A stretch of 64,000 bases of DNA from Flavobacterium aquatile LMG 4008 = ATCC 11947 (lineage in GTDB: Bacteria; Bacteroidota; Bacteroidia; Flavobacteriales; Flavobacteriaceae): positions 248,001-312,000 of the forward strand of contig NZ_JRHH01000001.1 in NCBI RefSeq assembly GCF_000757385.1. The letters run 5' to 3'. The notes beneath the pieces were generated by a model that had not been told where the DNA came from, made no database searches, and was given only the letters and a program-made list of their open reading frames with translations. Position 1 is the first letter of the stretch. Each line of letters starts with the position of its first letter. This document shows positions 1 to 64,000 of this stretch, piece by piece. A program made the translations under genes and the position numbers.

Positions 1-980
1 AAAGTTTACTGCAAGGCGATTCGCATTATTGGGGAATTTGGTGGGGAAAAGAACCGTTTGAAAACTACGAGAGAAAAGTGGGTCGATTTATGAGTGAATA
101 CGGTTTTCAAGGAATGCCCAATTTGAAAACGTTTAAAAAATTTGCATCAAATGAAGAGTTGAATTTGACTTCAGAATCTGTGAAATCACATCAAAAACAT
201 GGAACTGGATATGAAACAATTAATGAATATATGGTACGCGATTACAATGTTCCGAAATTATTTGAAGATTATATTTATGTTTCGCAATTGCTACAAGCGG
301 ATGGAATGAAAACAGCAATTGAAGCACATCGACGAGCCAAACCTAATTGTATGGGAACTTTATATTGGCAATTGAATGATTGCTGGCCAGTTACTTCATG
401 GAGTTCGGTGGATTATTTTGGAAATTGGAAAGCTCTTCATTATCAAGTGAGAAAGAGTTTTGAGAATTTGTTGATTTCTGTTGATGAAGACGAATTGAAT
501 TATAAAATTTATCTAGTAAATGATTCTCTTGAAAATTTTGGTGGAAATTTTTATTTTGATTTACTTGACTTCAATGGAAACAAATTATGGAGTTCAAATG
601 TCGTCGCTGTTGTTCCAGCCAATTCTTCTTTGATTCATTTTGAGATTTCTAAGAAAGCATTTGAGGCGTTTAATTTGAAGGAAGTTTTACTTTCTGTTCA
701 TTTTAATTCACAAGACAAAATAGTTAATTCGCTTTACTATTTTGTGAAACCCAAAGACTTGAAACTTACAAAACCATCAATTAAAATCAATAAAATTGAC
801 GATGTAACTATTGAGGTTTCAAGTGATGTTTTGGCTAAAAATGTTTATTTATCTAGTGATGAAAATACTTTTTTTAGCGATAATTATTTTGATGTTTTAC
901 CAAATGAAAAAGTGATTGTAAAACTCTCGAAACCAGTTAAAAATATTGTTGTAAAATCGTTATTTGATACTTTAAAATAA
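1..980 (+). CDS. Beta-mannosidase (GH2), C-terminal part
   Basis: The reading frame is open from base 3 and is cut by the window edge; about 325 residues remain. GH2 beta-mannosidases release terminal beta-1,4-linked mannose. The segment before the first in-window start codon already reads as protein (SHYWGIWWGKEPFENYE), so a start at 78 would be false. The SEYGFQGMP motif at bases 93-119 holds the expected retaining nucleophile Glu (codon 96-98). The following GTLYWQLNDCWPV block is typical of the end of the GH2 barrel, and the rest is a beta-sandwich tail. No signal peptide can be judged because the N-terminus is missing. Family assignment is firm; exact substrate is inferred. Confidence 0.9.
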   Translation, partial: SLLQGDSHYWGIWWGKEPFENYERKVGRFMSEYGFQGMPNLKTFKKFASNEELNLTSESVKSHQKHGTGYETINEYMVRDYNVPKLFEDYIYVSQLLQADGMKTAIEAHRRAKPNCMGTLYWQLNDCWPVTSWSSVDYFGNWKALHYQVRKSFENLLISVDEDELNYKIYLVNDSLENFGGNFYFDLLDFNGNKLWSSNVVAVVPANSSLIHFEISKKAFEAFNLKEVLLSVHFNSQDKIVNSLYYFVKPKDLKLTKPSIKINKIDDVTIEVSSDVLAKNVYLSSDENTFFSDNYFDVLPNEKVIVKLSKPVKNIVVKSLFDTLK

Positions 981-1024
981 AGGTGTTTGGAACTTTGATA
1001 TTTACAAAAGACATTGGCTAATAT

Positions 1025-1133
1025 AGCCCTGATTGCAGTGGAAATAAAAAATGTCCCAATTGTTTTGGGACATTTTTTATTGCAACGGAAAGCAGGAAAA
1101 TGGACAACAAAAATGCCCAAGCCATTCGCTTCT
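1025..1133 (+). repeat. Dispersed intergenic element, copy 1 (AGCCCTGAT type)
   Basis: The element begins AGCCCTGATTGCAGTGG and ends near CCATTCGCTTC. Its centre is a hairpin with a perfect 17-bp stem (1043-1059 with 1065-1081), and a GCAACGGAAAGCAGGAAAA block follows. Related copies lie at 18830-18933, and in reverse at 13806-13907 and 34563-34659. Confidence 0.75.
1043..1081. terminator. Bidirectional terminator hairpin inside the repeat
   Basis: A perfect 17-bp stem with a 5-base loop has A-runs on one side and T-runs on the other. It lies between the convergent mannosidase and deoxynucleoside kinase genes and could end transcription from both sides. Confidence 0.8.
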
Positions 1134-1140
1134 AAATATT

Positions 1141-1755
1141 TTAAAATAAACCGTTTAATTCGGCGTCAATTCTATTGATTATCATTCCTAAATCTTCAGG
1201 ATTGTTTACAAAATCAATATTGTCAACGTCAATAATTAATAGTTTTCCTTTGGTGTATGTGGTAATCCAAGCCTCGTAACGTTCGTTCAATCGACTTAGG
1301 TAATCGATAGAAATGGAGTTTTCATATTCGCGTCCGCGTTTGTGAATTTGCCCAACTAAATTTGGAATAGAACTACGCAAATAAATCAGTAAATCTGGCG
1401 CTTCAACTAAGCTTTCCATTAATTCAAAAAGTGATGAATAGTTCTCGAAATCGCGGTTGGTCATTAATCCCATGGCGTGAAGATTGGGTGCGAAAATGTG
1501 CGCATCTTCATAAATTGTTCGGTCTTGAATGATTTTTTTTCCGCTTTCGCGAATTTGTAGCACTTGACGAAAACGACTGTTCAAGAAATAAATTTGTAGG
1601 TTGAACGACCAACGCTCCATTTGATGGTAAAAATCGTCAAGATACGGATTGTCAACTACGTCTTCAAAATGAGGTTCCCATTTAAAGTGTTTGGCTAAAA
1701 AACGCGTAAGAGTTGTTTTTCCAGCACCAATATTTCCTGCTACAGCTATATGCAT
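1141..1755 (-). CDS. Deoxynucleoside kinase
   Basis: This 204-residue P-loop kinase should phosphorylate deoxynucleosides in nucleotide salvage in the cytoplasm. The Walker A motif GNIGAGKTT lies at residues 7-15. A DRTIYEDA motif matches the DRS/ERS region that binds the sugar hydroxyl, and RGREYE fits the Arg-rich LID. Length is usual for the dCK/dGK family. The start overlaps the stop of the upstream gene (TAATG), so the two are probably co-translated. Which nucleoside is preferred cannot be read from the sequence. Confidence 0.9.
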   Translation of the reverse strand: MHIAVAGNIGAGKTTLTRFLAKHFKWEPHFEDVVDNPYLDDFYHQMERWSFNLQIYFLNSRFRQVLQIRESGKKIIQDRTIYEDAHIFAPNLHAMGLMTNRDFENYSSLFELMESLVEAPDLLIYLRSSIPNLVGQIHKRGREYENSISIDYLSRLNERYEAWITTYTKGKLLIIDVDNIDFVNNPEDLGMIINRIDAELNGLF

Positions 1756-2543
1756 TATGGTAAAGTAATTTTATAATTTGTAATTCCTTGGTCGGTAAAA
1801 ATAGATAAAATTTGGTCTTTGTAATAAAATTTTTGGAACGTTTTCTCAACAATTTCTATTTCGTAGGTTTTGTTTGTGCTTAGGTCACTCAAATAGAGCT
1901 TGTCATCTTTTGAGAAGAGCATTTTGTTTTCGCTGATGAATTTGGATTTTGTAGCAAATTCTGTTTTTCCGTTAGCAATTATTCGTCCGAAAATCGTGCA
2001 AGTAAACCAATTGTTTTGTTTGTCAATCCAATGAAAATAGTTGAAATCGGTTTGATAGTATTGGAATCCGTCGTTAATTGGAATTCCGAGATTTTGATAT
2101 TGATTGGTTGTTAAATCATACAAGCCAATTTGCTGATTTAAGGTATTGAAAAGCCATAATTTATTTTGCCCAGAAATTCCCATTGCGCTTGTTACAACTG
2201 GAGTTTCAAGGTTGGAGAATTCAATTTTTTGTATTTCGTTAAGGAAGTTATCGAGTATGATTACTGCGTTGAATTCTTCGTAAAAAACGATAACTTTCAA
2301 CGGATTTAGAATGTCGACTTTGGCTATTTTTCCTAAGGCAAGATTTTGATATTGAAGCAATTCAACATCTGTTTTTTTATAAATTACATTGTCTTTTATG
2401 TAAAAGTAATTTCTAAAGGAATCAAAACCAACAAATTCGGTAGCGTTTAGGGTAACAAAATCTTTTTTTTCAATTGTAATTTTTTGAGCAAATACAATTG
2501 AAAACGATAGAAACGATAAAATTGCCAACCCTTTTTTAAACAT
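1755..2543 (-). CDS. Secreted protein of unknown function
   Basis: The 262-residue product begins with a hydrophobic signal peptide ending near VFAQ (about residue 19). The remainder has no motif I recognise; short alternating beta-like segments with spaced Asn/Asp suggest a beta-propeller-like or beta-sandwich fold, which is a guess. It overlaps the deoxynucleoside kinase start by one base and is likely in the same transcript. Function unknown. Confidence 0.75.
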   Translation of the reverse strand: MFKKGLAILSFLSFSIVFAQKITIEKKDFVTLNATEFVGFDSFRNYFYIKDNVIYKKTDVELLQYQNLALGKIAKVDILNPLKVIVFYEEFNAVIILDNFLNEIQKIEFSNLETPVVTSAMGISGQNKLWLFNTLNQQIGLYDLTTNQYQNLGIPINDGFQYYQTDFNYFHWIDKQNNWFTCTIFGRIIANGKTEFATKSKFISENKMLFSKDDKLYLSDLSTNKTYEIEIVEKTFQKFYYKDQILSIFTDQGITNYKITLP

Positions 2544-2669
2544 AATGCTAAATTACATTAAACCTTTTAAATTTTAAGAAGTCATACCAATTATTTTAAC
2601 ATCAATTTGGTAACAAAATAGGTTTTCAATCGTCATATTTGTTACGTCGTATTTAAAAATCAACTTCTT

Positions 2670-3584
2670 ATGAAAAAAATATTCTTTTCGGTTAGTATGA
2701 TACTAACATTTATTGTTTCGCATGCGCAAAAAGATTTTCAAGGCATGGCGGTTTACGAATCTAAAACAAGTACTTCCGATTTTAAAGCTCAAATGTCTGG
2801 AAATAGAGATATTACGCCAGAGATGCAGAAAACTATAGAAGAACGAATGAAAAAAATGTTCGAAAAAACATTCATTTTAAATTTTGATAAACAAGCTTCT
2901 ATTTATAAAGAAGAAGAAAAATTAGACGCGCCAGGTCAAGGCGGCGGAATGCGAATGATGGCTTCTATGATGGGCGGCGGCGGAACGTATTACAAAAATG
3001 TAAAAGACAAGTCGTATGCGGTTGATAAAGAATTTATGGGAAAAGAATTTCTTATAAAAGATTCTTTAACGACTTACAAATGGAAAATGGAAGGTGAAAC
3101 ACGTCAAATAGGTGGTTACACTTGTTACAAAGCAACAGCGGTAATTCCGGCAAGTAAAACCGATTTTAGAAATTTCAGACCTAAAAAAGAAGAAGACAAA
3201 AAAGCAGACGAAAAGAAAGCTGCAGAAGCGAAAGCAGCCGATGGAAAAGCAAAAACAACTAGCTTTTTTGACGAATTAGATATGCCTAAAGAAATTACAA
3301 TTACAGCATGGTATACAATGGATATTCCTGTAAATCAAGGTCCAGAAGGATATTGGGGTTTGCCAGGATTAATTCTTGAAGTGAACGATGGTAAAACAAT
3401 AATATTATGTTCAAAAATTGTTTTAAATCCGAAAGATAGAGTTGAAATAAAAGCACCTAATAATGGAAAAGTAATTTCACAAAAAGATTACGACGAAACA
3501 ATTATCAAAAAAATGGAGGAGTTTAGATCAATGAATCAAGGTCAAGGCGGAAGAGGTGGAATGCAAATGAGAATGAGTAGATAA
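2670..3584 (+). CDS. GLPGLI family protein
   Basis: The name comes from the GLPGLI motif, here WGLPGLI at about residues 229-235. The 304-residue product has a signal peptide ending around residue 19 (VSHAQ), a Met/Gly-rich patch (about 90-105), and a Lys/Ala/Glu-rich low-complexity stretch (about 170-195) that is probably an exposed linker. The C-terminus is again Gly/Met-rich. It lies 39 bases upstream of an outer-membrane barrel gene, an arrangement often seen in Bacteroidota, so the two probably act together in the envelope. The biochemical role of this family is unknown; Met/Gly richness could reflect metal contact, which is speculation. Confidence 0.85.
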   Translation: MKKIFFSVSMILTFIVSHAQKDFQGMAVYESKTSTSDFKAQMSGNRDITPEMQKTIEERMKKMFEKTFILNFDKQASIYKEEEKLDAPGQGGGMRMMASMMGGGGTYYKNVKDKSYAVDKEFMGKEFLIKDSLTTYKWKMEGETRQIGGYTCYKATAVIPASKTDFRNFRPKKEEDKKADEKKAAEAKAADGKAKTTSFFDELDMPKEITITAWYTMDIPVNQGPEGYWGLPGLILEVNDGKTIILCSKIVLNPKDRVEIKAPNNGKVISQKDYDETIIKKMEEFRSMNQGQGGRGGMQMRMSR

Positions 3585-3623
3585 TTTTTTCACAAACAAA
3601 CAAAAATAACCACAATCTAATCG

Positions 3624-6326
3624 ATGAAAAAAATACTTTTATTCGCTCTTTTATTTACTTATACAATTTCACTTTCACAAACTATTCGTTTTGAAGGTAG
3701 CGTTTTAGAATCGGGTAAAACTCCTCTTGAAATGGCTAATGTTATGGCGGTAAATCAAGCCACAAAAGCGGTTGACGCCTACGGAATTACCAATGACAAA
3801 GGTAAGTTTGTTTTAAATTTAAACAAAAACGCAACTTATAACGTCAAGATAAGTTATCTCGGAATGCAAAATAAGGAGATAACTATAACTACACAATCTG
3901 AAAATATTACTCAAAATATTACTTTGGAACCTGGAGGAATTGAACTTGAAGGTGTAGAAATTGTTCGTGAAATGCCAGTTTCTATAAAAGGTGATACCAT
4001 TGTTTACAATGCAGATTCATTTAAAACTGGAACCGAAAGAAAACTAGAAGATATCTTAAAAAAACTTCCCGGAGTTGAAGTAAATGCTGATGGTGAAGTA
4101 GAAGTTGAAGGCAAGAAAGTTACCAAATTGATGGTGGAAGGAAAAGATTTCTTCGATGGTGATACCAAATTAGGGGTTAAAAATATTCCTGCCGATGCGA
4201 TTGATAAAGTACAGGTTTTAAGAAATTACAACGAAAACTCGATCTTAAAAGGTGTTGAAAACAATCAGGATAATATTGCGATGAATATCAAACTAAAATC
4301 TGGAAAGAAAAACTTCTGGTTTGGTGATATGACTGCAGGAATTGGTGTTGGTCACGACGAAGAACGCTATTTAATCAATCCAAAATTATTCTATTACAAC
4401 CCAAAATACAGCATAAATATCATCACTAATTTTAATAATATTGGTGAGTTGCCATTGACAATCCAAGATTATTTTAAATTCACAGGCGGTTTTAGAAACA
4501 TGATGGGAAAAGGTGGTTCTAGTTTTAATGTTTCTTCTAATGATTTAGGAATTTCGCTTTTAAGAAACAATCGAGCTAAAGAAATTGAAACCAATTTTGG
4601 AGCAACAAATTTCTCTTATAATGTTACTAAAACATGGAGTTTAAGCGGATTCGGAATTATATCTTCATCAATAACCGATTTAGAAACGAAATCACAAACT
4701 AATATTTTTGTTCCAAATTCATCCGAAGTTGCTACTACAGAAAATAGAGAAGAAGTTGCACACCAAAAAAGTAGTTTAGGATTATTCAAATTGAGTTCGA
4801 GTTATAAACCAAGTGCACGATTTCAATTTGATTACGATGTTTTAGGAAAAATTTCAAAGCAAGACGAAAACAACAATTTGTTACGAGAATCAATTGTTTC
4901 AGGAACGTCAGATACAGAAAATATTTTTACTTCTAAAAAGCAAGATCCAACTTCGTTAAATCAGAATTTGAGCGCCTATTACACACAAAGTGACAAGAAC
5001 ATTTTTGCTTTCGAAATGCAACATTTGTATCAAGATGAAGATCCGTTTTACAATGCAAATTTAGAAACGCAACCTTTTAATTTACTAGGTTACACTTCAG
5101 GAGAAAATAGAAACGATATTAATCAAAGTCGTTTTGTTAAGACCAACAAAATCGATGCGAAATTAGATTATTATTACATGGTTACACCTAAAAGTAATAT
5201 CAATGTGACTTTAGGAAATACCTATTCGCACCAAACTTTCGACTCGTCAATTTACCAAGTTTTAGACGATGGTTCTGTAAATGATTTAGACAATCCTACT
5301 AATACAAATGATGTAACTTATAATTTTAATGACGCCTTTTTAGGACTGCATTATAAAATTCTTTCAGGAAAATTCACGTTCACACCAGGAGTTAGTTTTC
5401 ATAGTTATGATATGACCAACACACAATTGGGTTCTAAATTCAATATGAATTTCTTTAGAATTTTACCGGATTTTCTAGCTATTTATCAAATAAAAAAATC
5501 AGAAACATTAACGTATAACTTCGGATTAACAAATAATTTTACAGATATTAATCGTCTTGCGGAAGGTTTTGTTTTAAACGGATACAACAGTTTGTCGCGA
5601 GGTTCAAGAACATTAGAAAACTCTACAGTTCAGTCACATTCGCTTACTTTTAGAAAATTTAATATGTTCAATTTCGAGAACATAAACGCCAATATTAACT
5701 ACACAAAATCAGTGGATGCCGTTAAAACGCAATCGGTTTTTGATGGAGTAAATCAATCCTCTTCTCCATTTAATTCAGATTTTGCAGACGAATCAATTTC
5801 GGGTTTTGCAAGCTACGGTCGTTCTTTCTTGAAAAACTACAAAGCTTCTTTCAACACAAGATTGAACTGGTCTAAATTTAATAATATTCAAAATACTATT
5901 TTGGTTACAAACGAAAGTTTTACACAAGTGCATTCACTTTCTCTTTCTACAAATTATAAAAATTTACCAAACTTAGAAGTTGGATATAGCTTAACAATAA
6001 ATGATTATGCTGGTTCTAAATTCTATACTGATAGACCATCAGCAAGATTGGATTATTACTTTTTAAAGAGTTTTTCTTTTGTTTCCGAGTATGAATTTTA
6101 TCATTATTATAACGCCGATAAAACTGTTGAAAACGAGTACGATTTCCTTTCAGCAAGTTTAATTTATCAGAAAAAAGACAGTAAATGGGAATACAAAGTT
6201 GCGGCAACCAATTTGCTAAATACAACTTCGTTAAATGATGATAGTTTCTCGCAATTCTCAACAAGAACATCACAATATACAGTGCAACCAAGATACATTA
6301 TTCTTAGTTTAAAATACAATTTGTAA
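3624..6326 (+). CDS. Outer-membrane beta-barrel protein, TonB-receptor-like
   Basis: The product is 900 residues with a signal peptide (to about residue 19, ISLSQ). A carboxypeptidase-regulatory-like beta-sandwich domain follows (about 20-105), then a plug-like region (KKLPGVEVNADGEVEVEGKKV, about 145-165). A long run of alternating aromatic-rich strands ends in Leu, as expected for a large outer-membrane barrel. This is the barrel family usually partnered with GLPGLI proteins. No typical TonB box was identified, so active transport is not assured. Probably co-transcribed with the gene at 2670. Confidence 0.85.
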   Translation: MKKILLFALLFTYTISLSQTIRFEGSVLESGKTPLEMANVMAVNQATKAVDAYGITNDKGKFVLNLNKNATYNVKISYLGMQNKEITITTQSENITQNITLEPGGIELEGVEIVREMPVSIKGDTIVYNADSFKTGTERKLEDILKKLPGVEVNADGEVEVEGKKVTKLMVEGKDFFDGDTKLGVKNIPADAIDKVQVLRNYNENSILKGVENNQDNIAMNIKLKSGKKNFWFGDMTAGIGVGHDEERYLINPKLFYYNPKYSINIITNFNNIGELPLTIQDYFKFTGGFRNMMGKGGSSFNVSSNDLGISLLRNNRAKEIETNFGATNFSYNVTKTWSLSGFGIISSSITDLETKSQTNIFVPNSSEVATTENREEVAHQKSSLGLFKLSSSYKPSARFQFDYDVLGKISKQDENNNLLRESIVSGTSDTENIFTSKKQDPTSLNQNLSAYYTQSDKNIFAFEMQHLYQDEDPFYNANLETQPFNLLGYTSGENRNDINQSRFVKTNKIDAKLDYYYMVTPKSNINVTLGNTYSHQTFDSSIYQVLDDGSVNDLDNPTNTNDVTYNFNDAFLGLHYKILSGKFTFTPGVSFHSYDMTNTQLGSKFNMNFFRILPDFLAIYQIKKSETLTYNFGLTNNFTDINRLAEGFVLNGYNSLSRGSRTLENSTVQSHSLTFRKFNMFNFENINANINYTKSVDAVKTQSVFDGVNQSSSPFNSDFADESISGFASYGRSFLKNYKASFNTRLNWSKFNNIQNTILVTNESFTQVHSLSLSTNYKNLPNLEVGYSLTINDYAGSKFYTDRPSARLDYYFLKSFSFVSEYEFYHYYNADKTVENEYDFLSASLIYQKKDSKWEYKVAATNLLNTTSLNDDSFSQFSTRTSQYTVQPRYIILSLKYNL

Positions 6327-6329
6327 TAA

Positions 6330-6472
6330 GAAGCTAATCCAGCTTTCCATTGCAAGTCTTCAACAAAAATGCCATTTTTCTACGCAACAAAAAGAGCTTC
6401 CGTTGGTCGCTTTTTTGTTACAAGAAAAATTGGCATTTTTTGTTTTCAGAGCTTTCCATTCCAGTCTGGGCT
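6330..6472 (+). repeat. Dispersed intergenic element, second subfamily, copy A
   Basis: The block starts GAAGCTAATCCAGCTTTCC and ends CCAGTCTGGGCT, with GCTTCCGTTGGTCGC in the middle. A close relative is at 20847-20988. Both ends resemble the ends of the AGCCCTGAT-type element read in reverse, so the two subfamilies are probably related. Confidence 0.7.
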
Positions 6473-6512
6473 AAAAAAAACCTGACTAATTGAAGCTAGG
6501 TTTTTGTATAAT

Positions 6513-6537
6513 GTCATTCTGAATTTATTTCAGAATC
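6513..6537 (+). repeat. 25-nt hairpin repeat (GTCAT...ATC), copy with T-A pair
   Basis: The sequence is GTCAT-T-CTGAA-loop-TTCAG-A-ATC. Copies with the same frame but other base pairs at the variable stem position lie at 13779-13803 (A-T), 32663-32687 (G-C, inside aroA) and 34720-34738 (C-G). Confidence 0.75.
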
Positions 6538-6543
6538 TAAAGA

Positions 6544-7794
6544 TTAAATCCCAAAAGCGGCTTTCACTTGATCAACAAAATCTAATTTCTCCCAAGTAAA
6601 CAATTCAACTTCAACAGTTTTTGTAAGTCCACCTGGAGCGTGAAAAGTTTTTGTAACCGTTTGTGGCGTTCTTCCCATGTGCCCATAAGCTGCAGTTTCG
6701 CTGTAAATAGGATTTCTCAATTTCAAGCGTTGCTCAATAAAATACGGACGCATATCAAAAATAGCTTCTACTTTTTTACTAATTTCTCCATCAGTCAAAT
6801 TCACTTTCGAAGTTCCATAAGTAACTACATTTATAGAAGTTGGTTTAGCAACTCCAATAGCATATGAAACCTGAACCAAAATTTCATCAGCAACTCCAGC
6901 AGCAACCAAGTTTTTCGCAATATGACGTGTTGCATAAGCTGCACTTCTATCCACTTTACTTGGATCTTTTCCAGAAAATGCACCACCACCATGAGCACCT
7001 TTTCCTCCATAAGTATCCACGATAATTTTTCTTCCTGTCAATCCAGTGTCTCCGTGTGGTCCACCAATTACAAATTTCCCAGTTGGATTGATGTGATACG
7101 TAATATTGTCATTAAATAAATGAGCATATTGAGGATATTTTGCCTTGACTCTCGGAATCAAAATAGAAACTAAATCCGATTTAATTTTTGCCAACATGGT
7201 CGCTTCTTCATCAAAATCGTCGTGTTGTGTAGAAATTACAATCGCATCAATTCGTTGCGGTTTATTATCATCAGAATATTCTAGAGTAACTTGCGATTTA
7301 GCATCTGGACGTAAATAAGTAATTTCGTTATTTTCTCTTCTCAAAGTTGCCAATTCTCTCAACAAAGCATGAGATAAATCCAATGCCAATGGCATGTAAT
7401 TTTCAGTTTCATTTGTTGCATAACCAAACATCATTCCTTGATCTCCAGCACCTTGTTCTTCTTTGCTAGCTCTATCAACACCTTGGTTAATATCTGCCGA
7501 TTGCTCGTGAATTGCAGAAAGAATTCCACAAGAATTTGCTTCAAACATGTATTCACTTTTGGTATATCCAATTTTTCTAATTACTTCTCTAGCAATGTGT
7601 TGAACGTCAAGATACGTGTTTGATTTTACTTCACCAGCAAGAATAACTTGACCAGTTGTAACTAGCGTTTCACAAGCCACTTTCGATTCAGCATCAAATG
7701 CTAAAAAATTATCGATTAATGCATCAGAGATTTGATCTGCTATTTTGTCTGGATGTCCTTCACTAACTGACTCTGACGTAAATAAATAAGCCAT
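6544..7794 (-). CDS. metK: S-adenosylmethionine synthetase
   Basis: MetK makes S-adenosylmethionine from methionine and ATP. The 416-residue product has the N-terminal GHPDK motif (residues 13-17), the [12 protein letters not shown] signature (about 113-124) and the Gly-rich [14 protein letters not shown] loop (about 270). Length is slightly above the classical 384 and normal for Bacteroidota. It reads away from the T9SS gene at 8085. A SAM-II-type riboswitch and a terminator-like hairpin sit in its leader, so SAM itself probably sets its expression. Confidence 0.97.
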
Positions 7795-7853
7795 AATATA
7801 ATTTAATTTTAAATTAATTTTTGTGAAGAAAAATTCGAATTGCGGGAAAAAAG

Positions 7854-7878
7854 GCTAAAGGAGAGTTTCTGCTTTAGC
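7854..7878 (-). terminator. Terminator-like hairpin in the metK leader
   Basis: On the minus strand GCTAAAG and CTTTAGC form a 7-bp stem followed by CTTTTTT. The 5' arm is the same GCTAAAG that ends the riboswitch aptamer, so the two structures should compete. Confidence 0.6.
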
Positions 7879-7918
7879 ATTTTTTTACGAGGTTGCAATC
7901 AGTTCAAATTTTTCCTCT
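7872..7918 (-). promoter_or_regulatory. SAM-II-type riboswitch upstream of metK
   Basis: Reading the minus strand, the stem AGAGG/CCTCG encloses AATTTGAACTGATTGCAA and is followed by an A-run and TGCTAAAG. The order ATTGCAA, second half-stem, A-rich linker and GCTAAAG matches the SAM-II (metA/SAM-alpha) pseudoknot known from alphaproteobacteria and Bacteroidota. It starts just after a good promoter and lies about 75 bases before the metK start. Assignment is from remembered consensus, not a covariance search. Confidence 0.78.
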
Positions 7919-7930
7919 TTATTTCGAGTG

Positions 7931-7938
7931 CAAATATA
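7931..7938 (-). promoter_or_regulatory. metK promoter -7 element (TATATTTG)
   Basis: The minus strand reads TATATTTG, an exact TAnnTTTG Bacteroidota -7 box. Transcription would begin about 7 bases downstream, immediately before the riboswitch. Confidence 0.7.
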
Positions 7939-8048
7939 TAAAATGTATTTTTAAATGATTTCAAATTTTTCAAAATTCTTTAATTACTTTTTACGTAGGA
8001 CAAGATGTTAAAATAGTGAGCATTAAATTTTTTGTACTATTTTTTTTA

Positions 8049-8056
8049 TAGCTTTG
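8049..8056 (+). promoter_or_regulatory. Promoter -7 element for the T9SS protein (TAGCTTTG)
   Basis: An exact TAnnTTTG match has a TTTG at 8031-8034 as possible -33 element. It lies 29 bases before the start codon at 8085. Confidence 0.6.
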
Positions 8057-8084
8057 TGATAAATCAATTTTAAAACATTTAACT

Positions 8085-9005
8085 ATGAAAAAAACTTTAC
8101 TTTCTTTATTATTAATTCCATTTTTTGGAATAGCGCAAAATCAATTCTCTTTTGGATTTGATGGAACTACTGCGGCTATGATTTCAGCTGGATGGCAATC
8201 TACTAATCAAAGTTCACCTGTTGGTGCTTCTACATGGAATAATGCAACTTTCACAGTTCCTCTTGCAAATGCAATTTTCGGAAGTGGAAATACCACTACT
8301 GTTCCTATTGGGCAAGCTGGTGGAAATAATTCTTTTGCATTAGTCAACTTCAACAGTACAACTGGAGCAGGAACAATTAGCAATTGGTTAATTACGCCAA
8401 ATATTACTGTTGAAAATGGTGATATTGTTACTTTTTATTCTAGAAAAGGTACAGATGGAACTACTGATTATCCAGATCGTTTAGAGCTAAGAATGAGTAC
8501 AGCAGCTACAACTGTTTTGCCATCTGGAGCTTTAGATGTCGGAAGTTTTACAACTCTTGGGGTTAGTGTAAATCCAACTTTGGTAAATGGATTTGTATAT
8601 CCTAAAGTATGGACGCAATATACATATACTGTTGCTGGATTAACTGGGCCAACTCCAGTGAAATTTGCATTCAGATATTTTGTTACAAATGGTGGTCCAA
8701 GTGGTGCTAATTCTGACATTATTGGTATTGATACATTTTCTGTTGACAGAACTTTAAGCACAGATGATTTCTTTAAAAACAACTTTGCAGTTTATCCAAA
8801 TCCTGCTACTGATATAATTAATATTTCAAATGTTAACAGCCTTGAAATTTCTGCAGCTACAATTACAGATATCAACGGTAGAATTGTAAAAGAGTTTAGA
8901 TCTTCTATAGAATCTATAAATATTTCTGATTTAAATTCAGGAGTTTATTTCTTGAAAATTAGCACATTAGATGGTTCTGGAACTACTAAAATTGTTAAGA
9001 ATTAA
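8085..9005 (+). CDS. Secreted protein with choice-of-anchor-like domain and T9SS sorting signal
   Basis: The 306-residue protein has an 18-residue signal peptide (ends FGIAQ). A beta-rich domain with SNWLITPNITVENGDIV and a TYPDRLELR-like strand follows, typical of the choice-of-anchor J/cleaved-adhesin fold (about 20-225). The last 75 residues (FAVYPNPATDIINI, then DINGRIVKEF, then GVYFLKI) form a type A type IX secretion C-terminal signal. It should be exported across the outer membrane and attached to the surface or released. Ligand unknown. A strong terminator follows the gene. Confidence 0.88.
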   Translation: MKKTLLSLLLIPFFGIAQNQFSFGFDGTTAAMISAGWQSTNQSSPVGASTWNNATFTVPLANAIFGSGNTTTVPIGQAGGNNSFALVNFNSTTGAGTISNWLITPNITVENGDIVTFYSRKGTDGTTDYPDRLELRMSTAATTVLPSGALDVGSFTTLGVSVNPTLVNGFVYPKVWTQYTYTVAGLTGPTPVKFAFRYFVTNGGPSGANSDIIGIDTFSVDRTLSTDDFFKNNFAVYPNPATDIINISNVNSLEISAATITDINGRIVKEFRSSIESINISDLNSGVYFLKISTLDGSGTTKIVKN

Positions 9006-9024
9006 TCAACAGATAAGTCATTCT

Positions 9025-9051
9025 AAACCCACTTTTTAAGTGGGTTTTTTT
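9025..9051 (+). terminator. Terminator after the T9SS gene
   Basis: AAACCCACT and AGTGGGTTT form a 9-bp stem followed by a T-run. Confidence 0.85.
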
Positions 9052-9134
9052 ATTTACAAAAATGTTAAAATTTAAATTTTATTTTTTTTATTCAAAATAA
9101 CTTCAGAAGTTTGCTCCATCAAAAAAAAGAAAAA

Positions 9135-9203
9135 ATGAATTTAACAATGTGCAATATGTGTCGTATGATGTGGAAACTTCCGCAGAGCACTTCTATTGCA
9201 TAA
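9135..9203 (+). CDS. Methionine/cysteine leader peptide 1
   Basis: A 22-codon frame begins ATGAATTTAACAATGTGC. Five of its 22 residues are Met and two are Cys, concentrated in the first twelve codons (MNLTMCNMCRMMW). It has no homology-type features and sits between a terminator and an attenuator upstream of methionine genes. The role is inferred to be translation-coupled sensing of charged Met-tRNA (possibly also Cys-tRNA). Its 3' part (bases 9180-9187) repeats the 3' arm of the downstream terminator. Confidence 0.8.
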   Translation: MNLTMCNMCRMMWKLPQSTSIA

Positions 9204-9232
9204 TTTTAAATTTTTAAAATATATTCAAATGA

Positions 9233-9260
9233 AACCTCTGCAAACCGCAGAGGTTTTTTT
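9233..9260 (+). terminator. Attenuator 1
   Basis: AACCTCTGC (9233-9241) pairs with GCAGAGGTT (9247-9255) and is followed by T's. The left arm can pair instead with GCAGAG at 9182-9187 inside leader 1, giving the antiterminator. Confidence 0.82.
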
Positions 9261-9323
9261 ATTTAAACAAATTTGTCACACTGAGCGCTGTCGAAGTGCT
9301 TTTTTAAAAATAACAATTTCGAA

Positions 9324-9419
9324 ATGAACGTAATAGCAAAAAATATGATGATGTCTTGTATGATGATGCGCACAATGTGTTGTATCGACATCAGCTATTA
9401 CCATAAACGGAAAACATAA
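9324..9419 (+). CDS. Methionine/cysteine leader peptide 2
   Basis: A 31-codon frame contains eight Met and three Cys, including two ATG-ATG-ATG runs (residues 8-10 and 13-15) and MCC at 18-20. Such clustering has no plausible structural purpose and fits ribosome stalling when Met-tRNA is short. It follows attenuator 1 and precedes attenuator 2, so the two units are in series before metY. Tyr, His and Lys codons follow the control codons. No start signal other than the ATG at 9324 is evident. Confidence 0.8.
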   Translation: MNVIAKNMMMSCMMMRTMCCIDISYYHKRKT

Positions 9420-9443
9420 ATGAAATCTACATTTCTATTGTAA

Positions 9444-9480
9444 AAGTCCTTTTGGTAAGCCATCCAAAGGGACTTTTTTT
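9444..9480 (+). terminator. Attenuator 2
   Basis: A 12-bp stem (9444-9455 with 9464-9475, one G-T pair) and a run of T's lie 25 bases after leader peptide 2 and 49 bases before metY. I could not find a clear antiterminator partner for its left arm. Confidence 0.82.
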
Positions 9481-9492
9481 ATTTCAAAAATC

Positions 9493-9522
9493 TTAATACT
9501 TAATACTAATATCTTAATACTA
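9493..9522 (+). repeat. Heptamer tandem repeat (TTAATAC x4)
   Basis: Four near-identical heptamers lie directly before the metY start codon. Similar 7-bp tandems with other sequences occur before or beside several genes in this window. Confidence 0.65.
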
Positions 9523-9528
9523 AAAATC

Positions 9529-10821
9529 ATGAGCACACAAAAATTTTCAACCAACGCACTTCATGCAGGACACGATGTTACTAAAAACGCAGGAACTAGA
9601 GCTGTCCCAATTTACCAAACATCATCGTATGTTTTTAACAATTCAGATCACGCAGCCAATCTTTTTGGACTTGCCGAAGCCGGATTTATCTACACCAGAT
9701 TAAACAATCCAACCAACGACATTCTAGAACAACGTTTGGCAAAACTAGAAGGCGGAATTGGAGCTGTCGTTACAGCATCTGGAACTGCAGGAATTGCAAC
9801 AACATTTTTAACATTACTAAAAGCTGGCGATCACATCGTTGCATCCAACAGTTTGTATGGAGGAACTTACAATTTGCTAAAAGTAACTTTACCAAGATTG
9901 GGCATCACAACTACCTTCGTTGACCCATCAAATCCTGAAAATTTCACAAAAGCATCGCAACAAAATACAAGAGCCTATTTTGTAGAAAGTTTAGGAAATC
10001 CGAAACTTGATGTGTTGGATTTAGAAGCCATTTCTAAAGAAGCAAAAGCCTATAAAGTTCCGTTTATTGTGGACAATACCGTTGCAACTCCGTTTTTGTT
10101 AAACCCAATAAAATATGGAGCCGACATCGTAATTCACTCACTGACAAAATACATTACCGGAAACGGAACATCACTTGGTGGTGTAATTATCGATGCAGGA
10201 AACTTCGATTGGAGCAACGGTAAATTCCCTGAATTCACAGAACCATCAGCCGGATATCATGGCTTGAAGTACTACGAAGCACTTGGCGCAGCATCATTTA
10301 TTGCCAAAGTTCGAATTGAAGGATTGCGTGATTTTGGTGCAGCTTTAAGTCCCTTTAACGCTTTTCAAACCATTCAAGGATTGGAAACTTTAGAAATCAG
10401 AATCAAAAAGCATTCTGAAAATGCTCTTGCTTTAGCCAAATGGTTGCAATCTCAAGAAGAAGTAGCTTGGGTAAATTATCCAGGTTTAGAAACTTCAAAA
10501 TATAAAGAATTGGCCGATAAATATCTACCAGAAGGAAAAAGCGGCATCGTAACTTTCGGATTAAAAGGCGGATTTGAAGCAGCCAAAAAAGTTGCTGATG
10601 GAACCAGATTGTTCTCGCTTTTAGCCAACATCGGCGATACTAAATCATTAATAATACATCCGGCAAGCACAACGCACCAACAATTATCTGATGCGGAACA
10701 AGAAACCACAGGAGTCTCCAAAGATTTAATCCGTCTTTCTGTTGGTTTAGAAGATATCGATGACTTGAAAGCTGATTTAAAAGAAGTTTTTGAAACTATT
10801 AAAAATTCGCAAAAAGTCTAA
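9529..10821 (+). CDS. metY: O-acetylhomoserine sulfhydrylase (aminocarboxypropyltransferase)
   Basis: The enzyme makes homocysteine directly from O-acetylhomoserine and sulfide, using pyridoxal phosphate. The 430-residue product is of normal length for the family. It has the Cys/Met-metabolism PLP fold, with the Schiff-base lysine in SLTKY (Lys207), TRLNNPT near residue 56, and SGTAGIATT binding the cofactor phosphate (about 84). First gene of a cluster with osmC, metX and hom; spacing to the next gene is 2 bases. Expression is probably set by the two leader-peptide attenuators upstream. Confidence 0.94.
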   Translation: MSTQKFSTNALHAGHDVTKNAGTRAVPIYQTSSYVFNNSDHAANLFGLAEAGFIYTRLNNPTNDILEQRLAKLEGGIGAVVTASGTAGIATTFLTLLKAGDHIVASNSLYGGTYNLLKVTLPRLGITTTFVDPSNPENFTKASQQNTRAYFVESLGNPKLDVLDLEAISKEAKAYKVPFIVDNTVATPFLLNPIKYGADIVIHSLTKYITGNGTSLGGVIIDAGNFDWSNGKFPEFTEPSAGYHGLKYYEALGAASFIAKVRIEGLRDFGAALSPFNAFQTIQGLETLEIRIKKHSENALALAKWLQSQEEVAWVNYPGLETSKYKELADKYLPEGKSGIVTFGLKGGFEAAKKVADGTRLFSLLANIGDTKSLIIHPASTTHQQLSDAEQETTGVSKDLIRLSVGLEDIDDLKADLKEVFETIKNSQKV

Positions 10822-10823
10822 TC

Positions 10824-11282
10824 ATGAGTCAGAAAATTGTAAACGTAGTCGGATATGCAAAACAGCAAAATCAATTTGTAGTCAAAGCTCAAAACTTTGA
10901 TGTCCGAATTAGTAAAAACGATGATTTTCCAGAATTAGAAGGTCCAAGTCCATTAGAATATATTCTCGCCGGTTACGCTGGATGCATTAATGCTGTTGGA
11001 AAAATTGTTGCCAAAGAACACGGAATTATTTTAAAATCACTTCAAGTAGAATTATCTGCCAAATTAAGTCTAGACAAATATCAGGGAAAAATTAGCAATG
11101 AAAGAGCTGGCTTTAGTTCTATTGAAGTGATTGTTAAACCAACTTCTGACGCTAGCTTGGAACAACTAAAAGATTGGCTAATAGAAATTGAAAATCGATG
11201 TCCGGTTCAAGATAATTTGGTAAATCCAACGCCAGTTTCGGTAGTTTTATTTAAAGATTTACAAGCTGTGGAAGCGGCTTAA
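10824..11282 (+). CDS. OsmC family protein
   Basis: The 152-residue protein has the two conserved cysteines of the OsmC/Ohr fold: Cys54 in AGYAGCINAV and Cys126 in ENRCPVQDN. Family members reduce organic hydroperoxides as homodimers. It is translated 2 bases after metY, which suggests a link to sulfur metabolism, for example protecting thiols or handling reactive sulfur; this is inference. A hairpin terminator follows at about 11314-11350, so metX downstream may rely on readthrough or its own promoter. Confidence 0.88.
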   Translation: MSQKIVNVVGYAKQQNQFVVKAQNFDVRISKNDDFPELEGPSPLEYILAGYAGCINAVGKIVAKEHGIILKSLQVELSAKLSLDKYQGKISNERAGFSSIEVIVKPTSDASLEQLKDWLIEIENRCPVQDNLVNPTPVSVVLFKDLQAVEAA

Positions 11283-11313
11283 TAAAAATTTTGTTTAGGT
11301 TTTTGTTTGTTGA

Positions 11314-11350
11314 AACTGTCTTCAATGTCGCGATTGAAGGCAGTTTTTCA
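11314..11350 (+). terminator. Terminator after osmC
   Basis: AAACTGTCTTCAAT pairs with ATTGAAGGCAGTTT (two G-T pairs) and ends in TTTTT. Confidence 0.75.
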
Positions 11351-11418
11351 AAAATGAATTAGAAAATAAAATCAAAACTCAATTTTCTTAGTGCCATAAT
11401 GGTTTAAAAAAATATAAA

Positions 11419-12414
11419 ATGTTACAAAAAATAGAAATTCTAAATTTCAAATTAGAAAATGGAAAAGTTTTAACCAAAACTCCATTGTTCTATCAAACTT
11501 TTGGTCAACCAATTGGAAATGCTCCTATCGTGATTGTCAATCATGCGTTAACCGGAAATTCATATGTTACTGGAGAAAACGGCTGGTGGAACGATTTAAT
11601 CGGAATTGATAAAATTATCGATACCAATAATTTTACGATAATCGCATTCGATATTCCAGGAAATGGTTTTGACGGAAATCCAGAAAATCTAATCACGAAT
11701 TACAAGGATTTTACTGCGAAAGACATTGCCAGTATTTTTTTAGAAGGAATTAATGTTCTTAAAATAGAATCTGTTTTTGCTTTAATTGGCGGAAGTTTAG
11801 GTGGCGGAATTGCTTGGGAAATGGCAAATTTGCAACCAGATAAATTTCAAAATCTAATCCCAATTGCAACCGATTGGAAAGCTTCCGATTGGGTAATTGC
11901 TAATGTTTTAGTGCAAGATCAAATTCTGAATAATTCGGATAATCCAATTGTCGATGCGCGACTTCATGCGATGCTTTTGTACAGAACGCCACAATCGTTC
12001 AAGAAAAAATTCAACAGAAATAAAAAAGCAGATTTAAATGATTTTCAAATAGAAAACTGGCTCGTGAATCACGGACTCAAATTACAGAACCGCTTCAAAT
12101 TAGCTGCATACAAACTCATGAATCATCTGCTAAAAACCATTGATATAACAAAAGAAACCAATGATTTTGCAGTTTCAGCTCGTAAAATCTCAGCCAACAT
12201 TCACATAGTTTCAGTCGATACCGATTACTTTTTTATTCCAGATGAAAATCGGGAAACCTTTGAAATTTTAGAACCAATAAAGCAAAATGTTTTCTATCAC
12301 GAAATAAAATCCATCCATGGTCACGATGCTTTCTTGATTGAATTTGACCAACTAGCACAAATTTTAGAACCTATTTTTAATAAACAAAAACATCAAAATT
12401 ATGTCAACGCTTAG
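11419..12414 (+). CDS. metX: Homoserine O-acetyltransferase-type alpha/beta hydrolase
   Basis: MetX acetylates homoserine with acetyl-CoA, providing the substrate for MetY. The 331-residue product has the family blocks NHALTG (about 41-46), the nucleophile elbow GGSLGGG with Ser126, a SVDTDYFF segment carrying the expected Asp, and GHDAFLIEF with the catalytic His. It is a little shorter than many MetX proteins (about 350-380). The end overlaps hom by 14 bases, so the two are translationally coupled. Acetyl rather than succinyl donor is inferred from the neighbouring MetY. Confidence 0.85.
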   Translation: MLQKIEILNFKLENGKVLTKTPLFYQTFGQPIGNAPIVIVNHALTGNSYVTGENGWWNDLIGIDKIIDTNNFTIIAFDIPGNGFDGNPENLITNYKDFTAKDIASIFLEGINVLKIESVFALIGGSLGGGIAWEMANLQPDKFQNLIPIATDWKASDWVIANVLVQDQILNNSDNPIVDARLHAMLLYRTPQSFKKKFNRNKKADLNDFQIENWLVNHGLKLQNRFKLAAYKLMNHLLKTIDITKETNDFAVSARKISANIHIVSVDTDYFFIPDENRETFEILEPIKQNVFYHEIKSIHGHDAFLIEFDQLAQILEPIFNKQKHQNYVNA

Positions 12415-13501
12415 AATAAATGTAATCCTTTTCGGAATCGGAAATGTGGGAAGCACTTTAATAAACCAAGTCATCGAAAGCCAGAAATTCTTCTTGGAAA
12501 AAAGAAATATCGATTTGAGATTTCCAATAATCACCAATTCAACACTAGCTTTTTTCGAAAAAGAAGGCGTTAAAAATCAATGGGAAGCCAATTTTGCACA
12601 ATCGGCAATTCCATTCAGAATCGAAGATATTATTGAATATGTAAAAGAACAACAATTCGAAAACCTAATCGCGGTCGATGCCACTGCAAGTTCCGAAATT
12701 GTAAACAGCTACATTCCATTAATCCAAAACGGATTTAATATTGTGACTGCCAATAAAAAAGCCAACACATTAGATTTAAATTTCTACAACGAATTAAGAG
12801 AGAATTTAAAAGTCTTCGATAAAACGTTTCTTTATGAAACAAATGTTGGAGCAGGATTGCCTGTAGTTCAAACCATCAACGATTTACACTTTTCAGGCGA
12901 AAAAATCACAAAAATTAGAGGTGTTTTCTCGGGTTCATTAAGTTATATTTTCAACAGATTTTCATCCGAAGAAACTACATTTTCCAAAATTCTAGCCGAT
13001 GCCGAAAAAAACGGATACACCGAACCTGACTCACGCGAAGACTTATCAGGAAACGATGTTGCCAGAAAATTATTAATTCTAGCAAGAGAAATCGAACAGA
13101 AATTTGAATTTTCCGACATCAAAATCGCATCACTTTTGCTACCAGAATTAAACGAACAACATTCCAAAGCACAATATGCAATCAACAAAACGCTATTCGA
13201 TAAACCGTTTAACATTGCCAAAATAACCCAAGCTCAAAATCACGTTTTACGATACGTTGGCGAACTTGATGTAATCACTCAAAAACTCGAAGTCAAACTC
13301 ATTTCTGTCCCAAAATCAACCGCATTAGGTCAGCTAAAAGGTGCCGATAACTTGATAGAAATCTACACAAAATCCTACGGCGAAATTCCAATTGTCATTC
13401 AAGGTGCAGGCGCAGGAAAAGAAGTAACAGCTCGCGGCGTATTGACCGATATTCTAAAAATAGCCGATAAAATAAAAATTCAAGAAGCTGTTTTTCAATA
13501 A
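12401..13501 (+). CDS. hom: Homoserine dehydrogenase
   Basis: The enzyme reduces aspartate semialdehyde to homoserine, feeding methionine and threonine synthesis. The N-terminus has the dinucleotide loop FGIGNVGS (about residues 11-18), then TANKKAN near 115. The catalytic-domain signature GSLSYIFNRFSS is followed by AEKNGYTEPDSREDLSGND (about 203-221). At 366 residues it lacks both an N-terminal aspartokinase and a C-terminal ACT domain, so direct allosteric feedback by threonine is unlikely. Overlaps metX by 14 bases. Confidence 0.92.
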   Translation: MSTLRINVILFGIGNVGSTLINQVIESQKFFLEKRNIDLRFPIITNSTLAFFEKEGVKNQWEANFAQSAIPFRIEDIIEYVKEQQFENLIAVDATASSEIVNSYIPLIQNGFNIVTANKKANTLDLNFYNELRENLKVFDKTFLYETNVGAGLPVVQTINDLHFSGEKITKIRGVFSGSLSYIFNRFSSEETTFSKILADAEKNGYTEPDSREDLSGNDVARKLLILAREIEQKFEFSDIKIASLLLPELNEQHSKAQYAINKTLFDKPFNIAKITQAQNHVLRYVGELDVITQKLEVKLISVPKSTALGQLKGADNLIEIYTKSYGEIPIVIQGAGAGKEVTARGVLTDILKIADKIKIQEAVFQ

Positions 13502-13521
13502 TTTACAACCAACCCAACCCA

Positions 13522-13556
13522 AAAACCTACAACACTATATCGTTGTAGGTTTTTAT
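13522..13556 (+). terminator. Terminator after hom
   Basis: AAAACCTACAAC and GTTGTAGGTTTT form a 12-bp stem followed by T-rich sequence. Confidence 0.88.
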
Positions 13557-13569
13557 TTTTAACAAACAC

Positions 13570-13600
13570 TTGCAAAATAAATTTCTATGTCATTACTTTG
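13570..13600 (+). promoter_or_regulatory. Promoter of the SAM-I/metH transcript
   Basis: A TTG at 13570-13572 and TTACTTTG at 13593-13600 (one mismatch to TAnnTTTG) are separated by 20 bases. Predicted start is about 13606, just before the riboswitch. Confidence 0.65.
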
Positions 13601-13622
13601 CACTGTTCATAAACTTATTGAC

Positions 13623-13726
13623 TGTTATCACGAAAGCTGGAGAGATTAGACTCGATGAAAGCTTAGCAACCCTACAACTGTAGAAGGTGCTACATTCTAT
13701 TCCGATTTATCGGAAACAGATAACCC
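13623..13726 (+). promoter_or_regulatory. SAM-I riboswitch (S-box)
   Basis: All core parts are visible. P1 is GTTATC (13624-13629) with GATAAC (13719-13724). The P2 region has GGAGAGATTAGACTC then GATGAAAGCTTAGCAACC. P3 is CTACA/TGTAG, followed by the conserved AAGGTGCTAC. P4 is CCGAT/ATCGG. No clear terminator follows, so control may be at translation or by another structure. The regulated genes are metH (two parts) and metF, although a repeat block lies between riboswitch and metH. Confidence 0.92.
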
Positions 13727-13778
13727 CGAGAATTTCCTCTCACTTTCACAATAACATAAATAATTTTTAAACCAACTT

Positions 13779-13803
13779 GTCATACTGAACTTGTTTCAGT
13801 ATC
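13779..13803 (+). repeat. 25-nt hairpin repeat, copy with A-T pair
   Basis: GTCAT-A-CTGAA-CTTGT-TTCAG-T-ATC. It has the same layout as 6513-6537 and the copy in aroA at 32663-32687, differing at one stem pair in a compensatory way. Confidence 0.78.
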
Positions 13804-13805
13804 AA

Positions 13806-13907
13806 GAGCGAATGGCTTGCGCATTTTTGCAATCCATAATCCTGCTTTCCGCTATATTTTTTATTTTTTAAAGAAAAAAATAAAAAGATACCGCTGTAAT
13901 CAGGGCT
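13806..13907 (-). repeat. Dispersed intergenic element (AGCCCTGAT type), reverse copy
   Basis: Reverse-complement reading begins AGCCCTGATTACAGCGGTA, passes an A/T hairpin, then AGCGGAAAGCAGGAT, and ends at CCATTCGCTC. It lies between the SAM-I riboswitch and metH. With the neighbouring hairpin repeat and a stock phrase at 14001-14033 it fills most of this 530-base gap. Confidence 0.75.
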
Positions 13908-14033
13908 AAAAAGTAATTCATTTTTGTAAAAGTCTAGTTTCAAAAAGAAGTATTTCTTAAAAAAAAACTTAACTCACTTAATGGTTAAAAAAAATTAAAC
14001 TTAGTGACTTAGCGCCTTCGTGGCAAATAAATT

Positions 14034-15026
14034 ATGTCAAAAATAAACCAAGCAATAAAAGAAAGAATCCTAGTTCTAGACGGAGCAATGGGAACCATGC
14101 TGCAACGTAATAATTTCTCCGAAGAGGACTTCCGTGGTGAACGTTTCAAAGATTTCCCACATCCATTAAAAGGAAACAACGATCTACTTTCCATTACGCA
14201 ACCCCAAGCAGTAATGGAAGTACATCGTCTGTATTTTCAAGCTGGAGCAGATATTGTAGAAACCAACACATTCTCTGGAACAACCATCGGAATGGCAGAT
14301 TACCACATGGAAGATTTAGTTTATGAACTAAACTACGAATCCGCCAAAATAGCAAGACAAGTAGCCGACGAATTTACAGACAAACCACGTTTCGTAGCAG
14401 GTTCAATCGGACCAACCAACAGAACAGCATCAATGTCACCAGACGTAAACGATCCAGGTTATCGCGCCGTAACTTTTGACGATTTAAGAATCGCCTACAA
14501 ACAACAAGTTGAAGCGTTAATCGATGGCGGTTGCGACGTTTTATTAGTAGAAACAATATTCGATACTTTAAACGCAAAAGCTGCACTTTTCGCAATCGAA
14601 GAAGTAAAAGAAGAACGCAATCTAGACATTCCTGTAATGGTTTCAGGAACAATTACAGATGCTTCAGGAAGAACACTTTCTGGTCAAACGGTTGAAGCAT
14701 TTTTAATATCAATTCAGCATATCGATTTGTTAAGTATCGGTTTCAATTGTGCACTTGGCGCAGATCAGTTAAAACCGTATTTAAAAAGATTGGCACACAA
14801 CACACAACTAAATATTTCGGCACATCCAAATGCAGGTTTGCCAAATGCATTCGGACAATACGACCAAACACCAATCGAAATGCAAGCTTTAATTAAAGAA
14901 TATTTGCAAGATAATTTAATCAATATAATTGGCGGTTGTTGCGGCACAACACCAGAACACATTAAAGCAATTGCAGATATTGCATCACAATTCAAACCAA
15001 GAAAATCAGAATTAGTAACAAATTAA
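14034..15026 (+). CDS. metH: Methionine synthase, homocysteine-binding subunit
   Basis: This 330-residue protein equals the first module of cobalamin-dependent methionine synthase. It binds homocysteine through zinc, with ligands Cys239 (GFNCALG) and Cys302-Cys303 (GGCCGTTPEH). LDGAMGTMLQ near residue 15 is the family start motif. The remaining modules are encoded by the next gene, 75 bases downstream. Together they total about 1,219 residues, close to the single-chain enzyme. No frameshift signs are seen; a real stop and a new start separate them. Likely under the SAM-I riboswitch. Confidence 0.93.
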   Translation: MSKINQAIKERILVLDGAMGTMLQRNNFSEEDFRGERFKDFPHPLKGNNDLLSITQPQAVMEVHRLYFQAGADIVETNTFSGTTIGMADYHMEDLVYELNYESAKIARQVADEFTDKPRFVAGSIGPTNRTASMSPDVNDPGYRAVTFDDLRIAYKQQVEALIDGGCDVLLVETIFDTLNAKAALFAIEEVKEERNLDIPVMVSGTITDASGRTLSGQTVEAFLISIQHIDLLSIGFNCALGADQLKPYLKRLAHNTQLNISAHPNAGLPNAFGQYDQTPIEMQALIKEYLQDNLINIIGGCCGTTPEHIKAIADIASQFKPRKSELVTN

Positions 15027-15101
15027 AATCTGTAAAAATCCATTTAATCTGTGGCTAAAAAAACTTTGAGTCTTCGTGCCTTCGCGGCAAAATAAAATAA
15101 C

Positions 15102-17771
15102 ATGTCAAGAACAAACAAAATAAATTTACAACTTTCAGGTCTAGAACCGCTTTTCGTTACCGAAGAATCCATTTTCGTAAACGTCGGCGAACGCACCAAT
15201 GTAACAGGTTCGCGTAAATTTCTAAGATTAATAAAAGAAGAAAAATACAACGAAGCACTTTCTGTTGCAAGAGAACAAGTAGAAGGTGGCGCACAAATAA
15301 TAGACGTCAATATGGACGAAGGAATGCTCGATGGTGTTTATGCCATGACCAAATTCCTAAATCTAATTGCTGCCGAACCAGATATTGCCCGAGTTCCAGT
15401 TATGATTGATAGTTCCAAATGGGAAATCATAGAAGCCGGATTGAAAGTTGTACAAGGAAAAGCCGTTGTAAATTCCATTTCACTTAAAGAAGGTAAGGAT
15501 ACTTTCATGAATCACGCCAAATTAATTAAACGATATGGAGCAGCAGTAATCGTGATGGCATTCGACGAAGATGGTCAAGCCGATACTTATGAAAGACGTA
15601 TTGAAATCTGTAAAAGGAGTTATGATATTCTTGTTAATGAAGTAGGTTTTCCAGCGCAAGACATCATTTTTGATCCAAACATTTTTCCGGTTGCAACAGG
15701 AATGGACGAACATAAACTGAATGCCTTAGATTTTTTCAGAGCCACAAAATGGATACGTGAAAATCTTCCTTATGCCAATATTTCTGGTGGTGTAAGTAAC
15801 GTTTCGTTTTCGTTTCGAGGAAATGATACCGTTCGTGAAGCGATGCATTCGGCATTTTTGTATCACGCCATTCAAAACGGAATGACCATGGGAATTGTTA
15901 ATCCGGAAATGCTTGAGATTTACGATGAAATCGACAAAACACTTTTAGAACACGTTGAAGATGTTCTTTTAAATAGAAGAGAAGACGCAACCGAACGATT
16001 ATTAGATTTAGCAGAAACCTTCAAAGGTGATTATAAAGTAAATGAAAAAGCAATTGCCGAATGGAGAAATGGTTCGGTTCAAGAACGATTAACTCATTCG
16101 TTAGTAAAAGGAATCGACGAATTTATCGAAATTGATGTCGAAGAAGCACGATTACAATCTGAAAAAGCAATCGAAGTTATCGAAGTAAACTTAATGGCCG
16201 GAATGAATGTCGTTGGTGACTTATTCGGAAGTGGAAAAATGTTTTTACCACAAGTTGTAAAATCGGCTCGTGTAATGAAAAAAGCAGTTGCTTATTTATT
16301 GCCGTTTATCGAAGCACAGAAAGACGGAAAATCATCTTCGGCAGGAAAAGTATTGATGGCAACTGTAAAAGGTGACGTTCACGATATTGGAAAAAATATT
16401 GTAGCTGTAGTTTTAGGTTGCAATAATTTTGAAATTATTGATTTAGGAGTTATGGTTCCGCCAGAAAAAATTATTCAAACAGCAATTGAGCACAATGTAG
16501 ATATTATAGGATTGAGCGGATTGATTACGCCGTCACTCGACGAAATGGTTTATTTGGCAAAAGAATTAGATAAATTAAATATCAAAATTCCAATTATGAT
16601 TGGTGGAGCGACAACTTCTCGTGCGCACACAGCCGTGAAAATTGCACCAGAATATAAGCAAACCGTTGTTCACGTAAACGATGCTTCGCGTGCCGTAACG
16701 GTTGCTAGTAATTTATTGCAAGCCGAAACCAAAGAACGTTACGTGAAAGCAATTCGTGAAGAATACGACAAGTTACGTGATGGTTATTTGAATAGAAGTC
16801 GCGACAAAAATTTTCATTCGATTGAAGATGCCCGCAAAAATAAACTAAAATTAGATTGGGATAATTTCACACCAATAACACCAAATTTTATCGGAACAAA
16901 AACCATTGAAGTGGAACTTTCTGAATTGGTTGATTTTATAGATTGGACGCCATTTTTTAATTCATGGGAATTGTACGGAAAATATCCTGCGATTTTAACG
17001 GATGAAATTGTTGGAGAACAGGCCACCAATTTATTTGCCGACGCGCAAGAAATGTTACAACAGATCGTTTCAGAAAAATGGTTGACTGCAAAAGGAATTC
17101 TAGGAATCTTTCAAGCAAATACAATTAATGATGATGATATTGAAGTTCAGGCTCAATTCACAACCAAATTTCTAACGCTACGCCAACAATCACAGAAAAC
17201 CGCCGGCGCACCAAATATTGCTTTAGCCGATTTTATTGCTCCAAAAGATTCAGGAAAACAAGATTACATAGGATGTTTTTGTGTAACAACTGGTTTTGGA
17301 GTAGATGAAAAAGCTGCTGAATTCGAAAAACAATTAGACGATTACAATTCGATTTTAGTAAAAGCACTCGGCGATCGATTTGCGGAAGCATTTGCCGAAT
17401 ATTTACACTTAAAAGTTCGTAAAGAAATTTGGGGTTACGCATCGGATGAAAATTTATCCAATCAAGATTTAATTTCTGAAGAATATGCTGGAATTCGTCC
17501 AGCACCAGGTTATCCAGCTTGTCCAGACCATTTAGAGAAACCAACAATTTGGAAGTTGCTAAATGTGGAAAAAGAAATAGGAGTAACGCTTACCGAAAGT
17601 ATGGCAATGTGGCCAGCAAGTTCCGTTTCTGGATATTATTTTGCCAATCCGCAAAGCAAGTATTTCGGACTCGGAAAAATAAAAGAAGATCAAATAATCG
17701 ATTATGCCAAACGTAGAGGAATTTCTACCGAAATGGCAACCAAATGGCTTTCGCCGAATATAGCAGATTAA
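15102..17771 (+). CDS. metH: Methionine synthase, folate/cobalamin/activation subunit
   Basis: The 889-residue product has the pterin-binding barrel ([14 protein letters not shown] near residue 27), a helical cap, the cobalamin domain with GDVHDIGKN (cobalt-ligand His427) and GLSGLITPS, and a C-terminal SAM-binding activation domain with [12 protein letters not shown] (799-810). It transfers the methyl group from methyltetrahydrofolate through cobalamin to homocysteine held by the upstream subunit. The organism therefore needs cobalamin for this route. The 3' end is followed by metF. Confidence 0.95.
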
Positions 17772-17842
17772 AAAAAAAGTCGTCAGTTATCAGTTTTCAG
17801 TTTTTTTGGAAACAGATAACGGACAACAGACAACTAAAAATT

Positions 17843-18799
17843 ATGAAAGTAACAGAACACATAGAAAACGCCAACGGAAAATCATTATTTTCTTTTGAGA
17901 TTCTTCCGCCATTGAAAGGACAAAATATTCAATCTATTTTTGATAGTATTGATCCGTTGATGGAATTTAATCCGCCATTTATTGACGTAACCTATCATCG
18001 TGAAGAATATGAATTTAAGGAATTACCAAGTGGTTTGTTACAAAAGAAAATTGTAAAAAAGCGTCCTGGAACAGTTGGAATTTGTGCTGGAATTCAGAAT
18101 AAATATGATGTTGATGCCATTCCGCATATTCTTTGTGGCGGATTTACAAAAGAAGATACTGAGAATTTATTGATTGATTTGGATTTTCTTGGAATCAATA
18201 ATGTTGTTGCGCTTCGTGGTGACGCCTTGAAAAACGAAACGTATTTCAGACCGGAACGTGAAGGAAATGAGTTTGCAACCGATTTGGTTTTGCAAATAGA
18301 TAACCTAAACAAAGGAATTTATTTGGATGAAGATTTACAGAATTCGGCTTGTACTAATTTCTGTATTGGTGTTGCGGGTTATCCAGAGAAACACATGGAA
18401 GCTCCAAGTTTGGACAGTGATATTCACTTCTTGAAGCAAAAAATAAAAAATGGAGCCGATTATATTATTACTCAAATGTTTTTTGACAATAAAAAATTCT
18501 TTGATTACGTTGCCAAATGTCGTGCTGCTGGAATTACAGTTCCAATTATACCTGGATTGAAACCTATTGCAACTAAGAAACAACTGAATTTAATTCCGCA
18601 TCGTTTTTCATTAGAATTACCAGACGATTTAATTATGGCAGTTGTAAAAGCAAAAGACAACGACGCTGTAAAACAAATAGGGATTGAATGGTGTACGCAA
18701 CAAAGTAAGGAATTGGTTGCTGCAGGAATTCCGGTTTTACATTATTATTCTATGGGAAAAGCTGAAAATATTAAGGCAATTGCAAAGGATGTTTTTTAA
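17843..18799 (+). CDS. metF: 5,10-Methylenetetrahydrofolate reductase
   Basis: The 318-residue FAD enzyme makes the methyltetrahydrofolate used by MetH. Start chosen at 17843 (MKVTEHIENANG), because upstream in-frame codons read repeat-like spacer sequence and would overlap metH. The N-terminal FSFEILPPLKG motif is typical of the family. NVVALRGDAL (about 115) and GADYIITQMFFD (about 205) match the barrel strands that contact flavin and folate. It follows metH by 71 bases containing tandem CAGTTAT/CAGTTTT heptamers. Confidence 0.94.
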   Translation: MKVTEHIENANGKSLFSFEILPPLKGQNIQSIFDSIDPLMEFNPPFIDVTYHREEYEFKELPSGLLQKKIVKKRPGTVGICAGIQNKYDVDAIPHILCGGFTKEDTENLLIDLDFLGINNVVALRGDALKNETYFRPEREGNEFATDLVLQIDNLNKGIYLDEDLQNSACTNFCIGVAGYPEKHMEAPSLDSDIHFLKQKIKNGADYIITQMFFDNKKFFDYVAKCRAAGITVPIIPGLKPIATKKQLNLIPHRFSLELPDDLIMAVVKAKDNDAVKQIGIEWCTQQSKELVAAGIPVLHYYSMGKAENIKAIAKDVF

Positions 18800-18829
18800 T
18801 TCTGATTTTATAAAATACAATTACAACCT

Positions 18830-18933
18830 AGCCCTGATAGTAATGAAAATAAAAGACCTCCATTGTTTGGAGGTTTTTTATTGTAATGGATAGCAGGAAA
18901 ATGGAAACCAAAAACACCCAAACCATTCGCTCC
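18830..18933 (+). repeat. Dispersed intergenic element (AGCCCTGAT type), forward copy
   Basis: It begins AGCCCTGATAGTAATG, has a 15-bp hairpin (18848-18862 with 18868-18882, one G-T pair) able to act as terminator for metF, and ends CCATTCGCTCC like the copy at 1025. Confidence 0.75.
18848..18882. terminator. Terminator hairpin within the repeat after metF
   Basis: A GACCTCC/GGAGGTT core is extended by A/T pairs to 15 bp, with T's on the 3' side. Confidence 0.75.
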
Positions 18934-18966
18934 AAATTAAATTTATAAATCCTAAAGTTATTCTGC

Positions 18967-18974
18967 TATATTTG
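18967..18974 (+). promoter_or_regulatory. Promoter -7 element (TATATTTG) for the PagL-like gene
   Basis: An exact TAnnTTTG match lies 19 bases before the start codon at 18993. Confidence 0.6.
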
Positions 18975-18992
18975 TGAACTTAAAATTTTAGG

Positions 18993-20084
18993 ATGAGGAA
19001 ATTGTACTTTTTGGTGGTTTTGTTTTCGGCAACACTTTTTGCACAAGAAACTAAAGAAACCAATGCGGTTGATGTTACTTTTTTAAGAGGAAATGTTTTG
19101 CCTCATACAGATGATTTGTATCATTTGGTGACGGGTCATCCCGAAGGTGTGATGATTAATTTTTCTAAACAAACTCACGGTAGCAAAGAGTGGCATAAGA
19201 TTTTTGGTTATCCAGATTATGGTGCTTATTTCTTGTATCAAGACTTTAAAAACGAAATTTTAGGTAAAAGTTATGCAGCCGGAATGCATTATGATTTTTA
19301 TTTTTTAAACAGGAATCTGGTGTTTAAATTGGCACAAGGAATCGCCATAACAACCAATCCGCATGATAAGGAAACCAACAGTAAAAACAGCGCTTTTGGC
19401 TCTAAACTTCTAGGAAATACTAACTTCGGACTGACTTATAAAAAAGATTATCTTGTTGATAATTTCGGACTTCAAGCCGGAATATTATTTACTCATTTCT
19501 CTAACGGAAGAATGAAAGCACCCAATAGTGGTATTAATACATATTCGTTAAGTGTTGGTGTAAATTATAATTTTGAAGAGAAAGTTAAGCGTGAAAAAGA
19601 TACAGCTAAAGTTGATTTAACTTTCAAAGAGCCAATTCGTTACAATATTATTCTTCGAACAGGTGTAAACGAAAGTCCAATAATCGGAAGCGGTCAACAT
19701 GCCTTTTATCATCTAGGTTTTTATGCCGATAAACGTCTTAATAGAAAAAGCGCTGTTCAACTTGGATCCGAACTTTTTTTGTCTAATTTCTTTAAAGATT
19801 TCATAAAATACCAATCGGTTGCTTATCCTGAAAAAAACCTTGATCCAAATACAGACTTTAAACGAGTAGGCGTTTTCGTTGGTTATGAGTTATTTATTAA
19901 TAAAATTTCACTCGAAGGACAAGTAGGTTATTATGTTTACCAACCTTATAAATACAACATCCCGGTTTATGACAGAGTTGGAATGAAGTATTATTTCAAT
20001 AAAAAAATCTTTACAGGATTGTCAATTAAAACCCATGGATTTCTAGCCGAAGCAATGGAGTTTGCAATTGGCGTTCGTTTATAA
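18993..20084 (+). CDS. Acyloxyacyl hydrolase / PagL-like lipid A deacylase
   Basis: The 363-residue outer-membrane protein has a signal peptide ending near LFAQ (residue 17) and an all-beta body. The HxSN motif THFSNGRMKAPNSG puts His168 and Ser170 at the spacing of the PagL catalytic pair, and the strand SLSVGVNYNF follows. PagL enzymes remove the 3-O acyl chain of lipid A in the outer membrane. It is about twice the size of Pseudomonas PagL, with a second strand-rich half (residues 205-363). The exact target lipid is inferred. Confidence 0.8.
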   Translation: MRKLYFLVVLFSATLFAQETKETNAVDVTFLRGNVLPHTDDLYHLVTGHPEGVMINFSKQTHGSKEWHKIFGYPDYGAYFLYQDFKNEILGKSYAAGMHYDFYFLNRNLVFKLAQGIAITTNPHDKETNSKNSAFGSKLLGNTNFGLTYKKDYLVDNFGLQAGILFTHFSNGRMKAPNSGINTYSLSVGVNYNFEEKVKREKDTAKVDLTFKEPIRYNIILRTGVNESPIIGSGQHAFYHLGFYADKRLNRKSAVQLGSELFLSNFFKDFIKYQSVAYPEKNLDPNTDFKRVGVFVGYELFINKISLEGQVGYYVYQPYKYNIPVYDRVGMKYYFNKKIFTGLSIKTHGFLAEAMEFAIGVRL

Positions 20085-20094
20085 AATTATAAAT

Positions 20095-20847
20095 ATGAAG
20101 AAAATTATACTAATTGTTATTGTCTTGCTGTCTTTTGTAAACTGCTCTAAACCGTCAGATTGCATTGAATCGACAGGCAATATAATCACTAAAAATTTTG
20201 AAGTTCTAGAAGCCAACTATTTCCACACAATTTACGTTGAAAAAGGTGTAGGATTGGTTGTAAAACAAGGAACAGAATATAAAGTTGAAGTGCGAACAGG
20301 CGAAAATTTAATAGATAATATTTCGGTCGAATTCAAGAACGACGGATTGTTTTTAAAAGATAATTCATCTTGCAATTGGGTGCGCGATTATGGTCAAACA
20401 ATAGTTTATGTCACCACGCCAACGCTCGATTTTTTAAATATAACTTCAAGAACCGAGCAAGACATCAACTCAGATGGAGTGCTCACTCATGAAATAGTTA
20501 GACTCAATGCCTTAGATTTAGGTCCGGGCGCAGGAACAAATGATTTTCATATTCAAGTAAATAACAGTCAATTAGTTATAGAAAATAATAACGTTTCAAG
20601 ATATTATATTTCGGGTCAAACAGACGAAGCTTTATTAAATTTTTACGAAGGAAACGGAAGAATTGAGGCCGAAAATCTAACGGCTCAAAATATCAAAGTT
20701 TTTCATCGCGGTTACAACGACATGACGGTTAGACCAATTCAAAGTATCACTGGAAAAATTGTGAGCACCGGAAATATTATCTTAAAAAACAATCCAGTTT
20801 TAGTTGATGTTGAAGAATTATATCAAGGAAAATTGATTTATAATTAG
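20095..20847 (+). CDS. Lipoprotein with head-GIN-like beta domain
   Basis: The 250-residue protein starts at 20095 (MKKIILIVIVLLS); an upstream in-frame start would overlap the preceding gene. The lipobox is SFVNC, with Cys at about residue 18. The body, with FHTIYVEKGVGLVVKQG and YKVEVRTGENLIDNISVEF, resembles DUF2807 / head GIN domain proteins, which form right-handed beta-helix-like repeats. Function in the envelope unknown. It follows the PagL-like gene by 10 bases, so they are probably one operon. Confidence 0.75.
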   Translation: MKKIILIVIVLLSFVNCSKPSDCIESTGNIITKNFEVLEANYFHTIYVEKGVGLVVKQGTEYKVEVRTGENLIDNISVEFKNDGLFLKDNSSCNWVRDYGQTIVYVTTPTLDFLNITSRTEQDINSDGVLTHEIVRLNALDLGPGAGTNDFHIQVNNSQLVIENNNVSRYYISGQTDEALLNFYEGNGRIEAENLTAQNIKVFHRGYNDMTVRPIQSITGKIVSTGNIILKNNPVLVDVEELYQGKLIYN

Positions 20848-20988
20848 AAGCTAATCCAGCTATACGTTGCAAGTTGGCTTGTAAAATTATATTTTTCTAA
20901 GAGCTAAAATGCGCTTCCTTTGGTCGCAATTTTACCTCAAGAAAAATTATAATTTTCCTTCACCAAGCTTTCCACTGCTATCTGGGCT
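20847..20988 (+). repeat. Dispersed intergenic element, second subfamily, copy B
   Basis: It starts GAAGCTAATCCAGCTATACG, has GCGCTTCCTTTGGTCGC in the centre, and ends GCTATCTGGGCT. It matches the copy at 6330-6472 at both ends and in the centre and lies between two convergent genes. Confidence 0.7.
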
Positions 20989-21015
20989 AAATCTCGCATT
21001 TCGTAAATTGTACTT

Positions 21016-21921
21016 CTAACTTTTTTTACTCGTTTTCTCTCTAAAAATCTCTTCCAAGTTTTTACTTTTCAAAGACAATTGAAGCGCACGTAAACCATTA
21101 TTTTGAGCAAAATCAAAAACTGCTGGGCGTTTGTCCTCTTCGGTTTCAAAAGTCAATTCCCAAACATTATCGTGTGTGTTTTTAGTAGATTTTAAATCAG
21201 AGAAAGCGGTAAATAATGCTTCATTTACAACTTTGTCAAACTCAACTTCAATCACTTGTTCCACAATATCCGAAACTAAGTTGTCTAGTTTTTTATCGGT
21301 AACAATTTTTCCGTTATTGATGATAATTACTCTATCACAAATGGCTTCCACTTCTTGCATAATGTGTGTAGAAAGAAAAACCGTTTTGTTTTTACCAACG
21401 TTTTTAATCACATTTCTAATTTCTACCAACTGATTTGGATCCAAACCTGTAGTGGGTTCATCCAAAATTAAAACATCTGGATTGTGTAGCAATGCTGTTG
21501 CCAATCCAACTCTTTGGCGGTAACCTTTAGATAATTGACCAATTTTTTTATGACTTTCTGGTGTTAATCCAGTCAATTCAATTACTTCTTCAATTCGTGA
21601 TTTAGCAACTTTATAAACATCAGCATTAAATTCTAAATATTCACGAACATACAAATCCAAATACAACGGATTGTGTTCTGCTAAATAACCCACAGAAAGT
21701 TGTACCGCTTTTTGGTTGGTGTTAACATCATTTCCATTTACAGAAGCCGTTCCTTCATCAGAATTAATATAAGTAGTCAAAATTTTCATCAACGTAGATT
21801 TTCCAGCACCATTCGGACCAAGAAAACCAACGATTTCACCTTTTTTAACAGAAAATGAAACATTATCCAATGCTTTTTGAGCACCATAACTTTTTGAAAT
21901 ATTTTGAACTTCTATAGACAT
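21016..21921 (-). CDS. gldA: Gliding motility ABC transporter ATP-binding protein GldA
   Basis: The 301-residue ATPase has Walker A GPNGAGKST (35-43), the signature LSKGYRQR (about 134), Walker B VLILDEPTTGLD and the H-loop STH. GldA with GldF and GldG forms an ABC transporter needed for gliding in some flavobacteria. The C-terminal 80 residues match the extension seen in GldA-type and drug/lipid exporter ATPases. Partner genes gldF/gldG are not in the window. Assignment to GldA rather than another ABC-2 ATPase rests on overall resemblance and organism. Confidence 0.82.
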   Translation of the reverse strand: MSIEVQNISKSYGAQKALDNVSFSVKKGEIVGFLGPNGAGKSTLMKILTTYINSDEGTASVNGNDVNTNQKAVQLSVGYLAEHNPLYLDLYVREYLEFNADVYKVAKSRIEEVIELTGLTPESHKKIGQLSKGYRQRVGLATALLHNPDVLILDEPTTGLDPNQLVEIRNVIKNVGKNKTVFLSTHIMQEVEAICDRVIIINNGKIVTDKKLDNLVSDIVEQVIEVEFDKVVNEALFTAFSDLKSTKNTHDNVWELTFETEEDKRPAVFDFAQNNGLRALQLSLKSKNLEEIFREKTSKKS

Positions 21922-22048
21922 AATATGATATTTGTAGCAAATGTAATAAATACTAAAGGAAATATAAACTAGTAATTGAATAACGTTTAATTGTTTTGTT
22001 TATGATTTTACGAAAACGATTAAGTAACTTTTTTTAAATAAATTATAC

Positions 22049-22074
22049 TTGTGTAACATTTTTTGTTACTTTAG
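22049..22074 (+). promoter_or_regulatory. Promoter of the aromatic amino acid operon
   Basis: A TTG at 22049-22051 and TACTTTAG at 22067-22074 (one mismatch to TAnnTTTG) have a 15-base gap. Transcription would start about 10 bases before the leader peptide ATG. Confidence 0.6.
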
Positions 22075-22092
22075 CAAAACATAAAAACAACA

Positions 22093-22185
22093 ATGAGCAC
22101 AATTTTCGCAACATATTATAACAATTTTTCTTATTTCTTTTTTTGGAAGAAACAGGGATTGTTATTGTGTTATGTAAAAAAGTAA
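22093..22185 (+). CDS. Phenylalanine/tyrosine leader peptide
   Basis: A 30-codon frame has five Phe, four Tyr and one Trp, nearly all between codons 5 and 18 (FATYYNNFSYFFFW). It precedes an intrinsic terminator and the pheA operon, the exact layout of a translation-coupled attenuator. Codons GGA-TTG, four codons after the Trp, contain GGGATT (22155-22160), identical to the terminator 3' arm. A stalled ribosome would leave it free to pair with the left arm and block termination. Confidence 0.85.
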   Translation: MSTIFATYYNNFSYFFFWKKQGLLLCYVKK

Positions 22186-22208
22186 TTTATATAAAAAACA
22201 TAAATAGT

Positions 22209-22238
22209 AATCCCGATGTAAATCGGGATTTTTTTTTT
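22209..22238 (+). terminator. Attenuator of the aromatic operon
   Basis: AATCCCGAT (22209-22217) pairs with ATCGGGATT (22222-22230) and runs into about ten T's. It ends 8 bases before the pheA start codon. Confidence 0.9.
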
Positions 22239-22245
22239 GACCAAA

Positions 22246-23127
22246 ATGAAAGAAAAAGTAGCCATACAAGGAATAAAAGGATCGTTCCACCATCAAGTTG
22301 CCCTAGAATATTTTCAAGAAAATGTTGAGGTTGACGAATGTTTATCGTTTGAAGCATTGACGGATAGTTTGTTAAACAATCAATCGCAACTTGCTGTAAT
22401 GGCAATTGAGAATTCTATTGCAGGTGCGATTATCCCAAATTATGCCTTAATTGACAAGAACAATTTGCACATTATTGGCGAGTATTATTTAGATATAATT
22501 CAGAATTTAATGGTCTTAAACGGACAAAATTTAGATGAAATTCAAGAAGTACATTCGCATCCAATGGCGTTATTGCAATGCATGGATTTCTTGAAAAAGC
22601 ATCCAAGTATTAAATTAGTTGAAGATAAAGATACTGCCGAAACAGCAAGAAGAATTCATCAGAATCAAATAAAAAGCATCGCAGCAATCGGAAGCAAAGT
22701 TGCTGCAAAAATGTATGATTTAAATATAATTGCACCCGAAATTCAAACTGTTAACAATAACATGACCCGATTTTTTATTTTAAGTAAAGAAGAAAGTCAA
22801 GTGCCAAAAGAAGAAATAAATAAAGCATCGTTAAAATTTGAATTAGACGACACGCCAGGAAGTTTGGCAACAGTTTTAAATGTGATGACCAATTGCAAAT
22901 TAAATCTAACCAAAATTCAGTCAATGCCAATTATAGAAACGCCTTTTCAATATTCATTTTTTGTAGATGTAGTTTTTGAAAAGTACAAACATTATGAAAA
23001 AGCCACTAAAATTTTACAAATAATGACCAATCATTTTAAGGTTTTAGGTGAATATAAAAACAAAAAACAAAAAGCAATAACAATTTCAAAAGTCAATTTC
23101 AAAAATCAATTTCAAAAAAAACAATAG
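22246..23127 (+). CDS. pheA: Prephenate dehydratase
   Basis: The enzyme converts prephenate to phenylpyruvate. Start chosen at the ATG at 22246 (MKEKVAIQGIKGSFHH); the upstream TTG lies in the terminator T-run. The 293-residue product has the catalytic domain with the NNMTRFFILSK motif (about 176) and an ACT domain from LKFELDDTPGSLATVL, which normally gives feedback control by Phe. The extreme C-terminus (KAITISKVNFKNQFQKKQ) is encoded by a 13-nt imperfect repeat and looks like an added tail. First gene of the attenuated operon. Confidence 0.92.
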   Translation: MKEKVAIQGIKGSFHHQVALEYFQENVEVDECLSFEALTDSLLNNQSQLAVMAIENSIAGAIIPNYALIDKNNLHIIGEYYLDIIQNLMVLNGQNLDEIQEVHSHPMALLQCMDFLKKHPSIKLVEDKDTAETARRIHQNQIKSIAAIGSKVAAKMYDLNIIAPEIQTVNNNMTRFFILSKEESQVPKEEINKASLKFELDDTPGSLATVLNVMTNCKLNLTKIQSMPIIETPFQYSFFVDVVFEKYKHYEKATKILQIMTNHFKVLGEYKNKKQKAITISKVNFKNQFQKKQ

Positions 23128-23194
23128 CGAAATTCAATTATTGAAATTTTAAAAAGTAGGAATTCGTGATAATTCGTGCAATTCGTGTAAAAAT

Positions 23195-24343
23195 ATGATT
23201 ACAACAGCAAAAAGATTAGAAACCGTACAAGAATACTACTTCTCAAGAAAATTGAAAGAAGTAAGACAACTCGCGTCCGAAGGAAAACCAATCATCAATA
23301 TGGGAATTGGAAGCCCAGATATGGCACCACATTCTTCTGTGATTGAAGCCATTCAAAACGCAATGTTTGATGACAAAGCACACGAATATCAAAGTTATCA
23401 AGGATTGCCAGAATTGCGTCAAGGTTTTGCTAATTTCTATAAAAATCAATTTGATGTTAACCTAGATTTTAATCTTGAAATGTTACCATTAATGGGTTCT
23501 AAAGAAGGAATTATGCATATTTCATTAGCTTTTTTAAACGCAGGCGACGAAGTCTTAATTCCAAACCCAGGTTATCCAACATACGCTTCTGTGACCGAAT
23601 TGATTCAAGCAAAGTCGGTTTATTACGATTTGAAAGAAGACAACAATTGGCAACCCGAATTTGAAGCATTAGAAAAAACTGATTTATCAAAAGTGAAATT
23701 AATGTGGGTTTGTTATCCACATATGCCGACAGGCGCAAACGGAACTTTAAAATTGTATAAAAAGCTAATTGATTTTGGAAAAAAACACGACATTTTAATT
23801 GTAAACGACAATCCGTACAGTTTTGTTTTAAACGATAATCCAATATCAATTTTACAAGTTGAAGGCGCAAAAGAAATTGCTTTAGAACTGAATTCATTGA
23901 GCAAAACATTCAATATGGCTGGTTGGCGCGTCGGAATGGTTTTGGGAAATTCAAAATTTATTGATGCCATTCTAAAAGTAAAAAGCAATATGGATTCGGG
24001 AATGTTCTACGGAATTCAAAAAGGCGCTATCGAAGCATTGAAATTAGGAAAAGAATGGTTTGAAAGTCAGAATGAAATTTATACCAAAAGAAGAAATTTA
24101 ATCTTTCAATTGGCAGAAAAATTAGGATGTACGTTTGATAAAAATTCGGTCGGATTATTTGTTTGGGCAAAATTACCTGCTGGAATTCAATCAGAAGAAT
24201 TCATTGATAATTTATTATATGAAAAACATTTATTTATAACGCCAGGAACAATATTTGGAAGCAACGGCTCAGGATATATTCGGTTTTCATTGTGTGTGAA
24301 AGAAGAAAATATTCTTGAAGCAATAAAAAGATTTAAGTCATGA
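23195..24343 (+). CDS. Class I/II aminotransferase
   Basis: The 382-residue PLP enzyme has the Schiff-base Lys237 in SLSKTFNMAGWRVG. Other fold-type I motifs are NPGYPTYAS (about 123) and an Asn/Asp/Tyr trio at VNDNPYSF. Its place between pheA and tyrA implies transamination of phenylpyruvate and hydroxyphenylpyruvate (or prephenate), but the sequence class also includes aspartate and diaminopimelate aminotransferases. It is translationally coupled to tyrA through a 4-base ATGA overlap. Confidence 0.88.
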   Translation: MITTAKRLETVQEYYFSRKLKEVRQLASEGKPIINMGIGSPDMAPHSSVIEAIQNAMFDDKAHEYQSYQGLPELRQGFANFYKNQFDVNLDFNLEMLPLMGSKEGIMHISLAFLNAGDEVLIPNPGYPTYASVTELIQAKSVYYDLKEDNNWQPEFEALEKTDLSKVKLMWVCYPHMPTGANGTLKLYKKLIDFGKKHDILIVNDNPYSFVLNDNPISILQVEGAKEIALELNSLSKTFNMAGWRVGMVLGNSKFIDAILKVKSNMDSGMFYGIQKGAIEALKLGKEWFESQNEIYTKRRNLIFQLAEKLGCTFDKNSVGLFVWAKLPAGIQSEEFIDNLLYEKHLFITPGTIFGSNGSGYIRFSLCVKEENILEAIKRFKS

Positions 24344-25179
24344 AAATATACATAATAGGAATCGGATTAATCGGCGGATCAATGGCGTTAGACATAAAAT
24401 CAATTTATGACGATGCAAGGATTTTCGGAATTGACGCCAACGAAAAGCATTTGGACGAAGCAATTCAACTTGGATTGATTGACGAGAAAGCGTCTGAAAA
24501 TGATTTAATTAACGCAGATTTGATAATTGTTTCTGTTCCAGTTGATGTGGGTTTAGTAATTTTGCCTAACATTTTAGATAAAATAGGAGAGCAAACCTTA
24601 GTTTTTGATGTTGGTTCAACCAAATCCCCAATCTGTGAAGCGATTGCAAATCATCCGAAAAGAAGGAATTTTTTAGCATGTCATCCTATTGCTGGAACCG
24701 AATTTTCTGGACCAAAAGCAGCAGTAAAAGGATTGTTCGAAGGAAAAACTAACATCATTTGCGAAGTTGAGAAAACAACATTTAAATTGCAAGAGAAAGC
24801 AATGGATTTATTTAAAAAACTCGGAATGCGAATTCGATACATGGATCCAAAATCGCACGATAAACATATTGCTTACGTTTCGCATTTATCGCACATAAGT
24901 TCGTTCATGCTTGGGAAAACAGTAATTGAAAAAGAAAAAGACGAGCAAGATATTTTTGACATGGCAGGTTCAGGATTTGAAAGTACCGTTCGTTTAGCCA
25001 AAAGTTCACCAGCTATGTGGACACCAATTTTTAAACAAAACAAAAAACAAGTAGTAAAATCGTTAGAAGAATACATTCATAATTTATCTAACTTCAAAAA
25101 ATTATTAGAGGAAGATAATTACGATGAGGTTTTTAACGAAATGCAGAATACTAATAGAATTAAAGAGATATTAAAATAG
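24340..25179 (+). CDS. tyrA: Prephenate dehydrogenase
   Basis: The 279-residue NAD(P) enzyme converts prephenate to hydroxyphenylpyruvate for tyrosine. Its N-terminal Rossmann loop is IGIGLIGGSMAL (residues 5-16). DVGSTKSPICEAI and ACHPIAGTEFSGP are TyrA-specific blocks holding catalytic residues, and SHLSHISSFML forms part of the helical dimer domain. It lacks chorismate mutase and ACT domains, consistent with the mutase being fused to DAHP synthase in the next gene. Confidence 0.93.
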   Translation: MKIYIIGIGLIGGSMALDIKSIYDDARIFGIDANEKHLDEAIQLGLIDEKASENDLINADLIIVSVPVDVGLVILPNILDKIGEQTLVFDVGSTKSPICEAIANHPKRRNFLACHPIAGTEFSGPKAAVKGLFEGKTNIICEVEKTTFKLQEKAMDLFKKLGMRIRYMDPKSHDKHIAYVSHLSHISSFMLGKTVIEKEKDEQDIFDMAGSGFESTVRLAKSSPAMWTPIFKQNKKQVVKSLEEYIHNLSNFKKLLEEDNYDEVFNEMQNTNRIKEILK

Positions 25180-25212
25180 CATGAAGTTAGAAGATGGAAG
25201 CGGGAAGATTGA

Positions 25213-25242
25213 CTTCCAACTTCCAACTTCCAGCTTCCAACT
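25213..25242 (+). repeat. Heptamer tandem repeat (CTTCCAA x4)
   Basis: Four copies of CTTCCAA/CTTCCAG lie between tyrA and the DAHP synthase gene, ending 10 bases before the next start codon. Confidence 0.7.
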
Positions 25243-25251
25243 CAAAGAAAA

Positions 25252-26337
25252 ATGGAAAATAAAAAAGAAATGAGAACGTGGTTAAATGATTTCAATTTGC
25301 CACATCCAATAGTAATTGCTGGACCTTGTAGTGCAGAAACAGAAGAACAAGTATTGAAAATTGCTCACGAATTAAAAAATTCTGATGTATCAATTTTTAG
25401 AGCCGGAATTTGGAAACCTAGAACGCGTCCAGGAGGATTTGAAGGCGTTGGTGCAATTGGATTAAAATGGCTGCAAAAAGCAAAAGCCGAGACTGGTCTG
25501 TTAATGGCGACTGAAGTTGCAAATGCTGCGCACGTAAAATTAGCGTTAGAACACGATATTGATGTTTTATGGATTGGTGCGCGTACCACAGTAAATCCAT
25601 TTGCAGTTCAAGAAATTGCTGATGCTTTGCAAAACACCGATAAAATTGTATTGGTAAAAAATCCTGTAAATCCAGATTTGGCACTTTGGATTGGTGGCGT
25701 TGAGCGTTTATACAATGCAGGAATTAAAAAATTAGGTGTTATTCACAGAGGTTTTTCAACCTACGAAAAAACCAAATACAGAAACATTCCAGAATGGCAA
25801 ATTGCTATTGAGTTACAAAGTAAGTTTCCAGATTTGCCTTTAATTTGTGATCCGTCGCACATTACTGGGAGAAGAGATATGATTCAAGAAGTTTCGCAAC
25901 AAGCTTTAGATTTAAACTATGATGGTTTAATTATTGAAACACACACTGATCCTGATAATGCTTGGAGTGATGCAGCGCAACAAGTTACTCCAACAGTTTT
26001 AAAACAAATTTTTGAAGATTTAAAAGTCAAAAAAACATCGTCTAACGAAGAAGATTTTAATACAGAAATGATTAAACTTCGTGCAAATATTGATGTTGCG
26101 GATGCTAAACTGCTAGAGATTTTAGGAAATAGAATGAAAGTAGCAGAGCAAATTGGAGCATTAAAAAAAGCCAAAAATGTAGCTGTTTTACAAAACAAAA
26201 GATGGAATGAAATTCTAGGTAAAATGATTCTCGACGGAGAGGAAAAGGGATTAAGTGAAGAATTTATTTTAAGATTATTTAAAGCAATTCACCAAGAAAG
26301 TATTAGTCACCAAGAGAAAGTTATAAATAAAATTTAA
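25252..26337 (+). CDS. Bifunctional DAHP synthase / chorismate mutase
   Basis: The 361-residue fusion catalyses the first step of the shikimate pathway and the chorismate-to-prephenate step. Residues 1-265 are the AroA-beta/KDO8P-synthase-like barrel (GPCSAETEEQ, FRAGIWKPRTRPGGF, GVIHRGFSTYEKTKYRN, CDPSHITGRRD). Residues about 275-361 are an all-helical AroQ-type mutase (LRANIDVADAKLLEILGNRM). The fusion is standard in Bacteroidota and places flux control at the end of the attenuated operon. Confidence 0.94.
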   Translation: MENKKEMRTWLNDFNLPHPIVIAGPCSAETEEQVLKIAHELKNSDVSIFRAGIWKPRTRPGGFEGVGAIGLKWLQKAKAETGLLMATEVANAAHVKLALEHDIDVLWIGARTTVNPFAVQEIADALQNTDKIVLVKNPVNPDLALWIGGVERLYNAGIKKLGVIHRGFSTYEKTKYRNIPEWQIAIELQSKFPDLPLICDPSHITGRRDMIQEVSQQALDLNYDGLIIETHTDPDNAWSDAAQQVTPTVLKQIFEDLKVKKTSSNEEDFNTEMIKLRANIDVADAKLLEILGNRMKVAEQIGALKKAKNVAVLQNKRWNEILGKMILDGEEKGLSEEFILRLFKAIHQESISHQEKVINKI

Positions 26338-26412
26338 ATACGAAGTTTTACGTATACTAATTTAACAAAAAAATTGTATAATTGCAGTCAATTTAAACAA
26401 AATCTTAATACA

Positions 26413-26937
26413 ATGAAAAAAATTATTTTAGTTCTTGCAACAATTTTTAGTTTTGGAGTTGCAAATGCACAAGTTGACGTTATTACAAAACACAGTGGAG
26501 AAACTGTTGAAGGTAAAGTGATTAGATTAGACGAGTACACAGTTGTATTCAAATATGATGGTGAAGATGCTGAAAATACCATCGGAAAATATGCAGTTGA
26601 AAAAATTGTATATGGTAAAACAAAAAGAGTAGAAGATGTAACAGAAAAAATCGTAGTTAGCAGTGAAGCAGATTGGGAAAAAGTGGTTATCCTTGAAGAG
26701 AAATCATACATCGCTGGTTTGAAAAAAGTTGGTGAAGTACGTGGTAAAACAGGTTTAATTAATTTCCAAACAGGAAACACAGGAGATAAAAAAGCTCAAA
26801 AGAAATTGAAAATGGATGCTGCAAAACAAGGTTGTCCTTTCGTTTTATTAACTGCAGATAAAACTACAGTTGGTGCAAATTCTAATGCTCTTGGAGGTTC
26901 ACAAGCAATCAAAACTGGTGTAGCTTACAAATACTAA
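26413..26937 (+). CDS. Secreted protein of unknown function
   Basis: The 174-residue product starts at 26413 (MKKIILVLATIF) with a signal peptide cleaved near ANAQ (residue 20). The N-terminal part (ITKHSGETVEGKVIRLDEYTVVFKYDGED) reads as a small beta-barrel similar to bacterial SH3-like or Sm-like strands, followed by a Lys-rich middle and a GCPFVLLTADKT segment. No catalytic motif seen. It stands alone between the aromatic operon and rsgA and ends at a strong terminator. Confidence 0.75.
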   Translation: MKKIILVLATIFSFGVANAQVDVITKHSGETVEGKVIRLDEYTVVFKYDGEDAENTIGKYAVEKIVYGKTKRVEDVTEKIVVSSEADWEKVVILEEKSYIAGLKKVGEVRGKTGLINFQTGNTGDKKAQKKLKMDAAKQGCPFVLLTADKTTVGANSNALGGSQAIKTGVAYKY

Positions 26938-26952
26938 GATTTTCCAAATACT

Positions 26953-26990
26953 AAAAAAGGCTGTTTATTAATTTAAACAGCCTTTTTTTT
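26953..26990 (+). terminator. Terminator before rsgA
   Basis: AAGGCTGTTTA and TAAACAGCCTT form an 11-bp stem and run into T's. Confidence 0.88.
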
Positions 26991-27000
26991 GTTTGTCAAA

Positions 27001-27033
27001 ATCTAAAATCTAAAATCTAAAATTGTAAATTTG
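27001..27033 (+). promoter_or_regulatory. Heptamer repeat (ATCTAAA x3) and -7 element for rsgA
   Basis: Three perfect ATCTAAA heptamers (27001-27021) are followed by TAAATTTG (27026-27033), only 4 bases before the rsgA ATG. If the box is used, the mRNA would be nearly leaderless. Confidence 0.5.
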
Positions 27034-27037
27034 CCAA

Positions 27038-28018
27038 ATGACAGGAACAGTATATAAATCTACCGGAAGTTGGTATACCGTAAAATCGAATGAAGGCGAT
27101 TTTATGGAATGCCGTATTAAAGGAAAATTCCGTATTAAAGGCATCAAAAGTACCAATCCCATTGCCGTTGGCGATATTGTAGATTATGATTTGGATGAAA
27201 CTTCCGATACTGTAACCGGAACGATTCATAATATTCACGATAGGAAAAATTATATCGTAAGAAAATCGGTGAATCTTTCACATCAAATGCACATCATTGC
27301 TTCCAATTTAGATTACGTTTTTCTGTTGATAACAGTAAATAATCCACCAACAACATTCAATTTTATTGATCGATTTCTTGTTACTGCCGAGGCTTATGGA
27401 ATCGAAACTATTTTGGTTTTTAATAAAATCGACACTTTAGATGATGCTACTTTAGATGAGCAACTTTATATGCAACACGTTTACCAACAAATTGGTTATA
27501 AATGTTTGCGAGTTTCCTCTACTGAAGGAAAAGGAATTGAAGAATTAAAAGAGTTAATGATTGGTAAAACCACCATGTTTTCTGGACATTCAGGCGTAGG
27601 AAAATCTACATTAGTCAACGCATTGGAACCGACTTTGCATTTAAAAACCAAAACAATTTCTGAACAAAGCATGCAAGGACAACATACAACGACTTTTGCA
27701 GAAATGTATGATTTATCTTTCGGCGCCAAAATTATTGACACACCAGGAATAAAAGGTTTCGGAATTGTAGATATGGAAAAAGAAGAAATCAGCGGTTATT
27801 TTCCAGAGTTTTTTAAATTAAAAGATCAATGCAAATTCAATAATTGCCTTCACAAAGAAGAACCCAAATGCGCCATTAAAGAAGCATTAGAAAAAGATGA
27901 AATTTCTTGGACGCGTTACAACAGTTATTTAAAAATTTTAGAAGGCGATGAAGATAATTATAGAACAGACATTTACAATGATGATCGAATCGCCAGTGAT
28001 GCAACGAGGAACAAGTAG
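27038..28018 (+). CDS. rsgA: Ribosome small subunit-dependent GTPase A
   Basis: This circularly permuted GTPase acts late in 30S ribosome assembly. The 326 residues contain an N-terminal OB-fold, G4 (NKID, about 132), then G1 GHSGVGKST (183-191) and G3 DTPG (about 242), the permuted order that defines the family. A C-terminal zinc site uses Cys265, Cys270, His272 and Cys278. Length is normal. Confidence 0.95.
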   Translation: MTGTVYKSTGSWYTVKSNEGDFMECRIKGKFRIKGIKSTNPIAVGDIVDYDLDETSDTVTGTIHNIHDRKNYIVRKSVNLSHQMHIIASNLDYVFLLITVNNPPTTFNFIDRFLVTAEAYGIETILVFNKIDTLDDATLDEQLYMQHVYQQIGYKCLRVSSTEGKGIEELKELMIGKTTMFSGHSGVGKSTLVNALEPTLHLKTKTISEQSMQGQHTTTFAEMYDLSFGAKIIDTPGIKGFGIVDMEKEEISGYFPEFFKLKDQCKFNNCLHKEEPKCAIKEALEKDEISWTRYNSYLKILEGDEDNYRTDIYNDDRIASDATRNK

Positions 28019-28066
28019 TGTTAAGTTCTAAAATCCAAAATCGTCATTCTTCAATCGTTAATCAAC

Positions 28067-28519
28067 ATGAAAGCAGTAATCCAAAGAGTTTCATCATCGT
28101 CTGTAACAATTGATTCTAAAATTGTAGCCGATATTCAACATGGATTATTGATTTTAATCGGAATTGAAGATGCCGATAATCAAGAAGACATCAATTGGTT
28201 AACCTCTAAAATAGCCAATCTCCGAATATTTCCAGACGAAAACGAGGTCATGAATCTTTCTGTAAAAGATTCTAATGGAGATATAATTGTGGTTTCGCAA
28301 TTTACACTTCACGCTGCAACCAAAAAAGGAAATAGACCAAGTTATATAAAAGCATCCAAACCCGAAATTGCCATTCCGCTCTACGAAAAGTTTATTAGTC
28401 AAATGGAACTTGAAATGGGTAAAAAAGTACAAACCGGGCAATTTGGAGCCGATATGAAAGTTGCACTTGTAAATGATGGTCCAGTTACTATAATTATTGA
28501 TACAAAAAATAAAGAGTAA
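28067..28519 (+). CDS. dtd: D-aminoacyl-tRNA deacylase
   Basis: The enzyme removes D-amino acids (and Gly) from mischarged tRNA. The 150-residue protein has the SQFTLHAATKKGNRPSY active-site block (about 78-94) and the C-terminal NDGPVT motif carrying the Gly-cis-Pro pair. It starts 48 bases after rsgA and is probably co-transcribed. Confidence 0.95.
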   Translation: MKAVIQRVSSSSVTIDSKIVADIQHGLLILIGIEDADNQEDINWLTSKIANLRIFPDENEVMNLSVKDSNGDIIVVSQFTLHAATKKGNRPSYIKASKPEIAIPLYEKFISQMELEMGKKVQTGQFGADMKVALVNDGPVTIIIDTKNKE

Positions 28520-28560
28520 CATTTTTTTGATTTGTAAAAATTACAATTATTTGGTAAAAC

Positions 28561-28624
28561 TTGCGCTTATATGGTAAATATTCCATACTTTTAATAAAAG
28601 TTAGCGCAAATGGTATTATCTTTG
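28561..28624 (+). promoter_or_regulatory. Promoter with inverted repeat (candidate operator)
   Basis: TTGCGCT (28561-28567) and AGCGCAA (28603-28609) are perfect inverted arms 35 bases apart. A -7 box TATCTTTG (28617-28624) follows the right arm, so a bound protein could block the promoter. This fits autoregulation by a toxin-antitoxin pair downstream, which is inference. Confidence 0.5.
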
Positions 28625-28681
28625 CACTCCTTAATTAGTTTATGTTTTTGTAAATCAACATGTTAACTATTTTATTAAACC

Positions 28682-29275
28682 ATGACTATCAACAATAAAT
28701 ATTACCACGAACAAATAGATAAATTAGGCAATGCACTTGTTTATTTAATTGAGCAAATGGGTTCTCTTCCAAAAACTAGTTTACTAAAATTAGTTTACAT
28801 AATTGAAGAAAAATCCATTGAAAAACGTAGTATGCCTTTTTTTAACCTTGACTTTGAGGTTTGGAAATTTGGTCCTGTTTGTCAAAATCTTTACGTTGAA
28901 TTTACCGAAGAGCCAACAATTTTAAAGGATTACATCAAAAAAAGAAACACTAGAAGTGGTTTCGTTTTTGATAAAGTAAATCATTTCAATGATGATGAAT
29001 TTTCAGATTCAGATATTGCATTGATGAATGAAATAATCAATGAATTTTCCGGCGCAAATTGTGGCGATTTAGTAGAATATACGCACCGAGAAAATTCGCT
29101 TTGGTACAATGCAGCTAAAGAAAATGGAGTTTTAGAATTACTTTTGAGCGAAGAACTTCCTACTACCAATATTAAAATTGATTTTACAGAATTAATTAAA
29201 AACGATTCGTCAAAGTTGGATTTCTACAATGAACACAAAGAATTTCTAAGTTTTGTTTCTTCATTAAAGCACTAA
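28682..29275 (+). CDS. Panacea-domain (SocA/DUF4065-like) protein, putative antitoxin
   Basis: The 197-residue product contains the Panacea signature region: KTSLLKLVYIIEEKS (helical start, residues 34-48), then DFEVWKFGPVCQNLY and IINEFSGANCGDLVEYTH. Panacea domains are antitoxin domains in PanAT toxin-antitoxin systems and in SocA. A second gene begins one base after its stop, the usual pairing. The C-terminal 45 residues are outside the domain. Function as antitoxin is inferred from family and layout. Confidence 0.75.
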   Translation: MTINNKYYHEQIDKLGNALVYLIEQMGSLPKTSLLKLVYIIEEKSIEKRSMPFFNLDFEVWKFGPVCQNLYVEFTEEPTILKDYIKKRNTRSGFVFDKVNHFNDDEFSDSDIALMNEIINEFSGANCGDLVEYTHRENSLWYNAAKENGVLELLLSEELPTTNIKIDFTELIKNDSSKLDFYNEHKEFLSFVSSLKH

Positions 29276-29276
29276 C

Positions 29277-29711
29277 ATGTTTGAAGAAAGGAATTTATTG
29301 TACTTTGACGAGTATTATTTTGAAAACGGAAATCCGGCCAAACCAAAATACTTTCTAGTTTTAAAAGCTGACTCTGATGGTATGATACTTATATCGTTGC
29401 CAAGTTCCAAAGATTATATACCTTCAACTATTGAAAAAAAACATGGCTGTATCAATATTCCTGAAAAGCAAATTGGTTGTTACTTCTTTCAAAATAATGT
29501 TCCTATAACCGAATGTGATTTTTCATTTCCTTTAGATACGTATGTGTACGCAGGTTTAATTACAAATCAATCAATTACAACAATTCAATATATATACAAA
29601 CCAAAAGATTATAAGTTGGTTGGAAAATTGAAACCAAACGAACATCAAGATATTTTAAATTGTTTGAAGAACTCTCCAAATATTAGAAACAAATACCGAA
29701 AATTACTATAA
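29277..29711 (+). CDS. Panacea partner protein, putative toxin
   Basis: The 144-residue product is not one I recognise. The segment PAKPKYFLVLKADSDGMILISLPSSKDYIP (about residues 20-48) has the KPR-x-x-LVL pattern and strand order of PemK/MazF-like folds, and Cys residues at about 53, 62 and 74 are spread through the middle. It begins one base after the Panacea gene and ends in a terminator, so the two form a compact unit. The toxin role is inferred from position. Confidence 0.5.
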   Translation: MFEERNLLYFDEYYFENGNPAKPKYFLVLKADSDGMILISLPSSKDYIPSTIEKKHGCINIPEKQIGCYFFQNNVPITECDFSFPLDTYVYAGLITNQSITTIQYIYKPKDYKLVGKLKPNEHQDILNCLKNSPNIRNKYRKLL

Positions 29712-29736
29712 AACACTTCAGTTGAAGTGTTTTTTT
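29711..29736 (+). terminator. Terminator after the Panacea pair
   Basis: AAACACTTCA and TGAAGTGTTT pair with a 2-base loop and run into T's. Confidence 0.85.
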
Positions 29737-29885
29737 ATTTCCAATTTTCTCATAAATATTCAAAAAAAACAAAGAGTAGCGTAGTAAAAGTTCTACTTAT
29801 GAAGTAGTGATAGTTCGACGCAATAAATCGATAATATGCTGTAGGTTTGAGTTTTAACAATAGTATTAACTTAAATCTTTTTATT

Positions 29886-30392
29886 ATGCCTTTTGATAAT
29901 TTAAACAACGTTCACTACACAGCTACAGAAAAAACGGCTGCTGCCGATGCCATTACAGCACTAGAAACTGCTTTATCAGAAAAATTTAGAAATCTTACAG
30001 CCGAAGAGCGCAAACGCTACGGAAGCATCAATGAACAAAACAAACTTATAGTTAACAAAGCATTAGACTACAGAATCAATCAGCCAGCATTGAGTAGTGC
30101 CGATGTAGATTGGGTAGAGTTTCAAAACGATTTCGACTCGAGATCTTTTATTCAAGCTACGATTGCTAAGTTGCAAAATATCATTGACGGATTAAACAAC
30201 AACAAGATTTTGCACGACTTTGACAATTACCAAGCAGCACTTACCGATTATGGTTTCAGCCAATACAAAGCAAGTACTAAAGCTGCAGGATTTGAAACTA
30301 AAGTAGCCGATATGGCACAGTTTTTTAACCGAACAGGAGCCACTACAACGCCATCAACAGAAACGCCAACAGCTGGCGAACCAACATCGTAG
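29886..30392 (+). CDS. Hypothetical protein, helical, next to the palindromic array
   Basis: The start is the ATG at 29886 (MPFDNLNNVHYTATEK), giving 168 residues. The predicted protein is mostly alpha-helical (ADAITALETALSEKF, FIQATIAKLQNIIDGL) with a DVDWVEF motif near residue 75. It ends in a Thr/Pro-rich tail (about 150-168). No signal peptide or membrane segment. A hairpin repeat (30405-30489) and a 21-bp palindromic array (30584-30754) lie directly downstream. Function unknown. Confidence 0.7.
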   Translation: MPFDNLNNVHYTATEKTAAADAITALETALSEKFRNLTAEERKRYGSINEQNKLIVNKALDYRINQPALSSADVDWVEFQNDFDSRSFIQATIAKLQNIIDGLNNNKILHDFDNYQAALTDYGFSQYKASTKAAGFETKVADMAQFFNRTGATTTPSTETPTAGEPTS

Positions 30393-30404
30393 TTTTCTAT
30401 TTTT

Positions 30405-30489
30405 TTTGTCATTCTGAGGCACGAAGAATCACACTAGCAATCACACAAAGCAAATTATGATGCGATGTTTCCTTAGTCAACATGACAAA
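30405..30489 (+). repeat. MITE-like element with TTTGTCAT ends
   Basis: The 85-base block begins TTTGTCATTCTGAGGCACGA and ends ATGACAAA, giving 8-bp inverted ends. Its first 23 bases (GTCAT, a stem, GAGGCACGAA, the matching stem, ATC) follow the same plan as the inverted repeats around the GIY-YIG gene at 48955-49351. Confidence 0.65.
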
Positions 30490-30583
30490 AAAAGGCGAAG
30501 TTTTCTTCGTAAGTAGAATTAAAACAATACAAAAACCCTTTTAGAAAATCTAAAAGTGTTGTTCATTATAAAAAACTCCCAAA

Positions 30584-30754
30584 AACGCCATCCTTTACGC
30601 AAGCAACGCCAAGTTTGGCATCTGTAACGCCAATGTTGGCATCACTAACGTAAATTTTGGGGTAGGCCTACGCCAAATTTGGCATCAAGAACGTCAAATT
30701 TGGCATCAACAATGCCATCGTTGGGGTTCATCACGCCATCGTAGGCGTTTTTAG
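30584..30754 (+). repeat. Array of eight 21-23-bp palindromic units
   Basis: Units start at 30584, 30605, 30626, 30647, 30669, 30690, 30711 and 30733. Each has the form AACGCCA-NN-TTGGCATC, a 10-12-bp dyad (GCCAA/TTGGC) with a changing centre (CC, GT, TG, TT, AT, AT, CG, CG). The spacing of about two helical turns puts all dyads on one DNA face. No homopolymer or terminator structure explains it, and units are too short and lack spacers for CRISPR. Confidence 0.85.
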
Positions 30755-30836
30755 AGAAAATCGTTACCAATTCACAATTTATAATTCACAATTATATTTA
30801 TATTTGTTTTCTTAACTAATCGTTACCCTAAAAACT

Positions 30837-30977
30837 ATGAGTCTTTACGAAAAACTACAGAAAGCAACAAGCGAAGAAGACGTTATAGACGCTTACATAA
30901 AAGCACTTGGACTAACAGAATACCAAAAAAATCAGTATGTATTACAAACAACAATTATTCGATATTATTTTCAATGA
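30837..30977 (+). CDS. Short ORF, possible 5' relic of a DNA methyltransferase gene
   Basis: The 46-codon frame encodes MSLYEKLQKATSEEDVIDAY then KALGLTEYQKN. From memory, a very similar stretch opens type IIG/Eco57I-like methyltransferases in flavobacteria, but here the frame stops at codon 47. Its last 41 bases overlap the next gene in another frame, so either this is a truncated remnant or a small coupled gene. Confidence 0.4.
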   Translation: MSLYEKLQKATSEEDVIDAYIKALGLTEYQKNQYVLQTTIIRYYFQ

Positions 30978-31380
30978 GAATCCAACTTCTTTTATTAAAT
31001 GGTTAACAAAGCAACCGTTAAAAGAGCAAGTTGTAATACTAAGAGAATTTAAGCAAATGGTGTTGCAAAATATGTTTAAAAGTCAAAATTTTAGCATCGC
31101 AGATACCGTAAAAGCATTGTCTAAAACAATAGACGAATATGAAAAAGAAGTTCTAGCAGAACTAGATGCCGAAGCACAACATAAAGAAGCCTTAGAAGAA
31201 CAAGAAAAAGCAATGCAACAAATAGAAACTACTACTGTGGGAATAAAACAGTATGTGTTGAGTTGTATTGTAAACAATGAACCCAATGCTGCCGAGATGA
31301 AAGAATTGGCACAAAAAATTATTGCATTAGAAAAAGAACAAGGTACTCACAATCCCGATTTTTGGGAAGCAATTCTTTAA
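30937..31380 (+). CDS. Hypothetical coiled-coil-like protein
   Basis: The 147-residue product is not recognised. It has a Glu/Ala/Gln-rich central helix (about residues 63-100, AEAQHKEALEEQEKAMQQI) likely to form a coiled coil. Start at 30937 overlaps the preceding short ORF. It lies 12 bases upstream of the MazG-like gene and is probably the first full gene of the mazG-SMR-aroA run. Confidence 0.65.
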   Translation: MYYKQQLFDIIFNENPTSFIKWLTKQPLKEQVVILREFKQMVLQNMFKSQNFSIADTVKALSKTIDEYEKEVLAELDAEAQHKEALEEQEKAMQQIETTTVGIKQYVLSCIVNNEPNAAEMKELAQKIIALEKEQGTHNPDFWEAIL

Positions 31381-31392
31381 TTCAAACATAAT

Positions 31393-31719
31393 ATGAACCT
31401 AAAAAACTCCCAACTAGAAGTAGACAACTGGATAAAAAACCATGGTGTTCGTTACTTTAACGAATTAACCAATATGGCGCAACTTACTGAAGAAGTAGGT
31501 GAAGTTGCTCGAATAATTGCACGACGCTACGGAGAACAATCTGAGAAAGAAAGCGATAAAAATAAAGACCTTGGCGAAGAATTAGCCGACGTGGTTTTTG
31601 TAGTTTTGTGTCTTGCTAATCAAACAGGAATCGATCTTCAAGCGGCATTTGATAAAAAGTTGGATTTAAAAACCAACCGCGATCACGACAGACATCACAA
31701 CAACGACAAATTAAAATAA
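31393..31719 (+). CDS. MazG-like nucleotide pyrophosphohydrolase
   Basis: The 108-residue protein has the all-alpha NTP-PPase metal motif: EEVGEVARI (about 32-40) and EELADVVFVVL (about 64-74). These enzymes cleave (d)NTPs to monophosphate and pyrophosphate, usually as house-cleaning. Size matches the single-domain MazG-like class. The following gene starts one base later. Confidence 0.88.
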   Translation: MNLKNSQLEVDNWIKNHGVRYFNELTNMAQLTEEVGEVARIIARRYGEQSEKESDKNKDLGEELADVVFVVLCLANQTGIDLQAAFDKKLDLKTNRDHDRHHNNDKLK

Positions 31720-31720
31720 A

Positions 31721-32047
31721 TTGAACTGGATACTATTAATAATCGCTGGCTTGTTCGAAGTAGCATTTGCAACATGTCTTGGAAAGGCTAAAGAATCATC
31801 TGGAAATACCATGATTTTTTGGTATGCCGGATTTTTGGTTTGCCTTACAATCAGTATGGTTTTACTTGTAAAAGTCACTAAAGAACTACCAATTGGAACG
31901 GCTTACGCTGTCTGGACAGGAATCGGCGCTGTTGGTAGCGTACTCGTTGGGATTTTTATTTTTAAAGAGCCAGCTACTTTTTGGCGCGTTTTCTTCATCA
32001 GCACATTAATAATTTCAATTATAGGTTTAAAAGTAGTCACAAAATAA
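31721..32047 (+). CDS. Small multidrug resistance (SMR) family transporter
   Basis: The 108-residue protein has four membrane helices. The essential Glu of SMR proteins lies in the first helix (LFEVAFATCLGKAK, about residue 13). The start must be TTG at 31721, since no ATG exists before helix 1. The conserved GTAYAVWTGIGAVG helix 3 is present. The sequence resembles the SugE/Gdx guanidinium exporters, but specificity is unsure. Stop and aroA start overlap by one base. Confidence 0.9.
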   Translation: MNWILLIIAGLFEVAFATCLGKAKESSGNTMIFWYAGFLVCLTISMVLLVKVTKELPIGTAYAVWTGIGAVGSVLVGIFIFKEPATFWRVFFISTLIISIIGLKVVTK

Positions 32048-33291
32048 TGAATCTTCAATTACAAAAATCAACATACAAAAATCAAAATTCAACTTTAAAA
32101 ATCACAGGTTCCAAATCTGAAACCAACAGATTATTATTGTTGCAAGCATTATATCCAAATATAACTCTTGAAAACACCTCCAATTCTGATGATTCAGAAG
32201 TTATGGCCGGTGCACTAAATTCACAATTCACAATTCACCATTCACAATTAATAGACGTTCACCACGCTGGAACAGCTATGAGATTTCTTACAGCTTTTTT
32301 TGCTATTCAGGAAGGAAAAGAAGTAGTTTTAACTGGTTCTTCGCGAATGAAAGAACGTCCAATTAAAATTTTAGTAGAAGCATTGCAACAACTCGGAGCT
32401 GAAATAACTTACGAAGAAAACGAAGGATTTCCTCCGATAAAAATCATCGGAAAAAAATTGACTCAAAGTAAAGTTTCGCTTCCAGCAAATGTAAGTAGTC
32501 AATACATTTCGGCTCTTTTATTAATCGCGCCAAAACTTGAAAATGGATTAGAATTAACGCTCGAAGGCGAAATAACTTCTATTCCTTACATCAAAATGAC
32601 GCTGCAATTACTAAACGAAATTGGTGTAGAAACTTCTTTTGAAAATAATAAGATTACAATTTGTCATGCTGAACTAGTTTCAGCATCTAATTTAACCATT
32701 GAATCCGATTGGAGTTCAGCATCGTATTGGTATTCCATAGTTGCACTTTCCCAAATAGGAACTCAAATAACACTTTCAAGTTATAAAGAAAACAGTCTTC
32801 AAGGCGATTCAGCACTAGTAGAAATCTATAAAAATTTTGGAGTTGAAACCGTTTTTGAAAATAATTCAATAACAATTTCAAAAACTGCAATCTGCAATCT
32901 GAAATCTGTTAACTGCAATCTGCAATCTTCACCCGATATCGCTCAAACCATAGCTGTAACGAGTTTCGGATTAGGAATTGGATGCCACCTTACAGGTTTG
33001 CACACTTTAAAAATCAAAGAAACCGATAGATTAGAAGCCTTGAAAATAGAACTTTCTAAACTTGGAGCAACTATTTCTATAACAAATGATTCGTTAACAA
33101 TAGAACAATCTAATAATCTAAATTCTAATGTAACAATCGCGACCTATCAAGACCACAGAATGGCAATGGCATTTGCACCGCTGGCTTTAAAAGTTTCAAT
33201 AATTATTAAAGATGCTGAGGTAGTTTCTAAATCATATCCAACTTTTTGGGAGGATTTAGAAAGTATTGGTTTTCAGTTAGAAAAAAAATAA
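32047..33291 (+). CDS. aroA: 3-Phosphoshikimate 1-carboxyvinyltransferase (EPSP synthase)
   Basis: AroA joins phosphoenolpyruvate to shikimate-3-phosphate. Start at 32047 (MNLQLQKSTYKNQN), overlapping the SMR stop by one base; 414 residues. Family blocks: TGSKSETNRLLLLQ (about 19-32), HHAGTAMRFLTAFFA (76-90), SWSSASYWYS-type block (SDWSSASYWYS), and TYQDHRMAMAFAPLALK near the C-terminus. Three in-frame stretches look like intergenic repeats inserted in the gene: residues 58-67, 206-214 and 280-294. All catalytic blocks are intact, so the gene is probably functional. Confidence 0.93.
   Translation: MNLQLQKSTYKNQNSTLKITGSKSETNRLLLLQALYPNITLENTSNSDDSEVMAGALNSQFTIHHSQLIDVHHAGTAMRFLTAFFAIQEGKEVVLTGSSRMKERPIKILVEALQQLGAEITYEENEGFPPIKIIGKKLTQSKVSLPANVSSQYISALLLIAPKLENGLELTLEGEITSIPYIKMTLQLLNEIGVETSFENNKITICHAELVSASNLTIESDWSSASYWYSIVALSQIGTQITLSSYKENSLQGDSALVEIYKNFGVETVFENNSITISKTAICNLKSVNCNLQSSPDIAQTIAVTSFGLGIGCHLTGLHTLKIKETDRLEALKIELSKLGATISITNDSLTIEQSNNLNSNVTIATYQDHRMAMAFAPLALKVSIIIKDAEVVSKSYPTFWEDLESIGFQLEKK
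32218..32245 (+). repeat. Heptamer repeat AATTCAC x4 inside aroA
   Basis: Three perfect AATTCAC units and one CATTCAC lie within the coding sequence just before HHAGTAMRF. Confidence 0.75.
32663..32687 (+). repeat. 25-nt hairpin repeat inside aroA (G-C pair)
   Basis: GTCAT-G-CTGAA-CTAGT-TTCAG-C-ATC is translated as CHAELVSAS. Intergenic copies of the same element are at 6513 and 13779. Confidence 0.78.
32885..32926 (+). repeat. Heptamer repeat CTGCAAT x6 inside aroA
   Basis: Six heptamers (CTGCAAT with variants CTGAAAT and CTGTTAA) span exactly 42 bases, i.e. 14 codons, before the PDIAQTIAV block. Confidence 0.75.
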
Positions 33292-33346
33292 AAAACTCCG
33301 TTAATTGGCGTCTTTGTGGCAATGTCAAAAATAAAAGGCAAAACAC

Positions 33347-33378
33347 TTGACAACGCCTATCTCACAATCGTATATTTG
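33347..33378 (+). promoter_or_regulatory. queA promoter
   Basis: TTG (33347-33349) and TATATTTG (33371-33378) are 21 bases apart; both are good Bacteroidota elements. The start codon is at 33451, after T/A-rich heptamer-like sequence. Confidence 0.68.
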
Positions 33379-33450
33379 CACTCTGAATTTTAAATGTCTA
33401 TAGGAAACAACCTTAAACTTTTAAACTCTTAAACTTTTAAACTCTCTTAA

Positions 33451-34500
33451 ATGAAATTATCTCATTTTCAATTCAATTTACCAACAGAATTATTAGCTGA
33501 ATATCCTGCAGAAAACCGTGACGAATCTCGTTTAATGGTAATCGACAGAAAAACAGGAACAATAGAACACAAAATGTTCAAAGACATCATCAACTATTTC
33601 GACGATGGCGATGTGATGATTCTTAACAATACCAAAGTTTTCCCTGCAAGAATGTTCGGAAATAAAGAAAAAACGGGTGCAAGAATTGAAGTTTTCTTAC
33701 TTAGAGAATTAAATGCAGAACAACGCCTTTGGGATGTTTTAGTAGATCCAGCTCGTAAAATCAGAATTGGAAATAAATTATATTTTGGTGACGACGATTC
33801 TCTAGTTGCCGAAGTTATCGATAATACAACTTCTCGTGGTAGAACATTACGTTTCTTATACGACGGTTCGTACGAAGAATTCCGCAACAAACTTACAGAA
33901 CTTGGTGAAACGCCAATTCCAAAATACATCAACCGCGAAGTAAACGAAGACGATGCGGAGCGTTACCAAACGATTTATGCAAAAGAAGAAGGCGCTGTTG
34001 CCGCTCCAACTGCTGGTTTGCACTTCTCAAAACACCTTTTAAAAAGATTAGAAATTAAAGGAATAAACTTTGCCGAAGTTACACTTCACGTAGGTTTAGG
34101 AACGTTCAATCCAGTAGAAGTTGAAGATTTGTCGAAACACAAAATGGATTCGGAAGAGCTAAAAATCAATCAAGAAGCTTGCGATATCGTTAATGACGCT
34201 AAAGCCAAAAAGAAAAGAATTTGCTGCATCGGAACAACTTCAATGAGAGCAATTGAAAGCGCAGTTTCATCGCAAAGAACACTAAATCCATTCGACGGTT
34301 GGACTAATAAATTCATTTTTCCACCTTACGATTTCAGCATTGCAGATTGTATGGTAACCAATTTCCACACACCAAAATCAACATTATTAATGATGATTTC
34401 AGCGTTCTGCGGACACGATTTAATGAAAAAAGCCTACGAAGAAGCCATCAAAGAAAAATATAAATTCTACTCTTACGGCGACGCGATGTTAATCATCTAA
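33451..34500 (+). CDS. queA: S-adenosylmethionine:tRNA ribosyltransferase-isomerase
   Basis: QueA transfers the ribosyl part of SAM to preQ1 in tRNA to form epoxyqueuosine. The 349-residue product is full length with [12 protein letters not shown] (about 20), [12 protein letters not shown]-like block ([14 protein letters not shown]), AAPTAGLHF (about 189) and [17 protein letters not shown] near the end. It has its own promoter and terminator. Confidence 0.95.
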
Positions 34501-34523
34501 TAAAACAATATCAGTCTAAATAC

Positions 34524-34562
34524 AATCCCAATCTTGTGAAAACTTGATTGGGATTTTTTTTT
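34524..34562 (+). terminator. Terminator after queA
   Basis: AATCCCAATC and GATTGGGATT form a 10-bp stem followed by T's. Confidence 0.88.
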
Positions 34563-34659
34563 GAGCGAATCACTACGCATTTCTACAAACCCTATTCCTG
34601 CTGCTGGAACTCGCTTCCCGAAAAATCGGGAGAGCTCAAACAATTCCAGCATCAGGGCT
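34563..34659 (-). repeat. Dispersed intergenic element (AGCCCTGAT type), divergent reverse copy
   Basis: Reverse reading starts AGCCCTGATGCTGGAATTG, has its own hairpin (CTCGCTTCCCGA with TCGGGAGAG) and ends CGTAGTGATTCGCTC. It is more diverged than the other copies. Confidence 0.6.
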
Positions 34660-34719
34660 AGCTTGCTATCGTCTTACATAAAATCATTTTTCCAGTGCAC
34701 TAACTTTTAAACTTACAAG

Positions 34720-34763
34720 CCCTGAATTTATTTCAGGGTAAACTTTTAAACTTTTAAACTTTT
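34720..34763 (+). repeat. Hairpin repeat (C-G pair) and AAACTTTT tandem
   Basis: CCCTGAA-TTTAT-TTCAGGG (34720-34738) is a trimmed fourth copy of the 25-nt hairpin. AAACTTTT x3 follows directly. They sit 31 bases before kynU. Confidence 0.65.
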
Positions 34764-34794
34764 CTCTACATTTACACCACAAACAAAACACACA

Positions 34795-36069
34795 ATGACA
34801 TTCCAAAATACACTTCAATTCGCCCAGCAATTAGATCAACAAGACGAATTAAAAGACTACAGAAACCAATTCATTTTTCCGCAACACAACGGCAAAAACG
34901 TAATTTACTTCACAGGAAATTCACTAGGTTTACAACCAAAATCTGCAAAAACATTCGTAGACGAAGTAATGTCCGATTGGGCAACGCACGCCGTAGAAGG
35001 ACATTTCTATGTAGAAAAACCTTGGTGGGATTACCACGAACGTTTTGCAGAACCATTAAGTAAAATCGTCGGTGCAAAACCGTCAGAGGTTACAGTAATG
35101 AACACGTTAACAGTCAATTTACACTTGTTGATGGTGTCGTTTTACCGTCCTACGGCAACGCGTTACAAAATTATCTGTGAGGAAAAAGCATTTCCGTCAG
35201 ATCAATATATGTTTCAATCGCAAGTCAATCACCATGGATATAAACCAGAAGATGCCATTGTAGAAATTAAAAGACGAGAAGGCGAACACAACATTCGTCT
35301 AGAAGATATTTTAGCAAAAATTGAAGAAGTTGGCGACGAACTAGCATTAGTATTATTTGGCGGAGTAAATTACTACACAGGTCAAGTTTTCGACATGAAA
35401 ACCATCACCGAAGCCGGACATAAAGTAGGAGCAATAGTAGGTTTCGATTTAGCGCACGCAGCTGGAAATATCAAATTAGAACTCCACGATTGGAACGTAG
35501 ATTTCGCCGCATGGTGTTCGTATAAGTACATGAATTCTGGACCAGGAAACGCTTCGGGTTGCTTTGTTCATGAAAAACACCATCATTCCGATTTGCCACG
35601 ATTTGCAGGTTGGTGGGGACACAATAAAGAACGCCGTTTCAAAATGGAACCATCATTCGATCCAGTTCATGGTGCCGATGGTTGGCAAGTTTCTAATTTA
35701 CCAATTTTATCTTTAGCTCCATATTTAGCATCAGTAGAAATGTTTGCCGAAGTAGGAATGGAGAAACTAATCGCCAAAAGAAACCAAATTACATCGTATC
35801 TAGAATTTATTCTGCACGAAATAGACAAAGAAGTCAACAGTACTTTCGAAATAATAACGCCATCAAAACAAGAAGAAAGAGCGTGTCAATTATCGGTTTT
35901 TCTTCATGGTGAAGGCCGCAGTTTATTTGATTACTTAATGAAAAATGGAGTAATCACTGATTGGCGCGAACCTAACGTAATTCGTCTTGCTCCAGTTCCG
36001 TTATACACGTCGTATGAAGATATGTACAACTTTGGACAGATTTTAAAACAAGGAATTTTAAATCATTAA
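34795..36069 (+). CDS. kynU: Kynureninase
   Basis: The PLP enzyme cleaves kynurenine or 3-hydroxykynurenine to (3-hydroxy)anthranilate and alanine. The 424-residue product has FTGNSLGLQPKSA (about 41-53), the PLP-Lys244 in WCSYKYMNSGPG, and GWWGHNKERRF, typical of kynureninase rather than cysteine desulfurase. kmo, the step before it, lies 7 kb downstream, so the pathway genes are near but not in one operon. Confidence 0.94.
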   Translation: MTFQNTLQFAQQLDQQDELKDYRNQFIFPQHNGKNVIYFTGNSLGLQPKSAKTFVDEVMSDWATHAVEGHFYVEKPWWDYHERFAEPLSKIVGAKPSEVTVMNTLTVNLHLLMVSFYRPTATRYKIICEEKAFPSDQYMFQSQVNHHGYKPEDAIVEIKRREGEHNIRLEDILAKIEEVGDELALVLFGGVNYYTGQVFDMKTITEAGHKVGAIVGFDLAHAAGNIKLELHDWNVDFAAWCSYKYMNSGPGNASGCFVHEKHHHSDLPRFAGWWGHNKERRFKMEPSFDPVHGADGWQVSNLPILSLAPYLASVEMFAEVGMEKLIAKRNQITSYLEFILHEIDKEVNSTFEIITPSKQEERACQLSVFLHGEGRSLFDYLMKNGVITDWREPNVIRLAPVPLYTSYEDMYNFGQILKQGILNH

Positions 36070-36090
36070 ATAACAAACAGGTTTAATTAG

Positions 36091-36133
36091 AAAAAAGGAA
36101 TCTCGCTACATCAATAACGAGATTCCTTTTTTT
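36091..36133. terminator. Bidirectional terminator between kynU and the convergent gene
   Basis: AAAAAGGAATCTCG pairs with CGAGATTCCTTTTT across a 12-base loop; A's and T's flank both sides. Confidence 0.85.
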
Positions 36134-36178
36134 AATGGGTGTAAATCTGTAAAATCCGTTTAATCTGTGGCAAATAAA

Positions 36179-38023
36179 CTACGCCATTACCAAACTCGGA
36201 ATTTCAATTTCAATCAATCCCAATCGATAATCCTCCAATTGTTTTTGAATTTTTACACTATCATTTTTAAAAAAATCTATTGTAGAAAAAAGGTATTTAT
36301 AATATTCAATTCCTTCCAATAAATTATTTTTAAACGAATTCCATTTCTTAATTTGACCAGTAGAAATCTCGGTAGAATAATCTGAAATTTCGTTTCTTAA
36401 ATAGTCAACATACATTTTTAATTCCTTTATAAATACATTTGGTCGGTTGGCGTCGGTCATTACATTGGTATTTCCATAAATATGTTTTACCATATCGGCT
36501 AATGAAATTTCGCTATCAAAATAAGCCAAATTCGGTCCAGGACAAATTACAATTCCTTGTTGTTGTCCTTTTATTTTAATGTCGTTTTCTAAATAAGCAG
36601 CATTAACCAAACCAACGCAAAGACAGGCCTTTTCAGTAATTTTATTTTTCAGTTTATCAAATTCTGATGATGAAATTTCATCTTTTTTAACTTCTAATTC
36701 TTCCAGTTTTATATCCTGATATTTCTTTGAAGCCATACAAAGTCCTTTATCATCATGTTCTTTACTCAAAGCTAAAAGTCGTTTCGGACAAGAACTTCCG
36801 GCATTGTTTTCGTCAATTCGTTTTTGTTTCCAATATTCATTAGAAGTTCCCTTAACCGAATTAAACGGAACACCAAGTGGAGAAATATTGCTCAAATAAA
36901 AATCCTCTTCTTTTGCATTTGCCAATAAAGTTCTAGTTTCGGCATCGACCGAAGTCGCTTCGGGAACCAATAAAAAAGGCGAACCCCAACCTACAGAATC
37001 AACTTTGTAATAATCCAATAAAAAGTCATGTTCTTCGGCAGTTCCAATGCCGCCTTGCGCTGTAATTTTTAATTCCAATGGATTTTCTGGAACTGGCATT
37101 TCTTTCTGACTCAAAGCTTTCACCATTAAATCATGTGCCGATTGAATCAATTGGTCTTTCTTTTCTTTGAATTCTTTCAAAATTGGTCCGAGTAAAAAAC
37201 CATCCGTTGCAAAAGCATGTCCTCCACAATTCAATCCCGATTCAATTCGGTATTCCGAAACCCAAAGTCCTTTTTTAGCCAAGAAATTCCCTTGAATCAT
37301 CGCCGAACGAAAATCACTAACTTTCAAAATAATTTTCTTCTTCAAATTCGAATTTGCATCTGGAAAAAAATCTTTAAAATTCTCAAAATAACTGTACAAC
37401 CTAGGATTCATTCCTGCAGAAAGCACTACTGATGATGTCAAATTACTATTTGCAAATCCGCGAAGTGCTGCATGCGCATCATTGAATTCCACTGGCAATT
37501 GATTGTTTTTATCAAAATTATCTTTATCGACTTTCGTCATAATATTGACATCAATTTCACCTGCAAATAAATGTTCTTCCAAGTAATTTTTAATGGTTTC
37601 TTTAATCGTAATTCCTTCGTCAATAAAGTGTTGCAATCCTTTTTTTAAATCCGATTTATTAGGCAACAGCGCAATATAATTTTCTAAAGAAGTTTTGCTC
37701 TCTGCCAATTCGTTTTTAAAATTTTCAAACTTTTCGGTTACAATTGTATCTACTAAGTTTAAATAATGTGTAATTCGTTCAGCTCTATAATCGTGGAATT
37801 TTTGAGTAATTTCTTGATAGGGAATGCTAAATTTTTCGCTGTAGAAAGCCCTCATTTTTTCGATTACTTCATCATCTGTAATCGAAACAACCGACGAAAT
37901 TCCGTAATGTGCCACACGAATCGGACTATCAATGGTGTAAGCCAATCCCATCACCGGAATATGAAACGTATGTACTGATTCTCTTTTCATACCTAAATAT
38001 TTATTAATAATTGTAATCGCCAA
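36179..38023 (-). CDS. Large uncharacterised protein, possible FMN TIM-barrel (nitronate monooxygenase-like)
   Basis: I do not recognise a named family for this 614-residue protein. Near the N-terminus, HIPVMGLAYTIDSPIRVAHYG resembles the first strand and flavin loop of nitronate monooxygenase/FabK barrels. ITAQGGIGTAEEHDFLL with VGWGSPFLLVPEA (about 345-380) resembles the phosphate-binding GGI loop and following strand. Four cysteines after that (SSCPKR, LCMAS, ACLCVG) plus VICPGPN could bind a metal or iron-sulfur cluster. The first 200 residues carry long helices. No signal peptide. Enzyme role is inference. Confidence 0.6.
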   Translation of the reverse strand: MAITIINKYLGMKRESVHTFHIPVMGLAYTIDSPIRVAHYGISSVVSITDDEVIEKMRAFYSEKFSIPYQEITQKFHDYRAERITHYLNLVDTIVTEKFENFKNELAESKTSLENYIALLPNKSDLKKGLQHFIDEGITIKETIKNYLEEHLFAGEIDVNIMTKVDKDNFDKNNQLPVEFNDAHAALRGFANSNLTSSVVLSAGMNPRLYSYFENFKDFFPDANSNLKKKIILKVSDFRSAMIQGNFLAKKGLWVSEYRIESGLNCGGHAFATDGFLLGPILKEFKEKKDQLIQSAHDLMVKALSQKEMPVPENPLELKITAQGGIGTAEEHDFLLDYYKVDSVGWGSPFLLVPEATSVDAETRTLLANAKEEDFYLSNISPLGVPFNSVKGTSNEYWKQKRIDENNAGSSCPKRLLALSKEHDDKGLCMASKKYQDIKLEELEVKKDEISSSEFDKLKNKITEKACLCVGLVNAAYLENDIKIKGQQQGIVICPGPNLAYFDSEISLADMVKHIYGNTNVMTDANRPNVFIKELKMYVDYLRNEISDYSTEISTGQIKKWNSFKNNLLEGIEYYKYLFSTIDFFKNDSVKIQKQLEDYRLGLIEIEIPSLVMA

Positions 38024-38116
38024 AGATGTTAGTTTTGAAGCGCTAAAAAAATGACAATTATCATATTAAGAATTTGATTTGTAGAAAAAATAGTTTCAAA
38101 AAATTACATTAAACAC

Positions 38117-38124
38117 TAACTTTG
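38117..38124 (+). promoter_or_regulatory. Promoter -7 element (TAACTTTG)
   Basis: An exact TAnnTTTG match lies 26 bases before the ureohydrolase start at 38151. Confidence 0.65.
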
Positions 38125-38150
38125 TGCTTTTCAAATTTGAATCTACAACC

Positions 38151-39236
38151 ATGACAAAACAAGAAATCATAAACACTTTCGATCCTTCGCAACCAGGATT
38201 AGCCGATGCAACTATTTTCGGATTACCATTTTCATCAGAACAATCAGAAATAATTATAATTCCGGTGCCATGGGAAGTTACCGTGAGTTATGGTGCTGGT
38301 GCATCAGAAGGTCCAGAAGCTATTCTTGATGCTTCATTTCAAGTAGATTTAAATCATCAAGATTTTCCAGAATTGTGGAAACTCGGGATGTACTACGCCG
38401 AAATTCCAGAAACATGGAAAACCTATTCCGATAAATACAAAGCCTTAGCGCAACCTATTATCGAAGCTTTAGAAGATGGTCAAGATGTAAATCAAATTCC
38501 AGCCTTGAAAACCGATTTAGATGCAATAAATACTGTTTGTCGCGACTTGCACACGCAAGTAAAAGAAACTGTTTTGCATTGGATGAACCAAGGTAAAAAA
38601 GTCGTTCTTCTTGGTGGCGATCATTCTACACCGCTTGGATATTATGAAGCATTAGCTACAAAACACGATAATTTCGGAATTTTACACCTCGATGCCCACA
38701 TGGATTTGCGTATTGCCTACGAAGGGTTTACCTATTCGCATGCGTCAATTATGTACAATGCGTTGCAAATTTCTCAGATTTCCAAAATCGTTCAAGTAGG
38801 TATTCGTGATTTTTGCGAGCAAGAAGTTGATGTTGTAAATGCAGAAAATGGAAGAGTTTTAGTACACACCGATTCTGATTTGAAAAAAGAAACTTTCGAA
38901 GGAAAAACTTGGGCAGAGCAATGTGACGCCATTATTGCTTCGTTGCCACAAAAAGTATGTATTTCATTTGATATTGACGGCATGTATCCATGGTATTGCC
39001 CAAACACAGGAACACCAGTGCCAGGCGGATTTTCATTTGAGCAAGCTACCTATTTGTTCAATAAATTAGCCGAAAGCGGTAAAGAAATCATTGGTTTCGA
39101 TTTAGTAGAAGTTGCTCCAGGCGAAAACGACGATTGGGATGGAAACGTTGGTGCCCGAATGTTGTTTCACATGTGTGGTGTTCTAGCCAAAAATAACGGT
39201 TTACAAACAGGAACAAAAATCAAATTTCCTAGATAA
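38151..39236 (+). CDS. Agmatinase/arginase family ureohydrolase
   Basis: The start is the ATG at 38151 (MTKQEIINTFDPS), after the promoter; 361 residues. The binuclear manganese site is complete: His158 in GGDHST, Asp181/His183/Asp185 in HLDAHMDLR, and Asp274/Asp276 in SFDIDGMYP. The family hydrolyses guanidino compounds such as agmatine, arginine or formiminoglutamate to urea/formamide products. Substrate cannot be fixed: the insert PWYCPNTGTPVPGGFS is Bacteroidota-like and differs from classical SpeB. No pathway partner is adjacent. Confidence 0.88.
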   Translation: MTKQEIINTFDPSQPGLADATIFGLPFSSEQSEIIIIPVPWEVTVSYGAGASEGPEAILDASFQVDLNHQDFPELWKLGMYYAEIPETWKTYSDKYKALAQPIIEALEDGQDVNQIPALKTDLDAINTVCRDLHTQVKETVLHWMNQGKKVVLLGGDHSTPLGYYEALATKHDNFGILHLDAHMDLRIAYEGFTYSHASIMYNALQISQISKIVQVGIRDFCEQEVDVVNAENGRVLVHTDSDLKKETFEGKTWAEQCDAIIASLPQKVCISFDIDGMYPWYCPNTGTPVPGGFSFEQATYLFNKLAESGKEIIGFDLVEVAPGENDDWDGNVGARMLFHMCGVLAKNNGLQTGTKIKFPR

Positions 39237-39306
39237 TATGTAACCCATAATTTAGTTTATCCTAAGTTGCCTACATTTTAAAAAAAAAAACAAACAACCA
39301 ACTCAA

Positions 39307-39558
39307 ATGAAAGAAAAAAACCTATCAGAATTAACAGATCAAGAATTGTTGCAAGAAGCCAAAAAGATGAAATCAACTAAAATCACTAATGCGGTATTAA
39401 TTGGTTTTTTATTTGGAGTTATATTTTATAGTGTTGTAAAAAACAGTTATGGTTTTCTAACTTTAATTCCCTTGTTTCTTGCTTACAAATTGATAAATAA
39501 TTCGAAAACCGATACCAAAGAATTAGAAGCTATTTTAAAAGAACGAAATTTGAAGTAA
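39307..39558 (+). CDS. Small two-helix membrane protein
   Basis: The 83-residue protein has a charged N-terminus (LSELTDQELLQEAKKMK), then two short hydrophobic helices (about residues 29-43 and 50-62) and a charged tail (ELEAILKERNLK). This pattern is common in uncharacterised flavobacterial proteins. Function unknown. It follows the ureohydrolase by 70 bases and ends at a bidirectional terminator. Confidence 0.7.
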   Translation: MKEKNLSELTDQELLQEAKKMKSTKITNAVLIGFLFGVIFYSVVKNSYGFLTLIPLFLAYKLINNSKTDTKELEAILKERNLK

Positions 39559-39593
39559 GCTTTAAATTCTCATCCCATTATCACAATACAACT

Positions 39594-39625
39594 AAACTGC
39601 AAGCCCAAAACTTGCAGTTTTTTTA
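39594..39625. terminator. Bidirectional terminator
   Basis: AAACTGCAAG and CTTGCAGTTT form a 10-bp stem between convergent genes, with T's on the plus side. Confidence 0.8.
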
Positions 39626-39640
39626 TAAACTTAAATTCTT

Positions 39641-40015
39641 CTATTCATTATTCTTCATGATAGCCTCAATTTCTTCTATGGTTTTATTGGCAAGCCAATT
39701 GGTTATTGAAACCACTTTTTCGGGTTCAAATTTCTTTAAACTTTGTAATGCATGATGGTCTGGCAACGCTAAATCTCGGGTTGCCAAAATATCGTTGGGT
39801 GTGCAATTTAGTCCTACGCACAAAGAAGTCAGCTGACTAAAAGTTAGTTGCGTTAGCGTACCATTCAACATTCTTTGCGCTGCATTACCACTCACGCCAT
39901 TTTTTCTTAAGTAAGTGTATTTTGTTTTTATGTTTCTAGTAGCCATAATAGGCTCTAAATTTAGCACAATACTACTTTGATTCATCGTAATTGAAGGTCG
40001 TCTTTTTCTGATCAT
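39641..40015 (-). CDS. XRE-type helix-turn-helix regulator
   Basis: The 124-residue protein has a Cro/C1-type domain: TKYTYLRKNGVSGNAAQRML, then LTFSQLTSLCVGLNCTPNDIL (about residues 31-77), the typical recognition and closing helices. The C-terminal 45 residues (LQSLKKFEPEKVVSITNWLA) may dimerise. The first ATG is used; internal Met codons at residues 11 and 24 are alternatives. An array of eight 21-bp repeats with GTTATAAC dyads begins 57 bases upstream of its start, an obvious candidate operator set. Confidence 0.8.
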   Translation of the reverse strand: MIRKRRPSITMNQSSIVLNLEPIMATRNIKTKYTYLRKNGVSGNAAQRMLNGTLTQLTFSQLTSLCVGLNCTPNDILATRDLALPDHHALQSLKKFEPEKVVSITNWLANKTIEEIEAIMKNNE

Positions 40016-40072
40016 AGTTTCTTATTTTATAAAAAATGTTTTTTTACTTAAATCACTTATTGCTAATCATAA

Positions 40073-40240
40073 AATAATTATAACAATACATATAGTAGTT
40101 ATAACATCAACAAAAGTAGTTATAGCGAGAGTAAAAGTAGTAATAACAGATACAAAAGTAGTTATAACATGACAATAATTAGTAATAACAAATACAAAAA
40201 CTCTTATAACGGGTACAAATATAGTTATTCCAGTAGTTTT
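40073..40240. repeat. Array of eight 21-bp direct repeats (AGTAGTTATAAC core)
   Basis: Units begin at 40073, 40094, 40115, 40136, 40157, 40178, 40199 and 40220, exactly 21 bases apart without exception. The core is AGTAGTTATAAC, holding the dyad GTTATAAC, followed by nine less conserved bases ending ACAAA. The outer units are the most diverged. Perfect two-turn phasing suggests cooperative protein binding. It lies between the XRE gene and a divergent lipoprotein gene. Confidence 0.88.
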
Positions 40241-40445
40241 TGAGTGAATTTTATAAGTTTCTTAGCTTCATAACATCTTTTTATTTTACTTAACTTTTCT
40301 AGAGAAAATTGAAATTATTGTCAGATAAAATTGAAATTATCTCTCAATATTAATATTCTGTAACAATTACTAAAAATTCTATAACTAGTACATTCAGTTT
40401 ATCTTGTTACTTTGTCATATCAATAATCCCAAAAAACAATTTGAT
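40241..40445. other. AT-rich spacer with promoter for the glycine-zipper gene
   Basis: After the repeat array I see only AT-rich sequence until TTACTTTG (40407-40414), one mismatch from TAnnTTTG, 32 bases before the start codon. GAAAATTGAAATTATTGTCAG and a near copy AAAATTGAAATTATCTCTCA stand in tandem at about 40302-40340, unexplained. Confidence 0.45.
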
Positions 40446-40850
40446 ATGAAAACGTTATATGTATTAGTATTGTCACTAGTTATTTTTTCTTGTAAAAACA
40501 CAAATAGTGACGCCGTAGTAGAGGCAAAACAAACAAGTATTGATTCAATGAAAGTAGTTGCCGAAAAGCAAAGAATCATCGACTCAATGAAAGTAGAAGC
40601 TGCCAAAATCGAACAACAAAAAGAAGTAGTAGTAGTTAATCAAACTGCTGCTGGAACAACAACGACAACTACAGCCAAGAAAAAAGGTTGGAGTGGTGCT
40701 GCAAAAGGAGCCGTTATTGGCGCCGGAGTTGGTGCTGTAACTGGAGCAATTATCAGCAAGAAAAAAGGTGAAGGTGCCATTATTGGTGGTTTAGCCGGAG
40801 CTGGAGTTGGTGCAGGAACTGGTGCAATTATCGACGGTAAAAAGAAATAA
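40446..40850 (+). CDS. Lipoprotein with glycine zipper
   Basis: The start is the ATG at 40446 (MKTLYVLVLSLVIFSC), giving 134 residues. It has a lipobox IFSC (Cys about 16), a duplicated DSMKV...EAKI/EKQRI heptad-like segment (about 33-58), a Thr-rich linker, then AAKGAVIGAGVGAVTGAI and GAIIGGLAGAGVGAGTGAI. These are two glycine-zipper helices able to insert in membrane or pack together. Such proteins are stress-linked envelope lipoproteins in other bacteria; the role here is unknown. Confidence 0.8.
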   Translation: MKTLYVLVLSLVIFSCKNTNSDAVVEAKQTSIDSMKVVAEKQRIIDSMKVEAAKIEQQKEVVVVNQTAAGTTTTTTAKKKGWSGAAKGAVIGAGVGAVTGAIISKKKGEGAIIGGLAGAGVGAGTGAIIDGKKK

Positions 40851-40877
40851 AAATAAAAGTTTAAGTTAGTTATTAGT

Positions 40878-40918
40878 GTGCGTTTAAATTGTAGCAGCAA
40901 TTTAAACGCACTTTTTTT
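40878..40918 (+). terminator. Terminator after the glycine-zipper gene
   Basis: GTGCGTTTAAATT and AATTTAAACGCAC form a perfect 13-bp stem followed by T's. Confidence 0.9.
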
Positions 40919-40968
40919 ATTTCATAAATAATAAATAAGTAGATTTGAATTACCAATTTAAATCCCAA

Positions 40969-43356
40969 ATGAAACGATTAAAAAAAATTCTGCTACTTCT
41001 TTTATCATTAATTATTCTTATTGCAATTTCAGTTTTTGGATATACAAAGTACAAGAAACCTGTTTACGATGGTGAAGTGGCTTTGCAAAATATCAGTAAG
41101 AATACCACTGTTTATTTTGATGATTTTGGTGTGCCTCACATTTATGCCGATTCGCAAAAAGATGCCATGACGGTTTTAGGTTACGTTCACGCGCAAGACC
41201 GATTGTGGCAAATGGAACTCATGCGTAGAATTGCTCCAGGAAGATTATCAGAATTATTTGGTTCGAAAGCGTTGCCGAATGATATTTTCTTTGCAGGAGT
41301 TGGCATTGATGAGAATTCCGAAAAAGCCATTGCTCAATTAGATAAAAATTCTGAAGCTTATAAATTGGCAATTGCTTATCTCGATGGTGTCAATCAGTTT
41401 ATTGAAAACGGAAAAACACCTTTAGAATTTGAATTGGTTGGCGTTAAAAAAGAAAAATACACTTTAAAAGATGTTTATAATATCTTCGGATTCATGTCGT
41501 TCAGTTTTGCAATGGCACAAAAAAGCGATCCTTTAATGACTGATATTCGTGATAAATTTGGCGCAGAATATCTTAAAGATTTTGGTCTTGATGGTTCTTT
41601 GGGAACAACGCAATTAAAAAGTTACAAAGGCAAGTCGAATGATTATGCTCAAATCTCCAAATCGGTAGCAAGTTTGTTAGACAATTCTCCAATTCCGCCT
41701 TTTATAGGAAGTAACAGTTGGGTAATTGGCGCACAAAAAACCAAAAACGGAAAAGTTATTTTTGCCAACGATCCACACATTGGATTCTCACAACCATGCA
41801 CTTGGTATGAAGCCCATATAGTTACACCAGATTATGAAATTTATGGCTACTATTTGGCCGGAACACCATTTCCGCTTTTGGGTCATAACCGCGATTATGC
41901 CTATGGATTGACGATGTTTGAAAACGACGATTTAGATTTGTTTCAAGAAGAAAATAATCCGAATGATGAAAATCAATACAAGACAATTGACGGTTTTAAA
42001 AATTATACTATTCGAAAGAAAATCATCAAAATAAAAGACAGCACATCGGTAACTTTAAACATAAAAGAATCGGTTCACGGACCAATTATGAATGATTTGT
42101 TGACGACTTTAAAAACCAAAAACCCAATTGCCATGTCGTGGATTTACACGCAAGAGAAAAACCAAATTCTTGATGCCGTTTATTCACTTTGTCATGCTAA
42201 AGATGTTACTGATTTTTATAATAAAATTGAACTCATTCACGCACCGGGATTGAACGTAATGTATGGCGATGCTAAAGATAATATCGCATGGATAACATCA
42301 GGGAAATTATATAAATTAGATAAATCAGTCAATCCAAATTTTATTCTAAATGGTGCCAACGGAATCGATGATAAAAAAGAATTTCTTCCGTATTCTAAAA
42401 ATCCTTCGGCTGTAAATCCGTCATGGAATTACGTGTATTCTTCCAATAATCAACCTGAAGCAGTTGACGGATATTTGTATCCTGGATATTATTTACCCAA
42501 AGACAGAGCCAAAAGAATTGACGGTTTGCTGGCTCCAAAAAATAATTGGACTGCAACCGATGTTCAAAAAATGATTGTCGATAATACTTCGTCAACTTCT
42601 GCAACTGTTGTGGCAAGTTTTTTATCTCAAATTGATTCAAATAAAGCAACTTCAAATGAAAAGAAAGGTTATGAGATTTTAGGAAAATGGTCTGGTTCAA
42701 CTAATGAAAAAGATATTGCTCCAACTATTTACAACAAATTTATCTACCACTATTTAAAGAATACTTTTAAGGATGAATTGGGCGAAGATGATTTTGCTGC
42801 GTTACTTTCTACTCATATTTTAAAACAAATAATTGAACCACAAATTGCGAATGAATCGTCGGTTTGGTGGGATGATTTTACTACTAAAAACCGCAAAGAA
42901 ACTCGAAAAGAAATTTTAAATAAATCCTTCAAAGAAGCCATTGCTTCGCTCGAAAAACAACTAGGAAATGATGTAAATTCTTGGACTTGGAATAAAGTGC
43001 ATACCTTAGAACATCAGCATCCATTAAGTAAAGTTGCTGCTTTGCGTAGTTATTTTAATGTTGGGCCAATGGAAATTGCAGGTTCTAACGAAGTCATTAA
43101 TAATTTGGCTTTTACTTTTTCTGACAATCCTGCTTACGAAGTAAAAGCTGGACCATCAACGCGAAGAATTATCGATTTCTCGGATGTAGAAAATAGTGTG
43201 AGTATTCTTCCAACAGGGCAATCTGGAGTACCGTCAAGTAAGCATTACAATGATCAAGCGGAAATGTATGCTCAAGGCAAATTCAGAAAAATGAAAATGA
43301 ACAAAATGGAAATCGAAGCTACATCAACAAAGTTAGTTTTTGTTCCGAAGAAATAA
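40969..43356 (+). CDS. Penicillin acylase family N-terminal nucleophile amidase
   Basis: The 795-residue enzyme (start ATG 40969, MKRLKKILLLLL) has an N-terminal membrane anchor or signal. Then comes the alpha chain (VYFDDFGVPHIYADSQKDA, GYVHAQDRLWQMELMRR) and the beta chain beginning at Ser248 in GSNSWVIG, the nucleophile exposed by self-cleavage. NDPHIGF and GHNRDYAYGLTMFENDDLD are family blocks. Members hydrolyse acylated amines such as beta-lactams or acyl-homoserine lactones in the periplasm. The natural substrate is unknown. Confidence 0.92.
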   Translation: MKRLKKILLLLLSLIILIAISVFGYTKYKKPVYDGEVALQNISKNTTVYFDDFGVPHIYADSQKDAMTVLGYVHAQDRLWQMELMRRIAPGRLSELFGSKALPNDIFFAGVGIDENSEKAIAQLDKNSEAYKLAIAYLDGVNQFIENGKTPLEFELVGVKKEKYTLKDVYNIFGFMSFSFAMAQKSDPLMTDIRDKFGAEYLKDFGLDGSLGTTQLKSYKGKSNDYAQISKSVASLLDNSPIPPFIGSNSWVIGAQKTKNGKVIFANDPHIGFSQPCTWYEAHIVTPDYEIYGYYLAGTPFPLLGHNRDYAYGLTMFENDDLDLFQEENNPNDENQYKTIDGFKNYTIRKKIIKIKDSTSVTLNIKESVHGPIMNDLLTTLKTKNPIAMSWIYTQEKNQILDAVYSLCHAKDVTDFYNKIELIHAPGLNVMYGDAKDNIAWITSGKLYKLDKSVNPNFILNGANGIDDKKEFLPYSKNPSAVNPSWNYVYSSNNQPEAVDGYLYPGYYLPKDRAKRIDGLLAPKNNWTATDVQKMIVDNTSSTSATVVASFLSQIDSNKATSNEKKGYEILGKWSGSTNEKDIAPTIYNKFIYHYLKNTFKDELGEDDFAALLSTHILKQIIEPQIANESSVWWDDFTTKNRKETRKEILNKSFKEAIASLEKQLGNDVNSWTWNKVHTLEHQHPLSKVAALRSYFNVGPMEIAGSNEVINNLAFTFSDNPAYEVKAGPSTRRIIDFSDVENSVSILPTGQSGVPSSKHYNDQAEMYAQGKFRKMKMNKMEIEATSTKLVFVPKK

Positions 43357-43400
43357 GTAATTCTTCCTTAATCAGATGAATTAAAATGGATAAAAATCAG

Positions 43401-43408
43401 TAAATTTG
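43401..43408 (+). promoter_or_regulatory. kmo promoter -7 element (TAAATTTG)
   Basis: An exact TAnnTTTG match lies 23 bases before the kmo start. Confidence 0.62.
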
Positions 43409-43431
43409 CACAATCGCTTTAAACTATTTAA

Positions 43432-44781
43432 ATGCAAACTCCCAAAAAAATAGCCGTTGTAGGTTCTGGATTAGTTGGAACTTTATTGGCAATATATCTT
43501 AAAAAATTAGGTCACACAGTTCACGTTTACGATAGAAGTCCTGATATTAGAAAAATTAATTTTTCAGGCCGTTCCATAAATCTTGTATTGTCTGACAGAG
43601 GAATAAAAGCACTGAAAGATGTTGGTTTAGAAGACGAAGTCTTGGGTATTGGAATTCCTGTTGAAAAAAGAGCAATTCATACAGGAGTTGGTACTGTTAA
43701 CGAACAATTTTATGGCAAAGATGGCGAAGTAATTTACTCGTTATCGAGAGGTTTGTTGAATAAAAAAATGGTCGATTTAGCCGAACAAGCTGGTGTTGAA
43801 TTTTTCTTTGAGCAAAAAGTTTGGGATGTCGATTTAACTACAGCAACAATATCTATTGGTGAAACCGAAAGAGGCGAGTGGACAACTAAAGACTACGATT
43901 TGACATTTGGTGCCGATGGTGCTTTTTCAAGAATTAGACACAGAATGCAACGCCAAAGTATGTTTAATTATTCGCAAGAATTTTTAAATATTGGTTACAA
44001 AGAATTAAATATTCCTGCCAATCCAGACGGAACGCACAAACTAAATAAAAATGCTTTACACATTTGGCCACGAGGAAATTTCATGCTCATGGCGTTAGCT
44101 AATCCAAATGGGAGTTTTACATGCACCTTGTTTATGCCACATGACGGCGAAAATTCTTTTGAAGATTTAAAAACAACAGAACAACTGGTTACTTTTTTCG
44201 CGAAACATTTTCCAGATACAAAAGAAGTAATTCCGAATCTTGTGGAAGATTTCTTTAAAAATCCAACAAGTTATTTGGTTACTATGAAATGTTTTCCATG
44301 GACATATAGTAATAAAGTAGCGCTTATTGGTGATGCTTGCCATGCAATAGTTCCATTTTATGGTCACGGAATGAATGCAGGATTTGAAGACATTACTGTT
44401 TTAAATCAAATGATTGAACAATATGGCGATGATTGGGCGAATTTGCTAAACGATTATGAAAATTCCAGAAAACCAAATACGGATGCCATTGCCGAACTAT
44501 CGTATCGAAATTTTATGGAAATGAGTTCAAAAACGGCTGATGAAAAATTCCTTTTACAGAAAAAAATAGAAAAATGGTTTTCAGATAAACATCCTGACAA
44601 ATGGATGCCGCTATACAGTCGTGTAACCTTTAGTTTGCAACCTTATTCAGAAGCATTGGCCATCGGAGATTTTCAAAATAAAATCATGGAAAAAGTTCTA
44701 AAAATCCAGGATATTGAAGAAAAATGGAACAGTGAAGAAGTAGAAAACTTGATATTAGAAAATCTAAAATCTGCAATCTAA
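43432..44781 (+). CDS. kmo: Kynurenine 3-monooxygenase
   Basis: The FAD enzyme hydroxylates kynurenine to 3-hydroxykynurenine with NADPH and oxygen. The 449-residue product has the dinucleotide fold VVGSGLVGTLLAIYLKKLG (about 8-26), FSGRSINLVLSDRG (about 43-56), the DG motif TFGADGAFSRIRH, and IGDACHAIVPFYGHGMNAGFED (about 303-324). The C-terminus lacks a clear membrane helix, as in other bacterial KMOs. With kynU it gives a route from tryptophan to 3-hydroxyanthranilate. Confidence 0.94.
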   Translation: MQTPKKIAVVGSGLVGTLLAIYLKKLGHTVHVYDRSPDIRKINFSGRSINLVLSDRGIKALKDVGLEDEVLGIGIPVEKRAIHTGVGTVNEQFYGKDGEVIYSLSRGLLNKKMVDLAEQAGVEFFFEQKVWDVDLTTATISIGETERGEWTTKDYDLTFGADGAFSRIRHRMQRQSMFNYSQEFLNIGYKELNIPANPDGTHKLNKNALHIWPRGNFMLMALANPNGSFTCTLFMPHDGENSFEDLKTTEQLVTFFAKHFPDTKEVIPNLVEDFFKNPTSYLVTMKCFPWTYSNKVALIGDACHAIVPFYGHGMNAGFEDITVLNQMIEQYGDDWANLLNDYENSRKPNTDAIAELSYRNFMEMSSKTADEKFLLQKKIEKWFSDKHPDKWMPLYSRVTFSLQPYSEALAIGDFQNKIMEKVLKIQDIEEKWNSEEVENLILENLKSAI

Positions 44782-44791
44782 AATCTGCTAT

Positions 44792-45190
44792 CTAATTTTC
44801 CTCTCTGTGTACTTTTGTAAAATCAAATGCTGGTTTGCAAATAGCAATATATTCGCAAGATTCATCAAAGGGATTAGAATATTGAACTCTTGTATTGGCT
44901 TCAATTTTAATCGATTGACCTGCTTCTAAAACAATTGTTTCTCCTTCAATAATGAATTGTTTTTTTCCAGATATAATATAGGTGTATTCTTCAAATTCTG
45001 GAGTTTGGAACGGTTCGCTCCATTTTGGTGGCGCAATCATGTGAGCAATTGAAATTTCGTTATTATTCGTTGCTACTTTCCCATGATGCTCTTCAATCAA
45101 TTTCCCATCAGTAGTCGGAACTACGAACGGAGTCTTTTGTATTAAGTATTTGGTAAGTATATAGATAACTACGGTAATTTTATTTTTCAT
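44792..45190 (-). CDS. Cupin domain protein
   Basis: The 132-residue product (start at 45190; 45202 is also possible) has a cupin barrel: PPKWSEPFQTPEFEEYTYIISGKKQFIIEGE, then AGQSIKIEANTRVQYSNP. The usual metal-binding HxH is replaced (WSEPF), so it may not bind metal. Residues 4-12 (KITVVIYIL) are encoded by a 28-base sequence repeated, inverted and perfect, at 48907-48934; the natural start region may have been altered. A short hairpin stands directly upstream. It ends convergent to kmo with a 10-base gap. Confidence 0.8.
   Translation of the reverse strand: MKNKITVVIYILTKYLIQKTPFVVPTTDGKLIEEHHGKVATNNNEISIAHMIAPPKWSEPFQTPEFEEYTYIISGKKQFIIEGETIVLEAGQSIKIEANTRVQYSNPFDESCEYIAICKPAFDFTKVHREEN
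45150..45177 (-). repeat. 28-bp repeat, left copy
   Basis: A perfect inverted match to 48907-48934. It codes for part of the cupin N-terminus (TVVIYILTK) on the minus strand. Confidence 0.9.
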
Positions 45191-45203
45191 ACAAAAATAC
45201 ATT

Positions 45204-45224
45204 AAAACCTCATTTCGAGGTTTT
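45204..45224 (-). other. Hairpin immediately upstream of the cupin gene
   Basis: AAAACCTC and GAGGTTTT form an 8-bp stem with a 5-base loop. On the plus strand it is followed by a T-run; on the minus strand it would sit in the cupin leader. Confidence 0.55.
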
Positions 45225-45265
45225 TTTTTATTTCTTTTTTTAAGTTACAATCTAAAATAGATTTC

Positions 45266-45273
45266 TATATTTG
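45266..45273 (+). promoter_or_regulatory. Promoter -7 element (TATATTTG) of the RNA candidate
   Basis: An exact TAnnTTTG match; transcription would begin near 45280, about 215 bases before the next protein start. Confidence 0.6.
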
Positions 45274-45279
45274 TTTCTG

Positions 45280-45475
45280 AAAATATTTAGCGTTAGCTAT
45301 TATCGTGGTTTCAAAATCTGACAATTTTACTCACACCACACAAGATAATAAGACTATGCTCATGCTATGGCGTGGGTGTAACTTATCTTGGTGTAGGGTT
45401 TTGTCAGAACCTTGAAACAGATATGGTTGCAAACCCACGCTTGTCATTTATAAACTTCACTTAGGGTTTGAGTGA
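45280..45475 (+). ncRNA. Structured RNA candidate with long hairpin and pseudoknot
   Basis: GTTTCAA (45308-45314) pairs with TTGAAAC (45412-45418), TCTGACAA (45317-45324) with TTGTCAGA (45401-45408), and AAGATAA (45342-45348) with TTATCTT (45383-45389), leaving an internal bubble. The apical loop holds GCGTGGGT (45370-45377), which pairs perfectly with ACCCACGC (45433-45440) downstream, an 8-bp pseudoknot. It has its own promoter. It could be a free small RNA (a 6S-like RNA is one idea) or a leader of the gene at 45495. Not identified with any known family. Confidence 0.6.
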
Positions 45476-45494
45476 AACAAAACTCAACCCATTT

Positions 45495-46025
45495 ATGAAA
45501 AACCTCTTAACACTTTTCGCATTCATTTCAATGATCACTTCTTTTGCTCAAAAGAAAGAAAAACAAGAATTAATTTACAAACTCAATTCTTTTAAAAATT
45601 CCACAGTATTAAATGCTTCCTATAATGTTTCGAAACAACAAATTTGGGATGCAGTATATGTTATGATGAAGCAAGAATATAAAGAAATAAAGAAACAAGA
45701 TTTTGAAAAAGGAATTATTGAAGGATATGATCAAGGTGATACTTTTAAAGAAGGTTTTACGACCGAAATAATCGGATCTGGACCTTACAGAGTAGTTTTT
45801 ACAATGAATCGTCAAATACGATATATAAATAAAGACCGAAGCTACACAGGTTGGTACGATAAGAATGAAATTCCACAAGATTATTTGTTTAAAATTCAAA
45901 ACAGCATTTATACAACTTTGTATGGTTCGTTTAAATATTCTCCAGAACTTATAAATGAAATTGATGCTTACAACGCAAGTCAAACCAAAGATAAGTACAA
46001 ACTAGTTTTAGGTAAAGACTATTAA
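45495..46025 (+). CDS. Secreted protein of unknown function
   Basis: The start is the ATG at 45495 (MKNLLTLFAFISM), giving 176 residues with a signal peptide ending near TSFAQ. The rest is moderately charged, Tyr-rich, and unlike any family I know (KQQIWDAVYVMMKQEYKEI, IIGSGPYRVVFTMN). The next gene starts one base after its stop. The long structured RNA lies upstream and might be its leader. Confidence 0.65.
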   Translation: MKNLLTLFAFISMITSFAQKKEKQELIYKLNSFKNSTVLNASYNVSKQQIWDAVYVMMKQEYKEIKKQDFEKGIIEGYDQGDTFKEGFTTEIIGSGPYRVVFTMNRQIRYINKDRSYTGWYDKNEIPQDYLFKIQNSIYTTLYGSFKYSPELINEIDAYNASQTKDKYKLVLGKDY

Positions 46026-46026
46026 A

Positions 46027-46644
46027 ATGTCTGAAGTTATCGAAGAAGTGAATGAAGTTGAAACAACGGCGTTTGCTAAAGGGTTAAAGCTTGAAAAAGA
46101 ATTTTGTGAGTTTTTAAAAACTAATTTAGGATGGACTTCTGCACGAATAAGATCGCAAATGTCAGCCAAAAATAACATGAGAGGAACTCAAGTTGATGTG
46201 ATAGCAGAGCGATCAGATGATAGAGGCAGAAGAATCACTAAAGTTGCATGGTTTTATATTATAATTGCCGTATCACTTATTTTTGTTGGAATTGTAATGG
46301 ATGATAGTGATTTAAAAACAATTATTTTATACTTGAGTGTAAGTACAAGTTTTTTATCTCTTCTTACAATATTTTTGAGTACTTTATTCAACAAAGAACA
46401 TGCTTGGGTTGAGTCTAAGAACCGTAAAACAAAAACCGACATACGCCAAATACAACTAACAATTAGTCAGGTAAACGAATACAAGAATAGTGGAAATAAA
46501 GAATATAAATTCACCGAAGTTTATTTTGTATCACCATCTGGATTTATAGAGAATGCCTTAAAACTAGCAGAAGATAACAATATAAAATGCTATTGTAAGC
46601 AAGACGGTAAGTTTATAGAAGCTAAATTCTGGGATCATTATTGA
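46027..46644 (+). CDS. PD-(D/E)xK nuclease-like protein interrupted by two membrane helices
   Basis: The 205-residue protein matches the Mrr-like restriction fold in pieces. A first helix KGLKLEKEFCEFL carries Glu24. GTQVDVIAE holds Asp57, and WVESKNRKTK holds Glu129-x-Lys131, giving the D...ExK motif. Between these core strands is an insert (about 72-120) with two hydrophobic helices (74-92 and 98-117). The nuclease core would thus sit at the membrane. A C-terminal block (TEVYFVSPSGFIENALKLAE) resembles the last helices of the fold. Activity is inferred. Confidence 0.6.
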   Translation: MSEVIEEVNEVETTAFAKGLKLEKEFCEFLKTNLGWTSARIRSQMSAKNNMRGTQVDVIAERSDDRGRRITKVAWFYIIIAVSLIFVGIVMDDSDLKTIILYLSVSTSFLSLLTIFLSTLFNKEHAWVESKNRKTKTDIRQIQLTISQVNEYKNSGNKEYKFTEVYFVSPSGFIENALKLAEDNNIKCYCKQDGKFIEAKFWDHY

Positions 46645-46702
46645 AATTTCAAATAATTGAAAAACAAGTAATTATACGTGCTTTGGGTCTAATTTTTAGT
46701 TT

Positions 46703-46710
46703 TACATTTG
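46703..46710 (+). promoter_or_regulatory. Promoter -7 element (TACATTTG)
   Basis: An exact TAnnTTTG match, with TTTG at 46682-46685 as possible -33 element, lies 27 bases before the small gene at 46737. Confidence 0.6.
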
Positions 46711-46736
46711 TCTTTAACCTTTAAACCAATTTAATT

Positions 46737-46864
46737 ATGGCAAAAAAGAAAGTATTCTCTCATTATATTTATAGAGATGCAAAAACAGGTAGACTTGTGA
46801 CTGAAGATTATGCTAAAAAAATCCAGGAACAACAGTTAGAGAATCTGTTTATAAGGAAGAATAA
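46737..46864 (+). pseudogene. Small basic protein gene with a probable one-base frameshift
   Basis: The frame starts MAKKKVFSHYIYRDAKTGRL, like small flavobacterial proteins that end with a PxTTVxExRKK-type tail. After a run of seven A's (46815-46821) the open frame continues to 46958, through a terminator hairpin and into the opposite gene. Adding one A restores a tail reading NPGTTVRESVYKEE and a stop at 46862-46864, just before the terminator. Hence a one-base loss, a sequencing slip, or slippage during expression. Confidence 0.6.
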
Positions 46865-46869
46865 AAAGA

Positions 46870-46897
46870 AAACCCACTCAAATGAGTGGGTTTATTT
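46870..46897. terminator. Terminator after the small gene
   Basis: AAACCCACTCA and TGAGTGGGTTT form an 11-bp stem with a 2-base loop; T-rich sequence follows. Convergent genes share it. Confidence 0.88.
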
Positions 46898-46904
46898 ATT
46901 TATT

Positions 46905-47150
46905 TTAAAATGCAGCTATTTCATACGTAAACTTATTTCCATTATCAAACGTAAATAAGATTTCATTAAGTGTATCTATAAATTCTGCATCGTGTGGATT
47001 AATGGTAGTTGCGGAATCTTCAGGAAAAATAATAAACATATATTCTCTTTCTCCAATTGGCTCAAAGGCTACATTTATTATTTGATTTCCATGTGTAAAA
47101 TTAAAAAGAGCTCTTCCATAGAGCTCTTCTTGAGTATAATCATATGGCAT
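46905..47150 (-). CDS. Small hypothetical protein
   Basis: The 81-residue acidic protein (MPYDYTQEELYGRALFNFT) has no recognised motif. It begins 2 bases after the stop of the 49-residue gene upstream, so the two form a small operon. Its lack of signal peptide or membrane helix suggests a cytoplasmic role. A toxin-antitoxin-like pair is possible but unsupported. Confidence 0.6.
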   Translation of the reverse strand: MPYDYTQEELYGRALFNFTHGNQIINVAFEPIGEREYMFIIFPEDSATTINPHDAEFIDTLNEILFTFDNGNKFTYEIAAF

Positions 47151-47152
47151 AC

Positions 47153-47302
47153 TTATGCTACTTTAGTTTTACGTGCAGTTGAAATTCTTGCCATTGCTGC
47201 ATATACTTTTGCTGCTTCACTTGTAGTAGCATTTTTCCATTTTACATCTTCAAAAGCATTTTTGCTTTTTACTTTACTCATGTCAATTTTTGCGATTTTC
47301 AT
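47153..47302 (-). CDS. Very small basic protein
   Basis: A 49-residue frame (MKIAKIDMSKVKSKN...) rich in Lys and Ala has a helical middle (TSEAAKVYAAMARI). It has a good minus-strand promoter (47347-47354) 45 bases upstream and is followed at once by the 81-residue gene. Function unknown. Confidence 0.6.
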   Translation of the reverse strand: MKIAKIDMSKVKSKNAFEDVKWKNATTSEAAKVYAAMARISTARKTKVA

Positions 47303-47633
47303 TTTACAATCTTTTAAATTAAACAGTCCTTTGAATAATTATGAAACAAATATATACAAATTACATACCATGTTACAAATTTACTACATCTTCTAACACC
47401 TTTTTAACCATTTAAAACAGCATTGTTTTCACTCTTTTTTTTTGTTGTGCACGTGCCATATATTGTACATACTATATTTCCTCTATTTAATAACATTTAT
47501 AAAAAAATTATCTTTTAGAATAATTTATTTATATTTTTGTAAGAAAATAATACATAAAATTTAAAAACAACGCCTATTTATAGAGACATTTGAAAAAATT
47601 GTTAAAGAAAACATATTCTTTTTTAGATTGAAA
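47303..47633. other. 330-base AT-rich gap; one promoter
   Basis: The minus strand has TATATTTG at 47347-47354, an exact -7 box for the small gene pair. A perfect 8-bp dyad GCACGTGC lies near 47445. I see no gene, no clear inverted repeats that would mark the IS end, and no other structure. Confidence 0.55.
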
Positions 47634-47909
47634 TTAAAGTCCAAGCGCTTTATCAATATTACTTTGAAATGATTTTCTTGTTTTTGAGAATTCAATGTGT
47701 TCTTTTATTTCGGAGTAGGAAATATACTTTACCAACTTTTTTTTATTTTCAATTTCAATTGAAAGTAATTTTACAGGAAGATATTTAAAATTGTTGCCAT
47801 ATGCTTTGTTAATATCAGAATGATTGAAATACCAATCTTCACCAATCAAAGCATGATTGATGTTTGGGTTTTCTAAAAGAACGTCTAATGTTATTTCTAA
47901 AAACTGCAT
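47634..47909 (-). CDS. Passenger ORF after the IS1595 transposase
   Basis: The 91-residue protein (MQFLEITLDVLLENPNINHA) starts inside the last codons of the transposase gene, a 13-base overlap that implies coupled translation. A stretch GEDWYFNHSDINKAYG (about 23-38) vaguely recalls phage antirepressor-type W-F-DI blocks, which I do not trust. Function unknown; may help or regulate transposition. Confidence 0.55.
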   Translation of the reverse strand: MQFLEITLDVLLENPNINHALIGEDWYFNHSDINKAYGNNFKYLPVKLLSIEIENKKKLVKYISYSEIKEHIEFSKTRKSFQSNIDKALGL

Positions 47910-48835
47910 TTTGTATCTCTGATATTTTTGTAAGTTATGAGAGTAAATAGATTGTCCAAAAATAATGAAAATCTAACAGAAGCTTTAATTTTTCGTGTAT
48001 TATATCTGTAAACGAATTCGTTTACATAAAATTGCATGTGCTTTCTGGACCACCAATTATAAATACCGTTGTAACTACGTTTCATTATTGACCAAAATCC
48101 TTCTATTGTATTGCTGTGTATTTCTGGATTGTCAAAATCAACATATTGCTTTTTAGCATGATCAACAACATGATGGTCATAATCTGAATGCAAATGATTG
48201 TAGCCAAGCCATTCGTCAGAAATAAAAACACTTCCTTTTTCAACATTCTTTCGTATGATTGGCTGCAACGTTTTAGCTTGTGTATTTGGAACCACAAAGG
48301 CACGCAAATCGCCATTACGTTGTAGTAATCCCAAAACAGGTGTTTTGTCTTTAAAACTTCTACCTTGAGAAAACGGAACTTTTTTATCTTTGTGACGATT
48401 TTTGTTCTTGCCACCAAAAAATGATTCATCACTTTCTACAATTCCATCTAGTTTTTCTTCAGATGGGATATTATATAGTCGTCTAATTTTTGCAGCCAAA
48501 TACCAGGCAGTTGATTGAGTTACGCCTAGTTCCGTTGCAAGTTGAACAGATGAAATTCCCTTTTTATAAGAAGTCATGTGCCATATAGCAATAAACCAAT
48601 CCCGAATAGAGATTTTAGTTTTCTCGAATATTGTTCCAGTGCGTACCGTAAAATATTTGTTTGTGGTTTTACAAATGTACTTTCCGTTTTTACATTTCCA
48701 AACTTCTCCATTTTCCACAAAAGGACTAATTACATTGCCATTCCAACGACGGAATTCAAGATATTCTATGCAAGATTGTTCTGTTGAAAAAGTATCAAGT
48801 AATGTACGAAGTGAAGTAATATGCTCTGGAAACAT
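47897..48835 (-). CDS. IS1595 family (ISXO2-like) transposase
   Basis: The 312-residue transposase has an N-terminal degenerate zinc-ribbon-like region (GEVWKCKNGKYICKTTNKYF), then FTVRTGTIFEKTKI and a helix-turn-helix (ISSVQLATELGVTQSTAWYL). The catalytic domain contains VESDESFFGGKNKNRH, ISDEWLGYNHL and SNTIEGFWSIMKRSYNG, supplying D, D and N/E residues. The frame is full length with no disruption. I could not find matching terminal inverted repeats, so the element may be old or its ends diverged. Confidence 0.9.
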   Translation of the reverse strand: MFPEHITSLRTLLDTFSTEQSCIEYLEFRRWNGNVISPFVENGEVWKCKNGKYICKTTNKYFTVRTGTIFEKTKISIRDWFIAIWHMTSYKKGISSVQLATELGVTQSTAWYLAAKIRRLYNIPSEEKLDGIVESDESFFGGKNKNRHKDKKVPFSQGRSFKDKTPVLGLLQRNGDLRAFVVPNTQAKTLQPIIRKNVEKGSVFISDEWLGYNHLHSDYDHHVVDHAKKQYVDFDNPEIHSNTIEGFWSIMKRSYNGIYNWWSRKHMQFYVNEFVYRYNTRKIKASVRFSLFLDNLFTLITYKNIRDTKCSF

Positions 48836-48906
48836 GTCTAATTTAAAATTCTACAGTAAAATTATAAATTTGGAAATTAATAGTATAATTTTGTTAATAA
48901 ATAATG

Positions 48907-48934
48907 TTACCGTAGTTATCTATATACTTACCAA
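48907..48934 (+). repeat. 28-bp repeat, right copy
   Basis: Perfect inverted match to 45150-45177 at the start of the cupin gene. Reading rightward it is in the same frame (TVVIYILTK) within a short ORF that begins at 48834. Confidence 0.9.
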
Positions 48935-48954
48935 GTATTTTTTCATTTTTTTTT

Positions 48955-48986
48955 GTCATTGCGAGGCACGAAGCAATCTTATAATC
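48955..48986 (+). repeat. Left inverted repeat of the GIY-YIG element
   Basis: Starts GTCATTGCGAGGCACG. Bases 48955-48979 match 49327-49351 perfectly in inverse orientation, and the next seven match except one base. Confidence 0.92.
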
Positions 48987-49003
48987 AACTTTGCCACATT
49001 TTA

Positions 49004-49309
49004 TTAAATTGTCATTATATCTTCAATATCTGCATATAAATCGTTCCATAAAGGATTGAAATTTTTAATTAGATTCAATTTAGTTGCACGTGAACCAGCT
49101 TTTGATTGTTTTTCTCTTGCTATTGCATCACCAATCATTTGATATTGCTCATAATAAACCAACTTATTCAAATTGTATCTAGCAGAAAAAGAATTTTCAT
49201 ATCTTTTCTCAATATGTTCCAGTATTCTTTTGGCTAAATTCGATGTTACTCCAATATATAGAGTGTTATTGTATTTATTTGTTACAATGTAAATAAAGCC
49301 TGGTTTCAT
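49004..49309 (-). CDS. GIY-YIG nuclease family protein
   Basis: The 101-residue single-domain nuclease is of the URI class: GFIYIVTNKYNNTLYIGVTSN holds the GIY-like (FIYI) and YIG motifs, SNLAKRILEH the conserved Arg, and YYEQYQMIGDAIAREKQSK the catalytic Glu with following Lys. It sits alone between perfect 25-bp inverted repeats (48955-48979, 49327-49351), 17 to 25 bases from either, so the whole looks like a 397-bp mobile unit. Confidence 0.9.
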   Translation of the reverse strand: MKPGFIYIVTNKYNNTLYIGVTSNLAKRILEHIEKRYENSFSARYNLNKLVYYEQYQMIGDAIAREKQSKAGSRATKLNLIKNFNPLWNDLYADIEDIMTI

Positions 49310-49319
49310 ATTTGATTTA

Positions 49320-49351
49320 GATTATGAGATTGCTTCGTGCCTCGCAATGAC
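49320..49351 (-). repeat. Right inverted repeat of the GIY-YIG element
   Basis: Inverse of the left copy; its outer end touches the stop codon of the DUF486 gene at 49352. Confidence 0.92.
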
Positions 49352-49720
49352 TTATCGTTTAAAAATAAAATACACAGCCAAAACCAAAAAGCACATTCCC
49401 ACCAAATGATTCCATTTTAAAGTTTCATTTTTGAAAAATAACATGGAGAAAATCACAAAAATCACCAGCGTTATTACTTCCTGAATTACCTTTAATTGTA
49501 ACAGTGTAAATGGTCCGCCGTTGCCATCGTATCCTATTTTATTGGCTGGAACTTGAAAGCAATATTCAAATAATGCCAAACCCCAACTTATTAAAACTAT
49601 GGTAATCAATCCGGCATTTTCAAACCATTTTAATTCTTTAAATTTTAAATGTCCGTACCAAGCCAATGTCATAAAAACATTGGAAAGCACCAGTAATCCT
49701 ATTGTAATAAATCCTTTCAT
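49352..49720 (-). CDS. DMT-like membrane protein (DUF486)
   Basis: The 122-residue protein has four membrane helices. NVFMTLAWYGHLKF, ISWGLALFEYCFQVPANKIGY and FTLLQLKVIQEVITL are DUF486 hallmarks, a family in the drug/metabolite transporter superfamily with unknown substrate. Its stop codon directly abuts the right repeat of the GIY-YIG element. A tract of ACTAATC heptamers separates it from the HerA-like gene upstream. Confidence 0.85.
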   Translation of the reverse strand: MKGFITIGLLVLSNVFMTLAWYGHLKFKELKWFENAGLITIVLISWGLALFEYCFQVPANKIGYDGNGGPFTLLQLKVIQEVITLVIFVIFSMLFFKNETLKWNHLVGMCFLVLAVYFIFKR

Positions 49721-49734
49721 TCTGAAGTTTTTTT

Positions 49735-49780
49735 ACTAATCACTAATCACTAATCACTAATCACTAATCACTAATCACTA
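49735..49780 (+). repeat. Perfect heptamer tandem repeat (ACTAATC x6.6)
   Basis: Six perfect ACTAATC units plus four bases, ending at the stop codon of the HerA-like gene. The most regular heptamer tract in the window. Confidence 0.9.
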
Positions 49781-51286
49781 TTTCTTAAATATCTTCATCA
49801 AAATCCCGAAAACACCTCTAATAAAAGATGCACTTGTAACCACTTTTGTAACCGATTTTCCTATAACTTCTGCTGTACTTGGTTCGTTGCTTTTCTTTTC
49901 TTCGACTTCAACTTCTTCGGCTTGAGAGTTGGCATCTTCTATTTTTTTATTCAAAATTTCATACGCGCTTTCTCGATCAATTTCCTCAGAATATTTTTTC
50001 ACCAATTTAGATTTGGCATTGATTTCGTCAATTTCATTGCTTTCTAAAACGTCCATTCTACTCATTGGCGCACGCATCATTGTTGCTGCTAATGGTGTTG
50101 GAATTCCTTTTTCGTTCAATGCGGTTACAAACGCTTCACCAATTCCAAGCGATGTCAATACTTCATCCGTTTGATAGTAATCAGATGTTGGGTAATTGTC
50201 AGCAGTTTGTTTGATTGCTTGTCGATCATTTGCTGTAAAAGCTCTTAAAGCATGTTGAATTTTCAATCCCAATTGCGCCAAAACACCTTTAGGAATATCC
50301 ATAGGATTTTGAGTTACAAAGTAAACGCCAATTCCTTTCGATCTAATTAATTTGATAATCGTTTCAATTTGATCTAATAAAACTTTGCTAGCTTCATCAA
50401 ATATTAAATGAGCTTCATCAATAAATAAAACCAATTCTGGTTGATCAACATCACCTTTTTCTGGCATTTGCTGATAAATTTCTGCTAATAAACTCAACAT
50501 AAAAGTAGAAAACAATTTTGGCTTATCTTGAATATCGGTCAAACGTAAGATGTTTACATAACCTTTTCCGTTTTCGTCAATTCGTAATAAATCATCAATT
50601 TCAAATGATTTTTCGCCAAAAAAGAAATCACCACCTTGTTGTTCCAGTTCGATTATTTTTCGCAAAATAGTTCCTGTGGTAGCTGTTGAAATTTTACCAT
50701 ATTCTTGTGATATTTCGTCTTTTCCTTCTTCAGTTATATAATTAAGGACTTTCTTAATGTCTTTTAAATCTAGTAAAGGCATCTTTTTGTCGTCACAATA
50801 TTTGAAAATTACCGATACAACTCCAGCTTGCGTGTCGTTCAAATCTAATATTCGTGAAAATAAAACGGGTCCAAATTCCGATATTGTCGCTCTCATTCTA
50901 ACGCCATCTTGAGCAGATAGTGTCATCAACTCAACCGGAAATGATGCTATAGTATAAGGTATATCAATTTTAGTGTGACGTTCTGTTATAAATCCTTGTT
51001 CAATTCCGAGTTTTGCAATTCCAGAAAAGTCACCTTTTATATCCATCATTAATACCGGAATTCCAAAAGAAGACAATTGTTCAGACAAAACTTGAATGGT
51101 TTTTGTTTTTCCAGTTCCTGTTGCTCCAGCAATTAATCCGTGACGGTTTAAAGTCTTTAACGGGATTTTTACTTTGGTTTCACCTACAGTTTCACCATCT
51201 AGAATTGCTGCTCCAAGTACTAAACTTTCACCTTTTGAAGTGTAACCTGTATTGATATGTTGGATAAAATCTTCCTTTTTACTCAT
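49778..51286 (-). CDS. HerA-like ATPase (DUF853)
   Basis: The 502-residue ATPase has Walker A GATGTGKTKT (about 53-62), Walker B LVLFIDEAHLIF (about 284), an SKGIGVYFVTQNP sensor region and an FTANDRQ arginine region. It belongs to the DUF853 branch of the HerA/FtsK superfamily. The C-terminal 80 residues include an acidic linker (EEVEVEEKKS) and a hydrophobic end (ASFIRGVFGILMKIFKK). HerA proteins pump DNA, but the role of this branch is unknown. Confidence 0.88.
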   Translation of the reverse strand: MSKKEDFIQHINTGYTSKGESLVLGAAILDGETVGETKVKIPLKTLNRHGLIAGATGTGKTKTIQVLSEQLSSFGIPVLMMDIKGDFSGIAKLGIEQGFITERHTKIDIPYTIASFPVELMTLSAQDGVRMRATISEFGPVLFSRILDLNDTQAGVVSVIFKYCDDKKMPLLDLKDIKKVLNYITEEGKDEISQEYGKISTATTGTILRKIIELEQQGGDFFFGEKSFEIDDLLRIDENGKGYVNILRLTDIQDKPKLFSTFMLSLLAEIYQQMPEKGDVDQPELVLFIDEAHLIFDEASKVLLDQIETIIKLIRSKGIGVYFVTQNPMDIPKGVLAQLGLKIQHALRAFTANDRQAIKQTADNYPTSDYYQTDEVLTSLGIGEAFVTALNEKGIPTPLAATMMRAPMSRMDVLESNEIDEINAKSKLVKKYSEEIDRESAYEILNKKIEDANSQAEEVEVEEKKSNEPSTAEVIGKSVTKVVTSASFIRGVFGILMKIFKK

Positions 51287-51678
51287 TTTGCTCGATATTT
51301 ATGGTTGAATTTGGACTAAAATCAGTGCAAGATACTATTTTTTTGAAATTCTAAAGTTGCAAATTCTGACATAGTAAAAGTTAATATTTTTGTAAATTTA
51401 ACAATCTCGAACTTTTTTTTATACTATTTGAGAAAATAAAAGCGTTATAGTTTCCGTATGGTAGTTGATTTAAATGATTAATTTCTAGAACTTTTAAATT
51501 TTTAGCATCAAAAGAATTGTTTTGCTAAAATTAATTTTATGAATTTCTTTGTTTTAAGAGAATGTTATAAATAACAAAAAAAGTTTTTTTATTTAAACTA
51601 AAAATTTAAATTTGCTCCTATTCAAGTTTATATACAACTAAGAACTTATAAATTATTAAAAACTTAAAATTTTAAAAA
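51287..51678. other. 390-base divergent promoter region
   Basis: Between the HerA-like gene (left) and the TolQ-type gene (right) I see AT-rich sequence, with TAAATTTG at 51607-51614 (an exact -7 box for the right-hand operon, 65 bases before its start). No ORF, repeat or conserved structure is evident. Confidence 0.55.
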
Positions 51679-52497
51679 ATGGCAAACGTTAAAAAAGACA
51701 ACGGTTCAAACGGAGGAGGAATGATTTCTGGAATTATCATCGTAGCATGTATTTTTGTTGGATGGTTAATTTGGCAATTCGTAATGGGTAATGGTGCTAA
51801 CTTCGAAGGTGGAGTTAATACAGGTCATCCACTACCAGGAAATTATTTAGCAATGGTATACAAAGGTGGTAAAATTGTACCGGTCTTAATGGGATTATTG
51901 TTAATGGTAATCGTTTTTTCAATTGAAAGATATTTTGTTATATCTAAAGCTTCAGGAAAAGGTAACTTAGATACTTTTATGAAAAAAGTACAAGCTAACA
52001 TTGCAGCTGGAAACATGGAAGAAGCAATCAACGATTGTGACAAACAACAAGGTTCTGTAGCAAATGCTATCAAAGCGGCTTTAGTAAAATACCAAGACGT
52101 TAAAAAAGAAGGATTCAATAGCGAAGAAGCTGCAGAAATGATTCACAAAGAAATCGAAGAAGCTACTTCTTTAGAAATGCCAATGTTAGAAAAACACATG
52201 ACTATTCTTTCTACATTAGTATCTTTAGGTACTCTTGCAGGTTTATTAGGAACGGTAATGGGGATGATTACAGCGTTTGGTGCATTAGCAACTGCTGGAA
52301 CTCCAGATCAAGCTGCATTAGCAAATGGTATCTCTGAAGCACTTATCAACACTGCAACAGGTATCTCGACATCTGCTTTAGCAATTGTAACTTACAATTT
52401 CTTTACTTCTAAAATTGACACTCTTACTTATTCTATTGATGAAGCAGGAACTGCTATCGTTAATACATACAGAAAAGTTAGAGGAGGTTTAAAATAA
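51679..52497 (+). CDS. MotA/TolQ/ExbB proton channel protein
   Basis: The 272-residue inner-membrane protein has one helix at 15-34, a second near 67-87, and two long helices at about 170-240 with LEKHMTILSTLVSLGTLAG and GLLGTVMGMITAFGALA. This is the channel signature. With the ExbD proteins it should turn proton-motive force into motion of TonB. First gene of a seven-gene run (51679-57427). Confidence 0.93.
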   Translation: MANVKKDNGSNGGGMISGIIIVACIFVGWLIWQFVMGNGANFEGGVNTGHPLPGNYLAMVYKGGKIVPVLMGLLLMVIVFSIERYFVISKASGKGNLDTFMKKVQANIAAGNMEEAINDCDKQQGSVANAIKAALVKYQDVKKEGFNSEEAAEMIHKEIEEATSLEMPMLEKHMTILSTLVSLGTLAGLLGTVMGMITAFGALATAGTPDQAALANGISEALINTATGISTSALAIVTYNFFTSKIDTLTYSIDEAGTAIVNTYRKVRGGLK

Positions 52498-52554
52498 TAT
52501 TAATTTTATTTTGACGTTTATTATATAAGTGTCAAACTAAATAACAAATAACAG

Positions 52555-53184
52555 ATGGCAAAAATAAAAATGTCTAAAAAGGCAACATCTATTGACATGA
52601 CAGCAATGTGTGACGTAGCGTTCCTTTTACTTACGTTCTTCATTTTGACTGCTACCGCAAAAGCTCCAGAGCCTTTGCCAGTAGATACGCCAGCTTCAAC
52701 TGTAGATGTTAAACTTCCTGAAACAGGATTAGTGACTTTAACAGTTGGAAAAAGTGAAGGTAAAGACAAAGTGTTTTTTGGAATGAAGGACAGAGATGTT
52801 CGTTTAAAAACACTTGAGTTAATGGGAGCTAAATATGGTGTGACATTTACACCTGCCGAAGCTGCTCAGTTTGAATTAATTGATGAATTTGGTGTGCCAA
52901 TCGAAGGTTTAAAGCAAGTGATTGCTATGAAAAGTGCCGATAGAAATAAAGCTGGTGTACAACCGGGTGTTCCAATGGATTCTTTAAACAATCAATTAAA
53001 AGATTGGATTTATACAGCACGTCAAGCTAATATCGAACTAGGAAAAAATAAAGATCTAGACTTCGCAATTAAAGGTGACGCTAAACAAGAGTATCCTCAA
53101 ATCAAAAAGATTATGGATATTTTGCAAGACCAAAAAATCAATAGCTTCAACTTAGTTACTGGTTCTAGAGGTAAAGATTATTAA
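52555..53184 (+). CDS. ExbD/TolR biopolymer transport protein 1
   Basis: The 209-residue protein has one N-terminal membrane helix (DVAFLLLTFFILTAT, about 20-34) carrying the essential proton-path Asp (MCDVAFL), then a periplasmic domain. This copy is longer than classical ExbD (about 140), with an insert in the middle. Tandem with a second exbD, both common in Bacteroidota. Confidence 0.92.
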   Translation: MAKIKMSKKATSIDMTAMCDVAFLLLTFFILTATAKAPEPLPVDTPASTVDVKLPETGLVTLTVGKSEGKDKVFFGMKDRDVRLKTLELMGAKYGVTFTPAEAAQFELIDEFGVPIEGLKQVIAMKSADRNKAGVQPGVPMDSLNNQLKDWIYTARQANIELGKNKDLDFAIKGDAKQEYPQIKKIMDILQDQKINSFNLVTGSRGKDY

Positions 53185-53203
53185 TTCAAATAAAATTTAA
53201 AAA

Positions 53204-53791
53204 ATGGCTGAATTAAATACCGGCGACGGTGGCGGTAAAAAAGGCGGTGGAAAAGTAAGAAGTAAAAAGCAAAACTCTAAAGTAGATTTAACTGCAATGG
53301 TAGATTTGGCATTTTTATTGATTACGTTCTTCATGCTTACCACATCGTTATCAAAACCAAAATCTATGGATTTGGGTATGCCTCCTAAAGATGATTCTAC
53401 TGAGGTTAATACTGATATCAAAGTTGATCAAAAGAGAACTGTTACGGTAATTCTTGGTGATAATAATCAAATTAAATGGTTTCATGGTTTACTTGAAACT
53501 CCTGAGCCAGGTGGTAGTCCAGCGACTATTGGTTACGGAAAAGAAGGTATTCGTAAAGTGTTGTTGCCAAGAGTAACTTCAATAGCAGAATACTGCAAAA
53601 CCAGACCAGATTACAAAGAAGGTAATGGTATGATTGTAATCATCAAACCAACTAAAAAAGCAACTTACAAAAATTTAGTTGACATTTTAGATGAAATGGC
53701 AATTTCAAAAGTACCTACTTACGCAATAGTTAATGATTTAACTGATCCAGAGAAAAAATTGGCAGAAGAACTTAATAAAAGTGCAGAATAG
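53204..53791 (+). CDS. ExbD/TolR biopolymer transport protein 2
   Basis: The 195-residue protein has a Gly/Lys-rich N-terminus, then the membrane helix with the conserved Asp (MVDLAFLLITFFMLTTS, about 31-47) and a periplasmic domain ending in helices (DILDEMAISKVPTYAIV). It probably pairs with copy 1 as a heterodimer in the ExbB ring; that is inferred from position. Confidence 0.92.
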   Translation: MAELNTGDGGGKKGGGKVRSKKQNSKVDLTAMVDLAFLLITFFMLTTSLSKPKSMDLGMPPKDDSTEVNTDIKVDQKRTVTVILGDNNQIKWFHGLLETPEPGGSPATIGYGKEGIRKVLLPRVTSIAEYCKTRPDYKEGNGMIVIIKPTKKATYKNLVDILDEMAISKVPTYAIVNDLTDPEKKLAEELNKSAE

Positions 53792-53815
53792 TACTAATAT
53801 AAAAAAAGACAAAAA

Positions 53816-54616
53816 ATGAAGATAGACCTATTTGAAAATAAATGGCTAGACATCGTTTTTGAAGGACGTAATAAAAGTTATGGTGCTTACGATTTGCGTA
53901 AAAAAAACACTTCGACTAATATTCGTGCATTCATTATTGGTGCAGTTATTTTCGCTTTTGCAGTTGCAACGCCAATGTTAATGGAGTTAATTCCAGATTC
54001 TAGTGATGAGGATACAACATTAAATGACAAGATTGTAACTGTTAAATTGCCGCCAAAAGAGGAAAAACCAAAAGAAAATATTCCACCACCACCACCACCA
54101 CCACCAAAAGTGGATCAGGTAAAATTTGTTAAGCCAGTTGTGGCTAAAACAAATGAGGTGACAGAAGAACCACCAAAAGTAGAAGAGATTAAAGATAAAA
54201 ATCTTGGTAAAGAGGATATCAAAGGTGATCCTAATGCTGATCTTGTTTTAACTCCTCCAGGCGATGGACCAAAACAAGCAGAAGTTACCGAAGATAATAC
54301 CATTTACAACTCTGCAGGTATTGAAGTAAAACCAGAATTTCCTGGTGGTATTCAAAAGTGGTATTCGTTTCTTAAAAATAACTTCCAAGCTCCAGATGAG
54401 CCAGGGTTAAAAGGAAAAGTTATCGTTTCTTTCGTTGTAGAAAAAGATGGTTCATTAACAGATATTAAAGTTTTAAGAGATATCGGTTTTGGAACAGGTA
54501 AAGAAGCAGAAAGAGTACTTAAAAAAGGACCAAGATGGACACCAGCTGAACAAAATGGTAAAAAAGTAAGATGTTCTTTCATTCAAACATTCTCTGTTGA
54601 AACTCCAGAAGAATAA
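53816..54616 (+). CDS. Energy transducer TonB
   Basis: The 266-residue protein has a cytoplasmic start, a membrane helix (about 36-56), a proline-rich periplasm-spanning region with eight consecutive prolines (about 91-98) and repeated PKVEEIK, and the C-terminal TonB domain (KPEFPGGIQKWYSFLK, then KGKVIVSFVVEKDGSLTDI). It should contact outer-membrane receptors such as the barrel at 57586. Confidence 0.93.
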   Translation: MKIDLFENKWLDIVFEGRNKSYGAYDLRKKNTSTNIRAFIIGAVIFAFAVATPMLMELIPDSSDEDTTLNDKIVTVKLPPKEEKPKENIPPPPPPPPKVDQVKFVKPVVAKTNEVTEEPPKVEEIKDKNLGKEDIKGDPNADLVLTPPGDGPKQAEVTEDNTIYNSAGIEVKPEFPGGIQKWYSFLKNNFQAPDEPGLKGKVIVSFVVEKDGSLTDIKVLRDIGFGTGKEAERVLKKGPRWTPAEQNGKKVRCSFIQTFSVETPEE

Positions 54617-54618
54617 TA

Positions 54619-54858
54619 ATGTTTGAAAATTTTAAAAATAATTTCCAGAAGAAATCGCTTCATGAGCGATTTCTTCTATTTATAGGAATTCTGTTTTTTT
54701 TGATTTATTTAACATTTGGTGTAATTATAATTCTTTGGGAACAATTTCCAATACGATTACAACCAATGTACCGAATTGCCTTAGGTGTATTAATGATGGT
54801 TTACGGATTTTTTAGATTTTATCGAGCTTTTAATATCAATAACGATGATGAAGAATAA
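54619..54858 (+). CDS. Small two-helix membrane protein
   Basis: The 79-residue protein lies two bases after tonB, with two helices (about 18-39 and 49-66) and a charged tail (NINNDDEE). Conserved position between TonB and the PstS-like gene suggests a part in the same envelope machine; the role is unknown. It overlaps the next gene by 14 bases. Confidence 0.75.
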   Translation: MFENFKNNFQKKSLHERFLLFIGILFFLIYLTFGVIIILWEQFPIRLQPMYRIALGVLMMVYGFFRFYRAFNINNDDEE

Positions 54859-55765
54859 AGTAAAATATATTGCATTGATCCCAGTTATTATCTTAGCTAT
54901 TGTTTTATCATGTGGTAAAAAAGATAGTAAGGAAGGAAATCCCGATTCAATAATTTCTGGAACTACTTCTATTTTAGTTGATGAATCTTTAATGCCTATT
55001 GTTGAAGATCAAGTTTCTGTTTTTCAAAGTCAGTATGATGCCGAAATTAAACTACTTCCTAAATCGGAAAAAGAAGCGGTTATAGATTTTTCTAAAGGAG
55101 TTGCTGATATTATTATTTTATCAAGAGATTTGAATAATGACGAAAAAGCTTTTTTTAAAAATAAAAAAATTAAACCTAAAGTAACATCGTTTGCAATTGA
55201 TGCAGTTGCCTTTGTAAAGAACAATAAATCTAACGATACTTTAATTGAGTTAAAACAAATTATTGATTTTTTGAAAGGATCAAAAAATGATATTAAAGGA
55301 TTGGTTTTTGATAATCCGAATTCAAGTTCGGTTCGTTATTTATGTGAACTTGCAGGAATTGAGTCATTGCCATCCGAAGGAGTTTTTTCTGTAAAAACAA
55401 ACAATGAGGTAATTAAATTTGTTTCAGAAAATAACGGATTGATTGGTGTGGTAGGTATGAATTGGTTAACACAACCAAAACCAGAAATGCAAAAATACAT
55501 CGATGAACTAAAAGTTCTAAGTGTTAAAGGTGTTGATGGTGTGTATGTTTCGCCATCTCAAGACAACATCGCTACTCGAACTTATCCTTTGGCACGTGTT
55601 TTGTATATTATCAATTGTCAAGGTTATGATGGTTTAGGAATGGGCTTTGCTTCATTCATCGCCGGTGAAATCGGACAACGAATAATTTTACAATCTGGAC
55701 TTGCTCCAGTTCGTGAACCAAGCAGAAATATTAAGATTAGAAATCAAATAGAAAATAAAAAGTAA
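54845..55765 (+). CDS. PstS-like substrate-binding lipoprotein
   Basis: The 306-residue lipoprotein has lipobox AIVLSC (Cys about 23) and a type 2 periplasmic-binding fold like phosphate-binding PstS (GTTSILVDESLMPIVEDQ, DIIILSRDLN, SFAIDAVAFVKNNKSND, SFIAGEIGQRIILQSGL). It lacks nearby permease genes, so it is not a standard ABC transporter component. Position in the TonB cluster suggests it moves or senses an anion for that system. Confidence 0.85.
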   Translation: MMKNKVKYIALIPVIILAIVLSCGKKDSKEGNPDSIISGTTSILVDESLMPIVEDQVSVFQSQYDAEIKLLPKSEKEAVIDFSKGVADIIILSRDLNNDEKAFFKNKKIKPKVTSFAIDAVAFVKNNKSNDTLIELKQIIDFLKGSKNDIKGLVFDNPNSSSVRYLCELAGIESLPSEGVFSVKTNNEVIKFVSENNGLIGVVGMNWLTQPKPEMQKYIDELKVLSVKGVDGVYVSPSQDNIATRTYPLARVLYIINCQGYDGLGMGFASFIAGEIGQRIILQSGLAPVREPSRNIKIRNQIENKK

Positions 55766-55771
55766 AATAAG

Positions 55772-57427
55772 ATGAGCAAATTTAAAATTTTCAGTATCGC
55801 TTTGTTAGCTTCAGCCGTGAGCCAAGCGCAAGATTTAGATCAAGCTACAAAAGCAATTGATGCTGAACAGTATGAAAAGGCAAAATCGATGTTAAAAAGT
55901 ATTGTCCAAACAAAGAACACAGGTAAAGCTTCGTTTCTTTTAGGAAATATTTATTTAACCCAAAGTGTAGAAGATTCAGCTAAAATCTTTTTTGATAAAG
56001 GATTAACAGCAGATGGCGGAAAAATAAACAACATTGGTTTAGGTCAACTTGACTTGAACAAAGGTGATGTTATTTCTGCTAAGGCAAAATTCGATCAAGT
56101 TTTAAAAGATCTTAAGAAAAAAGATGTTGAAGAATATGTTTATGTTGCTAAAGCATACATGAACTCAGACAAACCAGATTATAAAAGTGCTATTGCTGTT
56201 TTGACGAAAGCGAAAGCTGCAAATCCAACTAATGCTTATGTAAACTTAGCTTTAGGAGATGCTTATTATGGTGATAAGAACCAAAATGAAGCCTATTCAG
56301 CTTACAGAAGTGCTTACCAAGCAGATAGTTCTTTAATTAGAGCTAAAATGCAATTGGGTGTATTACTTAAAGGTGCAAAAGCATATACTGAAGCTGTAAA
56401 AGCGTTTGATGAAGTAGTTGGTTTAAATGCAAATTATGGTCCTGTTTACAGAGAACTTGCTGAAACTTACTATTTATGGGCTAACAATGTGCCAAAAACG
56501 TACACAGAGAATATTCAAAAAGCACTTGGATTTTATGAAAAATACATGTCATTGACAGATTACTCATTGTCTTCTCGTATGCGTCATGCCGACTTTTTAA
56601 TCTTAGCTAGAGATTATAAAGCTTTAGAAAAAGAAGCTAACGAAATGCAAAAATTAGATAAAGTAAATCCAAGAATTTTACGTTATTTAGGGTATTCAGC
56701 TTATGAAAATGGAAATCCAGATGCTGCAATTACTGCTTTAAATGAATTTATCAATAAAGGTTCGAACAAAGTTATTTCTGGAGATTATTTTTATCTAGGA
56801 TTAGCTACAGTTAAAAAATCGGTTGGTGCCGATATGAAAACAGTAGATCCAACATTATTAGCTTCTGGAATTGCAAACGTGAAAAAAGCTGTAGATGCTG
56901 AGCCATCTTTAGCAAATGCTTTAAATGAAATTGGTAAAAAATATTTCACAGATAAATTGTATGATGTTTCTGCAGCAATTTTTGAAATTGCTATTTCTAA
57001 TCCAAATTCTAAAAACTTCCTTGAAGATAATATCTATTACGGATTAGCAGTTTACACTGTAAACAGAAGTAAAGAGGTAAAAGATAGAGATATGGCTAGC
57101 TTGCAAAAAGCAGATTTAGCAATGGATGCGGTAATCGTTGCTTCTCCAACTTATTTAGAATCATATCTTTATAAAGCTAGAATTAATAGCTCTTTAGAAA
57201 AAGATGATGTTATGGCAGCTACTTACCAACAATATTTAGATTTTGTATTAGCAAAAGGTGAAGAAGAAGTAACTAAAAATAAAGCTAAAGTTACTGAATC
57301 TTACAATAGTATTGCCGCGCATTACGCAAATACTGATAAAGCAAAAGCTAAAGAGTTTTTTAATAAAACGTTAGCATTAGATCCTACAAATTCATACGCT
57401 TTAGATTCTTTAAAATTGCTTAAATAA
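55772..57427 (+). CDS. Tetratricopeptide repeat protein
   Basis: The 551-residue secreted protein has a signal peptide (ends VSQAQ, about residue 20) and at least eight degenerate TPR units (for example YEKAKSMLKSI, AYSAYRSAYQADSSLIRAKM, AKEFFNKTLALDPTNSYAL). It probably scaffolds partners in the periplasm. Starts 6 bases after the PstS-like gene and ends the operon at a terminator. Confidence 0.9.
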   Translation: MSKFKIFSIALLASAVSQAQDLDQATKAIDAEQYEKAKSMLKSIVQTKNTGKASFLLGNIYLTQSVEDSAKIFFDKGLTADGGKINNIGLGQLDLNKGDVISAKAKFDQVLKDLKKKDVEEYVYVAKAYMNSDKPDYKSAIAVLTKAKAANPTNAYVNLALGDAYYGDKNQNEAYSAYRSAYQADSSLIRAKMQLGVLLKGAKAYTEAVKAFDEVVGLNANYGPVYRELAETYYLWANNVPKTYTENIQKALGFYEKYMSLTDYSLSSRMRHADFLILARDYKALEKEANEMQKLDKVNPRILRYLGYSAYENGNPDAAITALNEFINKGSNKVISGDYFYLGLATVKKSVGADMKTVDPTLLASGIANVKKAVDAEPSLANALNEIGKKYFTDKLYDVSAAIFEIAISNPNSKNFLEDNIYYGLAVYTVNRSKEVKDRDMASLQKADLAMDAVIVASPTYLESYLYKARINSSLEKDDVMAATYQQYLDFVLAKGEEEVTKNKAKVTESYNSIAAHYANTDKAKAKEFFNKTLALDPTNSYALDSLKLLK

Positions 57428-57447
57428 TCTATTGATATTCAAATAGA

Positions 57448-57477
57448 AGCCGACTCGTAACTGAGTCGGTTTTTTTA
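57448..57477 (+). terminator. Terminator after the TonB cluster
   Basis: CCGACTC and GAGTCGG form a stem followed by seven T's. Confidence 0.85.
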
Positions 57478-57585
57478 TTTTCTTAAATTTTAAATAAATT
57501 ATTGTTAAATTTTTGTAAGAAATTATAACATTAAATACTAAAGTTCTTATTTCGCAGTTATTATCAAAAAACTAACCAAAATTTT

Positions 57586-60366
57586 ATGTTAAAATCGATT
57601 TACGCCGTTCTTGCATTTTTATTTTTTACTTTTTCATTTAGTCAGAATACAATCACACTTAAAGGAAAAGTTATTGATGAGGCTACCAAATTACCTATCG
57701 AATCTGCTACTGTTTATATTTCTTCTGTAAAAGATTCGTCAGTTGTAGATTATACCATTACTGATAAATTCGGTAAATTTAATTTTAAAATTAAGAAAAT
57801 TGATAAACCAGTTTACCTTAAAATATCTTTTATCTCTTATGAAGATTTTAAAGTAAATTTAAAAGATGTATCTGCCGATCAAGATTTTGATGTAATCGCA
57901 CTTAAAGAAGCCGCCAAAAATCTAGATGAAGTTGTTATTAAAAGTGAAGCACCACCAATTAGAATTAAGAAAGACACCTTAGAATTCAATGCTTCGTCGT
58001 TTAAAGTTCGTCCAGATGCTAATGTAGAATCGTTACTTAAACAATTGCCTGGAGTTGAAATTGATGCCGAAGGAAAAATTACAGTAAACGGAAAAGAAGT
58101 AAATCAAATTCTTGTAAACGGAAAACCATTTTTTGATAAAGACGGAAAAATTGCGCTTCAAAATTTACCATCAGATATTATAAATAAAGTTCAAGTTTCT
58201 GATACAAAAACTACTAAAGAAGAGAAAACAGGTCAGGCTGCAACTTCCAATAATGCGAGTATTAACTTAACGATTGACGAAAAAAAGAACAAAGGGTTCT
58301 TTGGAAAAGTCATGGCTGGAGCCGGAAGTGATAAACGGTATGAAAGTTCTGGATTAGCCAATTATTTTAAAAATAAAACCAAGATTAGTGTACTAGCTTC
58401 TTCCAACAATATTAATTCCACAGGTTTTTCTATGGACGAAATATTTGACAATATGGGCGGAGGACGATCGAGTAGTGTTTGGATGAATAGTGATGGTTCT
58501 TTTGGAATTAACGGAAGACGTTTTGGTGGTGGTTCTGGAATTACAAGATCTAATATGGTTGGAATTAATTATTCTGATCAATGGGCAAAAGACTTAGAAT
58601 CTTCTGGAAGTTATTTTTTCTCAAATACAAATTCTGAAAATGTAAACAGAACAAATCAAACCAATTTATTACCTTCTGGAAATTTCTCTACCAATTCTAC
58701 TTCTAAAACTTTAGATGAACGTTTTGGACATAATGTAAATTTTGAATTAGAATATAAAATTGATTCCTTAACTTCAATTGTTTTCGAACCAAAATTCTCT
58801 AAAGCAACTGGAACTTATAAAAGCAATTCATCTCAAATTTCCAGAGATAATGTAGATGCATTATTAAACGAAAGTACTTCTGATAATTCTAGCGAAAGTG
58901 ATTCAAATAATTTTAGTAACCGACTTACTTTTACAAGATCATTTAAGAAGAAAGGTCGTTTTTTAAGTATTTCTGCATTCAACGAAAATAATAAATCCAC
59001 GGATGAAAATAAAATACAATCGAATACTATTTTCTACCAAGGAACAGAACCAGATGATAGCAGAAATCAACTTGGAATTACCAATAATATAACGGATAAT
59101 TTCAATACCGATTTTGAATATTCTGAACCAATTACCGATTCACTTCAAGTTAAAGTTGGAACAAACGTAAGATTGGATAAAACAATTAGAAAATTAAACA
59201 CTTTTGATTTTGATGGAATTGAAAATGAGTATTCATTAGAAAATGATCTGCTAACCATGAGAACTTCTTCTTCTACCAAAACAGTGACGCCACGTTCTGG
59301 TATTGAGTGGAATAAAAGTAAGTTTAGAGTGAGTTTTGACCTTGGAACTAATATTATAAAATTTGACAATAATTCGGATTACCTTGATGTTAAAACTAAT
59401 CTGTCTAAAGATTATCTTTTGCCTTACATTAGTTCGAGCTTTAATTATCGTTTTACCAAAGCTCAAAGTGTTTGGTTAAGTTATAATTATGATTATGATA
59501 TGCCGTCTGCAACACAAATTTTACCTATCGAAGATTTATCTAACCCTTTAAATACGATTGTTGGTAATCAAAATTTAGATTTAAATAAATACCACAGTCT
59601 TTATTTGAATTTTAGTAACTACGATTATGCAACTCGTTCGGGTTACGGATTTTACTCTGGAGGAAATTTCTACACAAGTCAAGTCGTTTCATCAACTACA
59701 TTTGATGCCGATAGAAAAAGAACTACAACCTACGAAAATGTTTCAGGAACAAGTAATTATTGGTTCGGATTTTACATGAATAAAACGATTAAGAAAGATT
59801 TGCATACCTTTAAATACGGATTGAGACTTAATAATAACGGAAACGAATCCAAAGGTTTTACTGATGGTGAAATGTTTTCGTCAAAAACATTATCAATTTC
59901 TCCAAGAGCAAATTTCACTTATGAGTATGGTGAATTGTTTACAATAAATCCAACGTATAGTTACACCTTTAATAAAACAGATTTCACCAATTACGTAGTA
60001 AATTCGGCTTCTAATTTTACTCACAAAGTAAATGTTCAAGTAACCAATTATTGGCCAAAAAATTGGATTTTCGGAAATGATTTTGGATATACCTACAATT
60101 CTAATATTGCCGAAGGATTTAAAAAAGATTTCTATTTATGGAATACCAGTTTGTCGTATAGTTTTTTCGAAAAGAAATTAATGGCTAAAGTAAAAGTATA
60201 TGATGTTTTAAATCAGAATTTAAGTTCTACTAGAACAATTACTGCTACTTCTATTAGAGATGAAGAAAACATTGTTCTTAAGCGTTATGTAATGTTTTCT
60301 TTAACGTACAAATTAGAAAAGTTTGGTGCTAAAGAAAAGAAACCAAGCAATCGATTTATGTGGTAA
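57586..60366 (+). CDS. Outer-membrane beta-barrel, TonB-receptor-like
   Basis: The 926-residue protein has a signal peptide (ends FSFSQ, about 20), a carboxypeptidase-regulatory-like domain (VIDEATKLPIESATV, 27-110), a plug-like region (LLKQLPGVEIDAEGKITVNG, about 150) and a long barrel with a Ser/Asn/Asp-rich surface (about 370-460). It resembles the barrel at 3624 in layout. It lies 160 bases after the TonB cluster terminator and could receive energy from it. Confidence 0.88.
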   Translation: MLKSIYAVLAFLFFTFSFSQNTITLKGKVIDEATKLPIESATVYISSVKDSSVVDYTITDKFGKFNFKIKKIDKPVYLKISFISYEDFKVNLKDVSADQDFDVIALKEAAKNLDEVVIKSEAPPIRIKKDTLEFNASSFKVRPDANVESLLKQLPGVEIDAEGKITVNGKEVNQILVNGKPFFDKDGKIALQNLPSDIINKVQVSDTKTTKEEKTGQAATSNNASINLTIDEKKNKGFFGKVMAGAGSDKRYESSGLANYFKNKTKISVLASSNNINSTGFSMDEIFDNMGGGRSSSVWMNSDGSFGINGRRFGGGSGITRSNMVGINYSDQWAKDLESSGSYFFSNTNSENVNRTNQTNLLPSGNFSTNSTSKTLDERFGHNVNFELEYKIDSLTSIVFEPKFSKATGTYKSNSSQISRDNVDALLNESTSDNSSESDSNNFSNRLTFTRSFKKKGRFLSISAFNENNKSTDENKIQSNTIFYQGTEPDDSRNQLGITNNITDNFNTDFEYSEPITDSLQVKVGTNVRLDKTIRKLNTFDFDGIENEYSLENDLLTMRTSSSTKTVTPRSGIEWNKSKFRVSFDLGTNIIKFDNNSDYLDVKTNLSKDYLLPYISSSFNYRFTKAQSVWLSYNYDYDMPSATQILPIEDLSNPLNTIVGNQNLDLNKYHSLYLNFSNYDYATRSGYGFYSGGNFYTSQVVSSTTFDADRKRTTTYENVSGTSNYWFGFYMNKTIKKDLHTFKYGLRLNNNGNESKGFTDGEMFSSKTLSISPRANFTYEYGELFTINPTYSYTFNKTDFTNYVVNSASNFTHKVNVQVTNYWPKNWIFGNDFGYTYNSNIAEGFKKDFYLWNTSLSYSFFEKKLMAKVKVYDVLNQNLSSTRTITATSIRDEENIVLKRYVMFSLTYKLEKFGAKEKKPSNRFMW

Positions 60367-60371
60367 AAAGC

Positions 60372-60403
60372 AAAAACGCCTTTCAGATTTGAAAGGCGTT
60401 TTT
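60372..60403 (+). terminator. Terminator after the barrel gene
   Basis: AAAAACGCCTTTCA pairs with TGAAAGGCGTTTTT. Confidence 0.88.
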
Positions 60404-60469
60404 TTATTTAATTAGTTAGATTCACTTCTGTTATTTGAACTATTTCATTTTTGAGTGCTAAAAACTGAA

Positions 60470-61273
60470 TTACCAACTTCCGCCAGAACCACCGCCAGAA
60501 AATCCGCCACCGCCAAATCCACCACCGAATCCGCCGCCGCTGCCAAATCCTCCACCAGAAGAACCTCCAAAACCACCGCCGCTACTTCTTCCCATATTAC
60601 TTAAAATAATAATGTCAAGAAGGCTTGAGCCGCTTCCGAAATTTCCACCAGAATTTCCGCCTTTGTTTTTCGACGCAATAATGATTACAACAACGATAAT
60701 AACGATAAAAACCAATATGGGTAAAAATCCACCTTCATCCGATCTCTCAACTCGTTTACCCTTATATTTTCCTTTAAATACATCAAAAATAGCATCTGTA
60801 CCTTTATCTAAGCCATTGTAATAGCTACCAGCTTTAAATTCTGGTATGATAATATTTCGAGTAATTTCACCACCAATTCCAGCTGTTAGTCTATCTTCTA
60901 GTCCATAACCAGCCGAAATCCAAATCTTTCGTTCTTCTTTGGCTAAAAGTATGATTACTCCATTGTCGTTTTTTTCGCTTCCACCAATTCCCCATGTTTG
61001 TCCCCATTTTGGCGTAAGTATTCCTATATCTTCACCTTTCAGACTTTCGATTGTAATTACAACAATCTGAGTAGTAGTAGAATCAGAATATTTAATTAAT
61101 TTGTTTTCTAATTGTGCTTTTTCTGAATCGCTTAAAACTTTTGCATAGTCATAAACCGAAGTTTGAAATTCTGGTTTCGGAGGAATTGTAAATTGTGCAA
61201 AACCAAATTGATACATCAAAAAAAGTATCGGAATCAAAAGAAATTTAGCAATTTTAAAAATAAAGTGTATCAT
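60470..61273 (-). CDS. TPM domain protein with Gly/Ser-rich tail
   Basis: The 267-residue membrane protein has a signal/anchor (to about residue 27), a TPM domain (VYDYAKVLSDSEKAQLENKL, GVIILLAKEERKIWISAGYGLE, about 40-175), a membrane helix (about 188-203), then a tail made largely of Gly, Ser and Phe. This YgcG-type layout accompanies LemA genes. Function of the family is not settled; repair of photosystem II was shown for a plant member. Overlaps the next upstream gene by 4 bases. Confidence 0.88.
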   Translation of the reverse strand: MIHFIFKIAKFLLIPILFLMYQFGFAQFTIPPKPEFQTSVYDYAKVLSDSEKAQLENKLIKYSDSTTTQIVVITIESLKGEDIGILTPKWGQTWGIGGSEKNDNGVIILLAKEERKIWISAGYGLEDRLTAGIGGEITRNIIIPEFKAGSYYNGLDKGTDAIFDVFKGKYKGKRVERSDEGGFLPILVFIVIIVVVIIIASKNKGGNSGGNFGSGSSLLDIIILSNMGRSSGGGFGGSSGGGFGSGGGFGGGFGGGGFSGGGSGGSW

Positions 61274-61707
61274 CCTTTTGATATTTCATTAGAAAGTTCA
61301 TCAGTGTCGTCATCCTCGAAAGGAAAATGTTTTTTTAATTGTTCGCCTGCATTATGAATTCCTTCTACCAATGCTTGAACGTTATTTCCTGTCTTAAAAT
61401 GATTTACCATAATGTCTTTGGTACAATTCCAAAAATCGTCATCCACTTTATCATTTATACCTTGGTCTCCATAAATGGCAAATTGTTTACTTTTTACGGC
61501 AACATAAATTATAACGCCATTTCTAAGTTGGGTTGTATCCATTCCCAATTCATGGAAAACTTCCACTGCTCGTTCAATAGGAGCAATGGAGGTTTCTTTT
61601 TCTAAGTGCACGCGAATTTCGCCAGAAGTATTTTTTTCTGCCAATCGAATCGCTTCAACGACTTCAGCTTCTTCGGCTTTAGTTAAAAAATCTTCTACTT
61701 TAGACAT
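61270..61707 (-). CDS. TPM domain protein
   Basis: The 145-residue protein is a TPM domain alone (VEAIRLAEKNTSGEIRVHLE, NGVIIYVAVKSKQFAIYGD), without signal peptide. The C-terminus is acidic (EDDDTDEL). It shares overlaps of 4 and 1 bases with the genes on each side, so the LemA-TPM-TPM set is one tight operon. Confidence 0.9.
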   Translation of the reverse strand: MSKVEDFLTKAEEAEVVEAIRLAEKNTSGEIRVHLEKETSIAPIERAVEVFHELGMDTTQLRNGVIIYVAVKSKQFAIYGDQGINDKVDDDFWNCTKDIMVNHFKTGNNVQALVEGIHNAGEQLKKHFPFEDDDTDELSNEISKG

Positions 61708-62306
61708 TATTTAGCTTCTTTTTTGTCGAAATTAAATTCTACTTCTGGAGCTTTATCTGCACCTTCAACAGATTTGAAATATGGTTTTTCTTTAAAGCCA
61801 AAAATACCTGCAAATAAACTGTTTGGAAAAGTTTTGATATGAGTATTGTATGGTTTAACAGCTTCATTAAATCGTGTTCTTGCTGTAAGAATTTGATTTT
61901 CAGTGCTTGCGAGTTCATCTTGTAATTTCAAAAATCCTTGATTAGCTTGCAAACTCGGATAATTTTCAACAGTAACAAGTAAGCGCGATAATGCACTTTG
62001 ATTTTGACTGAATTTCTCTAATTGTTCAGGCGTTATATTTGTTGGATCTACAACTGTTTTTGTTGCACTTGCTCTAGCTTGGACAACAGCTTCAAGCGTT
62101 CCTTTCTCATATTCAGCTGCACCTTGAACTGTTTTTACTAAATTTACAATTAAATCATTTCGTCTTTGGTATGATGTTTCAACATTTCCCCAAGCTTCTT
62201 CAATGTTTTGATTTAATGTTACAGCAGTATTGTTAATTCCTTTAAACCATGAGTAACCAATTAAGATTACCACTACTAATATTATCCAAGGCAAAAATTT
62301 TCTCAT
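61707..62306 (-). CDS. LemA family protein
   Basis: The 199-residue protein has one N-terminal membrane helix (about 5-22) and a helical domain with the conserved SYQRRNDLIVNLVKTVQGAA and ENYPSLQANQGFLKLQDEL. LemA proteins are of unknown function, and their genes commonly sit beside TPM genes. First gene of the operon with the two TPM genes. Confidence 0.93.
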   Translation of the reverse strand: MRKFLPWIILVVVILIGYSWFKGINNTAVTLNQNIEEAWGNVETSYQRRNDLIVNLVKTVQGAAEYEKGTLEAVVQARASATKTVVDPTNITPEQLEKFSQNQSALSRLLVTVENYPSLQANQGFLKLQDELASTENQILTARTRFNEAVKPYNTHIKTFPNSLFAGIFGFKEKPYFKSVEGADKAPEVEFNFDKKEAK

Positions 62307-62338
62307 AATTTCTATTTGTTTTTAAGTTTATTATTGAT

Positions 62339-62671
62339 TTATAAATTGTTTTTTATGTTAGTTAATTCGGCTTTTATTCCCTCTAATTTCGAAATAATAT
62401 CAAATTTATCTAAAGTCTTTTTCTGTCCTTCTTTCAAATGCGTTTTTGCACCTTCCAATGTAAATCCGCGTTCTTTCACCAAATGATAAATCAATTGCAA
62501 ATTCTTTACATCTTCCTGCGTAAACATTCTATTTCCTTTAGCATTTTTCTTTGGTTTCAAGATGTCAAATTCTTTATCCCAAAAACGAATAAGCGAGGCA
62601 TTCACTCCAAATGCTTCGGCAACTTCACCCATACTAAAATATAATTTATCTTTTGATAATTCTATGTGCAT
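62339..62671 (-). CDS. MerR family transcriptional regulator
   Basis: The 110-residue protein has an N-terminal winged helix (KLYFSMGEVAEAFGVNASLIRFWDKEF, about 8-34), the wing (LKPKKNAKGNRMFTQEDV), and a short C-terminal dimer helix. No metal-binding cysteines, so the effector is unknown. It lies between the LemA operon and the M23 gene; the target is not obvious. Confidence 0.9.
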   Translation of the reverse strand: MHIELSKDKLYFSMGEVAEAFGVNASLIRFWDKEFDILKPKKNAKGNRMFTQEDVKNLQLIYHLVKERGFTLEGAKTHLKEGQKKTLDKFDIISKLEGIKAELTNIKNNL

Positions 62672-62721
62672 TTTTTTATTTTTTATTCATTCAAAAATCA
62701 AAATTCTTCAATCTTAAATCG

Positions 62722-63699
62722 TTAATCAAGCGACTGATTCTCTTGATTCGCAATTTTTGAAATCGCAACGTATTCGGCCGCTGAAATATTTCCGTAATAA
62801 AAATTAATCGGATTTACGACTTTTCCATCTTTATGAACCTCATAATGTAAATGTGGTGCCTGACTTCTTCCTGTACTTCCAACATAACCAATAATGTCAC
62901 CACGTTTTACTCGTTGTCCAGGTCGAACTTTGTACTTGCTTAAATGTGCATACAAGGTCAAATATCCAAATCCGTGACTTATTTCAATATGATTTCCATA
63001 ACCCGATAACGAATTGTCTGCTTTTTTCACAACGCCATCACCAGTTGCATAAATTGGTGTTCCAGTTTTTGCCGTAAAATCCATTCCTTCGTGCATTTTT
63101 TTTGCTTTTGTAAAAGGATCGGTTCTGTATCCAAATCCAGAAGCCATGTGCCGTAAATCTTCATTTTTTACTGGTTGAATGGCTGGAACTGCACTCAATA
63201 ATTTATCTTTCGCTTTAGCTAATTTCAAAATTTCATCCAACGATTTCGATTGAAATGCCAACGCTTTCGAAATTCCATCTACTTTTTTTGATGTGTTTAT
63301 TACCAAATCAGAATTGTTATATCCTTCTAATTCTTTATAACGTTCAATATCTATTATTCCTCTTCTTTTTTCGTTCGAAATTGGAGCCGAGTTAAAATAA
63401 ATTCTATATAAGTTGTTGTCTCTTTCTTCCAAATCTGCGGCAACTTGCTCAATATTTTCAATTTTTTTATTCAAAATCGAATATCGAATCTTCATATTAT
63501 CAATTTCTCGCGCCTGAATTTTGTCTTTTGGTGTTTCAAAATAGGGTGTATTCATCAAAACTACAAAACATAAAAATCCGAACAACGCCGATGCAATAAG
63601 GAATAACAAGGCATAACCAACTTTTTTCCTCTTTTGAGGTTTGATTTTATGGTAAGCTAGATTTTCTGTATCGTAATAATACTTAACTTTCTTCGACAT
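62722..63699 (-). CDS. M23 family metallopeptidase
   Basis: The 325-residue envelope protein has a membrane helix (about 27-48), a coiled coil (about 66-98) and a C-terminal LytM domain: GFGYRTDPFTKAKKMHEGMD with zinc ligands His and Asp, and HLHYEV with the third His. Intact ligands suggest real peptidoglycan endopeptidase activity, used in growth or division. Located 50 bases upstream of the MerR gene on the same strand. Confidence 0.93.
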   Translation of the reverse strand: MSKKVKYYYDTENLAYHKIKPQKRKKVGYALLFLIASALFGFLCFVVLMNTPYFETPKDKIQAREIDNMKIRYSILNKKIENIEQVAADLEERDNNLYRIYFNSAPISNEKRRGIIDIERYKELEGYNNSDLVINTSKKVDGISKALAFQSKSLDEILKLAKAKDKLLSAVPAIQPVKNEDLRHMASGFGYRTDPFTKAKKMHEGMDFTAKTGTPIYATGDGVVKKADNSLSGYGNHIEISHGFGYLTLYAHLSKYKVRPGQRVKRGDIIGYVGSTGRSQAPHLHYEVHKDGKVVNPINFYYGNISAAEYVAISKIANQENQSLD

Positions 63700-63831
63700 T
63701 TCTTAAATTATACTATTTTTGTAATCGTTTTAAGAATAACAATGGTTATACGAACAAATTTAAGAAATGTTTCAAACTAAACTATTTTTATTTTTAAATT
63801 GTAGTAATTTCATTAACTATAAATACTCACT

Positions 63832-64000
63832 ATGGATATCGTAAAAGTAGAAGCCGTTTTTGATGCTGCCAAATCACAAGTTTGGGAAGCGTTGACAAAT
63901 ACAGAAATTATGAAAGTTTGGTATTTTGATATTTCAAATTTCAAATTAGCTGTTGGAACCGAATTTTCATTTTACGAAGGTGAAAAAAAGGAATATTTAC
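63832..64000 (+). CDS. SRPBCC/AHSA1-like protein, N-terminal part
   Basis: An open frame from the ATG at 63832 runs to the window end (56 residues). It starts MDIVKVEAVFDAAKSQVWEAL, followed by TNTEIMKVWYFD, the START-like fold of AHSA1/SRPBCC proteins. Ligand unknown; the gene is cut by the window. Confidence 0.8.
   Translation, partial: MDIVKVEAVFDAAKSQVWEALTNTEIMKVWYFDISNFKLAVGTEFSFYEGEKKEYL

Follow-up and report, generated by a model that had tools for sequence, protein, structure and literature searches.

The metY locus of Flavobacterium aquatile

The window (the whole stretch of DNA that was analysed) comprises 64,000 nucleotides of F. aquatile LMG 4008, contig NZ_JRHH01000001.1, and coordinates are given from its first nucleotide. 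The genes and known sensors around metY are as follows:

7864-7923, minus strand: SAM-II riboswitch preceding metK on that strand (Rfam match)
8085-9005: gene for a T9SS sorting domain protein, the upstream neighbour of the leader region
9529-10821, plus strand: metY, O-acetylhomoserine aminocarboxypropyltransferase/cysteine synthase (TIGR01326, 634.9 bits, cut-off 495.1)
10824-11282, plus strand: OsmC-like gene (best NCBIfam match, below the curated cut-off)
11419-12414, plus strand: MetX-like gene (best NCBIfam match, below the curated cut-off)
12401-13501, plus strand: homoserine dehydrogenase-like gene (best NCBIfam match, below the curated cut-off)
13622-13726, plus strand: SAM-I riboswitch preceding metH (Rfam match)

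The metY leader (9000-9528) had no Rfam match, including to the SAM riboswitch families (RF00162, RF01726) and the T-box. The following features were identified in it, all on the plus strand:

9110-9114: TTTGC of a Bacteroidota-type promoter-like site (motif enrichment)
9135-9203: leader ORF 1, Met/Cys-rich, 22 codons, MNLTMCNMCRMMWKLPQSTSIA, with 5 Met and 2 Cys (family alignment A1)
9180-9187: antiterminator segment 1, CCGCAGAG, within the end of ORF 1, pairing with 9235-9241
9231-9257: intrinsic terminator 1, 11 pairs, -16.0 kcal/mol, then a T run (covariation)
9279-9298: repeat-like stretch of the inter-unit spacer, probably without a function here; a similar stretch occurs in some other spacers
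9324-9419: leader ORF 2, Met/Cys-rich, 31 codons, MNVIAKNMMMSCMMMRTMCCIDISYYHKRKT, with 8 Met and 3 Cys (family alignment A2)
9398-9410: antiterminator segment 2, TTACCATAAACGG, imperfect in the window, pairing with the 5' arm of terminator 2
9442-9477: intrinsic terminator 2, 14 pairs, -18.2 kcal/mol, then a T run (covariation)

Leader frames, terminators and promoter

A preliminary description, made from the sequence of the window alone, had proposed two Met/Cys-rich leader peptides with attenuators in series ahead of metY. Its codon, Met and Cys counts were reproduced for both frames, and the strong intrinsic terminator that it placed behind each frame and ahead of metY was found in both cases as a predicted hairpin with a T run. 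Among the 439 ATG-initiated ORFs of 15-45 amino acids on both strands of the window, leaders 1 and 2 were the only ones with at least 7 Met+Cys residues making up at least 30% of the peptide. When positions 9006-9528 were dinucleotide-shuffled 2000 times, one such ORF was obtained in a single shuffle and two in none. Profiles of the leader families matched the 3.49 Mb genome at these two sites and at one further site with an E-value of 2.49; by profile, from which leaders of other sequence would escape, the same leaders were not found before other genes of the genome.

Four terminator-like sites (one on the other strand) were detected between 8500 and 10000, versus 0.6 +/- 0.8 in shuffled sequences, and both leader regions folded better than 200 of 200 shuffles (z = -5.66 and -4.77). 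The two hairpins also covaried among relatives. With kinship ignored, terminator 1 had 27 doubly changed cells versus 7.9 in shuffles in the diverse unit-1 set, and terminator 2 had 17 versus 4.3 in 23 of the 35 diverse unit-2 sequences.

The promoter-like site upstream of leader 1 resembles TAnnTTTG, which we take to be the Bacteroidota-type promoter motif. Of 73 loci with two units, 70 have TTTG[CT] in the 60 nt preceding leader 1 (27.7 in shuffles). Between terminator 1 and leader 2 it was not enriched (7/73 versus 10.9 in shuffles), and a general promoter between the units was therefore rejected. The spacer between the units measures 5 to 715 nt, and a similar promoter-like motif was seen in that of at least one two-unit locus; in the L043 clade, the motif precedes leader 2 and leader 1 was not detected. 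A single transcript likely runs through both units, except where a promoter-like motif precedes leader 2.

Conservation of the leader units in Flavobacterium

A unit was defined as a Met/Cys-rich ATG ORF with a terminator no more than 80 nt behind it, and units of type 1 and type 2 were told apart by author-made terminator sequence patterns. The genus set (n=141) consisted of 80 named metY loci (the best 80 matches listed), 60 regions from 58 more divergent genomes among those with a metY match, and the window; these sets overlap in species. Two loci on MAG contigs with unlikely labels (L010, Bifidobacterium; L012, Nitrotoga) were kept, their metY being 92% identical to that of the window.

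Among the matches listed, both units were present in 74 of the 141 metY upstream regions, with unit 1 first every time. By the unit rule and among the same matches, unit 2 was found alone in 45, unit 1 alone in 15 and neither in 7. Some loci are undercounted: low-Met versions of the leaders in L138 and L159 fell under the threshold of the rule. The best 80 named loci had both units in 48 cases, unit 2 alone in 24 and unit 1 alone in 8, and none lacked both. Two-unit species include the non-pathogenic F. lacus (L018) and F. buctense (L013). The leaders are short ORFs with a run of codons for the product amino acid, conserved as codons among relatives. Loss of the frames with retention of the hairpins, which would have spoken against the preliminary description, was looked for and the opposite was seen (48 two-unit and 32 one-unit loci among the best 80). 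The tandem arrangement that it had proposed is common (74/141) but not obligatory, as 60 of the 141 regions among the matches listed have one unit.

Antiterminator pairing

Leader 1 has a recurrent layout: a Met/Cys run (typically CNMCCMMW) is followed by CCGCAGAG or an equivalent, whose complement lies in the 5' arm of terminator 1. Among 70 distinct leader-1 ORFs, i.e. those whose segment fitted our patterns, the segment was read in the three frames 35, 30 and 5 times, as PQR, SAE or SCG and variants thereof. Because it occurs in three frames, the segment is kept as RNA, and the preceding Met/Cys run as codons; the Met+Cys share by frame is biased, because the ORFs had been picked for a high share. 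The segment also tracks the terminator arm: for example, CCTCTGC occurs with GCAGAG, CCTCCCAC with GTGGG and AAGCCCTTGC with GCAGGGCTT.

Duplex energies were computed for 76 distinct leader/arm pairs of unit 1, and the mean was -12.4 kcal/mol for the own duplex, -11.4 for permuted partners and -7.4 for shuffled leaders. For unit 2 (106 distinct pairs), the corresponding values were -12.2, -11.1 and -10.1 kcal/mol. In both units, the own value was matched by none of 2000 permutations, with kinship ignored.

Covariation of the unit-1 pairing was assessed in 21 of 23 diverse sequences (L145 and L149, which have long N-terminal extensions, were omitted). Antiterminator 1 was paired in 85.0% of cells, versus at most 53.2% for slid partners. 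It had 13 doubly changed cells versus 3.8 in shuffles, and neither this number nor the covariation score was reached in 500 shuffles (kinship ignored). Two further measures were weaker: the number of doubly changed pairs (4) was reached by 33/500 shuffles and that of further pair types by 222/500. The last Met/Cys codon starts 13-14 nt ahead of the segment in 64 of 71 ORFs. On the assumption that the ribosome front lies about 12 nt beyond the first base of the A-site codon, a ribosome that stalls on this last codon would end just short of the segment.

For unit 2, the set comprised 23 of 35 diverse sequences, and 12 divergent or unlike rows were omitted (L033, L038, L060, L127, L135, L137, L144, L150, L152, L157, L170 and L171), so that the counts for antiterminator 2 and terminator 2 speak for the more similar sequences. 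In these 23 sequences, antiterminator 2 was paired in 89.3% of cells, versus at most 60.8% for slid partners. It showed little covariation: the single doubly changed cell was reached by 161/500 shuffles and the covariation score by 6/500 (kinship ignored for both). In 69 of 87 cases, the distance from the last Met codon to the segment is 21-27 nt, a looser spacing than in leader 1. The evidence is far stronger for unit 1 than for unit 2.

This imbalance bears on the unlikely alternative that each genome has a single attenuating unit beside a copy that is redundant or in decay, with no serial logic. Such a copy would fit the little covariation of antiterminator 2, the single-unit loci (45/141 with unit 2 alone and 15/141 with unit 1 alone, among the matches listed) and the degraded-looking leader 1 of F. 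psychrophilum (L060). However, both units stand together and in order in 74 of the 141 Flavobacterium loci among the matches listed, six of the 74 loci from other genera have two units as well, and the terminators of both units covary, all of which argues against this alternative. F. psychrophilum still has terminator 1, whereas its leader 1 is poorer in Met codons and reaches the terminator without a stop codon.

Folding with a stalled ribosome

At equilibrium, the complete leader folded in favour of the terminator every time (at least 0.92), so any switch must be kinetic. As this fold is uninformative, transcripts ending at the terminator loop were folded instead, with the ribosome footprint blocked. 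The probability that the 5' arm of the terminator was held upstream was as follows:

Unit 1 (n=93): 0.71 with a stall on Met/Cys codons, 0.32 at the stop codon, 0.55 with no ribosome
Unit 2 (n=115): 0.65 with a stall on Met/Cys codons, 0.32 at the stop codon, 0.67 with no ribosome

Sequestration of the arm was higher with a Met/Cys stall than at the stop codon in 93/93 type-1 and 105/115 type-2 units, and higher than with no ribosome in 70/93 and only 34/115, respectively. Against the model, other codons of unit 2 gave 0.62, hardly below its Met/Cys codons (0.65). For a third of the units, three footprints were combined with three temperatures, and the stall exceeded the stop codon in 23-26 of 26 type-1 and 34-36 of 38 type-2 units.

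In the window, unit 1 gave 0.80 on Met/Cys codons, 0.14 on residues 14-17 and 0.46-0.60 beyond; the value was still 0.49 at the stop codon and fell to 0.15 without a ribosome. For unit 2 of the window, the values were 0.31-0.59 up to residue 22 and at most 0.25 for residues 23-31; a ribosome at the stop codon gave 0.19 and a free transcript 0.31. Transcripts free of ribosomes are relevant here, as Met starvation should lower initiation at the leaders as well. In the model, reduced initiation would let many type-2 units read through, and would not do so for unit 1 of the window.

Exchange with the SAM-I riboswitch

Other genera of the Flavobacteriaceae were surveyed at 74 metY loci, covering 74 of the 135 genera with a match. 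A SAM-I aptamer lay upstream on the metY strand, with no Met-leader unit, in 58 loci; Met-leader units without SAM-I were found in 10 and neither sensor in 6. SAM-I and Met-leader units occurred together in none of the 74. Two leader units were present in L189, L190, L198, L208, L220 and L246, and one in L197, L232, L235 and L237. In Flavobacterium, a SAM aptamer preceded metY on its strand in 0 of 20 scanned loci, and no Rfam family was detected in the metY leaders of these 20 relatives. As the leader device sits where most sampled genera have SAM-I, metY would sense tRNA charging there and not SAM. The exchange takes place at a single gene and so illustrates sensor replacement cleanly.

Two other accounts are far less probable. 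Copper-sensing leader ORFs exist, and the order-tolerant Met/Cys-rich peptides would suit the binding of a soft metal such as copper(I), so that the leader would sense metal and not starvation; yet the controlled genes make homocysteine, the leaders replace SAM-I at the same gene, and the fixed spacing between codons and antiterminator in leader 1 is what ribosome stalling needs, which leaves a metal sensor highly improbable. Just as improbable is an undescribed riboswitch or T-box-like element with incidental frames, which the high structure of the leaders would accommodate, but not the Met/Cys run held in one frame beside an antiterminator segment found in three, nor the lack of an Rfam match in 9000-9528 and in the metY leaders of the 20 scanned relatives.

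Outside the family, all 26 genomes of the class with a match were taken and 20 were scanned with Rfam. Two Met/Cys leaders with a terminator behind each were found in L252, and two leaders with a terminator detected for the first only in L250; neither locus had a SAM-I match. SAM-I was found in 14 of the 20 scanned metY loci, and each of these 14 has an ATG that starts from 1 nt ahead of the aptamer's 3' end to 15 nt behind it. For 11 of them (L249, L253, L255, L256, L257, L258, L259, L262, L269, L270 and L274), that ORF (35-47 amino acids) ends in a run of Cys codons, with only three Cys in L255. Such a Cys-tailed ORF behind the aptamer is possibly a SAM-gated cysteine leader; it was seen in 0 of the 74 sampled Flavobacteriaceae metY loci.

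The likely signals

The preliminary description had named methionine as the signal. Cysteine should join methionine as a likely signal. Both leaders carry Met and Cys codons. In the F. aquatile genome, CysE had no match at E <= 1e-38 (a threshold chosen because 0 of 199 Flavobacterium genomes reach the cut-off of the model) and CysK none over the curated cut-off. Cysteine may therefore also depend on MetY, which would fit the mixed codons.

A general rule, by which leaders carry Cys codons where CysE is absent, was not supported. It was assessed in 80 of 87 genomes, the other seven being dropped because they had no leader or fewer than four Met+Cys codons. CysE was present in 10 of 10 genomes with almost no leader Cys codons versus 46 of the 70 others (Fisher p 0.03), and these ten look like one clade, in which both leaders lose Cys together. 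Opposite to expectation, the leader Cys share was higher with CysE (median 0.49 versus 0.39, p 0.03).

Proposed mechanism

Leader-peptide attenuation, as first suggested from the window, is supported by an antiterminator pairing in each leader, by the fixed codon spacing of leader 1 and by SAM-I at the same place in relatives. The elements of an attenuator were found in both units: leader codons, an intrinsic terminator, an antiterminator exclusive with it (covariation being weak in unit 2) and control codons placed such that a stalled ribosome would free the antiterminator (more loosely in unit 2). The ORFs, terminators, alternative pairings, conservation, leader-1 spacing, promoter-like site and SAM-I exclusion were all derived from the sequence. 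They point to two ribosome-mediated attenuators in series that would read the charging of Met- and Cys-tRNA and replace a SAM riboswitch (probability about 0.82).

What we infer from these features is leader translation, ribosome stalling, early termination, the nature of the signals and the product rule, as follows. The metY transcript would start just upstream of leader 1 and carry both attenuators. With charged Met- and Cys-tRNA at hand, the ribosome would finish ORF 1 and cover the antiterminator, allowing terminator 1 to form and end transcription. Under a shortage of either charged tRNA, the ribosome would instead stall on the Met/Cys codons with its front just short of segment 1, leaving this segment free to base-pair with the 5' terminator arm, and RNA polymerase would continue. 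Leader 2 and terminator 2 would repeat the decision ahead of metY. Because the decision would be made twice, metY expression would approximate the product of two read-through probabilities, and the doubling would be expected to give a steeper response.

A broader reading, which we hold at somewhat short of even odds, is that this might be a serial attenuator for one signal, nearly switch-like, and that among Bacteroidia ribosome-read metY leaders might either have replaced SAM-I, in some lineages, or, in other families, lie directly behind a SAM-I aptamer as a short ORF with a terminal Cys run, with SAM and Cys-tRNA sensed on one transcript.

Comparison with known systems

The classical leader-peptide attenuators are those of the trp, his, leu, thr and phe operons. 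The metY leaders are like them in having a short ORF with many codons for the product amino acid, an antiterminator at its end, an intrinsic terminator and biosynthetic genes behind; they are unlike them in using Met plus Cys codons and two complete units serially. Control of methionine genes is usually described via SAM riboswitches, T-boxes or repressors. The host phylum has, to our knowledge, no usual Shine-Dalgarno sites, and the metY leaders are a test of whether transcription-translation coupling in Bacteroidota is tight enough for attenuation. Leaders read by methionine pose a puzzle, because Met starvation should hamper their own initiation. As one- and two-unit species occur within one genus, the gain from a second identical attenuator would be directly measurable. 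In the open-access literature searched (most subscription papers being outside its scope), neither a described Met leader-peptide attenuator nor a described one-signal tandem amino-acid attenuator was found.

The closest arrangements known to us are as follows. According to the excerpt of PMC3641672, tandem attenuators before Salmonella mgtCBR respond to ATP and proline with additive effect. As at metY, two short ORFs lie in one leader, one of them reading the tRNA charging of an amino acid; in mgtCBR the signals differ and that excerpt mentions no intrinsic terminators, whereas both metY units use the same kind of codon and an intrinsic terminator. The same excerpt describes Bacillus clausii metE, a methionine gene that also has two sensors; there they are tandem SAM and coenzyme B12 riboswitches with two intrinsic terminators in series, and at metY they would be leader peptides. 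For uORFC-8-2, which precedes cysS in Rhodobacterales, the part of PMC8632094 consulted gives conserved Cys codons, an intrinsic terminator and predicted ribosome-mediated attenuation; as described there, it differs from the metY leaders in having two Cys codons only, a single unit and no Met, before another gene and in another phylum. For F. psychrophilum, of the same genus, the main text of PMC9723704, in which the word methionine is absent, reports strong indications that leader peptides attenuate amino-acid operons; its supplement may list metY.

Additional observations

With SAM-II before metK, SAM-I before metH and the putative metY attenuators, the 10 kb region around metY would have sensors of three kinds for methionine metabolism. 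In the same region, metH is split into two adjacent ORFs, 14034-15026 and 15102-17771, corresponding to the homocysteine-binding part and the remainder, respectively. Four Flavo-1 RNA motifs (RF01705), a family of unassigned function, lie at 1021-1103, 13834-13911, 18826-18904 and 20849-20992.

Further small ORFs were seen in some relatives. In the clade of L043, L040, L059 and L118, terminator 2 is followed, ahead of metY, by an extra ORF of about 50-65 codons. In L065, L149 and relatives without unit 2, a small Cys/Arg-rich ORF lies ahead of metY (MKMYLPRRCCRMCCLG in L149), with no terminator detected behind it. Finally, metY is present twice in two genomes, G029 (L117/L144) and G111 (L142/L150); the copies lie about 3-5 kb from each other, and each is preceded by Met/Cys leaders and terminators of its own.
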